Shown here one piece after another: positions 1 through 64,000 of a stretch of 64,000 bases of DNA. The stretch comes from an uncultured Flavobacteriales bacterium (GTDB lineage: Bacteria > Bacteroidota > Bacteroidia > Flavobacteriales > BACL11). The stretch lies in the NCBI GenBank assembly GCA_905478765.1, contig CAJQJY010000006.1, positions 1-64,000 of the forward strand, given 5' to 3'. Positions within the stretch are counted from its first letter, which is position 1; each line of letters starts with the position of its first letter. The notes below the pieces were generated by a model. It saw nothing but the letters and a program-made list of their open reading frames with translations. It was not told the origin of the DNA and made no database searches. The translations under genes and the position numbers were made by a program.

Positions 1-46
1 TATTGAAAACAATGGAAATTGAATGAATCTAAATACATATTGTTCT

Positions 47-67
47 AGTCCCGTCCAGACCGCTCAG
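47..67. repeat. att core copy 1 (tRNA 3' end, probably tRNA-Asp)
   Basis: This short sequence matches the 3' strand of a T-arm plus the acceptor strand CCAGACC and discriminator G of a tRNA. It is the junction between element A and DNA further left. The core CCGTCCAGACCGC recurs near 9918 and 15759, each time followed by a terminator. A partner strand GGTCTGG with discriminator G fits tRNA-Asp of flavobacteria (recalled, not searched). Bases 1-46 do not form a tRNA body, so this is an att remnant, and the DNA to its left is probably the end of another element. Confidence 0.75.
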
Positions 68-88
68 TAAATATCAAATTTTAGCAAT

Positions 89-121
89 AACCCTGTAAAT
101 CAAGTGTTTACAGGGTTTTTT
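89..121 (+). terminator. Terminator following att copy 1
   Basis: An 11-bp stem (AACCCTGTAAA with TTTACAGGGTT, 7-base loop) is followed by a T tract. It lies 20-odd bases after the tRNA 3'-end sequence and would end transcripts coming from the tRNA side. Confidence 0.75.
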
Positions 122-162
122 GTTGCCTAAAACTCCCAATAAATACCATAAAATCACATATA

Positions 163-184
163 AAAGGTGCCTAAATAGGTGCAC
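163..184. repeat. Putative integrase arm site of element A, left end
   Basis: Two direct half-sites around AGGTGC spaced 14 bases apart (AAAGGTGCC and ATAGGTGCAC). A nearly identical 22-base sequence sits at 9836-9857 by the other end of element A, and an inverted GTGCACC lies at 203-209. A matched pair by both ends of one element is what arm-type integrase or excisionase sites look like. The role is inferred. Confidence 0.55.
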
Positions 185-324
185 TTTTTTAAGTATGGTT
201 TTGTGCACCGATTTGAGTATAAAGTCCTGAAAATGTTGATAATAGATCAGTATTTTCCTTGCATGTTTTAGTAAGTTTTTGTAAATTGTAAGCAATTAAT
301 AGGTTAACTTTAAATACACTCAAA

Positions 325-1557
325 ATGAAAAACACTTTCTCAATTTTATTCTACTTAAGAAAAAGTAAAAAAAAGACTAATGGAACTACTCCAATTTATG
401 TGCGCGTTACAGTAAATGGTAAGCGTTCTGATTTCTCAGCTAAAAGAAGTATCGATGCTTTTAAATGGAATAAATCTAAAGCAAGAGCAAAAGGCACAAA
501 TGAAATTACTAGAACCCTAAACACTTACTTAGATACGCTAAAGCAAAAGCTATATGATGCTCATCAACACCTTTTAAATAAAGGTAAGGTTGTTTCTGCA
601 AAAGCAATAACTAATCATTACTTGGGTAAATCAGAAGAAAAGAAAACAATTCTTGAAGTATTTAATCTCCATAATGATAACATTACCGCTCTTATAGGTA
701 GGGGTTATGTAAAATCTACTGTAACTAAATACAAAACAACGTATAAGCATTTAAAAGCATTTATCAAACATAAGTACAAATCTGATGATTTACACCTTAT
801 ACAGGTTTCTCTTGGTACTATCACAGCTTTTGATCACTTCCTTAAAACCATTCAAGGGGTTGGTGTGAATTGCACCAATAAATACCTCACACATTTTAAT
901 AAGGTGGTTAACCTTGCAGTGGATAATGATTGGTTAGATAAAAATCCTTGTCTTAATCATAAAATGAAGAATGAGACTGTAACTAAAGATTATCTTTCTG
1001 AGTTTGAGATACAATCACTTATTGATAAGGATATTCCCAATATGCGTTTGGCACAAGTTAGGGATATATTTGCCTTTTGTTGTTTTACTGGTTTAGCTTT
1101 TATAGATGTGAAAAATCTTACTCCAGGTGATGTAAAAATGGGTGTTGATAGAGAGCAATGGATATATACAAAAAGGAAAAAAACAGGAACTACAACCAAT
1201 ATTCCGCTATTTCCTCACGCACTTGTGTTAATTGATAAGTACAAGAACCATCCAGAAGCTGTTAATAGAGGCACTCTCTTGCCTGTTTTAAGTAATCAGA
1301 AGATGAATGCTTACCTTAAAGAAGTGGCTGTAATATGTGGTTTAGATAAGCATTTAACTATGCATTTAGCTCGCCATACATTCGCAACTTATCTTCTGAC
1401 TAAAAATGTACCAATAGAATCAGTTTCTAAACTGCTGGGGCACAAGTCATTAAAGACAACTCAGATTTATGCTAAAGTTATAGACTCTAAAGTAGCTGAT
1501 GATATAAGTGCTATTATTAGTAAAACCCCAATATTATCACTTCAAAAAGTGTCTTAA
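325..1557 (+). CDS. Tyrosine recombinase / integrase of element A
   Basis: A 410-residue site-specific recombinase, about the usual length for Bacteroidota phage/transposon integrases. It should catalyse integration and excision of element A at the adjacent att sites. Residues 1-90 resemble the arm DNA-binding domain, about 100-200 the SAM-like core-binding domain, and the rest the catalytic domain. Box II is visible as HLARHTF (H-x-x-R), followed by the LLGH motif and the tyrosine in TQIYAKV. The Arg I position reads FTGLAFIDV, so alanine stands where most family members have arginine; IntDOT-type Bacteroides recombinases are known to lack Arg I, so this need not be inactivating. It starts 260 bases inside the left att site and reads away from it. 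ATG start; no Shine-Dalgarno sequence is visible. Confidence 0.92.
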   Translation: MKNTFSILFYLRKSKKKTNGTTPIYVRVTVNGKRSDFSAKRSIDAFKWNKSKARAKGTNEITRTLNTYLDTLKQKLYDAHQHLLNKGKVVSAKAITNHYLGKSEEKKTILEVFNLHNDNITALIGRGYVKSTVTKYKTTYKHLKAFIKHKYKSDDLHLIQVSLGTITAFDHFLKTIQGVGVNCTNKYLTHFNKVVNLAVDNDWLDKNPCLNHKMKNETVTKDYLSEFEIQSLIDKDIPNMRLAQVRDIFAFCCFTGLAFIDVKNLTPGDVKMGVDREQWIYTKRKKTGTTTNIPLFPHALVLIDKYKNHPEAVNRGTLLPVLSNQKMNAYLKEVAVICGLDKHLTMHLARHTFATYLLTKNVPIESVSKLLGHKSLKTTQIYAKVIDSKVADDISAIISKTPILSLQKVS

Positions 1558-1708
1558 CTAAAACTATAAAAAATATTTTTATAATCTAAAAAAAATATGC
1601 CTAACTATTTTGTTAATAATGTGTTAACTACTTTTACATATAGTAATAATATCACTATAAAATGGCATTGATTATTACTTATATTTGGAGGAAAAGCAAA
1701 TAAAATAA

Positions 1709-1975
1709 ATGAATAAAAATGACTTAGTAACAGTTCAAGATCTTCAAGAATTAAAAGAAGAAATAATTAGTAAAATTGAACATATAACTAAAAATAAAAC
1801 TACTCAAAAAGAATGGCTCAGATCATTTGAAGTAATGGAAATGCTAGGCATATCTACAGGAACATTACAAAACCTTAGAATTAATAGGGATATTCCATTT
1901 ACTAAAATGGGAGGTACGCTCTATTATGAAAGAGCTGAAGTTGTAAAAGCACTTAATAAATGTAAAGCTGCATAA
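1709..1975 (+). CDS. Helix-turn-helix protein, excisionase-like
   Basis: An 88-residue protein. Residues 1-35 form a charged, probably coiled helix. Residues 37-88 (FEVMEMLGISTGTLQNLRIN, then PFTKMGGTLYYERAEVVKAL) are a winged MerR-type HTH of the kind called helix-turn-helix domain 17 or excisionase-like in Bacteroidota elements. It follows the integrase on the same strand, so it is the natural candidate for a recombination directionality factor or element repressor. A TATATTTG box at 1680-1687 could be its -7 element; this is inferred. Confidence 0.75.
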   Translation: MNKNDLVTVQDLQELKEEIISKIEHITKNKTTQKEWLRSFEVMEMLGISTGTLQNLRINRDIPFTKMGGTLYYERAEVVKALNKCKAA

Positions 1976-2493
1976 CTAATATTTCTATAGAACACATTAC
2001 CAGTGAAAGTCTGGGGTACCCTATCATGAAAATAAAATGATATGAAATAGGGCTACTACGTCTAATGATGTATACAATTCATACTATACATCACAACTGC
2101 AAATCATTGCAGTAAAAGACATGGCGTCTCTTGATTTTTTTCAAGTTCCTTTTGGGGTTCATAACACTATGTGGGGTGGGGATGGTGTTATGTAATACTC
2201 AAACAAATCCTATATCAACAAAACTTTGTTTTCTTCTCCACTGTTTAGGCTTTACCACAAAAAAATAGCAGTTATCTGAGTGTTAAAGAGCGTAAGGGTG
2301 ATCAGTCTGACATATATTTACCCTTATAATTGAATAAACCATATTGATTAGATTAAATAATATAGCACTTTATCACAAAAAATTATTTCTATTATTAGTG
2401 CTTGTATGGCCCTCCACAATCAAAGACCCCGGCTAGTTTTCAGAATTTAAGTCACTCCCCCACTTTTAGAAAAAAAATAAGTAGATTAGCAAA
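1976..2493. other. Hairpin-rich intergenic stretch, no gene seen
   Basis: No convincing reading frame over 518 bases. Several inverted repeats are visible: CCCTAT/ATAGGG (2019-2052), TGATGTATA/TATACATCA (2066-2093), ACTGCAA/TTGCAGT with a 4-base loop (2096-2113), CATAACAC/GTGTTATG (2160-2192) and TAAGGGT/ACCCTTA (2293-2326). The last four stems are perfect. This could be a structured RNA, a long leader of the following secreted-protein operon, or protein-binding sites. Only the repeats themselves are seen. Confidence 0.5.
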
Positions 2494-2982
2494 ATGAAAA
2501 AACTACTACTTATATTACTTTGCTTACCCTTTATTGGGTTTGGGCAAATCACCTCACCTTCAGTTATTTCTAGTTCTGGTAATTCCTACAATAATGGAGG
2601 AATAAATATGGATTATACTTTAGGAGAGATTGTAGTTGAGACTTTTCAACCCACTGTGACTCCTCTTCCTCTTACATATACTATCTTAACTCAAGGATTC
2701 CATCAAGGAATATTAAAAGTCACTACAAGCGTTGAGAATATTGATATTAAGACAAAAGTTTACCCAAATCCAACTACTAACTTTATAATTATTGAGTTAG
2801 AAAAAAATGTCAATGCCGATATATTGGTTTATGACATTAATGGAAAGTTAGTTCTTAAGGATAACTTAAATGATGAGAATCAAAAGCAATTAGACTTTAG
2901 CTTTTTAAATCAGGGAAATTACTTACTACATATAAACATAGCAGATAAGCAATCTGTTTATCAAATAAACAAAACAAAATAA
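2494..2982 (+). CDS. Small T9SS type A sorted protein (module copy 1)
   Basis: 162 residues. A signal peptide (about 1-18, ending FIGFGQ) is followed by a short domain (about 19-75) with the SPSVISSSG...[11 protein letters not shown]...LTQGFHQG pattern common in small Bacteroidota surface proteins. From about 85 there is a T9SS type A sorting tail, with [24 protein letters not shown] and [10 protein letters not shown]. It should be exported by Sec and then delivered to the surface by T9SS. It lies 1 base upstream of the collagen-like gene (TAA-G-ATG), so the two are almost certainly one transcript. The 6285-6773 gene encodes an identical protein and looks identical at the base level. A partner or anchor role for the fibre is inferred, since the fibre proteins lack such a tail. 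Confidence 0.85.
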
Positions 2983-3400
2983 GATGAAAAAACTATTTAC
3001 ATTATTAGCAACTGTAACATTAAGTGTAATGTTATTTGCTCAAGCCCCACAATCATTTTCTTACCAGACGGTAATTAGAGATGCTAGTTGGCAAGTTCTA
3101 TCTAATCAGAATATAAGTTTAGAGATTTCAATTATTGAGGATGTAGCTAATGGTACAGCAATCTATACTGAATCTCATTCTGCAACCACTAATGAATTAG
3201 GTTTAGTTAATCTTTCTATTGGAGATGGAGGAGTAATGTCAGGATCTTGGAGTAATATAGATTGGGGAAACCATACTTACTTTATTGAAGTAGCTGTTGA
3301 TGTTACAGGAGGCACAAGTTATATTGTAATGGGTACTACTCAATTACGAAGTGTTCCTTATGCACTATATGCAGAAACCTCTGGATCAAGCACACCAGGT
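2494..3400 (+). repeat. Large direct repeat, copy 1 (partner 6285-7191)
   Basis: About 900 bases spanning the whole T9SS gene and the first 130 or so codons of the fibre gene recur at a constant offset of 3791 bases. The T9SS part reads as identical; the fibre part differs at only scattered positions and diverges fully once the Gly-X-Y region begins. This is a recent tandem duplication or one kept alike by gene conversion. Confidence 0.9.
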
Positions 3401-6247
3401 CCACAAGGTGCAACAGGAGCAACAGGCCCACAAGGTCCTATTGGATTAACAGGTCCTGCAGGTGCAAACGGAATAGATGGAGCTGATGGACAAGATGGTG
3501 CTGACGGCGCAACAGGTCCTATTGGATTAACAGGAGCAACAGGTCCTCAAGGTAATGATGGAGCTGATGGACAAGATGGTATAGACGGAGTTGATGGTGC
3601 AGTTGGTGCTCAGGGTCCTATTGGTCAAACAGGTCCCCAAGGAATACAGGGTCCTGCAGGTAATGATGGACAAGATGGTACTGACGGAACAGACGGAGTT
3701 GATGGTGCAGTTGGTGCTCAGGGTCCTATTGGATTAACAGGAGCTCAAGGAATACAGGGTCCTGCAGGTAATGATGGACAAGATGGTACTGACGGAACAG
3801 ACGGAGTTGATGGTGCAGTTGGTGCTCAGGGTCCTATTGGTCAAACAGGTCCCCAAGGAATACAGGGTCCTCCAGGTAATGATGGACAAGATGGTACTGA
3901 CGGAACAGACGGAGTTGATGGTGCAGTTGGTGCTCAGGGTCCTATTGGATTAACAGGTCCTCAAGGTATTCAAGGAATACAGGGACTTCCAGGAGATACA
4001 GGAGCAGTAGGACCTCAAGGTCCGATTGGATTAACAGGAGCTACAGGCCCTCAAGGAATACAAGGACTAACGGGTGCTACTGGAGCAACAGGTCCACAAG
4101 GATTAACTGGAGCAACAGGTCCTCAAGGTGCTACAGGTCCTCAAGGGTTAACTGGAGTTCAAGGTCCTCAAGGAGCAACAGGCGCACAAGGCCCTATTGG
4201 ATTAACAGGTCCTCAAGGAGCAGCTTCAACTGTGCCAGGTCCTCAAGGCCCTCAAGGATTAACAGGAGCTACAGGTCCTCAGGGAACACAAGGAATACAA
4301 GGTCCTGCTGGTATTGATGGTATAGATGGAGTTGATGGAGCAGTTGGTGCTACAGGTCCTCAAGGACCACAAGGAATACAAGGTCCTGCAGGTGTTGATG
4401 GACAAGACGGAGTAGACGCATTAGTTAATTACGATTCATTGGCTAATCTTATTAGTGTAGATTCTAGTTTTGCTGCTAGTGTTAGTGGTGGTATGGGTGG
4501 AGGGTGTGATTTTAAATATCCAGAAGGATTAGATGGAGATGCAATTACACACGAATTAAGTAATGGCAATAATTATACGGTTCCTGCGGGTAAGAAATTA
4601 TATATTCTAAATCATTTTGGTCCAGATGGCAAATTGATAATTGATAATATAACAATAAATCATGGAAGTAATGATAACGAAAAACATTCACTTGCAAATC
4701 CTATAATTGCTTCATCTGTACAGGTAATAACTACTACCGCTGCTAATGCGTCTGCTTTTAATGGTTTTCTAGTTGATGACATTACTGATATTCAGGGAAT
4801 TACACACGAATTAAGTAATGGCAATAATTATACGGTTCCTGCGGGCAAGAAATTATATATTCTAAATCATTATTCTCCAAATGGCAAATTGATAATTGAT
4901 AATATAACAATAAATTATGGAAGTAATTTTTACTTACTACATTCACTTGCAAATCCTATAATTGCTTCATCTGGACAGGTAATAACTACTACCGCTGCTA
5001 ATGCGTCTGCTTTCAACGGCTACTTAGTAGATGAGAATTACTTTGCAGATTGTGGAGGTGGAGGTTCATCAAGTTCAACATCAAGTCTTGATTCTGCAAT
5101 GGTTGCTAATATGATAGCTAATAGTGGAAGTGGTGGAAGCTGCATGATAAGCCCTTATCACCCTGAAGGATTAAGTGGTATAGAATATGTTAGTAATTGG
5201 GAACCATATACAGTTCCATCTGGCAAAACATTCTATATGCATACCGAACTTACTAATTTAGAAATTAATGGTGTTGATGATGTTGTTGATGGTGATCATT
5301 ATTTTCCTATTCCTATAAAAGAAAATTCTACTTTAGCTTGGAGTGGTGGTACAACTACTTTAACAGGCTATCTTGTAGATAAAGGTTATGAAGTAATAAA
5401 TTATTTAGGTGGAAGTACTAATTATACTGTTCCTAGTAATAGTTACTTGTATATATTAAATTTACAAAATAGCGGACTTACAGTAAATTCAAATTATATA
5501 CAAACTGGAAGTATGGGAGGTAATTATATTACACCACCATATATTTTACAGCCTTCAGATATTGTTTCTAGTGTTAATGGTTTTAATGGTTTGTTGATTC
5601 CAATAGATGATTGTAATTCTGGGGGTTCATCAAGTGCTAGTGCTGGATTAGATTCTGCTACTGTAGCAACAATGATTGCAAGTGCAGTAAGTAATTCTTC
5701 AGGATCTTCTGTGCCAACTGGTAGTATACAAGCATATTCAGGAACAACTGCACCAAATGGATGGCTACTATGCGATGGAAGTACAGTATCAAGAACTATA
5801 TATACCGATTTATATGCAATAATTGATACTTCTTTTGGCCTAGGAGATGGCAGTTATACTTTACAATGGGTTGATAGTAATAATGATGGTATAATGCAAC
5901 CAAATGAAATGATAAATATACCATCAACATTTAATCTTCCTGATTTAAGAGGGAGAACAATTATAGGCCTAGATAATATGGGAGGAATACCTGCAAATAT
6001 TGTTAGTGGAATAAATTCTTTAGGTGTGATTGGAGGATCAGAAACACATACTCTTACTATAGCTGAAATGCCAAATCATAATCATAGTTTCTATGCAGTT
6101 GGTAGTCAAGGTACTGGTAATCATAATGATGGAGGAACTAGTAACGCAATTGGAAATACTTTTATTACAACTAGCTCAGAAGGAGGAGATCAGCCTCACA
6201 ATAATATGCAACCATATCTTTCCCTAAACTATATAATTAAATATTAG
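2984..6247 (+). CDS. Secreted collagen-like fibre protein with tail-collar domain (module copy 1)
   Basis: 1087 residues. Signal peptide about 1-20 (MLFAQA). An N-terminal beta domain (about 21-130) ends in [14 protein letters not shown], the usual lead-in to Bacteroidota collagen-like proteins. Residues about 138-480 are Gly-X-Y triplets, including several 36-residue (108-base) tandem units. Then come about four copies of a beta domain with the signature YTVPxGKxLYI...GYLVD, separated by Gly/Ser linkers and [11 protein letters not shown]-type helices. Residues about 905-1087 match the phage tail collar fold ([41 protein letters not shown]). It has no T9SS tail. Expected structure: a trimeric stalk with a C-terminal head, acting outside the cell. 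The binding target is unknown. It is duplicated at 6775-9336 with a different head. Confidence 0.9.
3605..4036 (+). repeat. 108-base tandem repeats in the collagen region
   Basis: The unit starting GGTGCTCAGGGTCCTATTGG begins at 3605, 3713, 3821 and 3929, exactly 108 bases apart. It encodes 36 residues (12 Gly-X-Y triplets), so gain or loss of a unit would keep the frame. The last unit diverges after its first third. Confidence 0.9.
4543..5035 (+). repeat. Direct repeat of a beta-domain segment inside the fibre gene
   Basis: Bases 4543-4780 and 4798-5035 are about 90% alike, offset 255 bases. Each encodes one [19 protein letters not shown]...GFLVD / GYLVD domain. The differences cluster in one loop (NDNEK versus FYLL). 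Confidence 0.85.
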
Positions 6248-6251
6248 CTCT

Positions 6252-6275
6252 GACTTTAAAACAATAGATTAACAA
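6252..6275 (+). promoter_or_regulatory. Conserved leader before module copy 2
   Basis: A 24-base sequence beginning GACTTTAAAACAATAG lies 10 bases before the ATG at 6285 and recurs exactly at 9656-9679, before another signal-peptide start. A degenerate form precedes the ATG at 2494. It is probably the shared 5' leader of the modules. Confidence 0.55.
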
Positions 6276-6284
6276 TAAACTAAG

Positions 6285-6773
6285 ATGAAAAAACTACTAC
6301 TTATATTACTTTGCTTACCCTTTATTGGGTTTGGGCAAATCACCTCACCTTCAGTTATTTCTAGTTCTGGTAATTCCTACAATAATGGAGGAATAAATAT
6401 GGATTATACTTTAGGAGAGATTGTAGTTGAGACTTTTCAACCCACTGTGACTCCTCTTCCTCTTACATATACTATCTTAACTCAAGGATTCCATCAAGGA
6501 ATATTAAAAGTCACTACAAGCGTTGAGAATATTGATATTAAGACAAAAGTTTACCCAAATCCAACTACTAACTTTATAATTATTGAGTTAGAAAAAAATG
6601 TCAATGCCGATATATTGGTTTATGACATTAATGGAAAGTTAGTTCTTAAGGATAACTTAAATGATGAGAATCAAAAGCAATTAGACTTTAGCTTTTTAAA
6701 TCAGGGAAATTACTTACTACATATAAACATAGCAGATAAGCAATCTGTTTATCAAATAAACAAAACAAAATAA
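6285..6773 (+). CDS. Small T9SS type A sorted protein (module copy 2)
   Basis: This gene encodes the same 162 residues as the gene at 2494-2982 with no difference seen, while the partner fibre genes have diverged. It carries a signal peptide at 1-18 and a T9SS sorting tail from about residue 85. It follows the first fibre gene by 37 bases on the same strand and precedes the second fibre gene by 1 base (TAA-G-ATG). Identity of the small protein beside divergence of the fibre heads suggests that the small protein serves any fibre, or that gene conversion homogenises it. Both explanations are inferred. Confidence 0.85.
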
Positions 6774-7191
6774 GATGAAAAAACTATTTACATTATTAGC
6801 AACTGTAACATTAAGTGTAATGTTATTTGCTCAAGCCCCACAATCATTTTCTTACCAGACGGTAATTAGAGATGCTAGTTGGCAAGTTCTATCCAATCAG
6901 AATATAAGTTTAGAGATTTCAATTATTGAGGATGTAGCTAATGGTACAGCAATCTATACTGAATCTCATTCTGCAACCACTAATGAATTAGGTTTAGTTA
7001 ATCTATCTATTGGACAAGGAGGAGTAATGTCAGGATCTTGGAGTAATATAGATTGGGGAAACCATACTTACTTTATTGAAGTAGCTGTTGATGTTACAGG
7101 AGGTACAAGTTATATTATAATGGGTACTACACAATTACGAAGTGTTCCTTATGCATTATATGCGGAGACTTCTGGTTCAAGCACACCAGGT
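6285..7191 (+). repeat. Large direct repeat, copy 2 (partner 2494-3400)
   Basis: Second copy of the duplicated block, offset 3791 bases from the first. Scattered substitutions appear only in the fibre part, for example SIGDGG in copy 1 against SIGQGG in copy 2. Confidence 0.9.
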
Positions 7192-9336
7192 CCACAAGGA
7201 TTACAAGGAATTCAAGGATTACCAGGAGATACAGGAGCAACAGGTCCTCAAGGTCCTATTGGATTAACAGGAGCTCAAGGATTACAAGGTATTCAGGGAT
7301 TACCAGGAGATACAGGAGCAACAGGTCCTCAGGGTCCTATTGGATTAACAGGAGCTCAAGGAATACAAGGTATTCAGGGATTACCAGGAGATACAGGAGC
7401 AACAGGTCCTCAAGGTCCTATTGGATTAACAGGTCCTCAAGGAATACAAGGTATTCAAGGGCTACCAGGAAACACAGGTATTCAAGGGCTACCAGGAAAC
7501 ACAGGTCCTCAAGGATTAACTGGAAATACAGGTCCTCAAGGATTAACTGGAAATACAGGTCCTCAAGGGTTGACTGGAGCTCAAGGTCCTCAAGGCGCAA
7601 CAGGTCCTCAAGGTCCTATTGGATTAACAGGTCCTCAAGGAGCAGCTTCAACTGTGCCAGGTCCTCCAGGAATACAGGGTCCTTCAGGTAATGACGGAGC
7701 AGATGGAACAAACGGTAATGACGGAACAGACGGCGTTGATGGTGCAGTTGGTGCAACAGGTCCTCAAGGACCACAAGGAATACAAGGAATACAAGGAATA
7801 CAAGGTCCTGCAGGTGTTGATGGACAAGACGGAGTAGACGCATTAGTTAATTACGATTCATTAGCTAATCTTATTAGTGTTGACTCTACTTTTATTACAA
7901 CAGTTGGAGGAGGAATGGGAGGTGGTGGTTGTAACTTTACCTTTCCTGAAGGAATTGGAGAAAGTATTACATGGGATTTATTTGGAAATGATTATACAGT
8001 CCCTAATGGCAAAAATTTATATATTACTAATATTTATGCAGAAACGGGTTATTATTTTGAGATTGATGGAAAACAAATATTTGATTATTCGACTCTAGGT
8101 TTAGCTTCAGGTGGAGTAGTTATGCTTCCATTATGTGTAAAATCGGGTCAGACAGTTAGCTACTATCACAATTCTTCATGGGTAACACCTGCGAAACTCC
8201 CTACTTTTCATGGTGTTTTAACTGATGCTGTTGTTGAGCCCATAACTTATAAATTTGATAATGCAGGTAGTGGTTTTGAAACTTACACTGTACCTTTAGG
8301 GAAGAAATTAGTTATAACTAATTTATGGATTTATGAGAGTTCTGAGATATTTACTATCGATGGGGTAATTATTGCTGAGGGATATTTTAATGCTTCTCTA
8401 GCTTCAGGTGGTAAGCAATTAGAAACACCATTAATTATAAATAGTGGTTCAGTTCTTTTATTAGAGGATAACTTAGCTGGATTCAATGGCTACTTAGTAG
8501 ATGAGAATTACTTTGCAGGCTGTGGTGGAGGTGGTTCTTCAAGTTCAACATCAAGTCTTGATTCAACTACAATTGCTAATATGATAGCAGCAGCTGGTGG
8601 AGGTGTTTCATTTGGGGATTTTATTTCAATTAATACTAATACTGAATCTCAAGCTATATCAGATGGATTTCTTTATGGTAAATTCCATTTAACAAACGTA
8701 AGTACTATAGATATTTTTTGCGATACTTTTAGTGGAAATACTTCATCAAGAGGATATTTCTCCTCAAATCCCTATGGAGGAAACTACCTAAGAGACGGGT
8801 CATTTAATATTCCTATTAAAAAGAATGAGTATTATTCATTTAATAATACTGGAAACTCAAGTATTTATGATGCTTATTTTGTTCCATTAGATAGTGATGT
8901 TGGTTCTAGTTCAAATTCAGGACCTACATTTATTGAGCCAATCTTAATTGTTAATAGTTTGTGTGACTCTAACAATAATTTAGTTGATAATATTTATATT
9001 AATATGGATTCTATATTTGGTCAACACGTATCTTCAGTAATAATTCATTCACAGTTTACAGCAAAAGGAAATTATCAAAATAATCAAAAAATAGATTTAG
9101 AAGTAAATTCTTGGAACAGTATTTTTGAAACACCAATATTCAGACTTTATAGTGAAGTAAATTACTCAGGAAATATTTCATATGACGATGAATTAACAAG
9201 AGTATCTAATCAAGTTATTATTCCTAATAGCAACTCAGGTATTATCACTTTAGTTATTTCAGGATATTCTAATACTAATGGCTCATCTGCATGTAGCTTA
9301 CCAGCTGGTGATATAAAAATTGTTGGATATTATTAA
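6775..9336 (+). CDS. Secreted collagen-like fibre protein (module copy 2)
   Basis: 853 residues. The signal peptide and N-terminal domain (1-135) are nearly identical to those of the 2984-6247 protein. The Gly-X-Y stalk (about 138-350) is shorter and built from different triplet blocks ([20 protein letters not shown] and similar). Two clear copies and one weaker copy of the YTVPxGKxLxI...GYLVD beta domain follow. The last 140 residues (from about 715) are an unrecognised beta-rich head in place of the tail collar domain. It has no T9SS tail. It forms a unit with the preceding small T9SS gene. Its role in adhesion or as a surface fibre is inferred from architecture only. Confidence 0.88.
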
Positions 9337-9344
9337 TAATTATA

Positions 9345-9410
9345 CTAGCTAATCCTAACCTTACTTGTATTAGTGTAGATGATGCAGCTTGGTCGACTTC
9401 TAATTGGGTA
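9345..9410 (+). pseudogene. Fragment of an LRR-type T9SS surface protein
   Basis: One frame reads LANPNLTCISVDDAAWSTSN followed by WV. This is the cysteine-containing motif that ends leucine-rich-repeat segments in many Bacteroidota surface proteins. It has no start, no repeats before it and no sorting tail after it. It lies directly after the second fibre gene, so it looks like a remnant of replaced cargo. Confidence 0.5.
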
Positions 9411-9505
9411 ATATCTAGCGTAATTTTTGACCCTCAAAGCTCTTTAGCGTACAATGTACTTAAAACAAAAAGGTATATTTTCTATTATATACTAAACGAT
9501 ATAAT

Positions 9506-9631
9506 ATGCCATTTAAGAAAGGAACAAGCGGAAACCCTATAGGTAGACATAAAGGTTCAGTAAGCACTACTACTAAGCTCATAAGAGAGCATATAAGCCA
9601 AGCAATTGACGGAAACAAGATAATGGAGTAG
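9506..9631 (+). pseudogene. Short ORF with DUF5681/terminase-small-like N terminus
   Basis: 41 codons from ATG to TAG, beginning MPFKKGTSGNPIGRHKGS. The KKGxSGNPxGRPKG pattern is the start of DUF5681 proteins, which are often found beside phage terminase genes. Only this start is present. A sequence with the same upstream block (TATTTTCTATTATAT) and the same first residues occurs in element B at 12494. Probably a truncated gene, though a small functional peptide is not excluded. Confidence 0.5.
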
Positions 9632-9655
9632 TGAATAATAATTCTTAAGTTTACA

Positions 9656-9679
9656 GACTTTAAAACAATAGATTAACAA
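9656..9679 (+). promoter_or_regulatory. Conserved leader before a third, truncated module
   Basis: Identical over 24 bases to 6252-6275 and placed 4 bases before the ATG at 9684, suggesting that a third secreted-protein module once followed. Confidence 0.5.
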
Positions 9680-9683
9680 ACAG

Positions 9684-9776
9684 ATGAAAAGAACACTACT
9701 TTTTATATTCTCCTTACTTACTCTTAACCTAATAGCTAAAGATATTAAGTTTGTAGTATTATCAGTTGAATTATAA
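9684..9776 (+). pseudogene. Truncated secreted-protein gene (signal peptide only)
   Basis: A 30-codon frame reading MKRTLLFIFSLLTLNLIAKD then IKFVVLSVEL and a stop. It is a clear signal peptide with almost nothing after it, preceded by the same leader as module copy 2. It looks like the 5' stub of another exported-protein gene cut by deletion. Confidence 0.5.
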
Positions 9777-9835
9777 TTCTTATCTTTACCAGGCAGGGTA
9801 GAAAAGGATTTTATGCTCTTGTTAAAAGATTCTAA

Positions 9836-9857
9836 AAAGGTGTCCTAATAGGTGCAC
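9836..9857. repeat. Putative integrase arm site of element A, right end
   Basis: AAAAAGGTGTCCTAATAGGT followed by GC matches 163-184 with few changes. It sits 59 bases inside att copy 2, mirroring the left-end copy. Confidence 0.55.
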
Positions 9858-9915
9858 CCTTAAGAATGAAAAAGATAAGTTACTGATAATAAGCAATATA
9901 CTGGATAGGTTCATC

Positions 9916-9930
9916 TCCCGTCCAGACCGC
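9916..9930. repeat. att core copy 2 (junction of elements A and B)
   Basis: TCCCGTCCAGACCGC, the same tRNA 3'-end sequence as at 50 and 15759. The following bases (to about 9984) match those after copy 3 at roughly 90%, so element B is flanked by a direct repeat of about 65 bases. The sequence to the left is not a tRNA body. Confidence 0.75.
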
Positions 9931-9943
9931 AACTAAAAGTTTT

Positions 9944-9979
9944 AAACCCTTGTAATCCAAAAGATTGCAGGGGTTTTTT
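9944..9979 (+). terminator. Terminator following att copy 2
   Basis: A 14-bp stem with two G-T pairs (AAACCCTTGTAATC with GATTGCAGGGGTTT) and a T tract, nearly identical to the one after att copy 3. Confidence 0.75.
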
Positions 9980-9985
9980 AATTTC

Positions 9986-10014
9986 AAGGGGAAGGATTAG
10001 GGGAAGGATTTTTG
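9986..10014. repeat. Putative integrase arm site of element B, left end
   Basis: Two direct copies of GGGGAAGGATT separated by one A, followed by T's. The same block occurs at 15618-15646 by the other end of element B and nowhere else noticed. The arm-site role is inferred. Confidence 0.55.
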
Positions 10015-10186
10015 TTTTAGAAATATTGTCTAACATTTTTTTTGGCATCAAATTCAGCACACAAATCTTCTTTAAATTATCTGTTGATAACTTAGCAAGT
10101 AACAATATAGTGTTAAGAACGAAAATCTATTTTTAGCTTCTATAATTTAAAGTTTCAGTTATATTGTTCTAAATTAATAAAAAAAA

Positions 10187-10369
10187 ATGGAGAATATATA
10201 TTTAACAGAAAAACAAGTAGCTAAGAAGTATACAGTGGACACAAGAACTTTATACAACTTCAGGAAAGCAGGCAAGTTAGAAAATGGTATTCATTTTTTC
10301 TATATAGGAAGACAGATTAGATACAAAGCCAATGAACTGCAAGAGTATTTTTTGAAACCTAAACATTAA
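10187..10369 (+). CDS. Helix-turn-helix protein, excisionase-like (element B)
   Basis: 60 residues. YLTEKQVAKKYTVDTRTLYN is the HTH, followed by a wing (FFYIGRQIRYKANELQEYF). This is the minimal MerR-like/excisionase fold typical of Bacteroidota elements. Its integrase is not adjacent but lies at the opposite end of element B. The likely role is directionality factor or regulator of the rep-like gene 120 bases downstream. Confidence 0.7.
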   Translation: MENIYLTEKQVAKKYTVDTRTLYNFRKAGKLENGIHFFYIGRQIRYKANELQEYFLKPKH

Positions 10370-10387
10370 CCTATTAATTTTATTTTA

Positions 10388-10440
10388 ACGTATTAAAGAC
10401 TTATTTAAGGGGCGTTTACCCCCTTTAATCCTTACGTATT
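10388..10440. other. Hairpin with flanking ACGTATT repeats, candidate replication origin
   Basis: The hairpin TTTAAGGGG / CCCCTTTAA with loop CGTTTAC lies between two direct ACGTATT repeats (10388-10394 and 10434-10440), just before the HUH Rep-like gene. Rolling-circle double-strand origins often combine a hairpin with short Rep-binding repeats beside rep. It could instead be a weak terminator of the HTH gene, but no T tract follows. Confidence 0.35.
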
Positions 10441-10486
10441 TAAAACTCAAAATAAATAAGTATAACTAATTAAAAATCAAAGTATT

Positions 10487-10882
10487 ATGTATAAAGAAAA
10501 TCAAAGAGAAATAGTTAGGTCAATGGGTAATTGGTTAGGTGGTATGCCTTGGGATATCTTCTCTACAATCACTTATAGATATGATATTAAAGCTAAACAG
10601 AATTATAGGATAATGACTGGCTTAGAGGAGTATTTAAAGAGCTTAGATAAGCCTTTTAATATGTTCTGGGTTACTGAGTTCACTAACAGAAATTATAACA
10701 CTCACAATCATCTCTTATTAAAGGGTAATATTGTTAATGATATTACTTATCATCTAAAGACACAAAGTCTTATAGGAGACTATGTCAAGCACTATCCTTA
10801 TGAAAAGGGCGCAAGTATGTATGTGTCTAAGTTTATCTTTGATGATAAGACTAATTGGGGTTTAATAGACAATACAAAGTAA
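10487..10882 (+). CDS. Small HUH-type Rep / relaxase-like protein
   Basis: 131 residues. The three motifs of rolling-circle initiators appear in order with normal spacing: motif 1 FSTITY (25-30), motif 2 HNHLLLKG (73-80; His-x-His), and motif 3 YVSKF (112-116) with a candidate nicking Tyr112 and Lys115. Such enzymes nick one DNA strand and stay joined to the 5' end, starting rolling-circle replication or transfer. The protein is shorter than most Reps (200-300 residues), so it may be a minimal domain or truncated; the debris that follows fits truncation. The middle residue of HUH is Asn rather than hydrophobic, which lowers certainty. Position between an HTH gene and cargo in a small integrative element fits a replication or mobilisation role. 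Confidence 0.6.
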   Translation: MYKENQREIVRSMGNWLGGMPWDIFSTITYRYDIKAKQNYRIMTGLEEYLKSLDKPFNMFWVTEFTNRNYNTHNHLLLKGNIVNDITYHLKTQSLIGDYVKHYPYEKGASMYVSKFIFDDKTNWGLIDNTK

Positions 10883-10888
10883 ATAGAA

Positions 10889-11204
10889 ATGCCTTTGGAT
10901 AATATAAACATGAAACATATAGTATTTGATAAAGGCACTGAAAGTTTAGAGGAGATTATTGAGAAAATAACATCTCAAGATACATTAGAAAGCAAAATTG
11001 GTGTGTACACAATGTTTAAATTAACTCGTTGTTTACAAAAGAGGTACAATTGCTACAATTAATCTTTATCTACAAATTAAACATCCTAATTCTTGGATTG
11101 AGATAAAGAAAATTTATTATCCAACTTTAGTTGACAGGGCTAAAAAACAATTTTACGTTATAAAAAAGAGATTCTCTAAAATGTTTTTATATTTTCACAA
11201 TTAA
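10889..11204 (+). pseudogene. Frameshifted small gene, unknown
   Basis: A 57-codon frame from the ATG at 10889 ends at 11062. From about 11040 the +1 frame is open to 11204 and reads protein-like (GTIATINLYLQIKHPNSWIE, then YYPTLVDRAKKQFYVIKKRF). Joining the frames near 11042 would give a protein of about 105 residues. No family is recognised. It could alternatively be a genuine 57-residue protein followed by noncoding DNA. Confidence 0.4.
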
Positions 11205-11216
11205 AATAAAAAATTT

Positions 11217-12434
11217 ATGGCGCATATAGTTAAATTTGAAATTAGAGATGAATTTCTTAATAATGATGGAGAAGAAATTGAATTGGATGGAATAGATGTT
11301 GGTTTGATTGATATTTATTCAGATGAGTGTGAAGAATGCGAAGGCGCCGGAACCAATGTTGATGGAAATGAGTGTGAAGAATGCGAAGGAACTGGAGAAT
11401 GTGATGAATACATAAGTTGTGAAGGAGATGCGCAGGGTGTTCCTATTAGAGTTTATGATCAGTCAGAAGGGGGGTACACATGTGGAAATTATGATTATTA
11501 TATAGTTACAGATATCCCTTTCGATTATGATATAGATGGAATTAATAATTGGAGAGATATTAAACATTTTGATTCTTATGAAGAAGCATCTGTTTGGATT
11601 GAAAATATTCCAACTATCACATATTCAGATGCAGTAGAAAAAGGATGGATAGTTACTCATGATAATGAATGTGAGGATTGTGGGAATGACTTAGATGAGT
11701 GTGAATGTGAAGATGACGGGGAGTATAAAAAGTATCATTCAAATGGACAGATAAAGGCACACTATCATATAAAGAATTTGTATAAAACAGGTGAATCTAA
11801 AGAATGGTATGAAAATGGTCAATTAAAAGAATTTAACATAGAAACAGATTTATTAAGACAGCATGAAGCTTGGAGAAAGGATGGTGAAGCTTCAGTATTT
11901 AGGAGTAAAAAACGTGTTAATGTTAAAGAAGAGTTTCAAGAGGAGTTTGAAAAGGCTTTTTATAAATCATGGCATGATAATGGTCAATTAAAATTTATGT
12001 CTAACAATAAAGGAATATTTAAATGGTATCCAGATGGTTCAAAACAAATGGAAGATTTATATTCTGACGACTATAAAGGTTTTGAGCATCCAGTTTTAGT
12101 GCTTAGAGATGGAAAAAAATATTTATATCAAAGTAAACAATATATTAGTAGGAAAAGTTGGGATGAAAGTGGTAAATTATATCCTGTCAAATTTAATAAT
12201 CCTAAGATGGAAGATTCTTATGAAGAATGTAATGAAAAAACAGTAAGACTTAAATATGGAGCACAACCTTTTGATCTTCGTAAGGATATTACTGCTATAA
12301 ACGTAAAATCTAATATTGAATATAAAATTTCTTCTGATCTAAGAATAACAGATTTAAATAAAGGATCTTACATTTTAAAGATAACCAATGATTATGAAGA
12401 AGCTATATCTCACAGGAAGTTAATTGTTGAATAA
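11217..12434 (+). CDS. Zinc-knuckle and MORN-like (YwqK-type) repeat protein
   Basis: 405 residues without a signal peptide. Residues about 36-65 hold two DnaJ-like CxxCxGxG motifs (CEECEGAGTN, CEECEGTGEC), and CEDCGNDLDECEC follows near 156-168, suggesting zinc binding. About 174-285 are MORN-variant repeats of the YwqK antitoxin type (KYHSNGQIKA, EWYENGQLKE, SWHDNGQLKF, KWYPDGSKQM). The last 45 residues (YKISSDLRITDLNKGSYILK, then I and a basic end) resemble a T9SS sorting tail, which is odd in a protein without a signal peptide. It is cargo of element B. Function unknown; YwqK-like proteins are sometimes immunity proteins, but no toxin partner is evident here. Confidence 0.7.
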   Translation: MAHIVKFEIRDEFLNNDGEEIELDGIDVGLIDIYSDECEECEGAGTNVDGNECEECEGTGECDEYISCEGDAQGVPIRVYDQSEGGYTCGNYDYYIVTDIPFDYDIDGINNWRDIKHFDSYEEASVWIENIPTITYSDAVEKGWIVTHDNECEDCGNDLDECECEDDGEYKKYHSNGQIKAHYHIKNLYKTGESKEWYENGQLKEFNIETDLLRQHEAWRKDGEASVFRSKKRVNVKEEFQEEFEKAFYKSWHDNGQLKFMSNNKGIFKWYPDGSKQMEDLYSDDYKGFEHPVLVLRDGKKYLYQSKQYISRKSWDESGKLYPVKFNNPKMEDSYEECNEKTVRLKYGAQPFDLRKDITAINVKSNIEYKISSDLRITDLNKGSYILKITNDYEEAISHRKLIVE

Positions 12435-12493
12435 ATTATTTTTTTTAAAATAACTCATTACTCATAAAATCAAAATATTTTCTATTATATAGT

Positions 12494-12547
12494 ATGCTAT
12501 TTAAGAAAGGAACAAGTGGAAACCCTATAGGTAGGCCTAAAGGTTAA
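12494..12547 (+). pseudogene. Truncated DUF5681-like start, second copy
   Basis: Reads MLFKKGTSGNPIGRPKG and then stops. The upstream block TATTTTCTATTATAT and the coding start match 9506-9631 in element A, with a 12-base deletion between them. It follows the 405-residue gene by 60 bases. Probably a remnant of a gene once shared by both elements. Confidence 0.45.
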
Positions 12548-13043
12548 AGAATGTTCTTTTTATTTCCAAACTATCTCAGTTATTTTCATTACCTTAGAGT
12601 CCTACAAGTTAATCATCTTTTTTAGGTTTTGTAAAGAAAAGAAAACACACCAAAACCCGTTGACAATTTTGATAACCCGTATGTTGTTCAATAGGGTTGT
12701 CATATAATTGTAAATGTGGTTGCGGAGTTTATTATTCTCTTTAGCAATTTTGAAATCCTTGTGATTTTTAAAATTGGTAATGATTTGTTATTATTCATTT
12801 TATTATCCGCCCATGTTATGTCTTCTCCGAAAGGGTAATTATCTTGTGCATAATAACTATTTAGTTTTCTTTGGCAAATTAGGTGCATAATAACTCAAAA
12901 TGCCAGAATCTAATGTGTATATCTGACTACCTATAAATATCACATTAGACACGTAAACTACTCTTAATCAACAGCTTGTAGTTATACTATTGGCATTACC
13001 CCTATTAGTGTAAAATAATGTTTAAAGTAGTTATACTTATTTT
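12548..13043. other. Intergenic stretch with inverted and direct repeats
   Basis: No convincing gene. It contains a perfect 9-bp inverted repeat TCTAATGTG / CACATTAGA (12909-12917, 12941-12949), which could be an operator for the nuclease gene downstream, and a 13-base direct repeat GTGCATAATAACT (12846-12858, 12883-12895). Confidence 0.4.
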
Positions 13044-13051
13044 TAACTTTG
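13044..13051 (+). promoter_or_regulatory. TAnnTTTG -7 box for the nuclease gene
   Basis: TAACTTTG fits the Bacteroidota -7 consensus and lies 6 bases before the ATG at 13058, so the transcript would have almost no leader. Confidence 0.4.
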
Positions 13052-13057
13052 CCTATT

Positions 13058-14386
13058 ATGAAGAGGTTAACAAGTGTTGATTTTATAGAAAGAGCAAGGA
13101 AAACTCATGGAGATGAATATATATATGATAAGTCTACATATAAAACTGCTAAGGCTAAGATAACAATCACGTGTAGATTACATGGTGATTTTGACCAACA
13201 AGCCTTTAGTCATCTAAGTGGTTCAGGTTGCCCTAAATGCTCAGGCAAGAATAAAACTAATGAAGAATTTATTGCTAATGCTAAAGATATACATAATGAC
13301 ACATATGACTATTCAAAAACGGAATATATAAATAGTGAGAAAAAGATTATTGTTATATGTAAAGAACATGGTGAATTCAAACAATCTCCAGTTGTTCATT
13401 TAAGGGGTGCTGGATGTAAATTATGTGGCATAAGAGAAAATAAGAGTAAACAAAGAAGCTCTACTGCTGAGTTTATTAAAAAAGCTAATTTAGTGCATGG
13501 TGATAGATATGATTATAGTAAAGTAGAATATGTTAATTCTAAGACTAATATTAAGGTAATTTGTAATCAACATGGTAGTTTTGAGGTTTCGCCCTCTAAT
13601 CATCTTAAAAATAGGAATTGTCCTAAATGTGGGCAAATTGCAAGAGCTAATAGCCGTAGATTTACAAAAGAAGATTTTATAAATGAAGCAATTAAGGTTC
13701 ATGGAGAGTTTTACATCTACGATAAGGTTGAATATATTAATAGTCAAACCCACATATTAATCACATGCCCTAAACATGGCGACTTCATAACCTCACCAAA
13801 TAATCACCTAAGAGGAAAGAAATGTCGTGAATGTCATTTTGAGAACCTTTCTTTAATATTTAGTGATGACACTGATTCTTTCATTAAGAAGGCTATAGAA
13901 ACTCATGGCAAAACTTATGATTATAGTTTAGTGGATTATGTTAATGCAAAAGAAAAAGTAAAAATTATCTGCAAGGAACATGGCGTGTTTGAACAGAATA
14001 CTTTCTCTCATATTAAAGGTGTGGGTTGCCCATCTTGTGCTTCATATGGTTTTGATAGATTAAAACCTTCAACCTTTTATATTAGAAAACTATATATGGA
14101 TAATGGTGATATTGCATTAAAATATGGAATAACAAACCAGAAACATGAAGATAGAGCCTATCAACAGAGCTTAGGATTAATGGGTGAGCTGGAAACAGTT
14201 TTTACTGCTCCTTGCTTAGGAGTAATAGCATTAGAGATTGAGGGTAAATGCAAAACTCTATTTGGACGAAAAGGCTTTATATCAGAAGAGCAAATGCCAG
14301 ATGGACATACTGAAACAGTTAAATACTCAGAAAACAATCTTAATAAGATAAAATCTATTATTGATGAGGTGTTAAATGAGAAATAG
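13058..14386 (+). CDS. Five zinc-ribbon repeats plus GIY-YIG-like nuclease
   Basis: 442 residues from the ATG at 13058; a TTG at 13049 would add three residues but overlaps the promoter box. Residues 1-335 are five repeats of 66-69 residues following F(I)xxAxxxHGxxYDYSKxxY..., then C-x3-HG, an H, and a closing C-x2-C (CPKC, CKLC, CPKC, CREC, CPSC). These are the DUF723-type treble-clef/zinc-ribbon repeats common in phage proteins. The last 105 residues resemble a GIY-YIG nuclease: FYIRKLY...LKYGITNQ, an Arg, ALEIEGKCKTLFG with the expected Glu, and DGHTETV. It probably binds DNA through the zinc modules and cuts it. A homing, element-competition or defence role is inferred. Confidence 0.75.
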   Translation: MKRLTSVDFIERARKTHGDEYIYDKSTYKTAKAKITITCRLHGDFDQQAFSHLSGSGCPKCSGKNKTNEEFIANAKDIHNDTYDYSKTEYINSEKKIIVICKEHGEFKQSPVVHLRGAGCKLCGIRENKSKQRSSTAEFIKKANLVHGDRYDYSKVEYVNSKTNIKVICNQHGSFEVSPSNHLKNRNCPKCGQIARANSRRFTKEDFINEAIKVHGEFYIYDKVEYINSQTHILITCPKHGDFITSPNNHLRGKKCRECHFENLSLIFSDDTDSFIKKAIETHGKTYDYSLVDYVNAKEKVKIICKEHGVFEQNTFSHIKGVGCPSCASYGFDRLKPSTFYIRKLYMDNGDIALKYGITNQKHEDRAYQQSLGLMGELETVFTAPCLGVIALEIEGKCKTLFGRKGFISEEQMPDGHTETVKYSENNLNKIKSIIDEVLNEK

Positions 14387-15577
14387 TTAAACTACTTTCT
14401 TTAATTCAGTTGGATAAATCTCAAGAATCCTACTTAGCTTTACTTCTCTTTTAACCTGAACATAGTTCAAAAAGGTTGTTTCCTTTTTATGTCCTGTAAT
14501 CCTCATTAAATCTCTTATTGGCACATCACTAATATATCCATTAGTGGCAAATGACCTTCTGGCTGTATGACATGTAACAAGCTCATATTTATTAGATTTT
14601 TTATCTCTATCTATTACTAACTCATCAATCTCAGCATTTCTACACACCTTCTTAATTTGCTTATTTAGTTTAGTATTTGATAGTTGAGGTAAAATGTAAT
14701 TATACTTCTTAATAATCTCTAAGGCATTAGGATGAATTGGAATAGATACTTGTTCATTTGTTTTATGCATAGTTATATCAAGATAATTATCTGAAATACT
14801 ATTCTTATTAACCTTTCTGTAATCACTATATCTTAATCCTAAGTAACACATCAATATAAAAGAATCCCTTGTTCTTTCAAGAGAGCCATTAAGATTTAGT
14901 TTTTGTAGTCTATTAATCTCTTCTATTGTAAGGTATATCTTTTTTGTTTTTTTTGACAATACCTTAAAGGATTTCTTCTGATATTCAAGATTTTTATTGA
15001 CACCCATTTCTGTGGCATAGTTCATAATACTTTTGATTGTCTTTATTCTCTTTCCAAAGGTGTTTAAGGAGTGATTTAAGCTCTTTATCATATAGGTCTG
15101 GAATCTTCTATAGAAATCAAGATTAATGCTCTCAAAACTCACTAAATAGCTAGTGTTATTTTCAAATTCTTTTAATGTTTTATAGGTCTGTAAGTAATCT
15201 CTCTTAGTTGTTTCTCTTAATTCATTATTTTGGTCAATATAGAGCATCATATATGAGAAAAAATCTTCTTTTTCTTGTCTATTTAACCTTACATCTAAAT
15301 TTTTTCGTAGAACTTTATTATCAATTATCCTATCATTAACTTGTAAGTTATGATATATATCCATTATGGCATCTTCAACACTTTGTAGTTGCCTATTAAT
15401 CTCTAAACTATGTGATGCTTGTGGCTTAACTCTACAAGTTAATTTATTCCAATTTGTTGGATTTATAGAGTTCTTTGTTGAGTACTTAAAGACCTTATTA
15501 TTGTAGTTGAAAAACATCAAAATAAGAGTCTCATTTTCCGATTTTTTGTCCTTTAAATAGAATTTAGAATTTGCCAT
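14387..15577 (-). CDS. Tyrosine recombinase / integrase of element B
   Basis: 396 residues from the ATG at 15577; an upstream TTG would add MII. Residues 1-95 are the arm-binding region, about 100-195 the core-binding domain, and the rest catalytic. All usual residues are visible: Arg I in LGLRYSDYR, H-x-x-R in CHTARRSFATN, GHKKETT, and the tyrosine in FLNYVQV. Unlike the integrase of element A, Arg I is present. It lies at the right end of element B, about 180 bases from att copy 3, and reads inward, convergent with the nuclease gene; the two coding regions abut with no gap. It should catalyse excision and integration of element B. Confidence 0.92.
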   Translation of the reverse strand: MANSKFYLKDKKSENETLILMFFNYNNKVFKYSTKNSINPTNWNKLTCRVKPQASHSLEINRQLQSVEDAIMDIYHNLQVNDRIIDNKVLRKNLDVRLNRQEKEDFFSYMMLYIDQNNELRETTKRDYLQTYKTLKEFENNTSYLVSFESINLDFYRRFQTYMIKSLNHSLNTFGKRIKTIKSIMNYATEMGVNKNLEYQKKSFKVLSKKTKKIYLTIEEINRLQKLNLNGSLERTRDSFILMCYLGLRYSDYRKVNKNSISDNYLDITMHKTNEQVSIPIHPNALEIIKKYNYILPQLSNTKLNKQIKKVCRNAEIDELVIDRDKKSNKYELVTCHTARRSFATNGYISDVPIRDLMRITGHKKETTFLNYVQVKREVKLSRILEIYPTELKKVV

Positions 15578-15617
15578 AATTATCAATCTTTATATAATAT
15601 AACAACAAATATTTTGA

Positions 15618-15646
15618 AAGGGGAAGGATTAGGGGAAGGATTTTTT
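15618..15646. repeat. Putative integrase arm site of element B, right end
   Basis: Identical to 9986-10014 in its double GGGGAAGGATT core. It lies between the integrase start and att copy 3. Confidence 0.55.
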
Positions 15647-15758
15647 AACATCAATTTCCATTTCTTTCACTTTATTTCACTTTTGAAAGGTAGTATTCAT
15701 CCTTAATTTATTGAAACGAAATGAAAGGAGATGAAAGGAGTTGTATAGATAGAGGGTG

Positions 15759-15775
15759 CCGTCCAGACCGCTCAG
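15759..15775. repeat. att core copy 3 (right edge of the island)
   Basis: CCGTCCAGACCGCTCAG matches copy 1 and, over the first 13 bases, copy 2. Chromosomal housekeeping genes begin beyond it. Confidence 0.75.
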
Positions 15776-15784
15776 TTAAAAGAT

Positions 15785-15820
15785 AAACCCTTGTAATTCA
15801 AAAGATTGCAGGGGTTTTTT
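15785..15820 (+). terminator. Terminator following att copy 3
   Basis: Stem AAACCCTTGTAATT with GATTGCAGGGGTTT, then a T tract. Almost the same as the hairpin at 9944-9979. Confidence 0.75.
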
Positions 15821-15932
15821 AATTTTTTTAGACTTTATAGTCATTCATAAAGGTGTAATAAATAACAACCCTAATGTTAATAACTATAAAACCCTAAAGT
15901 CTTTCTCATCATAAGTAGGCTTAAATTTACAT

Positions 15933-16046
15933 ATGGAAATTAATCACGATGATGGTAGCATGAATGCTAGTGACTATTTTAAGTTTTTTGTTTTTGTAAC
16001 GCTTTCTGTTATAGCTATGTATTTGTTTTATAAAGCAATGTACTAA
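15933..16046 (+). CDS. Small membrane protein, unknown
   Basis: 37 codons reading MEINHDDGSMNASDYFKFFV, then FVTLSVIAMYLFYKAMY. It has a short polar N terminus and one hydrophobic segment (about 18-33), so an inner-membrane miniprotein is plausible. A TAAATTTA sequence lies just before the ATG. It is the only frame in the 427 bases between the island and dnaE. An AT-rich inverted repeat at 16072-16092 follows. Evidence for expression is weak. Confidence 0.4.
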   Translation: MEINHDDGSMNASDYFKFFVFVTLSVIAMYLFYKAMY

Positions 16047-16198
16047 ATTCAGTATTATCACTCTTATAAAAACAATATAATAATAATATTGTATGGTGGA
16101 TGTGCACATTATATTGAAAGTAGTGTGCTTAAATTTGAAGCTACTATAATGATGGGGAAATAAAAATATAAACTCTTAAAAATTCTTTTTAAAGGTTA

Positions 16199-19100
16199 CT
16201 ATCTAACCTTTAATTTCAATGGATCAAGCTCTCCTATCTTAGAAAAAAATTCTTTTGATAAATCAACTTTCATTTTTCTAGAAAGTAAATCAACTTCATA
16301 TTTGTTAAGATGATCAGCTACATTAAAAACTAAGGAATGTTTTCCCTTATGTTCAGAAACAATTTGAACAACCTCTTCTACTAATTTTTTTGAAATATCA
16401 TTAACATCAAGCCTTAAAATAACATCACGAACTTCTTTATCTACAATCTCTGAAAGTAAATCAATAGAAGATATTTTAAACTCTAAATCTTCATTATAAA
16501 AACGCTTTTTTACTTTCCCACTAATATGTAACAACCAACCTTCAGTAAAAAAAGCTTTAAAGTTAATATAATCATCAGAAAATAAATAAAAACTAAATGC
16601 ACCATGATAATCCTCAAAATGCAAAACACCAAATGGTTTTCCCGATTTAGTTTCTCTATGTTCAACTTTAGTAACAACTCCAGCAAATCGGATATCTTTA
16701 TCCTTAACTTTTTCCATATTATTAAGCATAGCTAAATTGCCATTACAGAAATTTGAAATCTCTATTTTATAATCATCCAAAGGATGACCAGAAATATAAA
16801 TCCCAACAACTTCTCTTTCTCTAGATAACAATTCCATAGTTGACCAAGGTAGGACAGGTTTAGGAACTGGAGCCTGAATACATGCCTCTACACTTTCACC
16901 AAACATATCAAACTGATTGGAATTTTCTCTATCCTTAATCTTATTCCCAAACTTAATCATTTTCTCAATATAAGTTTGACCATTATCTTCTTTAGAAAAA
17001 TACTCTGAACGCTTTAAATCAAAAAGATCAAAACCACCAGCACAAACAACACTCTCCAGAGTTCTTTTATTTGCTGAACGCAAATCTACACGCGTAATGA
17101 AATCATCAAAAGTAGTGTAGTTTCCATTCTCTTTACGCTCATTTACAATTGCTTCAACTGCACCTTCTCCCACTCCTTTAACAGCACCTAAACCAAATCG
17201 AATTTCTCCTTTTACATTTACAGCAAACTTGTAAAAACTTTCATTTACATCAGGGCCCAAAACAGGAACTCCTATTCGCTTACATTCCTCCATATAATAA
17301 GTAATATCCTTAATGTCACGCATATGATTTGTAAGCAATGACGCCATCAACTCAGAAGGATAATGAGCTTTTAAATAAGCCGTTTGATAAGCAATAAGAG
17401 CATAGCAGGTAGAGTGTGATTTATTAAAAGCATAAGAGGCAAACGCTTCCCAATCTGACCAAATTTTATCAACAATATTGATGTCAAATCCATTTTCAGC
17501 ACAACCATCAAAAAACTTTGGTTTTAATTTATCCAGTACCGACTTAATCTTTTTTCCCATACCTTTCCTAAGCATATCAGCATCACCTTTTGAGAAACCA
17601 GCTAACTTTTGGGAGAGTAACATCACTTGCTCCTGATAAACTGTAATACCATAAGTTCCAGCTAAATGAGATTCCATTTCAGGTAAATCATATTCAATTT
17701 CCTCAATTCCATGCTTACGCTTAATATAATTAGGAATATACTCCATAGGACCTGGACGATACAAAGCATTCATAGCAATTAAATCATCAAATTTATCAGG
17801 TTTTAGGTGCTTTAAATGCGCCTTCATTCCATCAGATGAAAACTGAAATATTCCAGAAGTTGCTCCACTTTGGAATATTTGAAACGTTTGTTTATCATCC
17901 AATGGTATAGTATCAATATCAATTTCGATAGAATGAATTTTTTTGATAATTTTCAAGCAATCCTTAATAATAGTAAGATTTCGTAAACCCAAAAAATCCA
18001 TTTTTAAGAGCCCAGCATCCTCTACTACACTATTATCAAATTGGGTAACCATAAGATCAGAATCCTTAGCTCTGGTCATAGGGATCAATCCCATCAAAGG
18101 TTCTGGAGTTATAATAACTCCACAGGCATGTGTTCCAGTATTCCTAACATTTCCCTCAAGTTTTCTAGCTAAATTAATTGTCTCAGCTGTTAAATCATTC
18201 CCTTCTGAAAGTGAAATTAACTCCTTTGCTCCTACCACTTGATCCCCTTTTACTTTATCTTTTAAAGTCTTTTCATCCCAGGAGAAAATTTTACCTAAGG
18301 TAGTGAAATCAGGAACTAGTTTTGCTGTCTTATCTGCTTCAAATAGTGGTAAATCCAAAGCTCTAGCCGTATCTCGAATAGAGGACTTTGCAGCCATAGT
18401 ACCATAAGTAATAATTTGAGCTACATTTTCTTTTCCATATTTATTCACTACCCAATCAATAATACGCCCCCTTCCCTCATCATCAAAATCAATATCAATA
18501 TCAGGCAAGGATACACGCTCAGGATTTAAGAAACGCTCAAAAAGCAGGTCATACTTAATAGGATCAACATTTGTGATAGTTGTGCAATAAGCAACTACTG
18601 ATCCAGCAGCAGAACCTCTACCAGGACCAACAGAAACATCCATATTTCGTGCTTGACGAATGAAATCTTGTACAATAAGAAAATACCCTGGATACCCTGA
18701 ATTTTCAATTACTTGCAATTCAAAGTCAATTCGCTCTTTAATCTCATCAGTAATTTCAACATAACGTACCTTTGCCCCCTCATAAGTAAGATGTTTCAAA
18801 TAAGCATTCTCCCCTCTTTTACCACCATCCTCTTTATCTTTTACATCAACAAAATCTAGCGGAATATCAAACTCAGGCAACAATACTTCACGAGCTAAAG
18901 TGTAGGGCTCAATTTTATCAATTAAATGCGTGATATTATCAATTGCCTCAGGTAAGTCAGCAAAAAGTTCCTGCATATCTTCTGATGCTTTAAAATAAAA
19001 TTCCTCATTAGGAAAACCATAACGGAAGCCTCTACCACTTCCCTTAGGAGTTTCTTGCTGTTCCCCATCTTTTACACAAAGTAAAATATCATGAGCGTTA

Positions 19101-20515
19101 GCATCTTCTTTATCCAAATAATAAACATTATTAGAAGCAATAATTTTTACATTATACTTTTTTGCAAATGCAATTAAAACCTTATTAACATGGCGTTCCT
19201 CATCTAAATTATGACGATTAATTTCAACATAAAAATCATCACCAAAAGTATCAAGCCACCATTTGAATTCTTCTTCAGCTTGGCCTTCTCCAACATTTAA
19301 AATAAGATTTGGAATTATACCATAAGTGCTACCCGTTAAGGCAATCAAATCATTCTTATGTGAGGCAATTAATTCTTTATCTACTCTAGGTACATAATAA
19401 AACCCCTCAACATTTCCTAAGGAAGAAAGTTTTGCTAGATTATGAAATCCATTTTTATTTTTACATAAAAAAGGAACTTGAGCCCCATAATCCTTTACTG
19501 ACTTATCATAATGATTTTTGCAAACATTTAATTCACAACCTAATACTGCTTTAAGCTTAGGAGTTTCTCCTTTTTCTAAATTAGCATTTATTGGATGGCT
19601 CAATACTGCATCTATAAATTTATAAGCTCCAAACATATTAGTGTGATCGGTAAGGCCTACAGCTGGCATTCCCATTTTAGCAGCTTTATTTACTAATGCC
19701 TTAACTTCAATAGTAGCTTGTAAAATGGAAAATTGAGAATGCACATGTAAATGAGCGAAAGGAGATTCTGAAATTTCATTCACTACCTCATCAGCTCGAG
19801 ATACAATAATATCATCAACTAATTGCACATTAGCTATTGGGCTATAAGGTTCAATATTTAAGCCAATTAACTCAAAGGGAGAAGGATTTAATGATTGATA
19901 ATTTCTTATCTCATTAGCTGTCATTCCAGCTTTAGTAAAAGGAATAACTGACAAACGAATTAACTCCAGAAAACATCTAGCAGTAGCCTCAACATCAGCA
20001 GAAGCATTATGAGCCTCAGCAAAGGCCTCTCCAAAAAGTTTAGTATGTAATTCGGTTAAACTTGGCCATTTAAATTTTCCACCTCTTCCTCCGGGTATAG
20101 CACAGTAATTAGTAGCGTCATCTTTAGTATCCAAAGCAGGGAAATCAGCCAACAAATTTGGCATATCTTTCCTTAATAATTCACAACCAACAATACTGTT
20201 ATCAAATGAAACATTATGACCAACAACAAATTTACATTTTTCAACATCCTTCACAAACTCTGCCAATACCTCAGCTAGAGGCATACCATTTTTATTAGCT
20301 CTATCAGTAGAAATGCCGTGTATTTTTTCTGCATTAAAAGGAATATCATATCCTTCAGGTTTTATGATGTAGTTTTTAACTTCAACCAATTTTCCCTCAA
20401 TATTATGTACCTGCCATGCCAACTGTACACACCTTGGCCAATTGTTAAAATCAGTTAAAGGTGCTTTCCAATTTTGTGGTAAACCTGTGGTTTCCGTATC
20501 GAATATTAAGTACAT
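16199..20515 (-). CDS. dnaE: DNA polymerase III alpha subunit with fused exonuclease
   Basis: 1438 residues. The replicative polymerase catalytic subunit. Residues 1-185 are a DEDD proofreading exonuclease (DTETTGLP at 6, HNVSFDN, HNASADVEAT near 168). A PHP domain begins near 250 (HLHVHSQFSI). The polymerase core shows GPGRGSAAGS near 630 and the catalytic aspartates in PDIDIDFDD near 670. A helix-hairpin-helix region follows, and an OB-fold lies near 1270 (IRFAGVVTKV). The exonuclease-PHP-polymerase order is the Flavobacteriia form of DnaE; E. coli uses a separate DnaQ. The ATG start is supported by the exonuclease motif immediately after it. First host gene right of the island, reading towards it. 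Confidence 0.96.
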   Translation of the reverse strand: MYLIFDTETTGLPQNWKAPLTDFNNWPRCVQLAWQVHNIEGKLVEVKNYIIKPEGYDIPFNAEKIHGISTDRANKNGMPLAEVLAEFVKDVEKCKFVVGHNVSFDNSIVGCELLRKDMPNLLADFPALDTKDDATNYCAIPGGRGGKFKWPSLTELHTKLFGEAFAEAHNASADVEATARCFLELIRLSVIPFTKAGMTANEIRNYQSLNPSPFELIGLNIEPYSPIANVQLVDDIIVSRADEVVNEISESPFAHLHVHSQFSILQATIEVKALVNKAAKMGMPAVGLTDHTNMFGAYKFIDAVLSHPINANLEKGETPKLKAVLGCELNVCKNHYDKSVKDYGAQVPFLCKNKNGFHNLAKLSSLGNVEGFYYVPRVDKELIASHKNDLIALTGSTYGIIPNLILNVGEGQAEEEFKWWLDTFGDDFYVEINRHNLDEERHVNKVLIAFAKKYNVKIIASNNVYYLDKEDANAHDILLCVKDGEQQETPKGSGRGFRYGFPNEEFYFKASEDMQELFADLPEAIDNITHLIDKIEPYTLAREVLLPEFDIPLDFVDVKDKEDGGKRGENAYLKHLTYEGAKVRYVEITDEIKERIDFELQVIENSGYPGYFLIVQDFIRQARNMDVSVGPGRGSAAGSVVAYCTTITNVDPIKYDLLFERFLNPERVSLPDIDIDFDDEGRGRIIDWVVNKYGKENVAQIITYGTMAAKSSIRDTARALDLPLFEADKTAKLVPDFTTLGKIFSWDEKTLKDKVKGDQVVGAKELISLSEGNDLTAETINLARKLEGNVRNTGTHACGVIITPEPLMGLIPMTRAKDSDLMVTQFDNSVVEDAGLLKMDFLGLRNLTIIKDCLKIIKKIHSIEIDIDTIPLDDKQTFQIFQSGATSGIFQFSSDGMKAHLKHLKPDKFDDLIAMNALYRPGPMEYIPNYIKRKHGIEEIEYDLPEMESHLAGTYGITVYQEQVMLLSQKLAGFSKGDADMLRKGMGKKIKSVLDKLKPKFFDGCAENGFDINIVDKIWSDWEAFASYAFNKSHSTCYALIAYQTAYLKAHYPSELMASLLTNHMRDIKDITYYMEECKRIGVPVLGPDVNESFYKFAVNVKGEIRFGLGAVKGVGEGAVEAIVNERKENGNYTTFDDFITRVDLRSANKRTLESVVCAGGFDLFDLKRSEYFSKEDNGQTYIEKMIKFGNKIKDRENSNQFDMFGESVEACIQAPVPKPVLPWSTMELLSREREVVGIYISGHPLDDYKIEISNFCNGNLAMLNNMEKVKDKDIRFAGVVTKVEHRETKSGKPFGVLHFEDYHGAFSFYLFSDDYINFKAFFTEGWLLHISGKVKKRFYNEDLEFKISSIDLLSEIVDKEVRDVILRLDVNDISKKLVEEVVQIVSEHKGKHSLVFNVADHLNKYEVDLLSRKMKVDLSKEFFSKIGELDPLKLKVR

Positions 20516-20563
20516 AGAATCGTTTTACTACATTTAAATAAGAACCGTAAATTTAGGAAAACA

Positions 20564-20598
20564 AAAAAGTCAGCCCTTTAGTTTTAAGCTGACTTTTT
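20564..20598 (-). terminator. Bidirectional terminator between cysteine synthase and dnaE
   Basis: An 11-bp stem AAAAAGTCAGC / GCTGACTTTTT with a 13-base loop, A-rich on the left and T-rich on the right. It would end the upstream minus-strand synthase gene. Confidence 0.75.
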
Positions 20599-20623
20599 AA
20601 TTTGTTAGTAAGTTTTGTATTCA

Positions 20624-21598
20624 CTACATAAAATTCATTTCCTTCATCCATTCATCATTAAATAGTTTTCCTACATAACGTGTTCCATGATCATGAAAAA
20701 TTACTATAACCACATCATCCTTAGTTAATTTATCTTTCAATTGATTTAATCCAGCAATAGCACTTCCCGCTGAATATCCTACCATAATTCCTTCCTCCCG
20801 GCTTAATCTCCTAGCCATAACAGCACCATCCTTATCAGTTACTTTTTCAAAATGATCAATAATAGAAAAATCAACGTTTTTTGGTAGAATATCCTCTCCA
20901 ATTCCCTCAGTAATATAAGAGTAAATTTCTTTTTCATCAAACTCACCAGTTTCATGATATTTCTTAAATACTGAACCAAAAGTATCTATCCCCCAAACTT
21001 TTACATTAGGGTTTTGTTCCTTTAAATATTTAGCAGTACCTGAAATAGTACCTCCTGTACCGACTCCTACTACTAAATGAGTAATTTTTCCTTCAGTTTG
21101 CTGCCAAATTTCAGGACCCGTACTTTCATAATGTGCCTTTGCATTGGAAGGATTATCATACTGATTCACATACCATGAATTAGGTATCTCTTTAGACAAT
21201 CTTTTAGATACAGAATAGTAAGATCTTGGATCATCTGGATCAACATTTGTGGGACAAACCTTAACTTGCGCACCAACTGCACGTAGGATATCCATCTTTT
21301 CTTTAGATTGTTTATCTGCTAAAACAAAAATACATTTGTAGCCTTTTTGTATTGCTGTTAGAGCTAATCCCATACCAGTATTTCCTGAAGTTCCTTCAAT
21401 AATAGTACCTCCTGGCTTTAATCTCCCATCTTTTTCGGCATCTTCAATCATTTTAATAGCCATACGATCTTTTATAGAATGACCAGGATTAAAAGTTTCC
21501 ACTTTTGCTAAAACTAAAGCATTTGTTTCAACAGTTTTATTAATCCTTACTAAAGGAGTATTTCCGATAGTTTCAAGTATGTTATTGTAGTATTTCAT
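20624..21598 (-). CDS. PLP-dependent cysteine synthase / cystathionine beta-synthase
   Basis: 324 residues, fold-type II PLP enzyme. The Schiff-base lysine is in NPGHSIKDR (about residue 44), the substrate loop is EGTSGNTG, and the phosphate-binding loop is GVGTGGTISG. The stretch GIDTFGSVF...SYITEGIGED and the end HDHGTRYVGKLFNDEWM are closer to the catalytic core of cystathionine beta-synthase than to CysK, but there is no regulatory CBS-domain pair. It makes cysteine from O-acetylserine and sulfide, or condenses serine and homocysteine; the sequence alone does not decide. A TAAATTTG box lies at 21616-21623, 17 bases before the ATG. Confidence 0.88.
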   Translation of the reverse strand: MKYYNNILETIGNTPLVRINKTVETNALVLAKVETFNPGHSIKDRMAIKMIEDAEKDGRLKPGGTIIEGTSGNTGMGLALTAIQKGYKCIFVLADKQSKEKMDILRAVGAQVKVCPTNVDPDDPRSYYSVSKRLSKEIPNSWYVNQYDNPSNAKAHYESTGPEIWQQTEGKITHLVVGVGTGGTISGTAKYLKEQNPNVKVWGIDTFGSVFKKYHETGEFDEKEIYSYITEGIGEDILPKNVDFSIIDHFEKVTDKDGAVMARRLSREEGIMVGYSAGSAIAGLNQLKDKLTKDDVVIVIFHDHGTRYVGKLFNDEWMKEMNFM

Positions 21599-21615
21599 TT
21601 TAAAATTTAAGAATG

Positions 21616-21623
21616 CAAATTTA
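21616..21623 (-). promoter_or_regulatory. TAnnTTTG -7 box before the cysteine synthase gene
   Basis: TAAATTTG on the minus strand, 17 bases upstream of the ATG at 21598, matching the Bacteroidota sigma-70 -7 consensus. Confidence 0.5.
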
Positions 21624-21630
21624 TATTTTT

Positions 21631-22854
21631 TTACTCAAATCTAATTGCTTTAATAGCTGTGATTTTAGTAATAATTACTGATGGGACAATCAAAACTAAG
21701 TAACAAACCACTACAGTTCCAATATTTAAGAGTAAGATGTATGTTAAATCAAAATTGATAGGAACTGTATTCATGTAATAGGTAGCAGGATCCAAACTGA
21801 TTAATGAGAATTTTTTCTGTAAAAAAGCAAAACTCAAAGCAATAGTATTTCCAACCAATAAGCCCTTAACTATCAAGTTGACTGCACTGTACAAAAATAT
21901 TTTCCTTACACTCCAATTTGTTGCCCCTAGCGCCTTTAAGATTCCTATAGTTTTTGTTCGTTCGAGTATTAGAATAAGTAAAGCTGTAATCATATTAATA
22001 ACACCAACAATAAGCATTAAAATAAGAATTACTTGCACATTTACATCTTGTAAATCTAACCAGTTAAAAATTTGAGGCGTTTTTTCCTTTATGCTTTGAG
22101 CATTCAAGTTATAAGGGGTTAAATTATAAACCTCATCAGTAATTTTATCTAAATTATCAAAATTAGTTAACTGAATTTCAAAGCCCCCTACCTCATTATT
22201 TTCCCAACCATTTAAGGCCTGAATATGATTGATATCTCCCAACACAAACAAATTATCAAAATCTGACATTGCTGTATTGTAAATTCCAGAAATATAGAAT
22301 TTCCTTACCCTAGTAGGATTCTGAGCAAAATACATTACCAAACCATCCCCTACATTTAATTCTAAAGTTTTTGAAATGTTTTCAGAAATAAGAATTTGAT
22401 TTGATTTTACACTATCATTAACTTCAAAAACTGAACCACTTACCAAATTATCCTTAAAAAAAGTCCAATCGTAATCAGATGAAATACCCTTAAGCACTAC
22501 TCCTTGTATTTCATCAGCAGTTTTAATTATCCCAGCCTTAGTAGCAAAAGTACTGATGTACTTTACCCCCTCAAGATTAGTAATTGAAGGATAGAAATCT
22601 TGCTCTATACTTATCGGCTCACTTTCATAGGACTGATTATTCGTAAAGTTAGAAATAGTAATATGAGATCCAAAACCAATAATTTTATTAGAAATATCCT
22701 TTTTAAAGCCAGTAACAACCATAATTGAAACAAGCATAACCGCCACAGAAAGCGCAATAGCCAAAATTGCAATACGAAAAATAGGCTTGGTGTAAGTATT
22801 ATTTTCTTCCTTTGCAGTAAATAATCGTTTAGCTATAAAATATTCAACATTCAT
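21631..22854 (-). CDS. LolC/LolE-like ABC transporter permease
   Basis: 407 residues from the ATG at 22854 (MNVEYFIAKRL, the usual start in this family; an ATG at 22887 would add 11 residues and overlap the divergent gene). One transmembrane helix near 32-56 (FRIAILAIALSVAVML) is followed by a MacB-like periplasmic domain, then three C-terminal helices with the FtsX signature (ILERTKTIGILKALGATNWS). In the Lol system such permeases extract lipoproteins from the inner membrane with a LolD ATPase, which is not in this neighbourhood. It ends 32 bases before the cysteine synthase start. Confidence 0.85.
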   Translation of the reverse strand: MNVEYFIAKRLFTAKEENNTYTKPIFRIAILAIALSVAVMLVSIMVVTGFKKDISNKIIGFGSHITISNFTNNQSYESEPISIEQDFYPSITNLEGVKYISTFATKAGIIKTADEIQGVVLKGISSDYDWTFFKDNLVSGSVFEVNDSVKSNQILISENISKTLELNVGDGLVMYFAQNPTRVRKFYISGIYNTAMSDFDNLFVLGDINHIQALNGWENNEVGGFEIQLTNFDNLDKITDEVYNLTPYNLNAQSIKEKTPQIFNWLDLQDVNVQVILILMLIVGVINMITALLILILERTKTIGILKALGATNWSVRKIFLYSAVNLIVKGLLVGNTIALSFAFLQKKFSLISLDPATYYMNTVPINFDLTYILLLNIGTVVVCYLVLIVPSVIITKITAIKAIRFE

Positions 22855-22858
22855 CTTG

Positions 22859-23998
22859 ATGGCGAAAATAAAACAAATAATCAGCATAAGTTTACTCCTA
22901 CTTACTTTTAGTGCAAATGCACAAAATTTAAGATTAGGAGCCGAAAGACTTGACGCCTACCTCCCTCTGATAGAATACAAAAAAGTTGGAGTTGTAGGGA
23001 ACCAAACATCTATGATTGGCAATACACATTTAGTTGATAGTTTACTCAGCTTAAGAATTGATGTTGTAAAAGTATTTTCACCAGAACACGGTTTTAGAGG
23101 AAAAGCTGATGCAGGGGCTAAAATTGAAGATGGTATAGATAGCAAAACAGGTTTGCATATTATCTCCCTTTACGGAAAAAACAAAAAACCTTACCCAGAA
23201 CAACTAGAAGGAATTGATGTGCTGATTTTTGACATACAAGATGTAGGAGCACGATTTTACACTTATATTTCTACTCTACATTACATAATGGAAGCAGCTG
23301 CAGAAAACAACATAAAGGTAATAATACTTGACAGACCTAACCCAAACAGCCACTATGTTGATGGGCCAATTAGAGAAAAAGGATTTGAAAGCTTTATAGG
23401 AATGCACCCTGTACCAATTGTACACGGAATGAGCATTGGCGAGTATGCCAAAATGGTAAATGGAGAACATTGGATTGCAAGCAACTGTCATTTAACCATT
23501 ATTGAGATGGAAAATTATACTCATAATATGAGTTATGACCCACTAATAAAACCATCTCCAAACTTACCTAATGCAAAAGCTATCAACTTATACCCTAGCC
23601 TTTGTTTGTTTGAAGGAACAACTATAAGTATAGGAAGAGGAACTGATTATCCTTTTCAACATTTTGGAGCACCTTATTTGGAGAGTAGTTATTCATTTAC
23701 ACCAAGAAGTGGAGAGGGAAGTAAGTATCCCAAGCATGAAAATAAAATTTGCTTTGGAACTGATTTAAGATTTCAAGATGAATACCTCAGTGCTATTTAC
23801 TTAAAATGGATAATTGAAGCATACAAACAAAGTGATGAAAAGGAAAATTTTTTCAATAACTTTTTTGATAAATTAGCAGGAACTGATAAACTCAGAAAAC
23901 AAATTATTGCAGAGAAAACCCAAAAAGAAATAAAAGAAAGTTGGCAAGAGGATTTAGAAGAATTTAAGAAAATAAGAGAAAAGTATTTAATTTATTAA
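22859..23998 (+). CDS. DUF1343 / NamZ-like exo-beta-N-acetylmuramidase
   Basis: 379 residues from the ATG at 22859; a TTG at 22856 would add one Met. The signal peptide (about 1-20, ending FSANAQ) supports this start. The rest is one DUF1343 domain, with VGVVGNQTSM, VFSPEHGFRGKADAGA, DIQDVGARFYTY, ILDRPNP and EGTTISIGRGTDYPFQ. Characterised members (NamZ) remove MurNAc from the non-reducing end of peptidoglycan fragments, so a periplasmic cell-wall recycling role is likely. Its ATG lies only 4 bases from the divergent permease ATG, so each promoter must lie inside the other gene. Confidence 0.85.
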   Translation: MAKIKQIISISLLLLTFSANAQNLRLGAERLDAYLPLIEYKKVGVVGNQTSMIGNTHLVDSLLSLRIDVVKVFSPEHGFRGKADAGAKIEDGIDSKTGLHIISLYGKNKKPYPEQLEGIDVLIFDIQDVGARFYTYISTLHYIMEAAAENNIKVIILDRPNPNSHYVDGPIREKGFESFIGMHPVPIVHGMSIGEYAKMVNGEHWIASNCHLTIIEMENYTHNMSYDPLIKPSPNLPNAKAINLYPSLCLFEGTTISIGRGTDYPFQHFGAPYLESSYSFTPRSGEGSKYPKHENKICFGTDLRFQDEYLSAIYLKWIIEAYKQSDEKENFFNNFFDKLAGTDKLRKQIIAEKTQKEIKESWQEDLEEFKKIREKYLIY

Positions 23999-24103
23999 AA
24001 AAAAATATAAAAATAAAGCTCGTAAATCAGCCCTTTTAATAATCTTATAACCACTTACATTTATTCCTCTTAAAAGTGCAATGTATTTTTGCATGAGAGA
24101 TGT

Positions 24104-24553
24104 TTACTCTCCTAAACCAACAAACATAATGTTAACTGACTCAAATTTTAGCAAACTCATAGGAGCAATATAAAACTCATCATTTGCAGCTATCGTAGCT
24201 GGGCGAACACCTGGTTTTGGAGGCATACTCATTAATATTAATGAAGTAGGTGCATTGCAAAAAATACTGTCATTTCTTGATGAGAAATTTATTGCTCCTT
24301 CAAGAGTATTGTTTAAAGTTAAAGATTTCCCAACAAAGTCACTTTGAGAATTATCAGTCAAAGATAAATGCAGCATTTCAGTTGCACTAACATTAGTTCC
24401 TTCTTTTTTAACTTCAGGATTTTTAGATGCAAATTCTAAAGTAAGTAAATTCTCATCCAGAGTTTCAATCCTTACTTCCTCTTTCGATTTAGGATTAGAA
24501 GTACAAGAAGTAATTAATAGGATTGCAGATGCAAAAAGTAAATTCTTAGTCAT
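24104..24553 (-). CDS. Lipoprotein related to the ResB periplasmic domain
   Basis: 149 residues. A lipoprotein signal peptide ends in LLITSCTS (lipobox Cys about 17). Residues about 65-145 align with the periplasmic part of the ResB half of the CcsBA protein at 59198-62251: MLHL, then NN, then GAINFSSxxDxIxCNxP with MSM nine residues on, at matching spacing after NN. There are no transmembrane helices and no CcsA part. It could therefore be a stand-alone paralogue of that domain. Function unknown. It is upstream of nothing on its strand except intergenic DNA and follows the YkgJ-like gene by 17 bases. Confidence 0.7.
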   Translation of the reverse strand: MTKNLLFASAILLITSCTSNPKSKEEVRIETLDENLLTLEFASKNPEVKKEGTNVSATEMLHLSLTDNSQSDFVGKSLTLNNTLEGAINFSSRNDSIFCNAPTSLILMSMPPKPGVRPATIAANDEFYIAPMSLLKFESVNIMFVGLGE

Positions 24554-24570
24554 TTTTATTTATTTTAAGG

Positions 24571-25056
24571 TTATTTTAAGGTTATTTTTATTTTTTCAAT
24601 AATGCTGAAAACAGCTGGGCAAACTTCAATATTTTTTTCGGTTAAATTTAACAATTGATTTTGTTTTATTCTATCAGTATGCGGGAACTCTCTACATGCT
24701 TTTGGTCGAGCATCATAAATTGAACAGTAATTATCATCTCCCAAAAAAGTACAAGGTGATTTTTGTAAAACATAAAACCCATCTTCATCAATTCTTAGAT
24801 ACTGACTAACTAAAGCTGAAGGTTTTATCCGTAAATATTTTGCAATTCTACTAATATCTTTATCCGTAAAAAGAGGGCTTGTTGTACTGCAACAATTTGC
24901 ACATTTTAGGCAATCAGTACATTCAAAAACCTCATCATGTGCAGGATGAATAAGCTTATCTAAAACCTTGGGTTTTATTTTTTTTAATCTCTTAAAAAAC
25001 TGAATATTCTCCTTACTTTTTAACTTTAATTGCTCTTTATGATTGTTTAAATCCAA
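24571..25056 (-). CDS. YkgJ-family cysteine-cluster protein
   Basis: 161 residues. It has the metal-binding cysteine pattern CTDCLKCANCC (about 42-52), followed by CTFLGDDNYCSIYDARPKAC, as in YkgJ/zinc- or iron-chelating family proteins. No signal peptide. The biochemical role is not established. It starts 5 bases after the ettA stop, so it is co-transcribed with it. Confidence 0.85.
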   Translation of the reverse strand: MDLNNHKEQLKLKSKENIQFFKRLKKIKPKVLDKLIHPAHDEVFECTDCLKCANCCSTTSPLFTDKDISRIAKYLRIKPSALVSQYLRIDEDGFYVLQKSPCTFLGDDNYCSIYDARPKACREFPHTDRIKQNQLLNLTEKNIEVCPAVFSIIEKIKITLK

Positions 25057-25061
25057 TGAAC

Positions 25062-26753
25062 TTAATCTCTCTTTAACTTTCTATACTTAATACGCTTTGG
25101 AGAAATATCACCCAAACGTTTTTTACGATTTTCTTCATAGTCAGAGAAGCTACCTTCAAAATAAACCACATTACTATCTCCTTCAAATGCTAAAATATGA
25201 GTACAAACTCTATCTAAAAACCATCTATCATGCGAAATAATAACACCACAACCAGCAAAATTATCTAATCCCTCCTCCAATGCTCTAAGTGTATTTACAT
25301 CCAAATCATTGGTTGGCTCATCCAGTAAAAGCACATTTGCCTCTTGCCTTAATGTCATAGCTAAATGCAAACGATTACGTTCTCCACCAGATAATACTCC
25401 AACTTTTTTATTTTGGTCAGAACCATTAAAATTAAACTTAGCTACATAGGCTCTTGAATTCATCAATTTTCCGCCAACATTTACTTGTTCTAATCCACCA
25501 GTAATTTGTTCCCAAATAGTTTTTTCAGGATCAATAGCAGCATGTTGCTGGTCTACATAAGCAATTTTAACCGTCTCACCAACTTTAAAAGTTCCAGTAT
25601 CAGCAGTTTCTTGCTCCATTATCATACGAAACAAAGTAGTTTTACCTGCTCCATTTGGCCCAATAACACCAACTATACCTGCAGGTGGAAGTTTGAAGTT
25701 TAAATCTTCATAAAGCAATTTATCACCAAAAGCTTTACTTACTGCTTCAGCATCAATTACATTATTTCCTAACCTTGGTCCAGGAGGGATATACATTTCA
25801 ATTTTTTCTTCTTTTTTCCTTCCTTCATCTCCTAAAAGATTTTCATAATTACTTAAACGAGCTTTTGATTTTGACCTCCTTCCTTTTGGTGACATACGCA
25901 CCCAATCCAACTCCCTTTCAAGTGTTTTTCTTCTTTTACTTTCTGACTTTTCCTCTTGCGCCAACCTCTTGGTTTTTTGTTCCAACCATGATGAATAATT
26001 TCCTTTCCAAGGTATACCTTCTCCTCTATCTAACTCCAATATCCATCCAGCTACATTATCTAAAAAATATCTATCGTGAGTAATTGCAATTACAGTTCCT
26101 TGATACTCTGCTAAATGTTGCTCTAACCACATTACTGATTCTGCATCCAAATGATTGGTTGGCTCATCTAATAATAAAATTTCTGGCTCTTGCAATAACA
26201 ATCTACAAAGTGCAACTCTTCTTTTCTCCCCTCCTGATAAAACAGAAATTTGAGCATCTGGTTCAGGGCATCTTAAAGCATCCATAGCAATGTTCAATTT
26301 AGTATCAATATCCCAAGCTCCTAAGGACTCTACTTTATCTTGTAAGACACCTTGTTGTTTCATCAAAGCCTCCATTTTATCAGTATTTTCATAGTTTTCA
26401 GGTAATCCAAAAGCATCATTTATAGAATTATATTCTGCCAATGCATCAACAGCTTCTTGCATTCCTTCCTTTACAATTTCAATTACAGTTTTACTCTCAT
26501 CTAGTTTTGGTTCTTGCTCCAAGTAACCAACTTTATAACCATCAGAGAAAGTTACATCACCTTGGTATTGCTTTTCAACGCCTGCAATAATTTTTAAAAG
26601 TGTTGATTTACCAGAACCATTAAGCCCAATAATACCAATTTTAGCACCATAGTAAAATGATAAATAAATATCTTTTAATACTTGTTTGTTGTTATTGTTG
26701 TAGGACTTAGAAAGTCCTGACATTGAAAAAATTACTTTCTTATCGTCTGACAT
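25062..26753 (-). CDS. ettA: ABC-F translation factor EttA
   Basis: 563 residues, the normal EttA length. Two ABC cassettes: Walker A GLNGSGKST (about 42) with signature LSGGEKRRVAL, and Walker A GPNGAGKTT (about 355) with signature LSGGERNRLHLA. The linker between them includes the arm region specific to EttA. No membrane segments, so it is cytosolic. EttA binds the ribosomal E site and throttles the first elongation step according to ATP/ADP. ATG start. First gene of the run ettA, ykgJ-like, lipoprotein. Confidence 0.93.
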   Translation of the reverse strand: MSDDKKVIFSMSGLSKSYNNNNKQVLKDIYLSFYYGAKIGIIGLNGSGKSTLLKIIAGVEKQYQGDVTFSDGYKVGYLEQEPKLDESKTVIEIVKEGMQEAVDALAEYNSINDAFGLPENYENTDKMEALMKQQGVLQDKVESLGAWDIDTKLNIAMDALRCPEPDAQISVLSGGEKRRVALCRLLLQEPEILLLDEPTNHLDAESVMWLEQHLAEYQGTVIAITHDRYFLDNVAGWILELDRGEGIPWKGNYSSWLEQKTKRLAQEEKSESKRRKTLERELDWVRMSPKGRRSKSKARLSNYENLLGDEGRKKEEKIEMYIPPGPRLGNNVIDAEAVSKAFGDKLLYEDLNFKLPPAGIVGVIGPNGAGKTTLFRMIMEQETADTGTFKVGETVKIAYVDQQHAAIDPEKTIWEQITGGLEQVNVGGKLMNSRAYVAKFNFNGSDQNKKVGVLSGGERNRLHLAMTLRQEANVLLLDEPTNDLDVNTLRALEEGLDNFAGCGVIISHDRWFLDRVCTHILAFEGDSNVVYFEGSFSDYEENRKKRLGDISPKRIKYRKLKRD

Positions 26754-26809
26754 ATTTTTTTTTTTTGGAGTTACAAAAGTAATTATTACTTTAGCATAAA
26801 ATTTAAAAG

Positions 26810-26977
26810 ATGAAAAAAAGTATTGGAATATCCATTTTTTTAATTGTGATAGGTGTTGTGTTCCTATTAGACAACCTTAATTACATAAATATATCGGTAG
26901 CAGAACTCTTAAAAACCTACTGGCCTGTAATTCTTATTTGGATGGGAATTGAAAAATTAGTTAGAGATTGGAAATAA
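26810..26977 (+). CDS. Small membrane protein with LiaF-type transmembrane region
   Basis: 55 codons starting MKKSIGISIFLIVIGVVFLL and ending WMGIEKLVRDWK. Two hydrophobic segments (about 5-20 and 36-46) separated by DNLNYINISVAELLKTYWPV. The G-x-x-FLLDNL...YWPVILIxxGI pattern is that of the LiaF/DUF5668 transmembrane region. It stands alone between the divergent ettA and the convergent radical SAM gene. Short but convincing in composition. Confidence 0.7.
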   Translation: MKKSIGISIFLIVIGVVFLLDNLNYINISVAELLKTYWPVILIWMGIEKLVRDWK

Positions 26978-26980
26978 ACC

Positions 26981-27931
26981 TCAATCTCTTTTTTCACTAT
27001 TATTAAGTAAAAATAATCTTCCCTGCATTGCATTTTTTTCTTCTAAGCGTTTTTCTACCAAATGTTTGACTTCAAAGTTTTTCAATCCGTATTTTGGATG
27101 TATTAACATTCTTGCAGGAGATTCACTAAAAAATCTTTCAATAATAATTTCTGGATTTAAAAGCTCAATAAAATCTACAACCAAATCAATATACTCATCT
27201 AATTCCATAAAAGTAAACATATCTGGAGTATTCTTAAACTGATGAGCCATCATAGTGTGTTTTACAATCTGAAGATGATGAATTTTTAAGGTATTAATTG
27301 GAAGTTCTGAAACTTTTCGAGCATGCTCTAACATATCTTCTTTTGATTCACCAGGCAAACCTAAAATAAGATGACCACCTAAATGCAACCCTCTGCCATC
27401 AGCCCTTTTAAAAGCATCAATTGCTTCTTCATGTGTTTGGCATCTGTTTATTTCCTCTAGCGTTTCGTTCTTAGTTGATTCTAAGCCAAATTCCAATTTA
27501 ATAAAGTTGCCTGCTTTTGCTAATTCTTCTAAATAATCTAGGACTTCATCTTTAATACAATCAGGACGAGTAGCTATTACTAATCCAATTACATCTTCAT
27601 GAGCTAAAGCCTCCTCATACATTTTTCTTAAATCAGCCAGAGGCGAATAGGTATTGGTAAACGCCTGAAAATAAGCAAGGTATTTTTGAGTTTTATATTT
27701 CTTTGAAAAGAAATCTATTCCTTCGTTAATCTGTTGCTTTATAGGCTTTATAGGTTTGCAATAATCAGGATTAAAAGTATTGTTATTGCAATAAGTACAA
27801 CCACCAGTACCTTTACTTCCATCCTTGTTCGGGCAAGTAAAACCAGCATCAATGGAAACCTTTTGTACTCTTTGATTAAAAGTTCTTCTGATGAAAGAAG
27901 AAAAATCATTATATCTTTCTTGTTTTTGCAT
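26981..27931 (-). CDS. Radical SAM protein, YhcC/TIGR01212 family
   Basis: 316 residues. The radical SAM cluster is in CPNKDGSKGTGGCTYCNN (spacing as in TIGR01212, longer than the classic CxxxCxxC). The TIM-barrel continues with GLVIATRPDCI, LEFGLEST, LGGHLILGLPGES and HHLQIVKHT. It binds a 4Fe-4S cluster and S-adenosylmethionine; the substrate of this family is not firmly known. Convergent with the small LiaF-like gene, 3 bases apart. Confidence 0.9.
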   Translation of the reverse strand: MQKQERYNDFSSFIRRTFNQRVQKVSIDAGFTCPNKDGSKGTGGCTYCNNNTFNPDYCKPIKPIKQQINEGIDFFSKKYKTQKYLAYFQAFTNTYSPLADLRKMYEEALAHEDVIGLVIATRPDCIKDEVLDYLEELAKAGNFIKLEFGLESTKNETLEEINRCQTHEEAIDAFKRADGRGLHLGGHLILGLPGESKEDMLEHARKVSELPINTLKIHHLQIVKHTMMAHQFKNTPDMFTFMELDEYIDLVVDFIELLNPEIIIERFFSESPARMLIHPKYGLKNFEVKHLVEKRLEEKNAMQGRLFLLNNSEKRD

Positions 27932-27996
27932 ATTGACAAAAATAGTAGTTTACAAACAACAAAAGCATTCTATTTCCTTATTAAAAAAAGATTATC

Positions 27997-28004
27997 TAAA
28001 TTTG
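27997..28004 (+). promoter_or_regulatory. TAnnTTTG -7 box before the 69-residue gene
   Basis: TAAATTTG lies 16 bases upstream of the ATG at 28021, as expected for a Bacteroidota promoter. Confidence 0.45.
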
Positions 28005-28020
28005 TATCATTAATTACTTT

Positions 28021-28230
28021 ATGTCAGAAAAGAAAATTAGAGCATTTGAAGAAATTGGTTATATTAAAACACTACCAAAGAGATCTGATATAAATGACTA
28101 TGAAAGCATCAAAATAAAAATTAAAAATGGTGACAAACTTACACTCTACAGAAACTTATCTAAAAAAAAAGAAATAGATGATACAAGTGATTTTGGGAGC
28201 AGTTGGGATGTATTTAATTCTCTTCATTAA
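28021..28230 (+). CDS. Hypothetical small protein
   Basis: 69 residues, no signal peptide or membrane segment, rich in Lys, Ile and Asp. Not recognised. It has a good promoter box and a clean ATG, which support it as a gene. Its last 17 bases overlap the end of the convergent DUF6356-like gene. Confidence 0.55.
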   Translation: MSEKKIRAFEEIGYIKTLPKRSDINDYESIKIKIKNGDKLTLYRNLSKKKEIDDTSDFGSSWDVFNSLH

Positions 28231-28435
28231 ACTGATCTTTTCTTTTTTTTAAATTAATAGATAAAGTGATAAGTTTATCACTTACTGCAGTTTTATACAG
28301 AAAAGGCAATAACGCATGAACTAATGCTTTGAAACTTAAAAAAAGTAAAATCAAGGAAAACTTTAAAGATTTAATAAAATGCTTAAAGTAAGATTCTCCA
28401 ATACTTTTAGGATGATGAGTGAATATATTATTCAT
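28214..28435 (-). CDS. DUF6356-like membrane protein
   Basis: 73 residues. FTHHPKSIGESYFKHFIKSL, then a hydrophobic segment ending in KALVHALLPFLYKT, matches the HPxSxxETYxxH...LVHALLP pattern of DUF6356. One membrane segment. Function unknown. It begins 1 base after the stop of the MBL-fold gene upstream, so it is co-transcribed with it. Confidence 0.65.
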   Translation of the reverse strand: MNNIFTHHPKSIGESYFKHFIKSLKFSLILLFLSFKALVHALLPFLYKTAVSDKLITLSINLKKRKDQFNEEN

Positions 28436-28436
28436 T

Positions 28437-29279
28437 TTACAAAATATCTATTAATCTAAAAGTATCTTTTAGCCTTACTCCTCGATCAGTTTTTTCTACT
28501 GTGCAACACTCACTATAATTATCATGTTGCAAATAAATGAAGTATTCTTTTTCAGCAGCTTCATTCAAAAACTTTTCTTTTTCTCCAAGAGTAAGTAGTG
28601 GCTTAGTATCATATCCCATAACATAAGGCAAAGGGATATGACCAGTACTGGGTAATAAATCAGCAGCAAAAACAATCGTTTTATCTTTATAAGTAATATG
28701 AGGTATCATTTGAGCCTCCGTATGTCCGTTTACAAAAAGTGCATTAAAATGATTAAAAATCTCATTTTCCCCCTCAACAAAATTTAGATGACCTGACTCT
28801 TGAATTGGGATAATATTCTCCTTTAAAAATGATGCCTTTTCTCTGTTATTTGGCACAGTTGCCCACTCCCAATGCTCTTTATTACTCCAATACTTTGCGT
28901 TTTTGAAAGCCATCTCAAAGCCAGTTCTATCTTTATTCCACTTTACACTTCCTCCACAATGATCAAAATGAAGATGAGTAAGAAAAACATCCGTTATATC
29001 ATCTGCTGAAAAACCATTTTTTTTTAGAGAGGAATGCAAATTCACATCACCATGTAAATAATAATGTTTTAAAAATTTATCATCCTGTTTATCCCCAATA
29101 CCATTGTCAATTAGAATAAGTCTATCTCCATCCTCAATTAACAGCGAACGCATAGCCCAAGGGCAAAGGTTATTTTCATCTGCAGGATTAGTTCTACTCC
29201 ATAAAACTTTTGGAACAACACCAAACATTGCTCCTCCATCTAATTTAAAAAAACCAGTGTCAATTGTATACAAATTCAT
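28437..29279 (-). CDS. MBL-fold metallo-hydrolase
   Basis: 280 residues. The zinc motif THLHFDHCGG (about 106-115) is followed by a further His in NGHTEAQM, an Asp in FAADLLPS, and QHDNYSECC near the C terminus. This is the cytosolic quorum-quenching/glyoxalase-II-like branch of the metallo-beta-lactamase fold; the substrate cannot be read. It is divergent from the Mur ligase gene, with 76 bases between the starts. Confidence 0.88.
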   Translation of the reverse strand: MNLYTIDTGFFKLDGGAMFGVVPKVLWSRTNPADENNLCPWAMRSLLIEDGDRLILIDNGIGDKQDDKFLKHYYLHGDVNLHSSLKKNGFSADDITDVFLTHLHFDHCGGSVKWNKDRTGFEMAFKNAKYWSNKEHWEWATVPNNREKASFLKENIIPIQESGHLNFVEGENEIFNHFNALFVNGHTEAQMIPHITYKDKTIVFAADLLPSTGHIPLPYVMGYDTKPLLTLGEKEKFLNEAAEKEYFIYLQHDNYSECCTVEKTDRGVRLKDTFRLIDIL

Positions 29280-29355
29280 GTTAGTAAATTTTAGTTTGTC
29301 AAATATAACAATTGCTATTAATTCCTACTTTTATTTAAATATAAATTTAATAGAA

Positions 29356-30681
29356 ATGAAGATACATTTAATCGCAATTGGTGGAAGTGCTATGCACAAT
29401 ATGGCATTGGCATTACTTCATAAAGGATTTAACGTGACAGGAAGTGATGATGCAGTCTTTAGCCCCAGTAAAGAACGATTAGAGAAACACGGATTACTAC
29501 CAAATCAAATGGGATGGTTTCCAGATAAAATTACTTCAGATTTAGATGCAATTATTTTAGGAATGCACGCTAGAGAAAACAATCCTGAACTTGCAAAAGC
29601 AAAAGAATTAAATATTCCTATTTTCTCTTATCCTGAATATATTTACGAGCAAAGCAAAAATAAAAAAAGAGTAGTAATTGGTGGTAGCCATGGTAAAACC
29701 TCCATTACAGCAATGATTTTACATGTACTACAAAATTTAAATATTGATTGCAATTATATGGTTGGCGCTCAATTAGAAGGATTTGATAATATGGTAAAAC
29801 TAACTAATAATGCTCCCATAATTATCTTAGAGGGTGATGAATACCTTAGCTCACCAATTGATAGAAGACCAAAATTTCACCTTTACAAACCGAATATAGC
29901 AGTTCTTAGCGGAATTGCTTGGGATCACATAAATGTATTTCCAACTTTTGAAATGTATGTTGATCAGTTTAGAATATTTAAAAATACGGTGAGTGATACG
30001 CTTATTTATTGCTCAGAAGATGAAGAATTATGTAAATTGACGAAAGAAGAAACAAATTGTAAAATAATACCTTATTCTACTCCAAAACATGAGATAATAA
30101 ATGGAATAACAACTTTAAAAAATACTAAGTTATTAATTTTTGGAAACCATAATTTACAGAACCTAAATGCTGCAAAATTAGTATGTAATGAGTTAGGTGT
30201 TTCTGACAATGATTTCTTTAAGCAAATAGCTACTTTTAAGGGAGCAAGCAAAAGATTAGAATTAGCTAAACAAACAGAAACATCTGCACTTTATACGGAT
30301 TTTGCTCACTCTCCATCAAAGTTAAAAGCAACTTGCTCTGCTATGAAAAAACAGTTTATAAACAGAAAATTAGTTGCATGTATGGAACTCCATACTTTTA
30401 GTAGTTTGAATGATGAATTCTTAGCGCAATATCAAGGAAGTATGGATACTCCTGATACAGCAATTGTGTATTTTAGCCCGCAAGCAATAGCTCATAAAAA
30501 GTTAGAACCAATTACAAAGCAACAAGTACACTCTGCTTTTAATAGAGAGGACTTATTAGTTTTTACAGATGCAAAAAAACTAGAAGATTATTTAACAACT
30601 TTAAATTGGAACAATCAAAACTTACTTATGATGAGCTCAGGAACGTTTGATGGATTAAATATTAAGAATCTGATAAAATAA
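29356..30681 (+). CDS. Mpl-like UDP-N-acetylmuramate-peptide ligase
   Basis: 441 residues from the ATG at 29356; the open frame continues upstream, but homology starts here with MKIHLIAIGGSAMHNMALAL. It is a Mur ligase: N-terminal Rossmann UDP-binding domain, ATP loop GGSHGKTSIT (about 109), LEGDEYLSS, and FAHSPSKLKA in the C-terminal domain. The MHNMALAL start and overall pattern fit Mpl, which joins recycled tripeptide to UDP-MurNAc, better than MurC. With the NamZ-like gene nearby, this suggests peptidoglycan recycling. It is preceded by 76 bases shared with the divergent MBL gene. Confidence 0.85.
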   Translation: MKIHLIAIGGSAMHNMALALLHKGFNVTGSDDAVFSPSKERLEKHGLLPNQMGWFPDKITSDLDAIILGMHARENNPELAKAKELNIPIFSYPEYIYEQSKNKKRVVIGGSHGKTSITAMILHVLQNLNIDCNYMVGAQLEGFDNMVKLTNNAPIIILEGDEYLSSPIDRRPKFHLYKPNIAVLSGIAWDHINVFPTFEMYVDQFRIFKNTVSDTLIYCSEDEELCKLTKEETNCKIIPYSTPKHEIINGITTLKNTKLLIFGNHNLQNLNAAKLVCNELGVSDNDFFKQIATFKGASKRLELAKQTETSALYTDFAHSPSKLKATCSAMKKQFINRKLVACMELHTFSSLNDEFLAQYQGSMDTPDTAIVYFSPQAIAHKKLEPITKQQVHSAFNREDLLVFTDAKKLEDYLTTLNWNNQNLLMMSSGTFDGLNIKNLIK

Positions 30682-30683
30682 AA

Positions 30684-30707
30684 AAGCCACTCATTTCTGA
30701 GTGGCTT
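30684..30707 (-). terminator. Terminator between the Mpl-like and TM2 genes
   Basis: A perfect 10-bp stem AAGCCACTCA / TGAGTGGCTT with a 4-base loop. The T-rich side faces minus-strand transcription from the TM2 gene; the plus-strand gene also ends here. Confidence 0.7.
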
Positions 30708-30726
30708 ATAAAAAAATGCTTTAAAT

Positions 30727-31029
30727 TTATCTTGACATTTTACCTGATAATATACTTATCAAATCAATTAATGCCCAAATACCACATCCTCCTAATGTCA
30801 ATAGCATTAAGATTCCATTAGTAGTATCTCCCATCATAAACCTATGAATACCTAAAGTACCAACTAACCAACAAACAGCAGCTAACCCCCAATCAATATC
30901 GGGAGAAGATGGTTTAGGTTGATTCGTTGTATTTTCAACAACAGTACCATCTTCAGTAACGGGGAAAGAAGCATAAATTGTTGTACTAAGCGTAAATAAC
31001 GCAATCATAATAAATAGAATTTTTTTCAT
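30727..31029 (-). CDS. TM2-domain membrane protein
   Basis: 100 residues. A signal peptide (about 1-20), a short periplasmic linker, then a TM2 domain from about 45, with two helices joined by GIHRFMMGDTTNGILMLLTL and then GGCGIWALIDLISI. TM2 proteins are small membrane proteins of uncertain role. The signal peptide before the domain is common in Bacteroidota members. Confidence 0.85.
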   Translation of the reverse strand: MKKILFIMIALFTLSTTIYASFPVTEDGTVVENTTNQPKPSSPDIDWGLAAVCWLVGTLGIHRFMMGDTTNGILMLLTLGGCGIWALIDLISILSGKMSR

Positions 31030-31151
31030 GTAAATACTTTTTTAGTTAATAAATTAATTGGCGTAAAAATATAATAAAAAAGCAATAGGTATAAAACTAA
31101 TATTAAATTAAAATTATAACTAATCCACCTAAGGATATTATGTGGTAAAAT

Positions 31152-31433
31152 TTATATTTTTGATAAAATATAATACTTCTTCAATTCCTTAAAATAAGAG
31201 ATAATTAGTAAAGGGAATACTATAACTGATAACTTGTTAAATTGGTATGCAATTACAAAGTCTAAATGTATTAAATGTTGTATGGCTCTAGTCATACCAC
31301 AAGCATAACATTCTTTATCAAACAAACATACTGATAAACATACTGACTCACCAGAATCAAAAAATGTAGAAGGTAAAATTAACAACAAAACTGGAATTAC
31401 TAATAATACAATAAAAATAAATTTATGCTTCAT
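31152..31433 (-). CDS. DUF2752 membrane protein
   Basis: 93 residues from the ATG at 31433; the frame extends five codons further upstream without need. The DUF2752 hallmark CYACGMTRAIQHLIHLDF lies between hydrophobic segments (about 5-22 and 65-82). Function unknown. Its start faces the divergent secreted-protein gene at 31474. Confidence 0.75.
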   Translation of the reverse strand: MKHKFIFIVLLVIPVLLLILPSTFFDSGESVCLSVCLFDKECYACGMTRAIQHLIHLDFVIAYQFNKLSVIVFPLLIISYFKELKKYYILSKI

Positions 31434-31461
31434 TCTGTAAAGATACAAAACTTAATTATCC

Positions 31462-31469
31462 TAAATTTG
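31462..31469 (+). promoter_or_regulatory. TAnnTTTG -7 box before the secreted protein at 31474
   Basis: TAAATTTG ends 4 bases before the ATG, leaving room for almost no leader. Either the transcript is leaderless or the true promoter is further up. Confidence 0.35.
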
Positions 31470-31473
31470 CATC

Positions 31474-32325
31474 ATGAGAATATCAATAATCATATTATTT
31501 TTCACTATTTCTTTTCAAAGTTTTTCTCAAAACACCTTTAGCTATTTAGGTACATTAATCTTAAGCAACAATATACCTATTAGCTTTCAATTAGAACTTG
31601 AAGAACAATATGGTATTGTAAATGGGTATTCCATCACCAATATAAATACCCCAGATGCAACCAAAAGTGAGATAAGTGGCTTGTATTTCAAATCAGATAA
31701 TTCTTTTCAATTACAAGAAACTCAGATCTTACACTCCTTATCAGAAGCTCCATTAAACACTTTCTGCTATATCAATATGAATTTAGCATTTAAAGGAAAG
31801 TTTGGTTCTAAAAGGTTAGAAGGTACTTTTATAGGTAATTTTATGGATAGCACACAATGTGCTAGTGGTAAAATTTTTTTGATGAAGAAATCAAAAATTG
31901 AAAAAAAAATAAAAAATATAAAAAATATAAAAAATAAAGTTGAAAAAAATTATTATAAAAAGTATGCTGACACTACATTAATTAAAAGGACAGAAATTTT
32001 AAAAGATGGAGATGATTTTACTATAAATTGGGAAAGCAATAAAGTAAAACTATACATCTGGGATGCAAACCAAGAAGATGGTGACAAAATCACTTTAAAA
32101 ATAAATGGAGACATTATTTTACATGATTTTGAAACGGAAAACAAAAGAAAAAAAATAAAATATCAATTAAAAGATGGTGAAAATATTATTGAAATAACTG
32201 CAACCAATTTTGGAACATCACCACCAAATACTAGTAGAATTGAATTAGTTGACAGCAAAACTAAATATCCAATCATCACTCAACTGGAATTAAGAAAATC
32301 AGCAATAATTAAAATTGTAAAATAA
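31474..32325 (+). CDS. Secreted protein of unknown function
   Basis: 283 residues. Signal peptide about 1-18 (FQSFSQ). The N-terminal half is beta-rich (FSYLGTLILSNNIPISFQLE, GYS, EGTFIGNF). A Lys/Ile/Asn-rich repetitive linker (IKNIKNIKNK) sits near 145-155. The C-terminal half reads like a beta-sandwich with KVKLYIWDANQEDGDKITLK and ENIIEITATNFGTSPPNT. No family recognised with confidence. It is followed by a terminator and a convergent tRNA gene. Confidence 0.65.
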   Translation: MRISIIILFFTISFQSFSQNTFSYLGTLILSNNIPISFQLELEEQYGIVNGYSITNINTPDATKSEISGLYFKSDNSFQLQETQILHSLSEAPLNTFCYINMNLAFKGKFGSKRLEGTFIGNFMDSTQCASGKIFLMKKSKIEKKIKNIKNIKNKVEKNYYKKYADTTLIKRTEILKDGDDFTINWESNKVKLYIWDANQEDGDKITLKINGDIILHDFETENKRKKIKYQLKDGENIIEITATNFGTSPPNTSRIELVDSKTKYPIITQLELRKSAIIKIVK

Positions 32326-32327
32326 AA

Positions 32328-32359
32328 AACCCTCTACTAAAAAGTAAAGGGTTAATTTT
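32328..32359 (+). terminator. Terminator after the secreted protein gene
   Basis: An imperfect stem AACCCT...ACT / AGT...AGGGTT followed by AATTTTT. It lies between the gene end and the convergent tRNA. Confidence 0.55.
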
Positions 32360-32364
32360 TAAAG

Positions 32365-32438
32365 TGAACTTGGAGGGATTCGAACCCCCAACCTCCAGAG
32401 CCGTAATCTAGTGCACTATCCAGTTATGCTACAAGTCC
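32365..32438 (-). tRNA. tRNA-Arg (anticodon ACG)
   Basis: 74 bases, all four arms fold. The acceptor GGACTTG pairs with CAAGTTC (one G-T). The anticodon loop is TTACGGC, giving ACG, the T-loop is TTCGAAT, and the discriminator is A. CCA is not encoded. The ACG wobble base would be edited to inosine to read CGN codons. Confidence 0.93.
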
Positions 32439-32485
32439 AACTTGGGTGCAAATATAATTTATTTGAACTATACTAATTTAGTTTC

Positions 32486-32758
32486 TTAAAGAATTTCAAC
32501 ATCTAATCCGTAAAGAGATAAATCCTCTTGTAACGGAATTAAATCTTCAGTTTTTCCAACTGCAATTTCACAACTTCCTTTGTAGTGAACTAAAACTGCA
32601 CACTGCTCTGCCTGAATAGTATCATGATCACAAATTGCAACTAAGCAATCAATTACATGATCAAAAGTGTTGTAATCATCATTGATTAAAAACAACGCTT
32701 TTTCTGCTACTTTACTAGAAGAATTCTTTGGTGTATATTTAGGAGTTTTTTTCATCAT
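32486..32758 (-). CDS. clpS: ATP-dependent Clp protease adaptor ClpS
   Basis: 90 residues from the first of two adjacent ATGs (32758; the second is 32755). The frame extends 12 codons upstream, but these lie in plsY. ClpS features: LFLINDDYNTFDHVIDCL (the NDDxT motif), EQCAVLVHYKGSCEIAVG. It hands N-end-rule substrates to ClpAP or ClpCP in the cytosol. Its start overlaps the end of plsY by 20 bases, suggesting translational coupling. Confidence 0.9.
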   Translation of the reverse strand: MMKKTPKYTPKNSSSKVAEKALFLINDDYNTFDHVIDCLVAICDHDTIQAEQCAVLVHYKGSCEIAVGKTEDLIPLQEDLSLYGLDVEIL

Positions 32759-33392
32759 TTTTATTTTTACCAAACATAACTTTTGTTTCCTCACCTTTAA
32801 TTAAACGTTCAATATTTTTTTGGTGAGTTATTAACGATAAAATAGGAACAAAAATTGCAAACAAATTTAAGGATTCATTAGCTGACTTAAGTACAATCAA
32901 TACAAAAAATGGAAAAGCTATAGATGCTATAATCGACCCTAGAGAAACATACTTTGAAATTAAGAATACGACTACAAATACACCAATAGAAAAAAGAGCA
33001 GCCCAAAGGTTTAAACCAATTAAAAGTCCTAACATAGTAGCAATCCCTTTACCACCCCTAAAACCAGTATAAACAGGAAATAAATGACCAATAACAGCAG
33101 CAATTCCAAACGCCAATTGATTCTCAAAAAATAATTCTGGAGAAAGCTCAGTTACGTTACTAATAAAATGAACATAGTATACAGCTAACCACCCTTTAAA
33201 GATATCCATAAAAAGTACCGGGATTCCAGCCCCTTTGCCTAAAACTCTAAAAGTATTTGTTGCTCCTGCATTTCCACTTCCATATTCCCTAACATCAATT
33301 TTATAGAAAATCTTACCAAGCCAAACTGCAGAAGGAAAAGCCCCCGTTACATAAGCAAGCAAGACAAATAATATGATTTCTGTAGTTATCAT
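32739..33392 (-). CDS. plsY: Glycerol-3-phosphate acyltransferase PlsY
   Basis: 217 residues, integral membrane. The three conserved PlsY motifs are visible: GSGNAGATNTFRVLG, GHLFPVYTGFRGGKGIAT, and the third, degenerate, near SLGSIIASIAFPF. It transfers the acyl group from acyl-phosphate to glycerol-3-phosphate in phospholipid synthesis. Its end overlaps clpS. Confidence 0.95.
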   Translation of the reverse strand: MITTEIILFVLLAYVTGAFPSAVWLGKIFYKIDVREYGSGNAGATNTFRVLGKGAGIPVLFMDIFKGWLAVYYVHFISNVTELSPELFFENQLAFGIAAVIGHLFPVYTGFRGGKGIATMLGLLIGLNLWAALFSIGVFVVVFLISKYVSLGSIIASIAFPFFVLIVLKSANESLNLFAIFVPILSLITHQKNIERLIKGEETKVMFGKNKNDEKNS

Positions 33393-33414
33393 TTAAAGTT
33401 CGGCAAGATAGTAA

Positions 33415-36400
33415 TTAATACTTTTTCTTAGCTAGTTTCAAGAACTTCTCAGTAATGTCTTCAGGAGCAATCATATAACGGTAAGCAGGAGCACCTTTTG
33501 CACGCTCTGCTTTCCTTTTACCATCAGGAACAGAAAGAATTGAAGCATTAAAATCTGGATTAGTTGACCAAGAACGCATCACTCCATTTTTGTATTGGAA
33601 ATAATACTCGTCATAAAATTCTGTGGTTAAATAAATAGTTAAAACATCAGAATTTTGACCCTTTTCAATAATAATATAACCATCAACTAACGAATTAACT
33701 TGTTTATTCAAAACACTTCCTACGCCAATATTTCCTTTTGACACAAATGCTTTATTTACATTATCCCAATTAAAATTAGTTTTAGCAAAAACAAGAGAAT
33801 GTTTCATCTCATTAGGAAATTTTGAAAAATCATCTTTCATTTCTAAATCAACTAAAAGCATCTCCCCTTTCTCCTTACCAAGAACTCTTTTTAAATTCAT
33901 TGAGAATTTCTCATCATACTCAAACATATCATCTCCAGGAGCATCATACAAATCTTGCCCCATAATCTGCAATGCCTCTTCAGAAAAGAAAAAATCAAGC
34001 ATAAAGAACCCATCTAATTCAGTTTTTTGAGAAGCAATATCATGAGTAACATTACCAACATTTAACGCTTTGACTTGCCCTAAATCTAAATTCCAATCCA
34101 TCACCCCCTCTCCTTTAGTTTTACATGTTTTTTCATACAAGGTGTAATAGTTTGATAAAGAATCAGGACCCCCTATAATATATGCAAATTGTTTTTTATC
34201 ATATCTTAAAGTAGAAGAAGCTGATAAAATATCGAAATCGAGAGCTTTTCTTTTTTTCTCACTCATAAATGTAGAATATAAATCTGTTGAATCAAAATTC
34301 ATAACCAATGCTGATGAAAGTAAATCCTTCTTATCATTATAGATTTTATCATCTAAAGCGAACACTATATTCTTAGGATCTATTTCAGACTTGAATTTAA
34401 TCCATGATTTATCAAGTAAATCACAAGAATGATTTGCCATAAAATAACCATCAAAAGTCAAGTTCTTTTTATCAGCAATTAAATCAACACTACCTTTAAA
34501 ATCAAATTTACTATCAATATGAAATACTTTATCTGTAGCAACATCACCCCTTGCAATAGTAATAGTATCAGTCCCTACTCTAATCTCTTTAAAAAATATT
34601 TGCTGTTCATTATTCATAGCATCTTTATAAGTATAATCACCATTGGCAGTATAATTATGTGCTGATTTAATATCAATAGTAGCATTAGTAAAAATATGGT
34701 ATTCAGTTAAATCATCTGCAATAATAGTTGCTCCAAATAGCGTTTGAATAACTGCATTTTTAGCAACTGTTACAATTCCAGAATCAGGATTAATAACAGC
34801 ATCCGCGATAAGAATTTCTTCAACTCCTACTGTGTTTATTATATAGTCTTTAATACTATAAGTAGCAGTTTTTGCAGTAAACTTTAAAGAGTCTTGAGTA
34901 GGATGAATAGATACAAAATCAGAACCTTTACCCTTAGCAACAACCTCATCACCCAGAGTAAACAATTCGTCATCCATCGCCCACCTCAGCTTATCAATAT
35001 AAGAGATGTATTTATTAGCGGGAAACTCAACATATGAATTACCACCATTTGAATAAAACAGTCCTTCACGGGTTTTCAAATCAATATGTGACCTTAGATT
35101 ATTTGCTCTAATTGCAATATTTTTTGAATCATCAAACACTTGAAGATTAGCTTCTTCTGAGCCAAACCAATTTGCATTAAAGGTAAATGACTCTGCATCA
35201 ACATCAGCTTTATCTAATGACATAATACCTCCCCCCGAAAGTGCAGTAGGTTGTAGTAATAAATCTCCTTTGAATGTAGCTTGGTCATGATAAAAATTAA
35301 AAACATCTTTAGTTTGATAAACCTCTAGCCTGTCGTTATATGGCTCAAAGTGAGTATAAGTTTCAGTGTTTTTTACATCAGGAAATTCAATTCCACTAGC
35401 TACTTCAGTAAGAGCAAAAATTTGTGTATAAAAATTAGTAGAATCAGGGAAAAAGAAAATTTCTTCAGCTGATGCTTTTGATGTTAAGTATGCAAAGTCT
35501 CCACTCCCTTTTAATCCTTTATGGCTCAAATGAATATCATTATTATACTTTCCTTTTCCACCATAAATATCAAATCCATCAGCTGGAGTTTTTCTAGTAA
35601 ACCCTAACGAATAATCATCTTGCAATCTTAAAGTATCATCAAATATGGGGAAGATCCCTGCTGATTCAAACACACCTGCAAACCACAATCCTTTTCCTGT
35701 GTAATTATCTAAGCTATCAATTTCAAAGGGCTGTAAATGAAAAGAGAAATTATCTCTTTTATAAACTCCATCATAAATAGAATTCCTATCAAAATAAGCG
35801 TAAGAATCCTCAAACGACCTAAAGATTGGGAATTCAGGAAAACTATCTTTTCTAACCCCTGATTTATTTGTTGGATCATCAATAATTAAATCACCAGTTA
35901 CTGCTTCAATAACTGTTCTAACTGGAGTTAAAATTTCATCACCATACATGTCTTTTTTAATAGGATGTACAGGAACTGAAAGCTGAACAGAATCAATTTT
36001 ATTCAAATCAACTTTAAATTCATCATAGTGAAAAAAGAAATCTCTTCCGAAAAGATTTAACCTCCCTTTACCCGCATAAACCTGACCGTTAAATACAAAA
36101 TCTCTATTTTTCTTTACCACTAGTAAGCCATCTTTTGGATATAAATAAACAGCTCTTTCTTGGCTTAATTCTATCTTATGAATACCTAAGATATTTAAGT
36201 CTTTCGTTTTAATATTTAAAGTAGCATTTACCAAATTTTTATCAGGAGTTTTGTACTCTCCCTCTGAAATTATTGAATTGAAAGTTATAACATCATAATC
36301 CCCAATTTCTGATGCTGCATTAATATAATTATACAACTTTGGAAGAACTGTAATTCTCTCCTCACCAAAATCATAGAAGATAAAGCCATCATTAGCCAAT

Positions 36401-37875
36401 TGAATAAGATAATGCTGAATTTGAACAATTGGAAAACGAGAGAATTTCGCAAAATCCTCAACATAGAATTTTTCTTCTTGCTTTACTTTAACAAAATTAT
36501 TAACCAAAAACAATGGGTGAATTGCATCAATCCCTAGCATAGATTCAAATTTCTGTTGCAGAAACCTGTCAACAGACTCAAATTCAACCCTGGATTCAGC
36601 TGTTCCTGGCAAAGAACCGAAAGCGATAATATCATCATCAATATTCCATTGTAAAAGTTCAAAATCCATAGTTACATTATGGTAAGTATTTAACATTGGA
36701 GCTCCAGAAATCCCATTAGATTTTCTATAAAGTTGCAACTCTCTTTTGCTGTCAATATACTTAAACTGCAAATTAGCATGATAAATCGAATCACCATCAA
36801 AATATATTTTAACACCAGCTTCTTGTGATGAGATACGATCAGGCTTTAAACTAAAGCGATTTGCATTTGCAATAAAAACATCTTTACCATCTCTTTTAAA
36901 TACGATTTTTGCTTCAGCATACTTTCCACCATCAGCTATAAAATCTTTACCTTGCATTTTATAACCACCTCTATAGTCTACATTTGGGAATATATCCTGA
37001 AGCTCTATATTTTTACTGTATGAAGTGAATTTAGGATAATTTTTAGCTTGTTTTCCTTTAGATACTTTATTGATTACTTGCCCAAAAATTGGAGTATTAA
37101 AAATATATTTATTCCAAAAAGTAGCAGAATCTGAAACAAGAACACTTTTTCGTGTGTCAATCTTATATGATTTAATCTCAGCATAAATTGAGTCCTTTGA
37201 CATTCCTTGAGATTCCCAGTTTATCACCCCATTTGTACCAAACCATTCGTTAGAAACAAAATAATACTTGCCTTTTGTTCCAAAGATATCATAAGAACCA
37301 CCCTCAGCTGAACAATTTAAAACGAAAGGATTGTTAAAAACAATAACTGGTTCAATCATTTCAAAAGTAAATTTATAATCTGCTTTACCTACATTCCAGG
37401 ATGCAGATTTACTTTCACGCAAAATATTATTCGATACTAAATCAGAAGAAAATGAGTAAAACATAACCAATTTTTTGGTTGTTGTTTCAGCTAAAGTCTC
37501 TTGAACTACATTTAACCATTCAGGAAGCATTGTTTCTCCCTTAGCATGATTATCAACAAGAATTATAGCAGCTAAAAACTCCTGAAAATGAGGCTTAGCC
37601 CGCATTCTTTTCTTAAGCATCTTATCAGAAACCTGCATAATAATATTTTTTTCAGATATTGCTAAAAATTCAGATTTCTTCTTAAATTGTTTAAAAACTG
37701 ATTTTAAATCCGAATTATCAGATGCATTCATAAAACCCTCCAATTCAACTAAAAATACTGGGAATTCTTGAGTGAATTCTTTTACCCTACCCTCCTTTTG
37801 ACCAAAAGAACTCAAAGAAAACCCAAGAGTTAATACTAAAAGTACTAAACTCTTTTTAAATATAACATTTGCCAT
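33415..37875 (-). CDS. Giant exported protein of unknown function
   Basis: 1486 residues. Signal peptide about 1-25 (LGFSLSSFGQ). An alpha-helical region (about 30-150) is followed by more than 1300 residues that read as repeated beta-strands with phrases about fill-in values (GGYKMQGKDFIADGGKYAEA, GKYNNDIHLSHKGLKGSGDF). There is no T9SS tail and no obvious membrane anchor. Long periplasmic beta proteins of this sort can be bridge-like or outer-membrane assembly factors, but no family was recognised. Its ATG lies inside the last codons of prmA (31-base overlap), so it is translationally coupled. Part of the run tpiA-prmA-this gene. Confidence 0.8.
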   Translation of the reverse strand: MANVIFKKSLVLLVLTLGFSLSSFGQKEGRVKEFTQEFPVFLVELEGFMNASDNSDLKSVFKQFKKKSEFLAISEKNIIMQVSDKMLKKRMRAKPHFQEFLAAIILVDNHAKGETMLPEWLNVVQETLAETTTKKLVMFYSFSSDLVSNNILRESKSASWNVGKADYKFTFEMIEPVIVFNNPFVLNCSAEGGSYDIFGTKGKYYFVSNEWFGTNGVINWESQGMSKDSIYAEIKSYKIDTRKSVLVSDSATFWNKYIFNTPIFGQVINKVSKGKQAKNYPKFTSYSKNIELQDIFPNVDYRGGYKMQGKDFIADGGKYAEAKIVFKRDGKDVFIANANRFSLKPDRISSQEAGVKIYFDGDSIYHANLQFKYIDSKRELQLYRKSNGISGAPMLNTYHNVTMDFELLQWNIDDDIIAFGSLPGTAESRVEFESVDRFLQQKFESMLGIDAIHPLFLVNNFVKVKQEEKFYVEDFAKFSRFPIVQIQHYLIQLANDGFIFYDFGEERITVLPKLYNYINAASEIGDYDVITFNSIISEGEYKTPDKNLVNATLNIKTKDLNILGIHKIELSQERAVYLYPKDGLLVVKKNRDFVFNGQVYAGKGRLNLFGRDFFFHYDEFKVDLNKIDSVQLSVPVHPIKKDMYGDEILTPVRTVIEAVTGDLIIDDPTNKSGVRKDSFPEFPIFRSFEDSYAYFDRNSIYDGVYKRDNFSFHLQPFEIDSLDNYTGKGLWFAGVFESAGIFPIFDDTLRLQDDYSLGFTRKTPADGFDIYGGKGKYNNDIHLSHKGLKGSGDFAYLTSKASAEEIFFFPDSTNFYTQIFALTEVASGIEFPDVKNTETYTHFEPYNDRLEVYQTKDVFNFYHDQATFKGDLLLQPTALSGGGIMSLDKADVDAESFTFNANWFGSEEANLQVFDDSKNIAIRANNLRSHIDLKTREGLFYSNGGNSYVEFPANKYISYIDKLRWAMDDELFTLGDEVVAKGKGSDFVSIHPTQDSLKFTAKTATYSIKDYIINTVGVEEILIADAVINPDSGIVTVAKNAVIQTLFGATIIADDLTEYHIFTNATIDIKSAHNYTANGDYTYKDAMNNEQQIFFKEIRVGTDTITIARGDVATDKVFHIDSKFDFKGSVDLIADKKNLTFDGYFMANHSCDLLDKSWIKFKSEIDPKNIVFALDDKIYNDKKDLLSSALVMNFDSTDLYSTFMSEKKRKALDFDILSASSTLRYDKKQFAYIIGGPDSLSNYYTLYEKTCKTKGEGVMDWNLDLGQVKALNVGNVTHDIASQKTELDGFFMLDFFFSEEALQIMGQDLYDAPGDDMFEYDEKFSMNLKRVLGKEKGEMLLVDLEMKDDFSKFPNEMKHSLVFAKTNFNWDNVNKAFVSKGNIGVGSVLNKQVNSLVDGYIIIEKGQNSDVLTIYLTTEFYDEYYFQYKNGVMRSWSTNPDFNASILSVPDGKRKAERAKGAPAYRYMIAPEDITEKFLKLAKKKY

Positions 37876-38678
37876 TTGTTTTTATTTTTTAAAACAACTA
37901 ATTCCAGCCCAAGTTGCTTTGATTTATCTAAAATTAAAGGAACATCCTCTTTTAAAAAACCACTGAAAATAATTTCTGATTTATCTTCCATAGCCCCCAC
38001 AAAAGTTTCTAAATCATTTAAAATTATATTTCTATTGATATTTGCCAATATAATATCAAATTTTGAGTCTCCAATTGCATCTGCATCACCATGAATAAAA
38101 TCAATATTTTCAACATTATTTAGCATTGAATTCTCCTCAGAATTCTCTACAGCCCACTCATCAAAATCAATTCCAACTAATGATGAAGCACCTAATTTTG
38201 AAGCAAGAATCACTAACACTCCTGTACCACAACCCATATCCAAAACTGATTTTTCTTTAAAATCAAGATTAAACATTTCATTCATAATAAGGGATGTTGT
38301 TTCATGATGACCAGTACCAAATGACATTTTTGGTGTAATAATAATTTCATGATCAACATCTGATATTTCATCATGAAAATGTGCTCTAATCACACATTTA
38401 TCATTAATTGTTACAGGATCAAAATTACTTTCCCACTGCTTGTTCCAATTTTCTTGTTTTACTTTACTAATTGTAAAACTAAGTTCAGTAGTTTTTGAAA
38501 TATCATTGAGGATTTCACAAACTAAATCTTCTTTTAATAAGTGAGATTGCACATATGCTTTTACTCCATTTTCATCCTCAGAGTAGGACTCAAAATCAAT
38601 TTCATTCAATCTAGCAACCACTATTTCAGAAAATGGATTTACTTCACCTAACTTGATATTTACTTCAGTATATTCCAT
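37845..38678 (-). CDS. prmA: Ribosomal protein L11 methyltransferase
   Basis: 277 residues. The N-terminal substrate-recognition domain (about 1-105) is followed by a class I SAM-dependent methyltransferase with VLDMGCGTGVLVILA (motif I), GIDFDEWAVENS, and ILANINRNII (the NPPY-like catalytic loop, here ANINRN). FGTGHHETT is the PrmA hallmark. It methylates ribosomal protein L11. It starts within the tpiA stop (TAATG) and ends inside the giant exported gene. Confidence 0.93.
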   Translation of the reverse strand: MEYTEVNIKLGEVNPFSEIVVARLNEIDFESYSEDENGVKAYVQSHLLKEDLVCEILNDISKTTELSFTISKVKQENWNKQWESNFDPVTINDKCVIRAHFHDEISDVDHEIIITPKMSFGTGHHETTSLIMNEMFNLDFKEKSVLDMGCGTGVLVILASKLGASSLVGIDFDEWAVENSEENSMLNNVENIDFIHGDADAIGDSKFDIILANINRNIILNDLETFVGAMEDKSEIIFSGFLKEDVPLILDKSKQLGLELVVLKNKNKWQMLYLKRV

Positions 38679-39433
38679 TAAAAAGATTGTGTAATTGCAA
38701 CAAAATCATCAGCATTTAATGATGCACCACCAATTAATCCCCCGTCAATATCTTTTTGAGAAAAAAGCTCAATTGCATTTTTTGGCTTACAACTTCCACC
38801 ATATAAAATTGAAGTGCTTTCTGCAACTTCATTTCCGTATTTCTCAGCTAACAAATTTCTTATAAACGCATGCACTACTTGTGCCTGATCTGTACTTGCA
38901 GTAACCCCAGTACCAATTGCCCATATAGGTTCATAAGCAATTATAATGTTTTTAAACTCCTCAACAGAAAGGTGAAATAAACTCTCTGATATTTGAGATT
39001 TAATCCAGTCAAAATGAACCCCATTTTCTCTTTGTGCTAAACTTTCTCCACAACAGAAAATTACTTTTAAATCATTTGCAAATACTTGTCCTACTTTAGT
39101 TTTTAAAAGCTCATTTGTTTCAGTAAAATTTGTTCTTCTTTCTGAATGACCTAAAACAACATATCTTGCACTACAAGATGCTATCATACTAGCAGAAACC
39201 TCTCCAGTAAAAGGACCTTTTTCATTTGGACTACAATCCTGTGAAGCAGCAACTACCTTAGGGATATCAGCACACATTTTTGCTACTTTATACAAATAGA
39301 CAAAAGATGGAGCAAGTATTACATGTGTTTTATTATCTTTAGGTAATTTATTCAGCACATCTTCTACTAAAGCTAAACCCTCCGCTCTATTCAAATTCAT
39401 TTTCCAGTTTCCTGCTACTATATTCTTTCTCAT
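38678..39433 (-). CDS. tpiA: Triose-phosphate isomerase
   Basis: 251 residues, full length. Catalytic lysine in GNWKMN, His in LGHSERR, Glu in AYEPIWAIGTG, and phosphate loops ILYGGSC and GGLIGGASL. It interconverts dihydroxyacetone phosphate and glyceraldehyde-3-phosphate in glycolysis. It starts 1 base after the permease stop and shares TAATG with prmA. Confidence 0.97.
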   Translation of the reverse strand: MRKNIVAGNWKMNLNRAEGLALVEDVLNKLPKDNKTHVILAPSFVYLYKVAKMCADIPKVVAASQDCSPNEKGPFTGEVSASMIASCSARYVVLGHSERRTNFTETNELLKTKVGQVFANDLKVIFCCGESLAQRENGVHFDWIKSQISESLFHLSVEEFKNIIIAYEPIWAIGTGVTASTDQAQVVHAFIRNLLAEKYGNEVAESTSILYGGSCKPKNAIELFSQKDIDGGLIGGASLNADDFVAITQSF

Positions 39434-39434
39434 A

Positions 39435-40511
39435 TTAACTTATTCTTATTCGGGGGTCGAGCCACCCATATATTAAATCAACTACTATATTTATAATTAC
39501 AAAAATTGATGCAATAAACAGCACTGAACCCATTACCACTGGCAAGTCCATTTTATTTAAAGCATCAACTATTTCTTTTCCAATTCCGTTCCAAGCAAAA
39601 ATATATTCCACAAAAACGGCCCCTGCTAAAAGTGAAGCAAACCAACCCGAAACAGCAGTTACTACAGGATTTAAAGCATTGTGTAAGGCATGTTTAAAAA
39701 TTACAGTAAATTTACTTAAACCCTTTGCTGTTGCAGTTCGCACATAATCCATTGAAAGCACTTCTAGTAAAGAATTTCTGCATAACTGAATGATCACTGA
39801 TAGTGGGCGAATACCCAAGGTTATTGCTGGCAGAATTAGATTTTTAATTTGCAAGAATGAACCTCTACCATAATCATCAACTTCATACAGGCTACCCGTC
39901 ATGTTTAAAGCAGTATAGTTGTGCAGTACAAAACCAAACAACCATGCAATAATGATAGATGAAAAAAAAGATGGAAGGGACATACCTAAAACTGAAAAAA
40001 ATAGAATAAACTTATCAATTAAAGTATCCTTATACAATGCTGAAAACACTCCTAAAATTAAACCTAAAAACAAAGCAAAACCAATGGAAGAGAGTGCTAA
40101 CACAAAAGTATTTTTAAAAGTATTCCAAAGTATTGAAGTAACAGGAGTACCTTTACGCACAAATGACTCTCTTAAGTAAGGAACCTTAAAAACAAGGGTA
40201 TAATCAGCTATCGAAAATAGTTTTGAATATTGATATTTGCCACTACTTAAAGAGGTAAAAGCAGTTTTATTATTATGATGAAATGAAAGTGGTAAAACAT
40301 CATTAAAGTACAAAGCATATTGTTCCCCAATCGAACGGTCAAAAGCATATTTTTGCTTGATAACAGCGAGCTGATTTGCATCCTCACGTTTGTCTAACAT
40401 CATACGAGCAGGATCGCCAGGCAATACATTAAACAAAAAGAAAACTAGCGTAAGCACCCCCAATAAAACTAGGATACCATATGTTATCTTTTTTATAATG
40501 TATGCAAGCAC
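39435..40511 (-). CDS. Peptide ABC transporter permease (DppB/OppB-like)
   Basis: 358 residues with a GTG start; no in-frame ATG fits better. The first helix is GILVLLGVLTLVFFLFNVLP, followed by the family motif PGDPARMML. The binding-protein-dependent permease signature is MDYVRTATAKGLSKFTVIFK, where the EAA loop contacts the ATPase. Six membrane helices expected. Its partner permease, ATPases and binding protein are not in the window. A 76-residue insertion between helices 1 and 2 is typical of Bacteroidota members. Confidence 0.88.
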   Translation of the reverse strand: MLAYIIKKITYGILVLLGVLTLVFFLFNVLPGDPARMMLDKREDANQLAVIKQKYAFDRSIGEQYALYFNDVLPLSFHHNNKTAFTSLSSGKYQYSKLFSIADYTLVFKVPYLRESFVRKGTPVTSILWNTFKNTFVLALSSIGFALFLGLILGVFSALYKDTLIDKFILFFSVLGMSLPSFFSSIIIAWLFGFVLHNYTALNMTGSLYEVDDYGRGSFLQIKNLILPAITLGIRPLSVIIQLCRNSLLEVLSMDYVRTATAKGLSKFTVIFKHALHNALNPVVTAVSGWFASLLAGAVFVEYIFAWNGIGKEIVDALNKMDLPVVMGSVLFIASIFVIINIVVDLIYGWLDPRIRIS

Positions 40512-40515
40512 AATT

Positions 40516-41451
40516 TTATTTATCTAAAAGTAGTTGTAGTTCTTCAGCTTGATATTCATTATACCCACTACCATCAAATAATCTTATTTGTTTTGCTCCT
40601 TTGTAAAGTATCACAATTGGGTTATCATAATCAGGGAAAGTAATCTCCATATAACTATCTATTTCATCAGTATCATAATTTGCAAATGGCATTACTTGGT
40701 AAGGATATTGATTACCTACATATTCAAAAAATTTAGGAATATTTTCTTGTTCAGTATCTGAAAACACGATATGAACAGGCGGAAAATTATCAGATAAGTT
40801 AGATAATGAATCTATACTTCTAGCAGCATGTTGGCAATGTTCACATCCTGCATCAAAATAGCATAGAATTTTATAATCTTCTGAATTTTTAAAGCTCTCA
40901 TCTTCGACAAATAAGACGAAACTATTACCTTCTGATTTAGTTTGAGATGAAACCGGTAAGAACGCAAACATAACTAGTAAAACAGTTAATAATTGTACAC
41001 ATAATTTTGAAAAACTATTTTCTTTATCATCAGTAGTATTTTTATACAAATAACCCAAAATACCAATAGTAATTATGTTTTTAATTAAAGCTTGTAGAGG
41101 AGACATAGGAATCAATTCTCCAAAGCAACCACAGTTTTCACTATCACCTAAAAATAAAGAGTATGCCAAATGTAAACTAAACACAAAAATCATAAGAATT
41201 GAGGTTGGGATAACTAGTTTCTTAAGGTAATTTTTCTGTAAAACAGCAAAAGCAATAAAGAACTCAATTGCTATAATAAAACGAGAAAAATAAGGGGCTA
41301 ACCCTTCTGAAAAACCCATTGGAATCAACTGTCCTTCTTCAAATATTTTAGTTATCCCATACATTGGTGTTGGGTACAACTTTGCAACTGCTGAAAGCAA
41401 GAATAGTGCTGATAAAAGCACGCGAATAATTAGTGGTAAATTCTTTTTCAT
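40516..41451 (-). CDS. MauE/DoxX-like membrane protein with thioredoxin-like tail
   Basis: 311 residues. About four membrane helices in the first 160 residues with NCGCFGELIPMSP, the MauE/DoxX-type motif. After a further helix (about 155-172) comes a periplasmic thioredoxin-like domain with the redox pair CEHC in CYFDAGCEHCQHAARS (about 200-215). It probably shuttles reducing equivalents across the inner membrane. It lies between a DUF1599 gene (4 bases) and the permease (4 bases), all on one transcript. Confidence 0.8.
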   Translation of the reverse strand: MKKNLPLIIRVLLSALFLLSAVAKLYPTPMYGITKIFEEGQLIPMGFSEGLAPYFSRFIIAIEFFIAFAVLQKNYLKKLVIPTSILMIFVFSLHLAYSLFLGDSENCGCFGELIPMSPLQALIKNIITIGILGYLYKNTTDDKENSFSKLCVQLLTVLLVMFAFLPVSSQTKSEGNSFVLFVEDESFKNSEDYKILCYFDAGCEHCQHAARSIDSLSNLSDNFPPVHIVFSDTEQENIPKFFEYVGNQYPYQVMPFANYDTDEIDSYMEITFPDYDNPIVILYKGAKQIRLFDGSGYNEYQAEELQLLLDK

Positions 41452-41455
41452 AATA

Positions 41456-41998
41456 TTATTTATTTTCTAATTTAATTAACGCAAAAACGGCATAGTTTAG
41501 CATATCTAAATAATTTGCATCTACTCCTTCTGATATTAGTGTTGCTCCATGATTATCTTCAATTTGCTTTACCCTAAGAATTTTTTGCAAGATTAAATCA
41601 GTTAAAGAGCTCACACGCATTTCTCTCCACGCCTCACCATAATCATGATTTTTAGCAATCATTAACTCCTTGGCAATATTGGCATGTTTGCTAAAGATGT
41701 TCATAACCTCATTGTAATCCAAATCCTCAGCCAAATTAGAAACACCTAAATCAAATTGAATAAGGCCAATTACTGCATAATTTACAATTCCAACAAACTC
41801 ATTAGAAATATCCTCAGCAATCTTTTGTTCTCCCTTTTGTTCTATTGATCTAATTCTTTGTGCTTTTATAAAAATCTGATCAGTTAATGAGCTGATTCTT
41901 AGTATCCTCCAAGCACTCCCATAATCTTTCATTTTCTTAGCAAAAATGTCCTCACATTTTTTTATTATTGAATCGTATTCTGAAATTGTGTTTTCCAT
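41456..41998 (-). CDS. DUF1599 protein
   Basis: 180 residues made of two similar halves: KMKDYGSAWRILRISSLTDQ and AKNHDYGEAWREMRVSSLTD, each followed by helices ending in a NYAVxGLIQ / NYAVFALIK pattern. This is the DUF1599 duplication, which has been listed as a nucleotide-modification-associated domain. Cytosolic, function unproven. It is the first gene of the minus-strand run that continues to the giant exported protein. Confidence 0.85.
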   Translation of the reverse strand: MENTISEYDSIIKKCEDIFAKKMKDYGSAWRILRISSLTDQIFIKAQRIRSIEQKGEQKIAEDISNEFVGIVNYAVIGLIQFDLGVSNLAEDLDYNEVMNIFSKHANIAKELMIAKNHDYGEAWREMRVSSLTDLILQKILRVKQIEDNHGATLISEGVDANYLDMLNYAVFALIKLENK

Positions 41999-42038
41999 AA
42001 AATGTTAACAGTTAATAATTCCGAAATATACAGCAATT

Positions 42039-42884
42039 ATGAGCTCAAAAGAAAATATCATCAAAACCAATTCCGCCATCTTTTCAACAAAAGATGCAGT
42101 TGTAATGGGAATATTAAACCTTACTGATGATTCTTTTTTTGATGGTGGAAAATACTCAAATAAAGAAGACATAATTGCTAGTTGTAAAAAAATGCTAGAT
42201 GAAGGAGCAAAAATTATTGATATTGGAGCCCAATCATCAAGACCTGGAGCATCTCAAATATCATCAAAAAAAGAACTTAAGAAGTTAATCCCAATTATTA
42301 AATTGTTAAAAAACAATTTTCCAAACATTCTAATTTCAGTTGATACATTCTGGTCAAATACAGCAAAAGAGTGTGCGCTTGTTGGAGCAAATATTATTAA
42401 TGATATTTCTGCAGGAGAAATGGATAAGAAAATGTTTCCAATTATTGCAGAGCTGAATCTTCCTTATATTATGATGCACATGAAAGGGAATCCACAGAAC
42501 ATGCAAAACCACCCAGAATACAATAATATTTTTGATGAGTTAAGTACTTATTTTAGCAATAAAATAGAAGAACTAAAAATTTTAGGATTTAACAAAATAA
42601 TAATTGACCCTGGTTTTGGTTTTGGAAAAACACTTGAACACAATTACCAAATATTAAATAATTTAGATGCTTTTAAATATCTTAAATGCCCTATACTTAC
42701 TGGCACATCACGAAAGTCAATGATTTACAAAATACTAGATACAACAGCAGATAACGCATTGAACGGTACAACAATAACAAATACTATGGCTCTATTAAAT
42801 GGAGCAAACATATTAAGGGTGCATGATGTAAAGCAAGCTATAGAGTGCATTAAAATCACTACATTCGCAAAAAATAATTATTAA
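42039..42884 (+). CDS. folP: Dihydropteroate synthase
   Basis: 281 residues. MGILNLTDDSFFDGGKY (usual NVTPDSF varied to NLTDDSF), IDIGAQSSRPGA, SVDTFW, INDISAG, MHMKGNPQNMQ, DPGFGFGKT and GTSRKSM cover all the binding sites for pterin and p-aminobenzoate. It makes dihydropteroate in folate synthesis. It shares TAATG with cdaA. Confidence 0.95.
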   Translation: MSSKENIIKTNSAIFSTKDAVVMGILNLTDDSFFDGGKYSNKEDIIASCKKMLDEGAKIIDIGAQSSRPGASQISSKKELKKLIPIIKLLKNNFPNILISVDTFWSNTAKECALVGANIINDISAGEMDKKMFPIIAELNLPYIMMHMKGNPQNMQNHPEYNNIFDELSTYFSNKIEELKILGFNKIIIDPGFGFGKTLEHNYQILNNLDAFKYLKCPILTGTSRKSMIYKILDTTADNALNGTTITNTMALLNGANILRVHDVKQAIECIKITTFAKNNY

Positions 42885-43660
42885 TGGAATTTCTTCAAAT
42901 TGGCTTTATTGAACTGATTGATATTGCGCTAGTTGCAATATTAATCTATCAACTTTACAAAATAGTAAAAGGCACGGTTGCAATAAATATTTTTATTGGT
43001 TTAGCAGCCATTTACCTCTTATGGAAAGTAGTATCAGCTTTTAATTTCCAGCTTTTAAGCGAAATATTAGGACAATTTATTGGTGTTGGTGTTATCATAC
43101 TTGCTATTGTTTTTCAACAGGAATTAAGAAAATTCTTAATGATGATTGGAAAGGGTAAGGTTATTAAAAACAAAGGACTACTAAAATTCAATTTTAGTGT
43201 AGAACACGATAATCACCTTAATACAAATGCCATTGCAAAAGCATGTGAAGATATGGCCAAAACTAAAACAGGTGCTATTATGGTAGTTACTCAAATGGAT
43301 GATTTAGCCGTATTTGCTGAAGGTGGTGTAGAAATGAATGCAGAAATTTCAGTACCTATTATTGAAAGTGTCTTCTATAAAAACAGTCCACTACACGATG
43401 GTGCTGTAATAATAAGAAATAATAAGATTATAAGCGCAAGGTGCGTATTGCCGGTAAGTAACAGTCAAGATTTCCCTGGTCACTTAGGAATGAGACATAG
43501 AGCAGCTGTAGGAATTACTGAAGAATCAGATGCAATAGCTATAATAGTATCAGAAGAAACAGGCGGAATAACTTATGTAAAAGATGGTGAATTATTTACA
43601 AAAAGAACCGCTCGACAATTAGAACAATTCCTCAACAGAGTATTTATTCCACAAGAATAA
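42884..43660 (+). CDS. cdaA: Diadenylate cyclase CdaA
   Basis: 258 residues. Three membrane helices in the first 90 residues, then the DAC domain with the two catalytic motifs LHDGAVII (about 170) and MRHRAAVG (about 203). It makes c-di-AMP from two ATP at the inner membrane. It is translationally coupled to folP by TAATG, a pairing often seen in Bacteroidota. No CdaR follows. Confidence 0.95.
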   Translation: MEFLQIGFIELIDIALVAILIYQLYKIVKGTVAINIFIGLAAIYLLWKVVSAFNFQLLSEILGQFIGVGVIILAIVFQQELRKFLMMIGKGKVIKNKGLLKFNFSVEHDNHLNTNAIAKACEDMAKTKTGAIMVVTQMDDLAVFAEGGVEMNAEISVPIIESVFYKNSPLHDGAVIIRNNKIISARCVLPVSNSQDFPGHLGMRHRAAVGITEESDAIAIIVSEETGGITYVKDGELFTKRTARQLEQFLNRVFIPQE

Positions 43661-43741
43661 ATTTCTTGCTAATATTATATCTTCATTAAATAAATTGATG
43701 GAAACATTAAAATAATCAGGAGATTTTTCATGTTTTTTAAA

Positions 43742-45241
43742 CTACATTAATTCCTCATCAATAGCTAAGTTCTGTAAAAATAAAATTGAATTTTCTATAT
43801 CTTTATGCAGCAATCTATCTTCAGCTAAAAAAGGAACTTCAGCTCTATAAGCATCTAAAATACCTTCTATAAACTTAGATGATTTAGCATTACGAAACGT
43901 AATACCTTGAGTGGCATTTAACAGCTCAATAGCCAATATTCTTTCCGTATTTTCTATAACCCTGAATAATTTAGTAGCAGCATTTGCACCCATACTTACA
44001 TGATCTTCTTGTCCGTTTGATGAAACTATAGAATCAATTGAAGCAGGTGTACACAATTGCTTATTTTGACTTGCAATACTTGCCGCTGTATATTGTGGTA
44101 TCATCATTCCAGAATTAAGTCCAGGATCTGCCACTAAAAATACTGGCAATCCTCTCAACCCCGAAATTAACTGATAAGTTCTTCTTTCCGAAATAGAACC
44201 TAATTCTGACATGCCAATTGCTAAATAATCCATTGCCATTGCCAGAGGCTGTCCATGAAAATTACCTCCTGATATTACTTTATCCTCATTAATAAATACA
44301 GTTGGATTATCAGTAACTGAATTAATCTCAGTTGTAAAAACATCCTTTACATGAGAGATTACTCCTTTACTAGCACCATGAACTTGTGGCATACACCTGA
44401 AAGAATAAGGATCTTGAACATGCTCCTTCTCCCCTTCTTGAATTTCACTTCCAGCTAAGAAAGCACGGATGTTTTCAGCTGTTTTTAATTGTCCTTTATG
44501 AGGACGCACCAAATGAATTAACTCATCAAAACATTCATTTCTTGCGTCAAATGCTTCTAGGGAAATCGCACCAATCATATCTGCCATATATGATAATTTC
44601 TGAGATTTTAGCAAACTCCACACACCATAAGCACCCATAAATTGTGTTCCATTAAGCAGGGCTAATCCTTCTTTAGATTGCAAAGTAATTACTCCCCAAT
44701 CATTCTCTTTCATGATAGATTTTGATTCTACTTCCTTACCTTTTACTACAACTTTCCCTTCTCCTAATAGCGGTAAAGCAAGATGAGCTAAAGGCGCTAA
44801 ATCACCACTAGCTCCTAAACTACCTTGCTGAAACACAACAGGAAGAATATTTTTATTAAACATTTCAATTAAGCGTAAAACTGTTTTTAATTGCACTCCT
44901 GAATGTCCGTAGGATAAAGATTGTACTTTTAGCAACAACATAATTTTAACTACATCAACAGGCACTTTATCACCAGTCCCACAAGAATGAGATAGGAGTA
45001 AGTTTTTTTGCAACTTTCCTAAGTATTCATTGGAAATTTTATGATTACAAAGTGAACCAAAACCTGTATTTATGCCATAAATTGGTGCATCAGATTGTTC
45101 CATTTTCTTATCTAAATAATCACGGCAATCTTGTATCTTTTTTTTTGCTTTTTCGCCTAAAGTCAGTTGTCTTTCTTCATCAATAATTTCAGCAATAACT
45201 GAAATACTTAACATTTGTTCTCCTAATTTATAAATACTCAT
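43742..45241 (-). CDS. hutH: Aromatic amino acid (histidine) ammonia-lyase
   Basis: 499 residues, about the usual length. The MIO prosthetic group forms from Ala-Ser-Gly in GSLGASGDLAPLAHL (about 142-144). The active-site tyrosine loop is YGINTGFG, and RCMPQVHGA and QEDHVSMGANAATK follow. It removes ammonia from histidine, giving urocanate. No other hut gene is nearby, so a related aromatic substrate is possible. It starts directly after the hisS stop (TAAATG). Confidence 0.88.
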   Translation of the reverse strand: MSIYKLGEQMLSISVIAEIIDEERQLTLGEKAKKKIQDCRDYLDKKMEQSDAPIYGINTGFGSLCNHKISNEYLGKLQKNLLLSHSCGTGDKVPVDVVKIMLLLKVQSLSYGHSGVQLKTVLRLIEMFNKNILPVVFQQGSLGASGDLAPLAHLALPLLGEGKVVVKGKEVESKSIMKENDWGVITLQSKEGLALLNGTQFMGAYGVWSLLKSQKLSYMADMIGAISLEAFDARNECFDELIHLVRPHKGQLKTAENIRAFLAGSEIQEGEKEHVQDPYSFRCMPQVHGASKGVISHVKDVFTTEINSVTDNPTVFINEDKVISGGNFHGQPLAMAMDYLAIGMSELGSISERRTYQLISGLRGLPVFLVADPGLNSGMMIPQYTAASIASQNKQLCTPASIDSIVSSNGQEDHVSMGANAATKLFRVIENTERILAIELLNATQGITFRNAKSSKFIEGILDAYRAEVPFLAEDRLLHKDIENSILFLQNLAIDEELM

Positions 45242-46591
45242 TTATGATAATTCTTTTATTAAATCAGTAACATTCATATTGCTCTGCTCGCCACTATCCA
45301 TATTTTTAACTGACAATATTGCAGATTCCATTTCGTCCTTACCAACCATGATAACAAACTGAACACCTTTGTTATTGGCATAGGTCATTTGCTTTTTCAT
45401 TTTTGTTTTGCTAGGAAAAAGTTCTGCACTTATGCCTGCAGCACGCAATTGCTTTAACAATGGTAAACAAAAAGCTGCCTCCTGCTCACCAAAATTAGCA
45501 AACATCACTTTCGTACACACATCAATATTATCGGGAAACAAACCAAGCTCTTTCATTACAATATATATTCTATCAATTCCAAAAGAAATACCAACTCCTG
45601 AAACATCTTTAAGTCCAAAAATTGAAGTCAAATCATCATATCTTCCACCACCACCAATTGAGCCAATAGCAACATCATTTGCTTTTACTTCAAGTATACA
45701 ACCTGTGTAGTAATTCAGTCCTCTAGCTAAGGTAACATCAAAAATCAAATTAGCGGATTGTAAACCTATTTTTTTTACATTATTCATTACAAATTGTAAT
45801 TCTTCTAAACCCTTCCCACCTATTAATGATTTTTCTAAAAGGGATGATAAATCACCAACATTTTTCGTATTCAGAAAAGCATCTAAAATAGAAAAGGCAT
45901 CTTTTTTCACACCTTTACTTTCCATTTCCTCTTTTACCTTTGCGAGCCCAATTTTGTCTAACTTATCCAAAGCAATCACTACTTCATCAAAAAAATCTGT
46001 TGCTCCCATAAGCTCCACCATTGCAGATAGAATATTACGGTTATTTATGCAGATATCTACATTAGGAATTTGTAATTTTGTAAATACATCATCATAAAGT
46101 TGCACTAATTCAACTTCACAGAGCAATGAATCAGTACCAATCACATCAGCATCACATTGGTAAAATTCACGATACCTTCCTTTTTGAGGCCTATCGGCAC
46201 GCCAGACATTTTGCATTTGATAACGCTTAAAAGGGAAGATAATATCATTTCTATTCTGCGATACAAAACGAGCAAAAGGAACGGTTAAATCATAACGCAA
46301 TGCCTTTTCAACTATCTGTTTTGTTAATGATTTTGAATCTGTATTCTCATCAAATTGTGCTTTTGATAAATAATCTCCTGAGTTCAATACTTTGAAAATC
46401 AATCGATCACCTTCATCACCATACTTACCTGTTAAGGTTTGGATATTTTCCATTGTAGGCGTTTCAATCGGTGCATAGCCATAGCACTCAAAAGTTTTTT
46501 TAATAGTTTCAAAAATGAAATTTCTTCTGAACATCACTTCAGATCCGAAATCACGCATTCCTTTAGGTAGTGTTGGTTTTGTATTGCTCAT
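45242..46591 (-). CDS. hisS: Histidyl-tRNA synthetase
   Basis: 449 residues from the ATG at 46591 (MSNTKPTLPKGMRDFG); the open frame extends 14 codons upstream without homology. Class II motifs: PKGMRDF, FKRYQMQNVWRADRPQKGRYREFYQCDAD (motif 2, here in part), LARGLNYYTG and GGGRYDDL, GVGISFGIDR (motif 3). The C-terminal anticodon-binding domain begins near 345. It charges tRNA-His. It lies immediately upstream of the histidine ammonia-lyase gene. Confidence 0.96.
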   Translation of the reverse strand: MSNTKPTLPKGMRDFGSEVMFRRNFIFETIKKTFECYGYAPIETPTMENIQTLTGKYGDEGDRLIFKVLNSGDYLSKAQFDENTDSKSLTKQIVEKALRYDLTVPFARFVSQNRNDIIFPFKRYQMQNVWRADRPQKGRYREFYQCDADVIGTDSLLCEVELVQLYDDVFTKLQIPNVDICINNRNILSAMVELMGATDFFDEVVIALDKLDKIGLAKVKEEMESKGVKKDAFSILDAFLNTKNVGDLSSLLEKSLIGGKGLEELQFVMNNVKKIGLQSANLIFDVTLARGLNYYTGCILEVKANDVAIGSIGGGGRYDDLTSIFGLKDVSGVGISFGIDRIYIVMKELGLFPDNIDVCTKVMFANFGEQEAAFCLPLLKQLRAAGISAELFPSKTKMKKQMTYANNKGVQFVIMVGKDEMESAILSVKNMDSGEQSNMNVTDLIKELS

Positions 46592-46676
46592 AATTGTTTG
46601 CAAATATCGTAAAATATTATAGATTAATTTCATTAGTTTTGAAGCTAAAATTAAGAAATACTAAACACAAACTATT

Positions 46677-47159
46677 ATGAAATATTTAATTCCAATTTTA
46701 ATTCTAATAATTTTTTCATCTTGTACTTTGAAAAAGCATGAAAATGCTAACATTGTGATTCAAGATCCTGTAGAAATTATGGCCATTAAAAAAGTACTAG
46801 AAACACAACAGGAATGTTGGAACAATGGTGATATTAATGGATTTATGGAAGGGTATTGGAATTCTGAAGAATTAATATTTACATCACTAAATTATAAGCC
46901 AGCGTTTGGATGGAAAAATACTATAGATCGATATAAAAGCAGTTATCCAACTAAAGAAAGTATGGGTGAACTTAAATTTGAATTTTTAGATTTGAAACTA
47001 ATTTCAAAAAATACAGCAAGTTTGAAAGGAAAATGGGAATTGATAAGAGAAAAGGACAACCCTATGGGACTGTTTTGGCTAGACATAAATAAAATTGAAA
47101 AAAAATGGTTAATTACAAAAGATTCTACAATATCATTTGAGATAAATAGACCATCATAA
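46677..47159 (+). CDS. SnoaL/DUF4440-like lipoprotein
   Basis: 160 residues. A lipoprotein signal ends FSSCTLKK (Cys about 16). Residues 35-150 have the NTF2-like pattern of DUF4440: IKKVLETQQECWNNGDINGF, GYWNSEELIFTS and GLFWLDINKIEKKW. A binding pocket is expected but no activity can be named. It stops 3 bases before the prenyltransferase start, so the two share a transcript. Confidence 0.8.
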   Translation: MKYLIPILILIIFSSCTLKKHENANIVIQDPVEIMAIKKVLETQQECWNNGDINGFMEGYWNSEELIFTSLNYKPAFGWKNTIDRYKSSYPTKESMGELKFEFLDLKLISKNTASLKGKWELIREKDNPMGLFWLDINKIEKKWLITKDSTISFEINRPS

Positions 47160-47162
47160 CTT

Positions 47163-48011
47163 ATGAATAAATACCTTTCCTTAATAAAATTTAGCCATAC
47201 CATATTTGCAATGCCATTTGCTTTGATTGGTTTTTTCTTGGCAACAAAAAATTACGATTTTGAGTGGGTTACACTTGCTTATGTTGTGCTTTGCATGGTT
47301 TTTGCACGCTCGGCAGCCATGGCTTTTAACCGTTATATTGATAGACATGTTGACACGGCTAACCCGAGAACTGCTAAGCTTAGAGAAATACCAAACGGAA
47401 GTATAAAAGCAAACTCAGCTTTACTATTTGTTATCATTAACTCTTTATTATTTATAGTAACTACATATTTAATAAATCCACTTTGCTTAGCGCTTTCTCC
47501 AATTGCTTTATTCGTAGTTTTAGGATATAGTTACACCAAACGATTTACTGCATTTTGCCATTTGATATTGGGCTTAGGTTTGGCACTTGCACCCATTGGC
47601 GCTTACTTGGCTGTTAGTGGTGAGTTTAATATCATCCCATTATTCTTTTCAGCAGCCGTACTTTTTTGGGTAAGTGGTTTCGATATTATTTACTCTTTAC
47701 AAGATGAGGATTTTGATAAAACCCATGAACTCCATTCTATACCTGTATTACTAGGTAAAAATAATGCGTTAATACTATCAAATATTTTACATCTACTCTC
47801 TTTTTTCGCACTAAGTATTGCAGGGTCATTAGGTGGATTCAGCTTATACTATTGGATAGGTTTTTGGATTTTTTCCGCCCTACTAGTTTACCAACACACT
47901 TTGGTAAAGCATAATGATTTAAGTAATGTAAATCTTGCTTTTTTCACCACAAACGGCATAGCATCCCTCATTTTTGGTGCATTTGTAATTGCTGATTTAT
48001 TGCTTAAATAG
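47163..48011 (+). CDS. UbiA-family prenyltransferase, MqnP-like
   Basis: 282 residues, about eight membrane helices. The first prenyl-diphosphate motif is AFNRYIDRHVD (NxxxDxxxD) and the second SLQDEDFDKTHELHSIP (DxxxD). It is closest in pattern to the UbiA/MqnP type used in Bacteroidota, which prenylates 1,4-dihydroxy-6-naphthoate in the futalosine menaquinone route. Other mqn genes are not in the window, so this assignment is inferred. ATG start. Confidence 0.85.
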   Translation: MNKYLSLIKFSHTIFAMPFALIGFFLATKNYDFEWVTLAYVVLCMVFARSAAMAFNRYIDRHVDTANPRTAKLREIPNGSIKANSALLFVIINSLLFIVTTYLINPLCLALSPIALFVVLGYSYTKRFTAFCHLILGLGLALAPIGAYLAVSGEFNIIPLFFSAAVLFWVSGFDIIYSLQDEDFDKTHELHSIPVLLGKNNALILSNILHLLSFFALSIAGSLGGFSLYYWIGFWIFSALLVYQHTLVKHNDLSNVNLAFFTTNGIASLIFGAFVIADLLLK

Positions 48012-48066
48012 TCCTTTTTTATTTATTGATTTATTTTAATCTAGGGGATTAAAATTTGACTAATAA

Positions 48067-49464
48067 TTAAAATATTTTTCCAGGATTTAAAATCTGATTC
48101 GGATCAAAAATTTTTTTTATTCCTTTTTGTAATTCTATGTTTTTATCGGATAAAACAATACCTAAATATTCCTTCTGAACTAAACCTATTCCATGTTCAC
48201 CACTAATTGTACCCCCTAAATTTTTGGTAAGTTCAAAAATTTCACGAATTCCAAAAGTGAGTTTATTATTCCAGTCAGTGTCAGACATCTCTCCTTTTAT
48301 TATATTTACATGTAAATTTCCATCTCCTGCATGTCCATAGCAAACTGATTTGAACCCATATTTTGCACCAATTTCTTTTACTCCTATTAATAGCTTTGCT
48401 AATTCAGCTCTTGGGACTACAGTATCTTCTTCTTTGTATACCGAATTTGCTTGTACAGCCTCTCCTACCGATCTTCTTAATTTCCATAATTGTTCTTTTT
48501 GACCTCCACTATCAGCAAGTAGTATCTCTCCACAATCAAATTGCTCCATAACTTCAGCAATTTTTTCACAATCCTTATAAAGTAAATCAATATCATTACC
48601 ATCAACTTCAATTAAAAGATGAGCTTGTACATTGTCTAATATCTGAATTTCTATATCTGTGTATTTTATTGTCCAATCTATCGCATCTCTTTCAATAAAC
48701 TCTAAAGCTGATGGAGTAATTCCAGCTCTAAAAACTGCTGATACTGCTTCACAAGCTTGTTCAGCTGAAGAAAATGGTGCAAGCATGGTAATATCTTTGG
48801 TTGGCAAAGGGATAAGTTTAAAAACAATTTTAGTAATAATCCCTAGAGTACCTTCACTTCCAATCAACAATTGTGTTAAGTTGTATCCAGTTGAGTTTTT
48901 AAGCACATTTGCTCCTGTCCAAATAATTTCTCCAGTAGGTAAAACAACTTCCAAGTTTAAAACATAATCTTTAGTAACACCATATTTCAGAGCTTTCGGA
49001 CCACCAGAATTCTCTGCCAAATTTCCACCTAAAAAACAACTTCCTTTACTTGCAGGATCTGGTGGATAAAAAAGTCCCTTCTCCTCGACTGCATCTCTAA
49101 AAACTTGATTGATAACACCCGGCTCAACTTTTGCTTGTAAATTTCTTTCATCAATTTCAATAATAGAATTTAACCGTTCTGTACTTAATGCAATTCCTCC
49201 TTTTATAGGCAAACTTCCTCCACTTAAACCAGTTCTTGCTCCACAAGGTGTAATAGAAATTAATTTATCATTGCAATAGGTTACAATTTTTGAGATTTCT
49301 TCAGTATTTTTAGGTTTTAAAACTACTTCTGGAGGATAAGATAAATCCTCAGTTTCGTCACTACTATATTCTAGTAATTTACCTTCATCTGAAAAAATAA
49401 AATCAGCACCAACAATATCTTTTAAAACTGCTAGATTATCAATATTTATCTTCTTGTATTCCAC
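48067..49464 (-). CDS. FAD-linked oxidase, glycolate oxidase GlcD-like
   Basis: 465 residues. VAO-type FAD-binding domain: GARTGLSGGSLPIKGGIALS, VEPGVINQ, GGNLAENSGGPKALKYGVTK and GSEGTLGIIT. The C-terminal cap carries GHAGDGNLHVNII and ISGEHGIG. It oxidises a 2-hydroxyacid such as glycolate or D-lactate. GlcE and GlcF partners are absent here. It is convergent with the prenyltransferase gene. Confidence 0.9.
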   Translation of the reverse strand: MEYKKINIDNLAVLKDIVGADFIFSDEGKLLEYSSDETEDLSYPPEVVLKPKNTEEISKIVTYCNDKLISITPCGARTGLSGGSLPIKGGIALSTERLNSIIEIDERNLQAKVEPGVINQVFRDAVEEKGLFYPPDPASKGSCFLGGNLAENSGGPKALKYGVTKDYVLNLEVVLPTGEIIWTGANVLKNSTGYNLTQLLIGSEGTLGIITKIVFKLIPLPTKDITMLAPFSSAEQACEAVSAVFRAGITPSALEFIERDAIDWTIKYTDIEIQILDNVQAHLLIEVDGNDIDLLYKDCEKIAEVMEQFDCGEILLADSGGQKEQLWKLRRSVGEAVQANSVYKEEDTVVPRAELAKLLIGVKEIGAKYGFKSVCYGHAGDGNLHVNIIKGEMSDTDWNNKLTFGIREIFELTKNLGGTISGEHGIGLVQKEYLGIVLSDKNIELQKGIKKIFDPNQILNPGKIF

Positions 49465-49516
49465 ATCACAAATTTAATTAAATTCGCCACACCAAATATA
49501 AACTTACAATTCAAAA

Positions 49517-51670
49517 ATGAAAAAAATACTAACACTTTTCTTAGCAATATTAATTATAACTCCAACTTTTGCTCAAAAAAGAGATATCACTCTTGATGAT
49601 TTATGGCAGAATTATACTTTTAACCCATCAAATATTAGGGGATTCAATTCTATGAATGATGGAGAGCATTATTCTACTATGGAAAAAACTGAAAATGGGC
49701 AGGAAATTATAAAGTATCAATTTAAAGATGGTAAAAAAGTTCGTACACTTTTTTCAAGTGCTGATTTCAATATTCAAAGAATTAACAATTATACTTTTTC
49801 TGATGATGAAAAGCTATTATTATTAAGCACAGAAACAGAGAAAATTTATCGCTATTCCTCAAAGTCAGCTTATTATATATATAATATTTTTACTGACAAA
49901 TTAAAGAAACTAACGGATGACAAAGTAATGTATGCAACATTTTCACCAACTGGAGAGAAAGTAGCTTATGTTTTTGATAATAATCTTTATATCAAAAATC
50001 TCAGAAGTGAAAAGATTACTCAAGTTACCACTGATGGAAAAAAGAATCATATTATTAATGGTGCTTCTGATTGGGTTTATGAAGAAGAATTTGCTTTAGT
50101 CCGTTCATTTGAATGGTCAAAAAATGGAGATTATTTAGCTTATTATAAGTTTGACGAAAGTAATGTAAAAGAATTTTCAATGGACTTATTTAAAGGTGGC
50201 TTATACCCTATCCAGGAAGTTTTTAAATATCCTAAAGCTGGAGAAGATAATTCAGTTGTAAAAATCTACACTTACAATGTAAAAGAAGCTCAAAGCACTT
50301 TCATTTACACTGAAAAAGATTATGAATATTTCCCAAGAATCAAATGGACTAACAATGCTAGAAAATTAGTAATACTAGCAATGAATCGCCATCAAAATGA
50401 ACTAGACTTTATAGTTGCTAATGCAAATGATGGGAGTAATAAAATACTCTTTACTGAAAAAGACAAATACTATATTGATGTAAATGACAACTTAACATTT
50501 CTTCCTGAAGATAATTTTATTTGGACATCAGAAAAAGATGGTTTCAATCATGTGTATTTAAAAGATTTTGAGGGAGGTGAAATTCAAATTACAAAAGGAG
50601 ATTGGGAAGTAACATCCTTTCATGGAGTAGATTCTGACAAGATGGAAATATACTATACATCTACTGAAGATGGCTCAACAAATCGTTCTCTTTTTGTTCA
50701 AAATTTAGATACTGATGAAAAAAGAAAACTTTCTACTAATATAGGTACAAATTCTGCATCATTTAGTAATGGACTAAAATATTATATGAATTCTATTTCT
50801 ACTGCAAATTCTGCTCCAAAATTCACTCTACATAAAGCTGATGGGACTCAACTTAAAGTTTTGGAAGACAATGCTGAATTTGAAACTAAAATGGAAGAGT
50901 TTAATCTTTCAGAAAAAGAATTTTTCACTATCAAAACAGAAGATGCAGAATTAAATGCTTGGATGATTAAACCACCTGATTTTGATAAAAACAAAGAATA
51001 TCCTCTTTATATGTTTTTATATGGAGGTCCAGGTTCGCAACAAGTAACCAACTCTTTCGGCTGGATAAACTATTACTGGTACCAAATGCTTGCTCAAAAA
51101 GGATATATTGTTGCTTGTGTGGATAATAGAGGAACAGGGGGGAAAGGATCAGAATTCAAAAAAATGACTTACAAAGAACTAGGAAAATATGAGACTATTG
51201 ATCAGATAAATGCAGCAAAATATCTTGGATCACTTCAATATATTGATGCTAATAGAATTGGTATTCAAGGTTGGAGTTATGGAGGTTATATGTCCTCATT
51301 AGCAATTACAAAAGGTGCAGATGTTTTCTCATTAGCAATAGCAGTTGCTCCAGTAACCAATTGGCGTTATTACGATAATATATATACAGAACGCTATATG
51401 CAAACCCCACATGAGAACGCAAGTGGATATGATGAGAACTCTCCAATTAATCATGTAGATAAACTAAAAGGCAGTTATTTATTAGTACATGGAAGTGCGG
51501 ATGACAATGTACATGTACAAAATACTATGGAAATGATTTCTGCTCTTGTAAAAGCAAATAAACAATTTGATTTATTCATTTATACCGATAAAAACCACGG
51601 AATATATGGAGGTAATACACGTCACCATTTATACAAAAAAATGACTGATTTCATTTTAGATAATCTATAA
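49517..51670 (+). CDS. S9 prolyl peptidase, dipeptidyl peptidase IV-like
   Basis: 717 residues. Signal peptide about 1-19 (TPTFAQ). Beta-propeller (about 40-475) with DPP-IV's paired glutamates in DWVYEEEFALVRSFEW. The C-terminal alpha/beta-hydrolase has Ser in GWSYGGYM (about 587), Asp in GSADDNVH (about 662) and His in DKNHGIYGG (about 694). It cleaves Xaa-Pro dipeptides in the periplasm. It is followed 47 bases later by a POT peptide transporter, which fits a peptide-scavenging unit. Confidence 0.93.
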   Translation: MKKILTLFLAILIITPTFAQKRDITLDDLWQNYTFNPSNIRGFNSMNDGEHYSTMEKTENGQEIIKYQFKDGKKVRTLFSSADFNIQRINNYTFSDDEKLLLLSTETEKIYRYSSKSAYYIYNIFTDKLKKLTDDKVMYATFSPTGEKVAYVFDNNLYIKNLRSEKITQVTTDGKKNHIINGASDWVYEEEFALVRSFEWSKNGDYLAYYKFDESNVKEFSMDLFKGGLYPIQEVFKYPKAGEDNSVVKIYTYNVKEAQSTFIYTEKDYEYFPRIKWTNNARKLVILAMNRHQNELDFIVANANDGSNKILFTEKDKYYIDVNDNLTFLPEDNFIWTSEKDGFNHVYLKDFEGGEIQITKGDWEVTSFHGVDSDKMEIYYTSTEDGSTNRSLFVQNLDTDEKRKLSTNIGTNSASFSNGLKYYMNSISTANSAPKFTLHKADGTQLKVLEDNAEFETKMEEFNLSEKEFFTIKTEDAELNAWMIKPPDFDKNKEYPLYMFLYGGPGSQQVTNSFGWINYYWYQMLAQKGYIVACVDNRGTGGKGSEFKKMTYKELGKYETIDQINAAKYLGSLQYIDANRIGIQGWSYGGYMSSLAITKGADVFSLAIAVAPVTNWRYYDNIYTERYMQTPHENASGYDENSPINHVDKLKGSYLLVHGSADDNVHVQNTMEMISALVKANKQFDLFIYTDKNHGIYGGNTRHHLYKKMTDFILDNL

Positions 51671-51717
51671 CAGAAAAATTTACTATTTTCGGCAACTATT
51701 AAAAACAAAAAAACACT

Positions 51718-53316
51718 ATGATACAAATTATTGGCTACATCCTTTTTACAATATTAATATTATATATCGCAAAAAGCTATCTAGATAAGAAAGGGCATCC
51801 TAAAGCATTATTCTATTTGTTTTTTGCTGAAATGTGGGAAAGATTCTCATTCTATGGAATGCGCGCTTTACTTACCTTGTACTTAATAAAAGATTACTAT
51901 GCACATCTCGAAAATAATGAAGAAGTAGCGTATGGGATTTATGCTGCTTATGGTGCTCTCGTGTATTTAACCCCACTCATTGGCGGTTATTTAGCAGATA
52001 AGTTTATCGGCTACAGAAAATCGATAATTTATGGTGGAGTACTTATGGCACTAGGACACTTTTTTATGGCTTTCCCAACAGATTTCTTCTTTTATGGAGC
52101 ACTTGGATTATTAATTATTGGTAATGGATTCTTTAAGCCTAATATCTCAACATTAGTTGGTTCTCTTTATGAAGAAGGGGATGTAAAAAGAGATGGAGGG
52201 TTTACTATATTCTATATGGGTATTAACTTAGGAGCTATGATTGCTCCTCTTTTTTGTGGTTATTTAGGTGAAGTATATGGGTGGCACTGGGGTTTTGGAG
52301 CGGCAGGAATTGGAATGCTAGCAGGTTTAGTGGTATTCTGGAAAGGAATTAATGCAAATGTATTGGGAGATAAAGGATTGCAACCAGCCGAGTATATTGG
52401 AAAGAAAATAGCAGGATTATCTATTACTAACTTTATTTATGCATTAGGATTTTTAGCTGTACCTGTCTTTGCATACCTTATTATTCTTGACACACAATCA
52501 GAAGTATTAGGTAATGTACTAACTATTGTTGGTGGTGCCGTTCTACTTTATGTTGGATATATTATTTACGATTTTAAAGTTGTACAGAAAGATCATCAAA
52601 GTGGAGATAGGCTAATTGCAATTATGATACTTGCTGTATTTTGTACAATCTTTTGGGCATGTTTTGAGCAGGCAGGAAGTTCAATTACTGTTTGGGTTGA
52701 CAAATGTGTAAATCTAGTTGGGATGACCGCATCTCAAACAAATGCAATTAATCCTTTTTATATAGTACTTTTAGCTATTCCATTCTCTTGGTTGTGGACG
52801 AAGTTAGGTGGGTTAAATAAGAATCCAAATACTCCAATGAAATTTGCACTTGGTATTTTCCAATTAGGATTAGGCTTTTTGATATTTGCATCTACTGCTC
52901 ACTTCATGGGTGAAGATGGAAAAATCCCTTTCTTATTTGTATTCTTAGGATATTTCTTAATTACTACAGGTGAGTTATTTTTATCTCCAATAGGTTTGTC
53001 AAAAGTAACAGAGCTAGCACCAAAGAAGATTGCAGCATTTATGATGGGGGTATGGTTCTTGTCTTCAACTTTTGCTCATTATATTTCTGGTGTGATTGCA
53101 AAACTTACAACTTCTGGAAATGAGATAGAAAGTAATTGGCTTTCTGATTTAAGCAATTGGTTTATGGGCAACCCAGATACTTCAAATGAAGCAGTAGCAA
53201 TCCTTTTACAATACAATAGTATATATGGACAGATAGGATTTGTTACAATATTTATAGCATTATTCGTTGTTATTATATCACCATTTATTAAAAAACTGAT
53301 GCACGGCATCCACTAA
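51718..53316 (+). CDS. POT-family proton-dependent peptide transporter
   Basis: 532 residues, about 12-14 membrane helices. POT signatures: FFAEMWERFSFYGMRALLTLY (the ExxERFxYY region, first part), IGNGFFKPNISTLVG, and FTIFYMGINLGAMIAPL. It imports di- and tripeptides with protons. Its position after the DPP-IV-like gene links periplasmic dipeptide release to uptake. Ends immediately before a run of A's and the thioredoxin-like gene. Confidence 0.93.
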   Translation: MIQIIGYILFTILILYIAKSYLDKKGHPKALFYLFFAEMWERFSFYGMRALLTLYLIKDYYAHLENNEEVAYGIYAAYGALVYLTPLIGGYLADKFIGYRKSIIYGGVLMALGHFFMAFPTDFFFYGALGLLIIGNGFFKPNISTLVGSLYEEGDVKRDGGFTIFYMGINLGAMIAPLFCGYLGEVYGWHWGFGAAGIGMLAGLVVFWKGINANVLGDKGLQPAEYIGKKIAGLSITNFIYALGFLAVPVFAYLIILDTQSEVLGNVLTIVGGAVLLYVGYIIYDFKVVQKDHQSGDRLIAIMILAVFCTIFWACFEQAGSSITVWVDKCVNLVGMTASQTNAINPFYIVLLAIPFSWLWTKLGGLNKNPNTPMKFALGIFQLGLGFLIFASTAHFMGEDGKIPFLFVFLGYFLITTGELFLSPIGLSKVTELAPKKIAAFMMGVWFLSSTFAHYISGVIAKLTTSGNEIESNWLSDLSNWFMGNPDTSNEAVAILLQYNSIYGQIGFVTIFIALFVVIISPFIKKLMHGIH

Positions 53317-53330
53317 AAAAAAAAAAAAAA

Positions 53331-53792
53331 ATGAAAAATTTATTAGCAGTATTATTAATCGCATTTTCTCTTAACGGATTTGCACAACAAAAAGAATTAA
53401 CTTGGCACACTGATGTTAATAAAGCAGTCAACCTTTCTGTACAAAGCGGAAAACCATTATTCTTCTTTTTCACTGGAAGTGATTGGTGTGGTTGGTGTAT
53501 TAAACTACAAAAAGAAGTATTCTTCTTGCCTGAATTTAAAAAATGGGCAACTAAAAATGTAATTCTAGTTGAGCTTGATTTTCCTAGAAGAACTCCAATT
53601 TCTGATGAATTGAAAAAACAAAACAGAGAACTCGCAAATATGTTTGGTGTAAGAGGCTATCCTAGTGTTTGGCTAGTTACACCTAGTATTACAGAAGGAA
53701 AAGTTAACTTTAATAAACTAGGTTCTCAAGGTTATGTTAGAGGCGGCCCTTCAGCTTGGATTGCTGGTGCTAACAAAATCTTAAATAATTAA
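53331..53792 (+). CDS. Thioredoxin-family periplasmic protein
   Basis: 153 residues. Signal peptide about 1-18 (NGFAQQ). Redox motif CGWC in FTGSDWCGWCIKLQKEVF (about 57-60), with the cis-proline in VRGYPSVWLV. This is the thioredoxin_7/DUF255-like form that repairs or forms disulfides in exported proteins. The ATG lies at the end of a run of 17 A's (53315-53331) following the POT stop. Next gene is 4 bases on and related. Confidence 0.88.
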   Translation: MKNLLAVLLIAFSLNGFAQQKELTWHTDVNKAVNLSVQSGKPLFFFFTGSDWCGWCIKLQKEVFFLPEFKKWATKNVILVELDFPRRTPISDELKKQNRELANMFGVRGYPSVWLVTPSITEGKVNFNKLGSQGYVRGGPSAWIAGANKILNN

Positions 53793-53796
53793 TCAA

Positions 53797-54294
53797 ATGA
53801 AAAGGTTAGTTATACTTTTATTGGCTATTACTCCTTTTACTGCGTTTTCACAAGGAGCTTTAAAAAATAAAATCGATTGGATTCCTTTAGAAAAAGCCAA
53901 AAAATATGCTAAAAAGTATGATAAAAATATTCTTGTTTTTTTCTATAAAAAAAATTGCCAATATTGTGAAGAAATGAAAAGTGAAACTTTATCTGACCAA
54001 ACAGTTATTGATTTTATCAATCATAATTTCTTTCCTGTAAAAATTGATTCAAGAACTAAAGATACAATACTGTACAATAGGATAAAATATTCTAATCAAC
54101 AACCCATATCACATGGATCAACTTTTAGGCATGACTTTTATCACGAAGTTGCAAGATTTAATCGAAATGGAGAAGATTTAACTACAACTCCAACTGTAGT
54201 CCTCTTCAATAGTAAATTTGAAAAAATTAATGTGTTACCAGGAAAACAAGCTAAACCACTTCTTTTAAGAAATATTAAAGCATATATCAAATAA
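53797..54294 (+). CDS. Thioredoxin-family periplasmic protein, second
   Basis: 165 residues. Signal peptide about 1-19 (FTAFSQ). Redox motif CQYC in VFFYKKNCQYCEEMKSETLS, and TTPTVVLFN with the cis-proline. Same family as the preceding gene, 4 bases downstream of it, probably co-transcribed. A strong terminator follows directly. Confidence 0.88.
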   Translation: MKRLVILLLAITPFTAFSQGALKNKIDWIPLEKAKKYAKKYDKNILVFFYKKNCQYCEEMKSETLSDQTVIDFINHNFFPVKIDSRTKDTILYNRIKYSNQQPISHGSTFRHDFYHEVARFNRNGEDLTTTPTVVLFNSKFEKINVLPGKQAKPLLLRNIKAYIK

Positions 54295-54324
54295 AAAAGG
54301 AGCTAATTATTTAGCTCCTTTTTT
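54293..54324. terminator. Bidirectional terminator between thioredoxin and tRNA-His genes
   Basis: A 14-bp perfect stem AAAAAAGGAGCTAA / TTAGCTCCTTTTTT with loop TTAT. It serves the plus-strand operon and also the minus-strand tRNA-His gene. Confidence 0.85.
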
Positions 54325-54331
54325 ATTAGTG

Positions 54332-54406
54332 GGTGACTGATGGGACTCGAACCCACGACCCCCGGCACCACAAACCAGTGCTCTAACCAACTGAGCTACA
54401 ATCACC
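54332..54406 (-). tRNA. tRNA-His (anticodon GTG)
   Basis: 75 bases. The acceptor GTGATTG pairs with CAGTCAC; the extra G-1 opposite C73, the identity element of tRNA-His, is encoded. The anticodon loop is TTGTGGT, giving GTG, and the T-loop is TTCGAGT. CCA is not encoded. Confidence 0.93.
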
Positions 54407-54472
54407 ATTTAATGGCTGCAAATATATAATTTTATAGCATATTGATGAATAAACTTAATACATTTGTAACTT

Positions 54473-56578
54473 ATGAAAATTGATAATAAAAAATTAAAGC
54501 TACAGGTTGAAGGTATGACTTGTGCTAACTGTGCTGCAGGAATCAAAAAGCACTTAGAAAACAATGGATTACAAGATGTAAATGTAAACTTCTCAACTGG
54601 TGAAGCTAGTTGGGGAAATGATAAACAACAAGATAAAAATGATGTTGCAAAAACTATTACTAACCTTGGTTATAAAATAAAATCATCATCAAAAGAAGAA
54701 GAAAAAGGATTGTCTAAAGTTGAAAATTATTTCTATTTTACTTTAATTTTTACACTTCCTCTTTTTTCACATATGTTCTTACCTAAGGGTAGTATTATTC
54801 AAAATCCATTTTTACAATTTATACTCTGCCTTCCAGTATATATTATAGGTGTTTCGTATTTTGGGAAAAGTGCTTGGGGGTCGATAAAAACAGGTATTCC
54901 AAATATGGATGTACTAATTTTTACAGGTAGTTCAGCTGCTTTTTTCTACAGCGTATATGGTTGGTTAATTAATTATGGAACACCAGTAGTCCATCATTAT
55001 TTATTTTTTGAAACAAGTGCAACTATTATTACTCTAGTACTTCTTGGAAATGTATTGGAACACAAATCTGTAAAGAAAACTACTACAGCAATTGGGGATT
55101 TAACTGCAATACAAAAAGTAATCGCAAAAAAAGAAATAGAAGGAAAAATTACAGAAGTTAATTTTGAAGATATTAGAGTAAATGATATTCTTTTTATTAA
55201 TTCTGGTGATAGAATTCCAACAGATGGTATTATTCTTTCTGGGACATCTTATATAGATGAATCCATGATCACAGGTGAAAGTTTTCCTATAAATAAAACA
55301 AAAGGAGATGAAGTAATTGGAGGAACTATTATTACTGATGGAAATCTAAAAATAAAGGCTACTAAAATTGGAGATGACACTATACTTTCTCAAATAATTG
55401 AATTGGTTAAAAATGCGCAAAACAATAAACCTAACATTCAAAAAATAGGTGACCAAGTAAGTGCTGTTTTTGTACCTGTTGTTTTAACTATCTCTCTAGC
55501 CACTTTTTTTATTGGCCATTATTTTTTTAATATTGAAATACAAGATGCTTTCTTAAGATCGATTGCAGTACTAGTAATTTCATGCCCTTGCGCAATGGGA
55601 TTAGCAACCCCTACAGCAGTTATGGTAGGAATTGGTCGTGCAGCAAAAAATGGAATTCTTATAAAGGGTGGTAGTACCTTAGAAAAATTAGCTAGTATAA
55701 AAAATATAGTTATTGATAAAACAGGAACACTCACGACAGGCAAGTTTATTGTATCCAAATTTAATATTCTGGATGGTGATGAAAATGATGTTAAAGATAT
55801 TATTTACAATATTGAACAGCACAGCTCACACCCTATTGCAAAATCTTTATGCAATGCATTCCAAGAAAATAGTAGTATACTCAAACTATCAGATATTATT
55901 GAAGAAAAAGGAATTAGTATAAGTGCTAATATTAATGATAATGTCTATACTATTGGCTCATCAAAAATATATTCTTCAGCAGAAAAATATGATTTATGTG
56001 TATTAAAAAACAAGGAACTTATTGCTACTCTTAACATTAGTGATGAACTAAAAAAGAATACAGATTTAGTTATTTCATCCTTACATAAAAGTGGCTACAC
56101 TACTACCCTATTAAGTGGGGATAAAAAAGAAAAATGCAATCAAATAGCTTCTGAATTAGGCATTACAACAACTTATAGCGAACAATTTCCACAAGATAAA
56201 ATTGAAAAAATTGAAAAATTAGTAAGTCGCAATAAAACAGCAATGGTAGGTGATGGTATAAATGACGCTCCTGCCCTTGCAAGAGCAACTATTGGAATAT
56301 CTTTAGGTAATGCAACACAAATAGCTATACAATCAGCAGATGTAGTCCTGTTAAATAATGAAGATTTAAGTCAACTTCCACAAACAATGCAAATTGGTAA
56401 GCATACTCTACTTACAATAAAACAAAATTTATTTTGGGCCTTTGCTTATAATTTTGTTGCTATCCCTATTGCTGTAATGGGACTTCTTAACCCTATGTGG
56501 GGGGCATTTTTTATGGCATTTTCTGATGTTATAGTTATTGGTAACTCAATTAGGTTACGATATAAGAATATTTTTTAG
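54473..56578 (+). CDS. copA: Copper-translocating P-type ATPase
   Basis: 701 residues. A single N-terminal HMA domain with GMTCANCA (about 14-21), then P1B membrane helices. TGES (about 265), metal site CPC in SCPCAMGLATPT (about 369), phosphorylated Asp in DKTGTLTTG (about 414), HP locus SSHPIAKS, GDGINDAPALA. Helix 7-8 has AYNFVAIPI and MAFSDVIVIGNSIRL; most CopA proteins read MAxSSxxVxxNxLRL, so one Ser is Asp here. It exports Cu(I). No CueR-like regulator or chaperone gene next to it. Confidence 0.92.
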   Translation: MKIDNKKLKLQVEGMTCANCAAGIKKHLENNGLQDVNVNFSTGEASWGNDKQQDKNDVAKTITNLGYKIKSSSKEEEKGLSKVENYFYFTLIFTLPLFSHMFLPKGSIIQNPFLQFILCLPVYIIGVSYFGKSAWGSIKTGIPNMDVLIFTGSSAAFFYSVYGWLINYGTPVVHHYLFFETSATIITLVLLGNVLEHKSVKKTTTAIGDLTAIQKVIAKKEIEGKITEVNFEDIRVNDILFINSGDRIPTDGIILSGTSYIDESMITGESFPINKTKGDEVIGGTIITDGNLKIKATKIGDDTILSQIIELVKNAQNNKPNIQKIGDQVSAVFVPVVLTISLATFFIGHYFFNIEIQDAFLRSIAVLVISCPCAMGLATPTAVMVGIGRAAKNGILIKGGSTLEKLASIKNIVIDKTGTLTTGKFIVSKFNILDGDENDVKDIIYNIEQHSSHPIAKSLCNAFQENSSILKLSDIIEEKGISISANINDNVYTIGSSKIYSSAEKYDLCVLKNKELIATLNISDELKKNTDLVISSLHKSGYTTTLLSGDKKEKCNQIASELGITTTYSEQFPQDKIEKIEKLVSRNKTAMVGDGINDAPALARATIGISLGNATQIAIQSADVVLLNNEDLSQLPQTMQIGKHTLLTIKQNLFWAFAYNFVAIPIAVMGLLNPMWGAFFMAFSDVIVIGNSIRLRYKNIF

Positions 56579-56621
56579 TATCTTAGCATCAAAAAATTAT
56601 TAAAATAAATAACAAAACAAT

Positions 56622-58442
56622 ATGAAAAAAACATTTACAATTATTACAAGTATATTATTTGCTATTAGTTTATCTGCACAAATAACTCCTGGTCAAAATA
56701 ATCCTGACTTAAAAGTTAAATATGATAAAGTAATTTTGAGTGGTAATGAGGACTTATCCCATTTAATGGTTAATCCAAATCCTCACACTTATCCAGTACT
56801 TTCTTCGAATTCAAAAAGTACAATAACATCAGAGGTAATTGGATGGACAACGTATGATCTACAATCAAATGGCTCTATTCAAAACAGAATTGTTGTGCAT
56901 GATGATGGAACTATGTCAGTTGCATGGACTATGTCTGCAGAACTAAATTCTACATGGTCAGATAGAGGAACAGGATATAATCATTTTGATGGGAGTAATT
57001 GGACTTTTCCAGCTCCATCACCTCCATTTTCAGAGCCTAGATTAGAGGATTCAAGAGTTGGATGGCCTTCTCTAATTGCACTAGGAAATGGTGGTGAGCG
57101 TGTTATGACTCACAGCACAGACAATAATGTTCTTAATCAAGCTAGTAGAACTACAATTGGAACAGGGACATGGACTAATTCAATGCTTGGTGAGAATTAT
57201 CTAATATGGAATAGATCAGCAGCTGGTGGATTGGATGGTAATACTATTCATACTATTGCTCTTACTGAACCAACAGGAGGAACTTGGACAGGATCGCTTT
57301 GGCATGGATTAAATGGAGCCGTGCTTTATTCTAGATCTCAAGATGGTGGTAATTATTGGGATATTGATACGATGGTAATTCCAGGCATGGATTCTTCTAG
57401 TTTCCTAGGGTTTAGCGCTGATGATTATGCTATTGCAGCACAAGGAGAGACTGTAGTTATTGCATACTTTAATGCCTTTGGAGATTCTTTCATAATGAAA
57501 TCAACAGACAATGGAGATAATTGGACTAAAACTATCTTTCTTGATTTCCCTGTTGATAAATATGTGATAGATTCTGGAATAGATTTAGATGGTGATGCTG
57601 TTTTAGACCAAGTGTATTCTACAGACAATACAGGATCTTTAATTCTTGATGCAAATGGAAATGCACATGTATTTTATGGAATAATGAGTTATTCAGATGA
57701 TGATTTGGCTGATGGAAATTGGTCGTATTTCCCATTATCAAATGATGGAATTGCTTATTGGACAGAAAGTTTTGGGCCAGATAATACTCCAGCAACAGTA
57801 CATACTGGAGATACTTCAGTATGGTATTCTGATATGATGAATGATCATATGATTGCTCAGGCCCCAGATTTAAATGGTGACCCTGATGTATTAGGTATTG
57901 ATGAAATAGGAGGATACGCGCTTTACGGGAGAGGTTTAGCTTCAATGCCAAGTGCTGGGCTAGCTTCAAATGGGGATTTATATCTTTCTTTCTCAGGGTA
58001 TACTGAAACTATTGATAATGGAACACAAGTATTTCGACATATATATATTACAAAATCAGAAGATGGTGGTATCACATGGAAAACTCCAGTAGATGTAACA
58101 CCTCATGATGATTGGAATGGAATGCAAGAATGCGTTTTTGGATCTATGAGTCCAGTAGTTGATAATAAAATAAGAATTGTATACCAATTAGATTTTGAGC
58201 CAGGACTTAGTGTACAAGGTGATGAGGATTTTGTTGATTGGAATGCTATTACTTACTTAGAGATTGATACAGTTGGTTTATTTGATAATACATCTACTGC
58301 AGTAATTGAATTAGACAATACTAAATCAAAAGTAGATTCAAGAATATTTGACTTAGTAGGTAGAGAATGGAAATCTGATTTTGCTGACTTACCTAAAGGA
58401 GTTTACATTATTGACGGAAAGAAAGTATTTAAAACTAAGTAA
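56622..58442 (+). CDS. Secreted Asp-box (BNR) repeat protein with T9SS-like tail
   Basis: 606 residues. Signal peptide about 1-19 (ISLSAQ). Three Asp-box motifs typical of sialidase-like beta-propellers: SQDGGNYWDI, STDNGDNWTK and SEDGGITWKT. The end (RIFDLVGREWKSDFADLPKG then VYIIDGKKVFKTK) resembles a short T9SS type A sorting tail but lacks the YPNP start. The catalytic residues of a sialidase cannot be confirmed. Probably a surface glycan-binding or hydrolase-like protein. Confidence 0.75.
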   Translation: MKKTFTIITSILFAISLSAQITPGQNNPDLKVKYDKVILSGNEDLSHLMVNPNPHTYPVLSSNSKSTITSEVIGWTTYDLQSNGSIQNRIVVHDDGTMSVAWTMSAELNSTWSDRGTGYNHFDGSNWTFPAPSPPFSEPRLEDSRVGWPSLIALGNGGERVMTHSTDNNVLNQASRTTIGTGTWTNSMLGENYLIWNRSAAGGLDGNTIHTIALTEPTGGTWTGSLWHGLNGAVLYSRSQDGGNYWDIDTMVIPGMDSSSFLGFSADDYAIAAQGETVVIAYFNAFGDSFIMKSTDNGDNWTKTIFLDFPVDKYVIDSGIDLDGDAVLDQVYSTDNTGSLILDANGNAHVFYGIMSYSDDDLADGNWSYFPLSNDGIAYWTESFGPDNTPATVHTGDTSVWYSDMMNDHMIAQAPDLNGDPDVLGIDEIGGYALYGRGLASMPSAGLASNGDLYLSFSGYTETIDNGTQVFRHIYITKSEDGGITWKTPVDVTPHDDWNGMQECVFGSMSPVVDNKIRIVYQLDFEPGLSVQGDEDFVDWNAITYLEIDTVGLFDNTSTAVIELDNTKSKVDSRIFDLVGREWKSDFADLPKGVYIIDGKKVFKTK

Positions 58443-58466
58443 TTAGATTTAAACACATATAATTAG

Positions 58467-58494
58467 AAAGCCGAGCAAATGCTCGGCTTTTTTT
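58467..58494 (+). terminator. Terminator after the Asp-box gene
   Basis: AAAGCCGAGC / GCTCGGCTTT with a short loop, followed by four T's; a strong GC-rich stem. Confidence 0.85.
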
Positions 58495-58497
58495 GTA

Positions 58498-59196
58498 TTA
58501 CAAATTTAAAAGGGAATCAATCTTTGGAAGTTGGTGTACTATAAAACCCTCAGCATATCCACAATTGGATTGCCTGCCTAAATTTTTAGCTCTATAAGTA
58601 ACGCTATCCAAAAACCCTTCAGTGGAAATAATAGTTTCCGATTCCTTACTTTCAGGATTAAAAAACTGAGTAGAATAAGCTTTAACAGCATCTAACTTCA
58701 ATGCAAATTGATTTGAAATGTCTACAACAATATCAGGATTAATATCATTAAATTGTATGTAATGATAAATCGCTTTTGGTCGCCAAATCTCTTGTCCTGT
58801 TTTAATCTTTTCTAACCCAGATAAAAAACACGCATCAATAGTAATTTGTGATGATCTAGTATGATCAGGATGTCTATCAGAAATTGCATTAGTAATAACA
58901 ATCTCAGGCTGAAATTCTCTAATCTTTTTAATTAAAGCTATTTTATGTTCTTCATCATCTTTAAAAAAACCATCTTTAAAGTTCATATTTTTACGTATTG
59001 CAACTCCCATAATATCAGTTGCTTTGTTAGTTTCCTCATCTCGAATTTTAGCTGTTCCCCTTGTGCCTAACTCACCTCTAGTTAAATCAATAATACCAAC
59101 CTTTTTACCTTTTTGAACTTCTTTAATAATAGTACCTCCACATCCTAATTCTACATCATCAGGATGAGCTCCAAAAACAAGGATATCTAATTTCAT
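58498..59196 (-). CDS. bshB1: Bacillithiol-type GlcNAc deacetylase BshB1
   Basis: 232 residues from the ATG at 59196 (MKLDILVFGAHPDD); the frame extends 11 codons upstream. The zinc motif is AHPDDVELG with the later His in SDRHPDHT. RGELGTRGT and YRAKNLGRQSNCGYAEGF mark the BshB1 type rather than BshB2. It deacetylates GlcNAc-malate in bacillithiol synthesis. It starts 1 base after the ccsBA stop, so both are on one transcript. Confidence 0.9.
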   Translation of the reverse strand: MKLDILVFGAHPDDVELGCGGTIIKEVQKGKKVGIIDLTRGELGTRGTAKIRDEETNKATDIMGVAIRKNMNFKDGFFKDDEEHKIALIKKIREFQPEIVITNAISDRHPDHTRSSQITIDACFLSGLEKIKTGQEIWRPKAIYHYIQFNDINPDIVVDISNQFALKLDAVKAYSTQFFNPESKESETIISTEGFLDSVTYRAKNLGRQSNCGYAEGFIVHQLPKIDSLLNL

Positions 59197-59197
59197 A

Positions 59198-62100
59198 TTA
59201 ATAATATTTTTTATATCTAATTTTACCAAGAATTGCCGATAAAATCATCAATGCAAATAAATAATACACAAATGTTGGTATTGGCATTGGATCTCCCGCA
59301 GCATAAGAATGCAAACCAGATAGATAATAATTGACACCAAAATAAGTCATTATGATTGTCCAAATAGCAAACATAGAAACCATATTAAAAGTAAATTTAC
59401 TTCTAAGTGCTGGTATAAATCGCATATGTAAAACAAAAGTATAAATTAATATGCTTACTAAAGCCCAAGTCTCTTTCGGATCCCAACCCCAATATCTACC
59501 CCAGGACTCATTGGCCCACACACCACCCAAAAATGTTCCAACTGTAAGCATAAAAAGCCCAACCTCAAGGGATTTTTCATTAATAATTGTAATCTCAGCA
59601 AGTGTATTCTTAAGACTTATTTTATTATCAGAATTTGTAAATACAATAAGCCAAAGAGAAATTAGTCCAAGAATAGCTCCTAAAACTAAGAAACCGTATG
59701 AAGCTGTAATAATTGCAACATGAATCATTAACCAATAAGATTTTAAAACAGGTACCAAATTTGTAATTTCAGGATCAAGCCAATTAAGATGTGCAACCAT
59801 CAATAACAAACCAGATACTACTGCTGTAGCTGCCAAAGTAAGTACTGACCTTTTTGTGTAAATTATACCTGAAAGGATAGTTGCCCAAGCAATGTAAATC
59901 ATTGATTCATAACCATTACTCCAGGGAGCATGTCCTGAAATATACCACCTTGCCACTAATCCAAATGTATGAATAAAAAATCCAGATATTATCAACCATT
60001 TAAGAATTGAAATAAAAACAGAAACCCACTTTTTCTGTTGAAACAATTGAACAATTACAAAAGAAATAAGTAATAATCCTAAGATAAAATAATATAAAAA
60101 GAGGTTAGAAAATAACCCTAATTTATTAGTGCTGATTTCTAAATTAATTTTTAATTTTTCAGGCAAGACCTCAGCACCATACCTTGCTTGAAACTTATGA
60201 ATGTAGCTTACAATACTATCAGCAGATGACCAATCATTATTTTCTACCCCTTCTTTAATTCCTTTAAAATACATAGGCATTATATTAGCCACAAAAAGAG
60301 AATCATTGTCTGAAAAATCAACAACTGAAGTATAAGAAAGCCAAGTATTATTGGAATCATTTGGCAAAGGGAATAAACGAAAAATACCACCACTAAAAAC
60401 AGCAAAACAAATATTTACTCTTTCATCAACTTTAATTACATCTTTATCAAATTGTCCTCTGTCTTTAGGTAATTTTTCATAAGCTTTCTCTACATCTTGA
60501 GTTAACAAGTAATGACCATTTTCTCCAAAAAAATCATTAAAACAAACTCTAATATATTTTGAGTTTAAATCAGAGTTATTTAACAATTCTCTTAGTTTTT
60601 GATGACTAACCTTAATAATTGGTTCTTTACTCCAAGAAACAGGATCATGCATCATGCCAATAATTACTTGGGTTGCTGACTGATTATTATATTTACCTTT
60701 GCCATAAATTTTTCTCAAATATTCTGAATTTTGAGTATGGACTGGTTTTAATCTACCACCATTATCCTGGACTACTAAAGCATCAAAATTTGCAATATGA
60801 TTAGCAGAAATTATATCAGTTGCAAACACTGAATTAGAGAAAAACAAAGGCAATAATATAACGACACTTAACTTCTTTAATTTTTGAGTTAAAGAATTAT
60901 ATCTTGTCTTTTTAGTTAAGAATACAAGCACAAAACCTAAAATTAATAAAAAGTATCCAATATACGTAACTAGTGTACCCCACCAATCATGATTTACTGA
61001 AAGGATTGTTCCTTTTTCATCTTTGTCATAAGAAGATTGAAAAAATCTAAAACCACCATATTGTAATACATTATTCATAAATATTCTATGCTCTTCTTCA
61101 TTTTCACCATCCAAAACACTTACTTCTGCTGCATACGAACTAGGACTCATTGATCCTGCGTATCTGTCCAATTGAAAATCTCTTAGTTTAACCCTGAAGG
61201 GAGTTGTGTAATATTTTGATCCATAAGATAGTTTGAAATTCAAATTATCTATAGCAAAAACCTCATCACTGCCAGCATATCCTTTACCTCCATAAAGCGT
61301 AATCAAATGTTCTTTTCCATTAGCCATTACTTTAACAATAAGGGCATCCTCTGCACCATCAACCATAACGTTTGAAGTAGAAATAGGGATTCGTTTTGCA
61401 TTATCTAAAACATTTTTCAATACTAAGTTTAAGCCATTAATAGTATGTAAAGTCCGCCTGTTAAATAAGAAATTTTGCAAAGAATCAAAAGAAGAATTTT
61501 CTCTAGTGTCCATACTCATTACATGTACAAAATTTGGAGAATTGCAGTATATTAAATCACTATTAGAAGAGAAGTTTATTGCACCAACTATAGGATTATT
61601 AAATGTAAAAACTTCTCCTTTAATTATTCTTTGTTCTTTATCTGATAAAAACTCATCTTGCATGCCATTTTCACCAGGAACAATAAGGTGCAACATTTTC
61701 TTTCCACCTTCAAAACCTACAAATAAAGAATCCTTAACATTAGGCAAAAATTCAATAGATCTTATAGCAATATCATTTTCCTTAAATTTAACATTTATAT
61801 TAAAAATGTTAGATGTAATTCCTGACAAATATAATTTCTTATCATACTTATATTGATGTTCTTTATCATCAATATGAATCTGTAAAAAAGTATCGTCAGA
61901 TATGAACAAATTAGTGGAGTCTCCTTCCCTAATATGCATCATTCCTTCATATGAAATGTACCTAGTAATGCCAGCTCCTATTAAAATACAGATAAATGCA
62001 AGATGAAAAGTTAGAGATGCTATTTTATCTAATCTGAAAAGCTTTCGTTTAATAAGATTATAAATCATATTATAAGTAAGTAGAATAAGAATCCCTTCAA

Positions 62101-62251
62101 ACCACCATTTACTAAAAATTAAAGCTTTTGATGTTGATCTTCCAAAGTCATTCTCAATGAAAGTAGCATAACCAATTGCAAAAGCAAAAAGCAAAATTAA
62201 AATAGTCATCAATTTCATTGAAGAAAGAAACTTTATTACTTGATTTATCAT
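59198..62251 (-). CDS. Cytochrome c biogenesis protein, ResB-CcsA fusion
   Basis: 1017 residues from the ATG at 62251; a TTG at 62272 would add seven. The N-terminal half is ResB (CcsB): helices near 10-90 and a long periplasmic region (about 100-400). After a helix near 410 and a second periplasmic domain (about 440-710) comes CcsA with about eight helices, HAPWSNGYESMIYIAWA and the haem-handling motif WGRYWGWDPKETWALV. It exports haem and attaches it to c-type cytochromes. The fused form is typical of Bacteroidota and Epsilonproteobacteria. The ResB periplasmic domain has a stand-alone relative at 24104-24553. Confidence 0.92.
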   Translation of the reverse strand: MINQVIKFLSSMKLMTILILLFAFAIGYATFIENDFGRSTSKALIFSKWWFEGILILLTYNMIYNLIKRKLFRLDKIASLTFHLAFICILIGAGITRYISYEGMMHIREGDSTNLFISDDTFLQIHIDDKEHQYKYDKKLYLSGITSNIFNINVKFKENDIAIRSIEFLPNVKDSLFVGFEGGKKMLHLIVPGENGMQDEFLSDKEQRIIKGEVFTFNNPIVGAINFSSNSDLIYCNSPNFVHVMSMDTRENSSFDSLQNFLFNRRTLHTINGLNLVLKNVLDNAKRIPISTSNVMVDGAEDALIVKVMANGKEHLITLYGGKGYAGSDEVFAIDNLNFKLSYGSKYYTTPFRVKLRDFQLDRYAGSMSPSSYAAEVSVLDGENEEEHRIFMNNVLQYGGFRFFQSSYDKDEKGTILSVNHDWWGTLVTYIGYFLLILGFVLVFLTKKTRYNSLTQKLKKLSVVILLPLFFSNSVFATDIISANHIANFDALVVQDNGGRLKPVHTQNSEYLRKIYGKGKYNNQSATQVIIGMMHDPVSWSKEPIIKVSHQKLRELLNNSDLNSKYIRVCFNDFFGENGHYLLTQDVEKAYEKLPKDRGQFDKDVIKVDERVNICFAVFSGGIFRLFPLPNDSNNTWLSYTSVVDFSDNDSLFVANIMPMYFKGIKEGVENNDWSSADSIVSYIHKFQARYGAEVLPEKLKINLEISTNKLGLFSNLFLYYFILGLLLISFVIVQLFQQKKWVSVFISILKWLIISGFFIHTFGLVARWYISGHAPWSNGYESMIYIAWATILSGIIYTKRSVLTLAATAVVSGLLLMVAHLNWLDPEITNLVPVLKSYWLMIHVAIITASYGFLVLGAILGLISLWLIVFTNSDNKISLKNTLAEITIINEKSLEVGLFMLTVGTFLGGVWANESWGRYWGWDPKETWALVSILIYTFVLHMRFIPALRSKFTFNMVSMFAIWTIIMTYFGVNYYLSGLHSYAAGDPMPIPTFVYYLFALMILSAILGKIRYKKYY

Positions 62252-62313
62252 ATCAAAAATTTTATGCAGCAAAATTACTAATATTTATTAAGTTTGTAAT
62301 CAAATTAAATGAA

Positions 62314-63066
62314 ATGAAAGATATCATTTTAATAGGCTCAGGAAATGTTGCCACACATCTAGGAATTAATTTAAAAGATAACAATTTTAATATTGTTCAA
62401 GTAATAAGTTCAACTTTAAAAAACGCTAAAAGTCTTGCAACTAAACTAGATTCTGATTTTTCAAATAATATTTCTGACCTAAAAAAAGCTGATTTAATAA
62501 TTATTGCTGTATCAGATAACGAAATTGGAAATATTGCAAATCAATTAAACAATACTCCTATAGTTCATACATCAGGAAGTGTTGGAATGGAAGTATTTAA
62601 AAACAATAATAATGCTGGAGTTTTTTACCCATTACAGACTTTTAACACAAATATTGAAGTTGCTTTTAAGGAAGTTCCGATTTGTATAGAAGCAAACAAT
62701 AAAGATTTTGAAGTAGAAATTATCAAACTTGCTCAAAACATTTCTGATAATGTAATAAAAATGGATTCTAAACAAAGAAAACAACTGCATATAGCAGCAG
62801 TATTTTCCTGCAATTTTACTAATCAAATGTTCGCAATATCTGATGATATTTTAGAGAAATCCAATATCGATTTTAATTTACTTTTACCTATAATTAAACA
62901 AACTGTAAAAAAGCTTAAAACAAAAAAAGCAATTGAAGTTCAAACTGGTCCTGCAAAAAGAAAAGATCTTGAAATTATTAAACAACATCTCAACCTAATT
63001 TCAAATAAAAAAAACAAAGAGATTTACAAGCTAATTAGTGAGTCTATTATCAAAACTCATGAATAA
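62314..63066 (+). CDS. Rossmann-like and DUF2520 protein
   Basis: 250 residues from the ATG at 62314; the open frame extends upstream into the divergent gene's 5' end. The N-terminal Rossmann fold (IILIGSGNVATHLGINL, the GSGNVA loop; LIIIAVSDNEI) is followed by the DUF2520 domain with VFYPLQTFN, the HIAAVFSCNFTNQMFA stretch and TGPAKRKDLE. It looks like an NAD(P)-dependent dehydrogenase of unproved substrate. The next gene starts 8 bases before its stop. Confidence 0.85.
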   Translation: MKDIILIGSGNVATHLGINLKDNNFNIVQVISSTLKNAKSLATKLDSDFSNNISDLKKADLIIIAVSDNEIGNIANQLNNTPIVHTSGSVGMEVFKNNNNAGVFYPLQTFNTNIEVAFKEVPICIEANNKDFEVEIIKLAQNISDNVIKMDSKQRKQLHIAAVFSCNFTNQMFAISDDILEKSNIDFNLLLPIIKQTVKKLKTKKAIEVQTGPAKRKDLEIIKQHLNLISNKKNKEIYKLISESIIKTHE

Positions 63067-64000
63067 ATTTTTAGAATTTACAAAACTAATTAGGTTTAAA
63101 AACTTAGTGATGATTGCTCTTACACAAGTGTTATTTAAATACTCTTTAATAAATATGTATTTAGAGAATTTCTCCCTTAATAGTTTTCAATTTATCATTT
63201 ACCTTTTGGCTCTATTACTTGTTGTTGCGGGAGGGTATATTATTAATGATATTTATGATATAGAAACTGATAAAATAAATAGAAAAGAAAATCAGATTGT
63301 TGGAAATTCAATATGTTCAAAATCTGCATTCAACTTTTATTATTTACTTAATTCTCTAGCATTTTTATTTGGATTTTATATTGCATTTTCAATTGGAAAA
63401 ACTGCTTTCGGATTTATATTTATTTTCTTTGCATTTAGCTTATGGAGGTACTCAAAGCAACATAAAACTTCTTTTGCAATTGGAAATTTTCAAGTAGGAT
63501 TTCTAACAGCTTTAAGCATCCTAAATCTTATATTATTTGATTTAGTTCCTATCGGAATAAATAATGAAAATGGCTCATTAATAATATCAAAAATAATTAT
63601 ATTTTATGCAGGATTCTCATTTTTAACAACTCTAATAAGAGAAATTGTTAAAGATATAGAGGACTTAGAGGGAGATCAAAAAATTAATGCAAAAACATTA
63701 GCAATCACTTATGGATTAAAAAAATCAAAAAACATTGTTCTGGCTTTGACAACTGTAACTATTTTTTGTATAACATATTTTCAATACTTTCAATATAGTG
63801 TTATTTCTACCCAATTTGAGTATGAAATCTCTATTTGGGGAGTAAATGACATCTCAATTATTTATACTCTTTTACTGCAAGGTTTATTTCTTTTTTTTAT
63901 TTATAAAAGTTTTAAAGCAATAAATAAAGAAGATTTTCATTTTTTAAGTATACTTAGCAAAATTATCATGTTGGTTGGAATACTCTCAATTCCAGTTTTC
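63059..64000 (+). CDS. UbiA-family prenyltransferase, partial
   Basis: At least 314 residues, cut by the window end without a stop. The frame starts MNKFLEFTKLIRFKNLVMIA. Membrane protein with the first aspartate motif INDIYDIETDKINR and the second in REIVKDIEDLEGDQKINAKT. It is of the geranylgeranylglycerol-phosphate/UbiA type common in Flavobacteriales. Its ATG lies in the last codons of the preceding gene (ATGAATAA), so translation is coupled. Confidence 0.85.
   Translation, partial: MNKFLEFTKLIRFKNLVMIALTQVLFKYSLINMYLENFSLNSFQFIIYLLALLLVVAGGYIINDIYDIETDKINRKENQIVGNSICSKSAFNFYYLLNSLAFLFGFYIAFSIGKTAFGFIFIFFAFSLWRYSKQHKTSFAIGNFQVGFLTALSILNLILFDLVPIGINNENGSLIISKIIIFYAGFSFLTTLIREIVKDIEDLEGDQKINAKTLAITYGLKKSKNIVLALTTVTIFCITYFQYFQYSVISTQFEYEISIWGVNDISIIYTLLLQGLFLFFIYKSFKAINKEDFHFLSILSKIIMLVGILSIPVF

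Follow-up and report, generated by a model that had tools for sequence, protein, structure and literature searches.

In the window, that is, the whole stretch of 64,000 nucleotides analysed here, we found an integrated element of 5.9 kb (element B, about 9908-15825), which we consider as an integrative mobile element of marine Flavobacteriales that probably excises and replicates by rolling circle from a hairpin, by means of an HUH Rep protein of its own. The basis for this reading is the match of the protein to the REP_ORF2-G2P profile (PF23343), its predicted fold, the covariation of the hairpin, the direct repeats, the linkage of HTH gene, hairpin and rep, the purifying selection acting on rep, and the gene that takes its slot in a related island (L115). 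The first-pass annotation had proposed a compact integrative element in which an integrase and an HTH protein accompany a Rep-like protein. This proposal is supported by the integrase, the direct repeats of the attachment sites, the fold, the conserved hairpin and selection; the interval given for it, 10187-10882, covers only part of the element, and the picture drawn at that stage was without the conserved flanking architecture and the DUF5681 gene.

Precisely, the tyrosine integrase would recombine the repeats derived from tRNA-Asp, probably aided by the HTH protein as excision factor, and a circle of about 5.85 kb would be freed. The 131-aa HUH protein would then cut one strand immediately downstream (3') of the conserved hairpin that precedes its own gene, and the nick would start rolling-circle replication with the polymerase and the helicase of the host. 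Copy number would rise, or concatemers would form, before transfer and re-integration. We infer excision, nicking, replication and transfer of element B from the features described below, and with good reason in the case of replication after excision.

Borders and gene content of element B

Element B contains an integrase, an excisionase-like HTH protein, arm-type repeats and direct repeats derived from tRNA-Asp (Table 1). The 42-bp direct repeats, at 9943-9984 and 15784-15825, are 98% identical and both stand beside a tRNA-Asp(GTC) 3' end; the left tRNA-Asp remnant matches the tRNA-Asp 3' end and downstream sequence of the relatives at 93%. The integrase gene lies inside these target-gene-derived direct repeats, which is the arrangement of integrative elements of the tyrosine recombinase type. 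Just inside the 42-bp repeats are the arm-type repeats, near-identical versions of which adjoin tRNA-Asp in two relatives (L027 and L036), and their probable role as arm sites is suggested by the Arm-DNA-bind_5 domain of the integrase. In the same two relatives the HTH gene occupies the same place and its product is 78% identical; judging from its matches, the 60-aa HTH_17 protein is probably Xis or a regulator. For the 57-aa ORF at 10889-11062 no match was found in the relatives' loci that we searched.

Table 1. Position of the features of element B and of the neighbouring island A in the window.
Feature	Position	Strand	Remarks
Left end of island A, third tRNA-Asp 3' remnant	42..63	+	95% match
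Integrase of island A	325..1554	+	PF17293, PF00589, PF13102
HTH protein of island A (HTH_17)	1709..1972	+	
Deletion scar	9506..9700	+	DUF5681 ends near codon 41-43 and continues into the 3' tail and downstream leader of a rep that has been lost
Left attachment region	9908..9984	+	tRNA-Asp 3'-end remnant GTCCAGACCGC and 42-bp repeat TAAACCCTTGTAATCCAAAAGATTGCAGGGGTTTTTTAATTT
Arm-type direct repeat, left copy	9986..10013	+	AAGGGGAAGGATTAGGGGAAGGATTTTT; probable integrase arm sites
HTH_17 protein, 60 aa, excisionase/AlpA-like	10187..10369	+	PF12728, 34 bits; phrog_66 excisionase, 2.3e-7
ACGTATT copy 1	10388..10394	+	Present; recurs in L027, the only copy that recurs
Candidate origin hairpin AAGGGG-CGTTTAC-CCCCTT	10407..10425	+	Hairpin here in 13/13 rep loci
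Conserved motif TAATCCTTACGTATTTAAAA 3' of the hairpin, candidate nick region	10426..10445	+	Consensus TTTAATnCTTACTATATCTAA; 13 loci
ACGTATT copy 2	10434..10440	+	Not conserved among homologues
HUH Rep, 131 aa	10487..10882	+	Motif 1 FSTITY, motif 2 HNHLLL, motif 3 YVSK (Y112); PF23343
57-aa ORF	10889..11062	+	ORF only
Cargo, MORN-repeat protein	11217..12434	+	PF07661, 40 bits; weak C-terminal sorting domain PF18962, below cut-off
DUF5681 remnant	12494..12547	+	18 initial codons followed by a stop; 89% identity with the L024 protein, residues 1-18
Cargo, repeat protein	13049..14386	+	DUF4379/DUF723 zinc-ribbon-type repeats; PF14311, PF05265
Tyrosine integrase (Arm-DNA-bind_5, SAM_5, catalytic)	14387..15586	-	PF17293, PF13102, PF00589 above cut-off; phrog_1, 9.8e-28
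Arm-type direct repeat, right copy	15618..15645	+	100% identical to left copy (28 bp)
Right attachment region	15756..15825	+	tRNA-Asp remnant and 42-bp repeat; 89% match

The third tRNA-Asp remnant, together with an integrase and an HTH gene of its own, indicates that a second island (island A) lies in tandem with element B, and therefore that two islands are stacked in the window. A search of the assembly for a full-length tRNA-Asp gave no match, and the contig begins inside the island stack. Island A also holds a duplicated cargo pair, consisting of two long secreted proteins (2984-6247 and 6775-9336) that share almost the same N-terminus and have collagen-like GPQG repeats, each preceded by a 162-aa protein of identical type. 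On the other side, to the right of attR, positions 15825-15898 form a 74-nt imperfect hairpin (AGACTTTA...TAAAGTCT); by eye, the same hairpin recurs in reversed orientation in the relative L024, downstream of 15315, to the right of the element at mnmE and beside a short ORF.

The Rep protein and its candidate origin

The ORF at 10487-10882 is intact and its 131 residues contain FSTITY, HNHLLLKG and YVSKF in the order of rolling-circle initiators, just as the first-pass annotation had read them. Against the PF23343 profile the protein scored 28.0 bits with a cut-off of 27.8, hence above the curated threshold, but barely; four relatives of the same family scored 30.1-36.6 bits, and a distant one (L066) 25.2, below the cut-off. 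The HUH motif has the form HNH (H73, H75), N or T standing in the middle instead of a hydrophobic residue. The catalytic motif is Y112-V-S-K, and YxxK is retained in every row of the rep alignment that reaches that region. Over the family the alignment keeps W-D-x-F-S-T of motif 1, E-(x)n-H-N-H-L-L and Y-V-[SA]-K.

An AlphaFold2 model of the protein, with the family alignment as input, reached a pLDDT of 83.6 and a pTM of 0.79. The predicted topology is beta-alpha-beta-beta-alpha-beta-alpha-beta; the strand with HNH and the helix with YVSK are positioned as in HUH nucleases. With this model, Foldseek returned 73 matches among viral models at E ≤ 1e-3 (best 1.6e-7), and the named ones were replication proteins or initiators of microviruses and phages. 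A comparison of the predicted fold with Rep proteins had been put forward as a check on the original claim, and it gave a predicted fold of HUH type with viral replication initiators as the best matches. Against the PDB, Foldseek gave nothing at E ≤ 0.001; the HUH nucleases parvovirus NS1, AAV Rep68, nanovirus M-Rep and Vientovirus Rep were among the matches with weak E-values. The PDB was also searched by sequence, with the protein alone or its profile as query, and gave only chance matches or none. At 131 aa the protein consists of the nuclease domain alone, and the C-terminal helicase domain of CRESS-type Reps is absent.

The rep copies differ mainly at synonymous sites, with dN/dS of about 0.11-0.26 for the pairs listed and of about 0.13-0.26 for those including the window copy; values up to 0.33 were obtained for the two most distant subfamilies only, where dS is saturated. 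The gene is under purifying selection. From the PF23343 match, the motifs, the predicted fold and dN/dS we therefore considered the protein as a member of the HUH family whose sequence is kept by selection.

Taken alone, the hairpin of the window is within chance, since, when the 120 bp upstream were shuffled by dinucleotides, an equally good stem arose in 42 of 300 cases. We considered it as real because it occurs in the same place beside all the 13 rep loci compared, because its arms show compensatory changes, and because it is followed by a shared CTT[A/G] motif. The 13 loci come from two Flavobacteriales families, and the conservation of the hairpin beside homologues was a point on which the first-pass annotation had let its origin depend. 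In these loci the stem has 4-7 bp, with one G-rich and one C-rich arm, and stands just 5' of the shared motif, which reads TTTAATnCTTACTATATCTAA, versus TTGxACTTGTATTAxCTAA in the other subfamily, with CTT[A/G] near-invariant. The arms were compared directly; the MAFFT alignment mispairs them. Stem positions 1-3 are G-C throughout, and position 4 is G-C in three loci, T-A in nine and A-T in one. Only 1 in 20,000 arm shuffles paired equally well at positions 4-5, in a shuffle which ignores the relatedness of the loci. At the rep locus of L062 the hairpin was not evident, and a search of Rfam gave sub-threshold matches only. The near-invariant CTT[A/G] motif is reminiscent of the nick sites of the phiX174 and pC194 replicons (CTTG/ATA).

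The hairpin had been reported as lying between two ACGTATT repeats. All three are present in the window, the hairpin being conserved and the repeats not; the position of copy 2 is occupied in relatives by CTTACTATATC, CTTGTATTA or CTTGCATTT. A role of ACGTATT as origin iterons was rejected for this lack of conservation in homologues, and this part of the proposed origin has to be dropped.

Relatives, cargo and DUF5681

Homologues of rep were found in 18 of the 52 genomes of the host family and in 25 of the 396 genomes of the order; in the distribution by class, rep is very rare outside these Flavobacteriales. Three relatives (L022, L027 and L036) have an intact tRNA-Asp, followed by the same order of HTH gene, hairpin and rep. 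The element in L024 is complete: it lies between two copies of a 62-bp repeat that differ at one position, at the mnmE 3' end, and contains integrase, HTH gene, hairpin, rep, secreted-protein genes and DUF5681. Those in L023 and L029 are inserted at tRNA-Ser(GGA). Over the family, hence, the integration sites are tRNA-Asp, tRNA-Ser and mnmE, arrays of secreted-protein genes follow rep, and the unit of HTH gene, hairpin and rep is linked to three different integrases, with mutual identities of only about a third. Between the HTH gene and the cargo, L115 has a phage replication-initiation protein (phrog_4707, 3.7e-22) in the slot of rep. We considered this as the replication slot because of the initiator found there, and the replacement supports rep as the putative replication module of the family.

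The 3' end of mnmE appeared to be an insertion hot spot, with elements or rep fragments in L025, L031, L033, L034 and L024, which belong to several genera. The relative in L062, a Flavobacteriales genome of 4.9 Mb, has an integrase and an HUH rep (4197-13588) and is different in its load, a complete type I restriction-modification system.

Neither the phage and plasmid records nor the viral collections contained close relatives of the window Rep, and neither rep nor the origin matched in 2.9 million IMG/VR contigs, a collection of viral contigs and not of helper-phage particles. Likewise, no extrachromosomal, plasmid or viral copy of the element was found in phage and plasmid records or viral contigs. 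A major capsid protein gene is absent from the ORFs of the element, and no match to one was found in phage records. The other possibility raised at first, an integrated replicon of the single-stranded-DNA virus type, finds no support, given the lack of a capsid gene and of any match in phage and plasmid records or viral contigs.

Copies of rep truncated at the 5' end are frequent among the relatives, and many of the relatives hold rep fragments only, so that much of the family appears to be decaying. A DUF5681 gene truncated at the 3' end near codon 43 and fused to a rep tail occurs both in the window (9506-9700) and in L115 (10040-10183), that is, in two genomes of one genus. The simplest reading of these scars is that they are deletions between neighbouring stacked elements, in which the mobility genes were lost and the cargo was left. 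We rejected the 5'-truncated rep as a special product, since the rep search itself picks deletions ending inside rep and the scars look like inter-element deletions.

Unrelated secreted-protein genes of the islands begin with the same DNA leader, ATGAAAAAACTACTACTTATATTA (2494-2517 and 6285-6308 in the window). This constant leader was found in 38 of the 52 host-family genomes; with a tolerance of one mismatch, single genomes have up to 19 copies, and the reversed control gave none. The leader codons CTA CTA CTT ATA are near-invariant in 39 genes, though TTA is the usual Leu codon, and the leaders diverge a few bases past CTTA. In L064 (7704-13682) a 49-nt repeat (ATGCCCTTCACTAAAGGAAATAATACA + ATGAAA...) is found seven times, at successive cargo-gene starts, like constant 5' cassette caps. 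At about 13890-13930 of L024 the leader leads, out of frame (ATGAAAAAACTACTACTTATATGATTAGA), directly to the start codon of a gene that lacks the signal peptide concerned and looks as if it had been captured behind the leader. The only viral contig carrying the leader is a 42-kb IMG/VR contig (L123), in which a gene at 7084-7866 has the exact constant sequence; to judge from this contig, a phage may carry a cassette of this kind.

In L024, L023, L029 and L031 (in the latter with a 13-bp repeat), no gene stands between DUF5681 and the right attachment site, and in the relatives DUF5681 is under purifying selection. Six tailed-phage contexts were examined. In four of them, namely IMG/VR contig L041, Acetobacter phage phiAX1, Rhizobium phage RHph_N3_2 and MT839917 (TerL by eye), the gene of the terminase large subunit follows a DUF5681 homologue immediately or starts within it; in two large phages the homologue is not adjacent to the large terminase. 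Given these four contexts against two, it is plausible that DUF5681 is a small terminase subunit. In both islands of the window the gene is truncated, and element B keeps a fragment only.

Alternative readings and known systems

The HUH fold is shared by relaxases, which act on hairpins adjacent to their own genes. Given this, and an integrase in the element, the Rep protein could be a nickase of the relaxase type, with the hairpin serving as origin of transfer, the element being mobilised by a resident conjugative system and not replicated. We consider this very unlikely, as the sequence match is to REP_ORF2-G2P and to no mobilisation family, the fold matches are viral replication proteins, a Mob accessory protein is absent, and the slot in L115 holds a replication initiator. 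Least probable of all is that the protein is a strand transferase which shuffles or moves cargo cassettes via origin-like sites in the constant leader. It would fit the common leader of unrelated cargo genes, the divergence soon after CTTA and the likeness of the leader CTTATATTAC to the L064 origin CTTGTATTAC (9/10 bases alike), but that comparison is post hoc, with chance at about 1% by hand estimate, leader and origin do not covary between subfamilies, and homologous recombination or signal-peptide selection could likewise keep the leaders alike. The window element could also be an immobile relic, once mobile and now a cargo carrier inside a stacked island: the left and right repeats differ beyond the 42-bp core, DUF5681 is a fragment, 5'-truncated rep is common in relatives, and island A next door has lost its replication gene and bears a deletion scar. 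The open frames of integrase, HTH gene and rep, the mainly synonymous changes in rep and the 100% identity of the arm repeats at both ends make this unlikely.

A phage satellite is a possibility to be taken seriously, though we doubt it on balance. Infection by a helper would lead to excision and rolling-circle concatemers, and DUF5681 would be a small terminase steering the large terminase of the helper; the window copy, having lost an intact DUF5681, would be a crippled satellite. Such a lifestyle is compatible with a self-replicating integrative element, to which it adds a transfer route. It is made reasonable by the position of DUF5681 (last before the right attachment site in the four relatives, and under selection) together with PICMI, marine satellites of similar size (6.1 kb) with int and AlpA, packaged as concatemers of rolling-circle type (PMC10803314). 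The DUF5681 homologues at the large terminase in L041, phiAX1, RHph_N3_2 and MT839917, the phage-type initiator in place of rep in L115, and the pairing of an integrase with an AlpA/Xis-like regulator, as in PICI/PICMI-like elements, point the same way. Against it, the 2.9 million viral contigs were without a match to rep or origin and had the cargo leader in one contig only, DUF5681 is away from the large terminase in two large phages and truncated in both window islands, the element has no capsid-remodelling gene, and no helper or pac site was identified.

As for known systems, the REP_ORF2-G2P initiators of microviruses and other phages have the same motif order, an HUH-type predicted fold and a single YxxK; unlike in those phages, the window Rep, of 131 aa, comes without capsid genes, and its gene follows one for an excisionase-like protein inside an element with a tyrosine integrase. 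Rolling-circle initiators are already known in small integrative elements of Actinobacteria and in integrated CRESS-type plasmids. In the first group, pSAM2 is an integrative and conjugative element of actinomycetes with int, xis and the rolling-circle initiator RepSA (PMC3218068). Element B and its relatives share with this type the tyrosine integrase, the small HTH excisionase, the rolling-circle initiator and the attachment-site direct repeat at a tRNA gene, but they have a size of about 6-7 kb only, secreted-protein cargo arrays, a DUF5681 gene and Bacteroidota hosts; no FtsK/SpoIIIE-type Tra was found among the ORFs of element B or, by eye, among those of L024 and L023. The pCRESS groups are integrated plasmids with viral-type Reps, site-specific and bounded by direct repeats, and their Reps have a helicase domain (PMC6668415). 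Element B is like them in encoding a Rep, in site-specific integration and in its direct repeats, and unlike them in that its Rep is without the helicase domain. In 2019 a 'Bacteroidetes' HUH cluster was also flagged as presumed integrated elements (PMC6668415).

PICMI form their concatemers by what the authors call rolling circle, have a primase gene (prim) and no terS, and are located at fis (PMC10803314). The elements described here are likewise small and marine, with an integrase, an AlpA-type HTH protein and a replication gene, and adjoin a host gene. They differ in the HUH Rep and hairpin origin, in the DUF5681 gene at the terS position in relatives, in their hosts and in that no helper phage is known; no primase was found among the ORFs of element B, and the sites are tRNA-Asp, tRNA-Ser and mnmE, not fis. 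We rejected the Charybdis elements (PMC12324425) as a counterpart, which have no replication gene and have integrated copies in Marine Group II archaea.

In the literature searched, which covered few subscription papers, no description was found for Bacteroidota of elements that combine an HUH Rep standing alone, a conserved hairpin as origin, integrases that can be exchanged, a gene resembling those of terminase small subunits and long arrays of secreted proteins. Rather tentatively, and with much the same weight as we give to the satellite reading above, we suggest that the family might represent undescribed phage satellites of marine Flavobacteriales, in which the 131-aa HUH Rep would produce concatemers from the hairpin origin, DUF5681 would act as TerS on the terminase of a helper, and the cargo, an array of surface or secreted proteins fused to a single constant DNA leader, would be exchanged between hosts. 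If our reading of the elements is right, it would show how streamlined marine Flavobacteriales, with genomes of 1-2 Mb, move surface-protein genes, and would connect rolling-circle concatemers with phage packaging in a way open to test.
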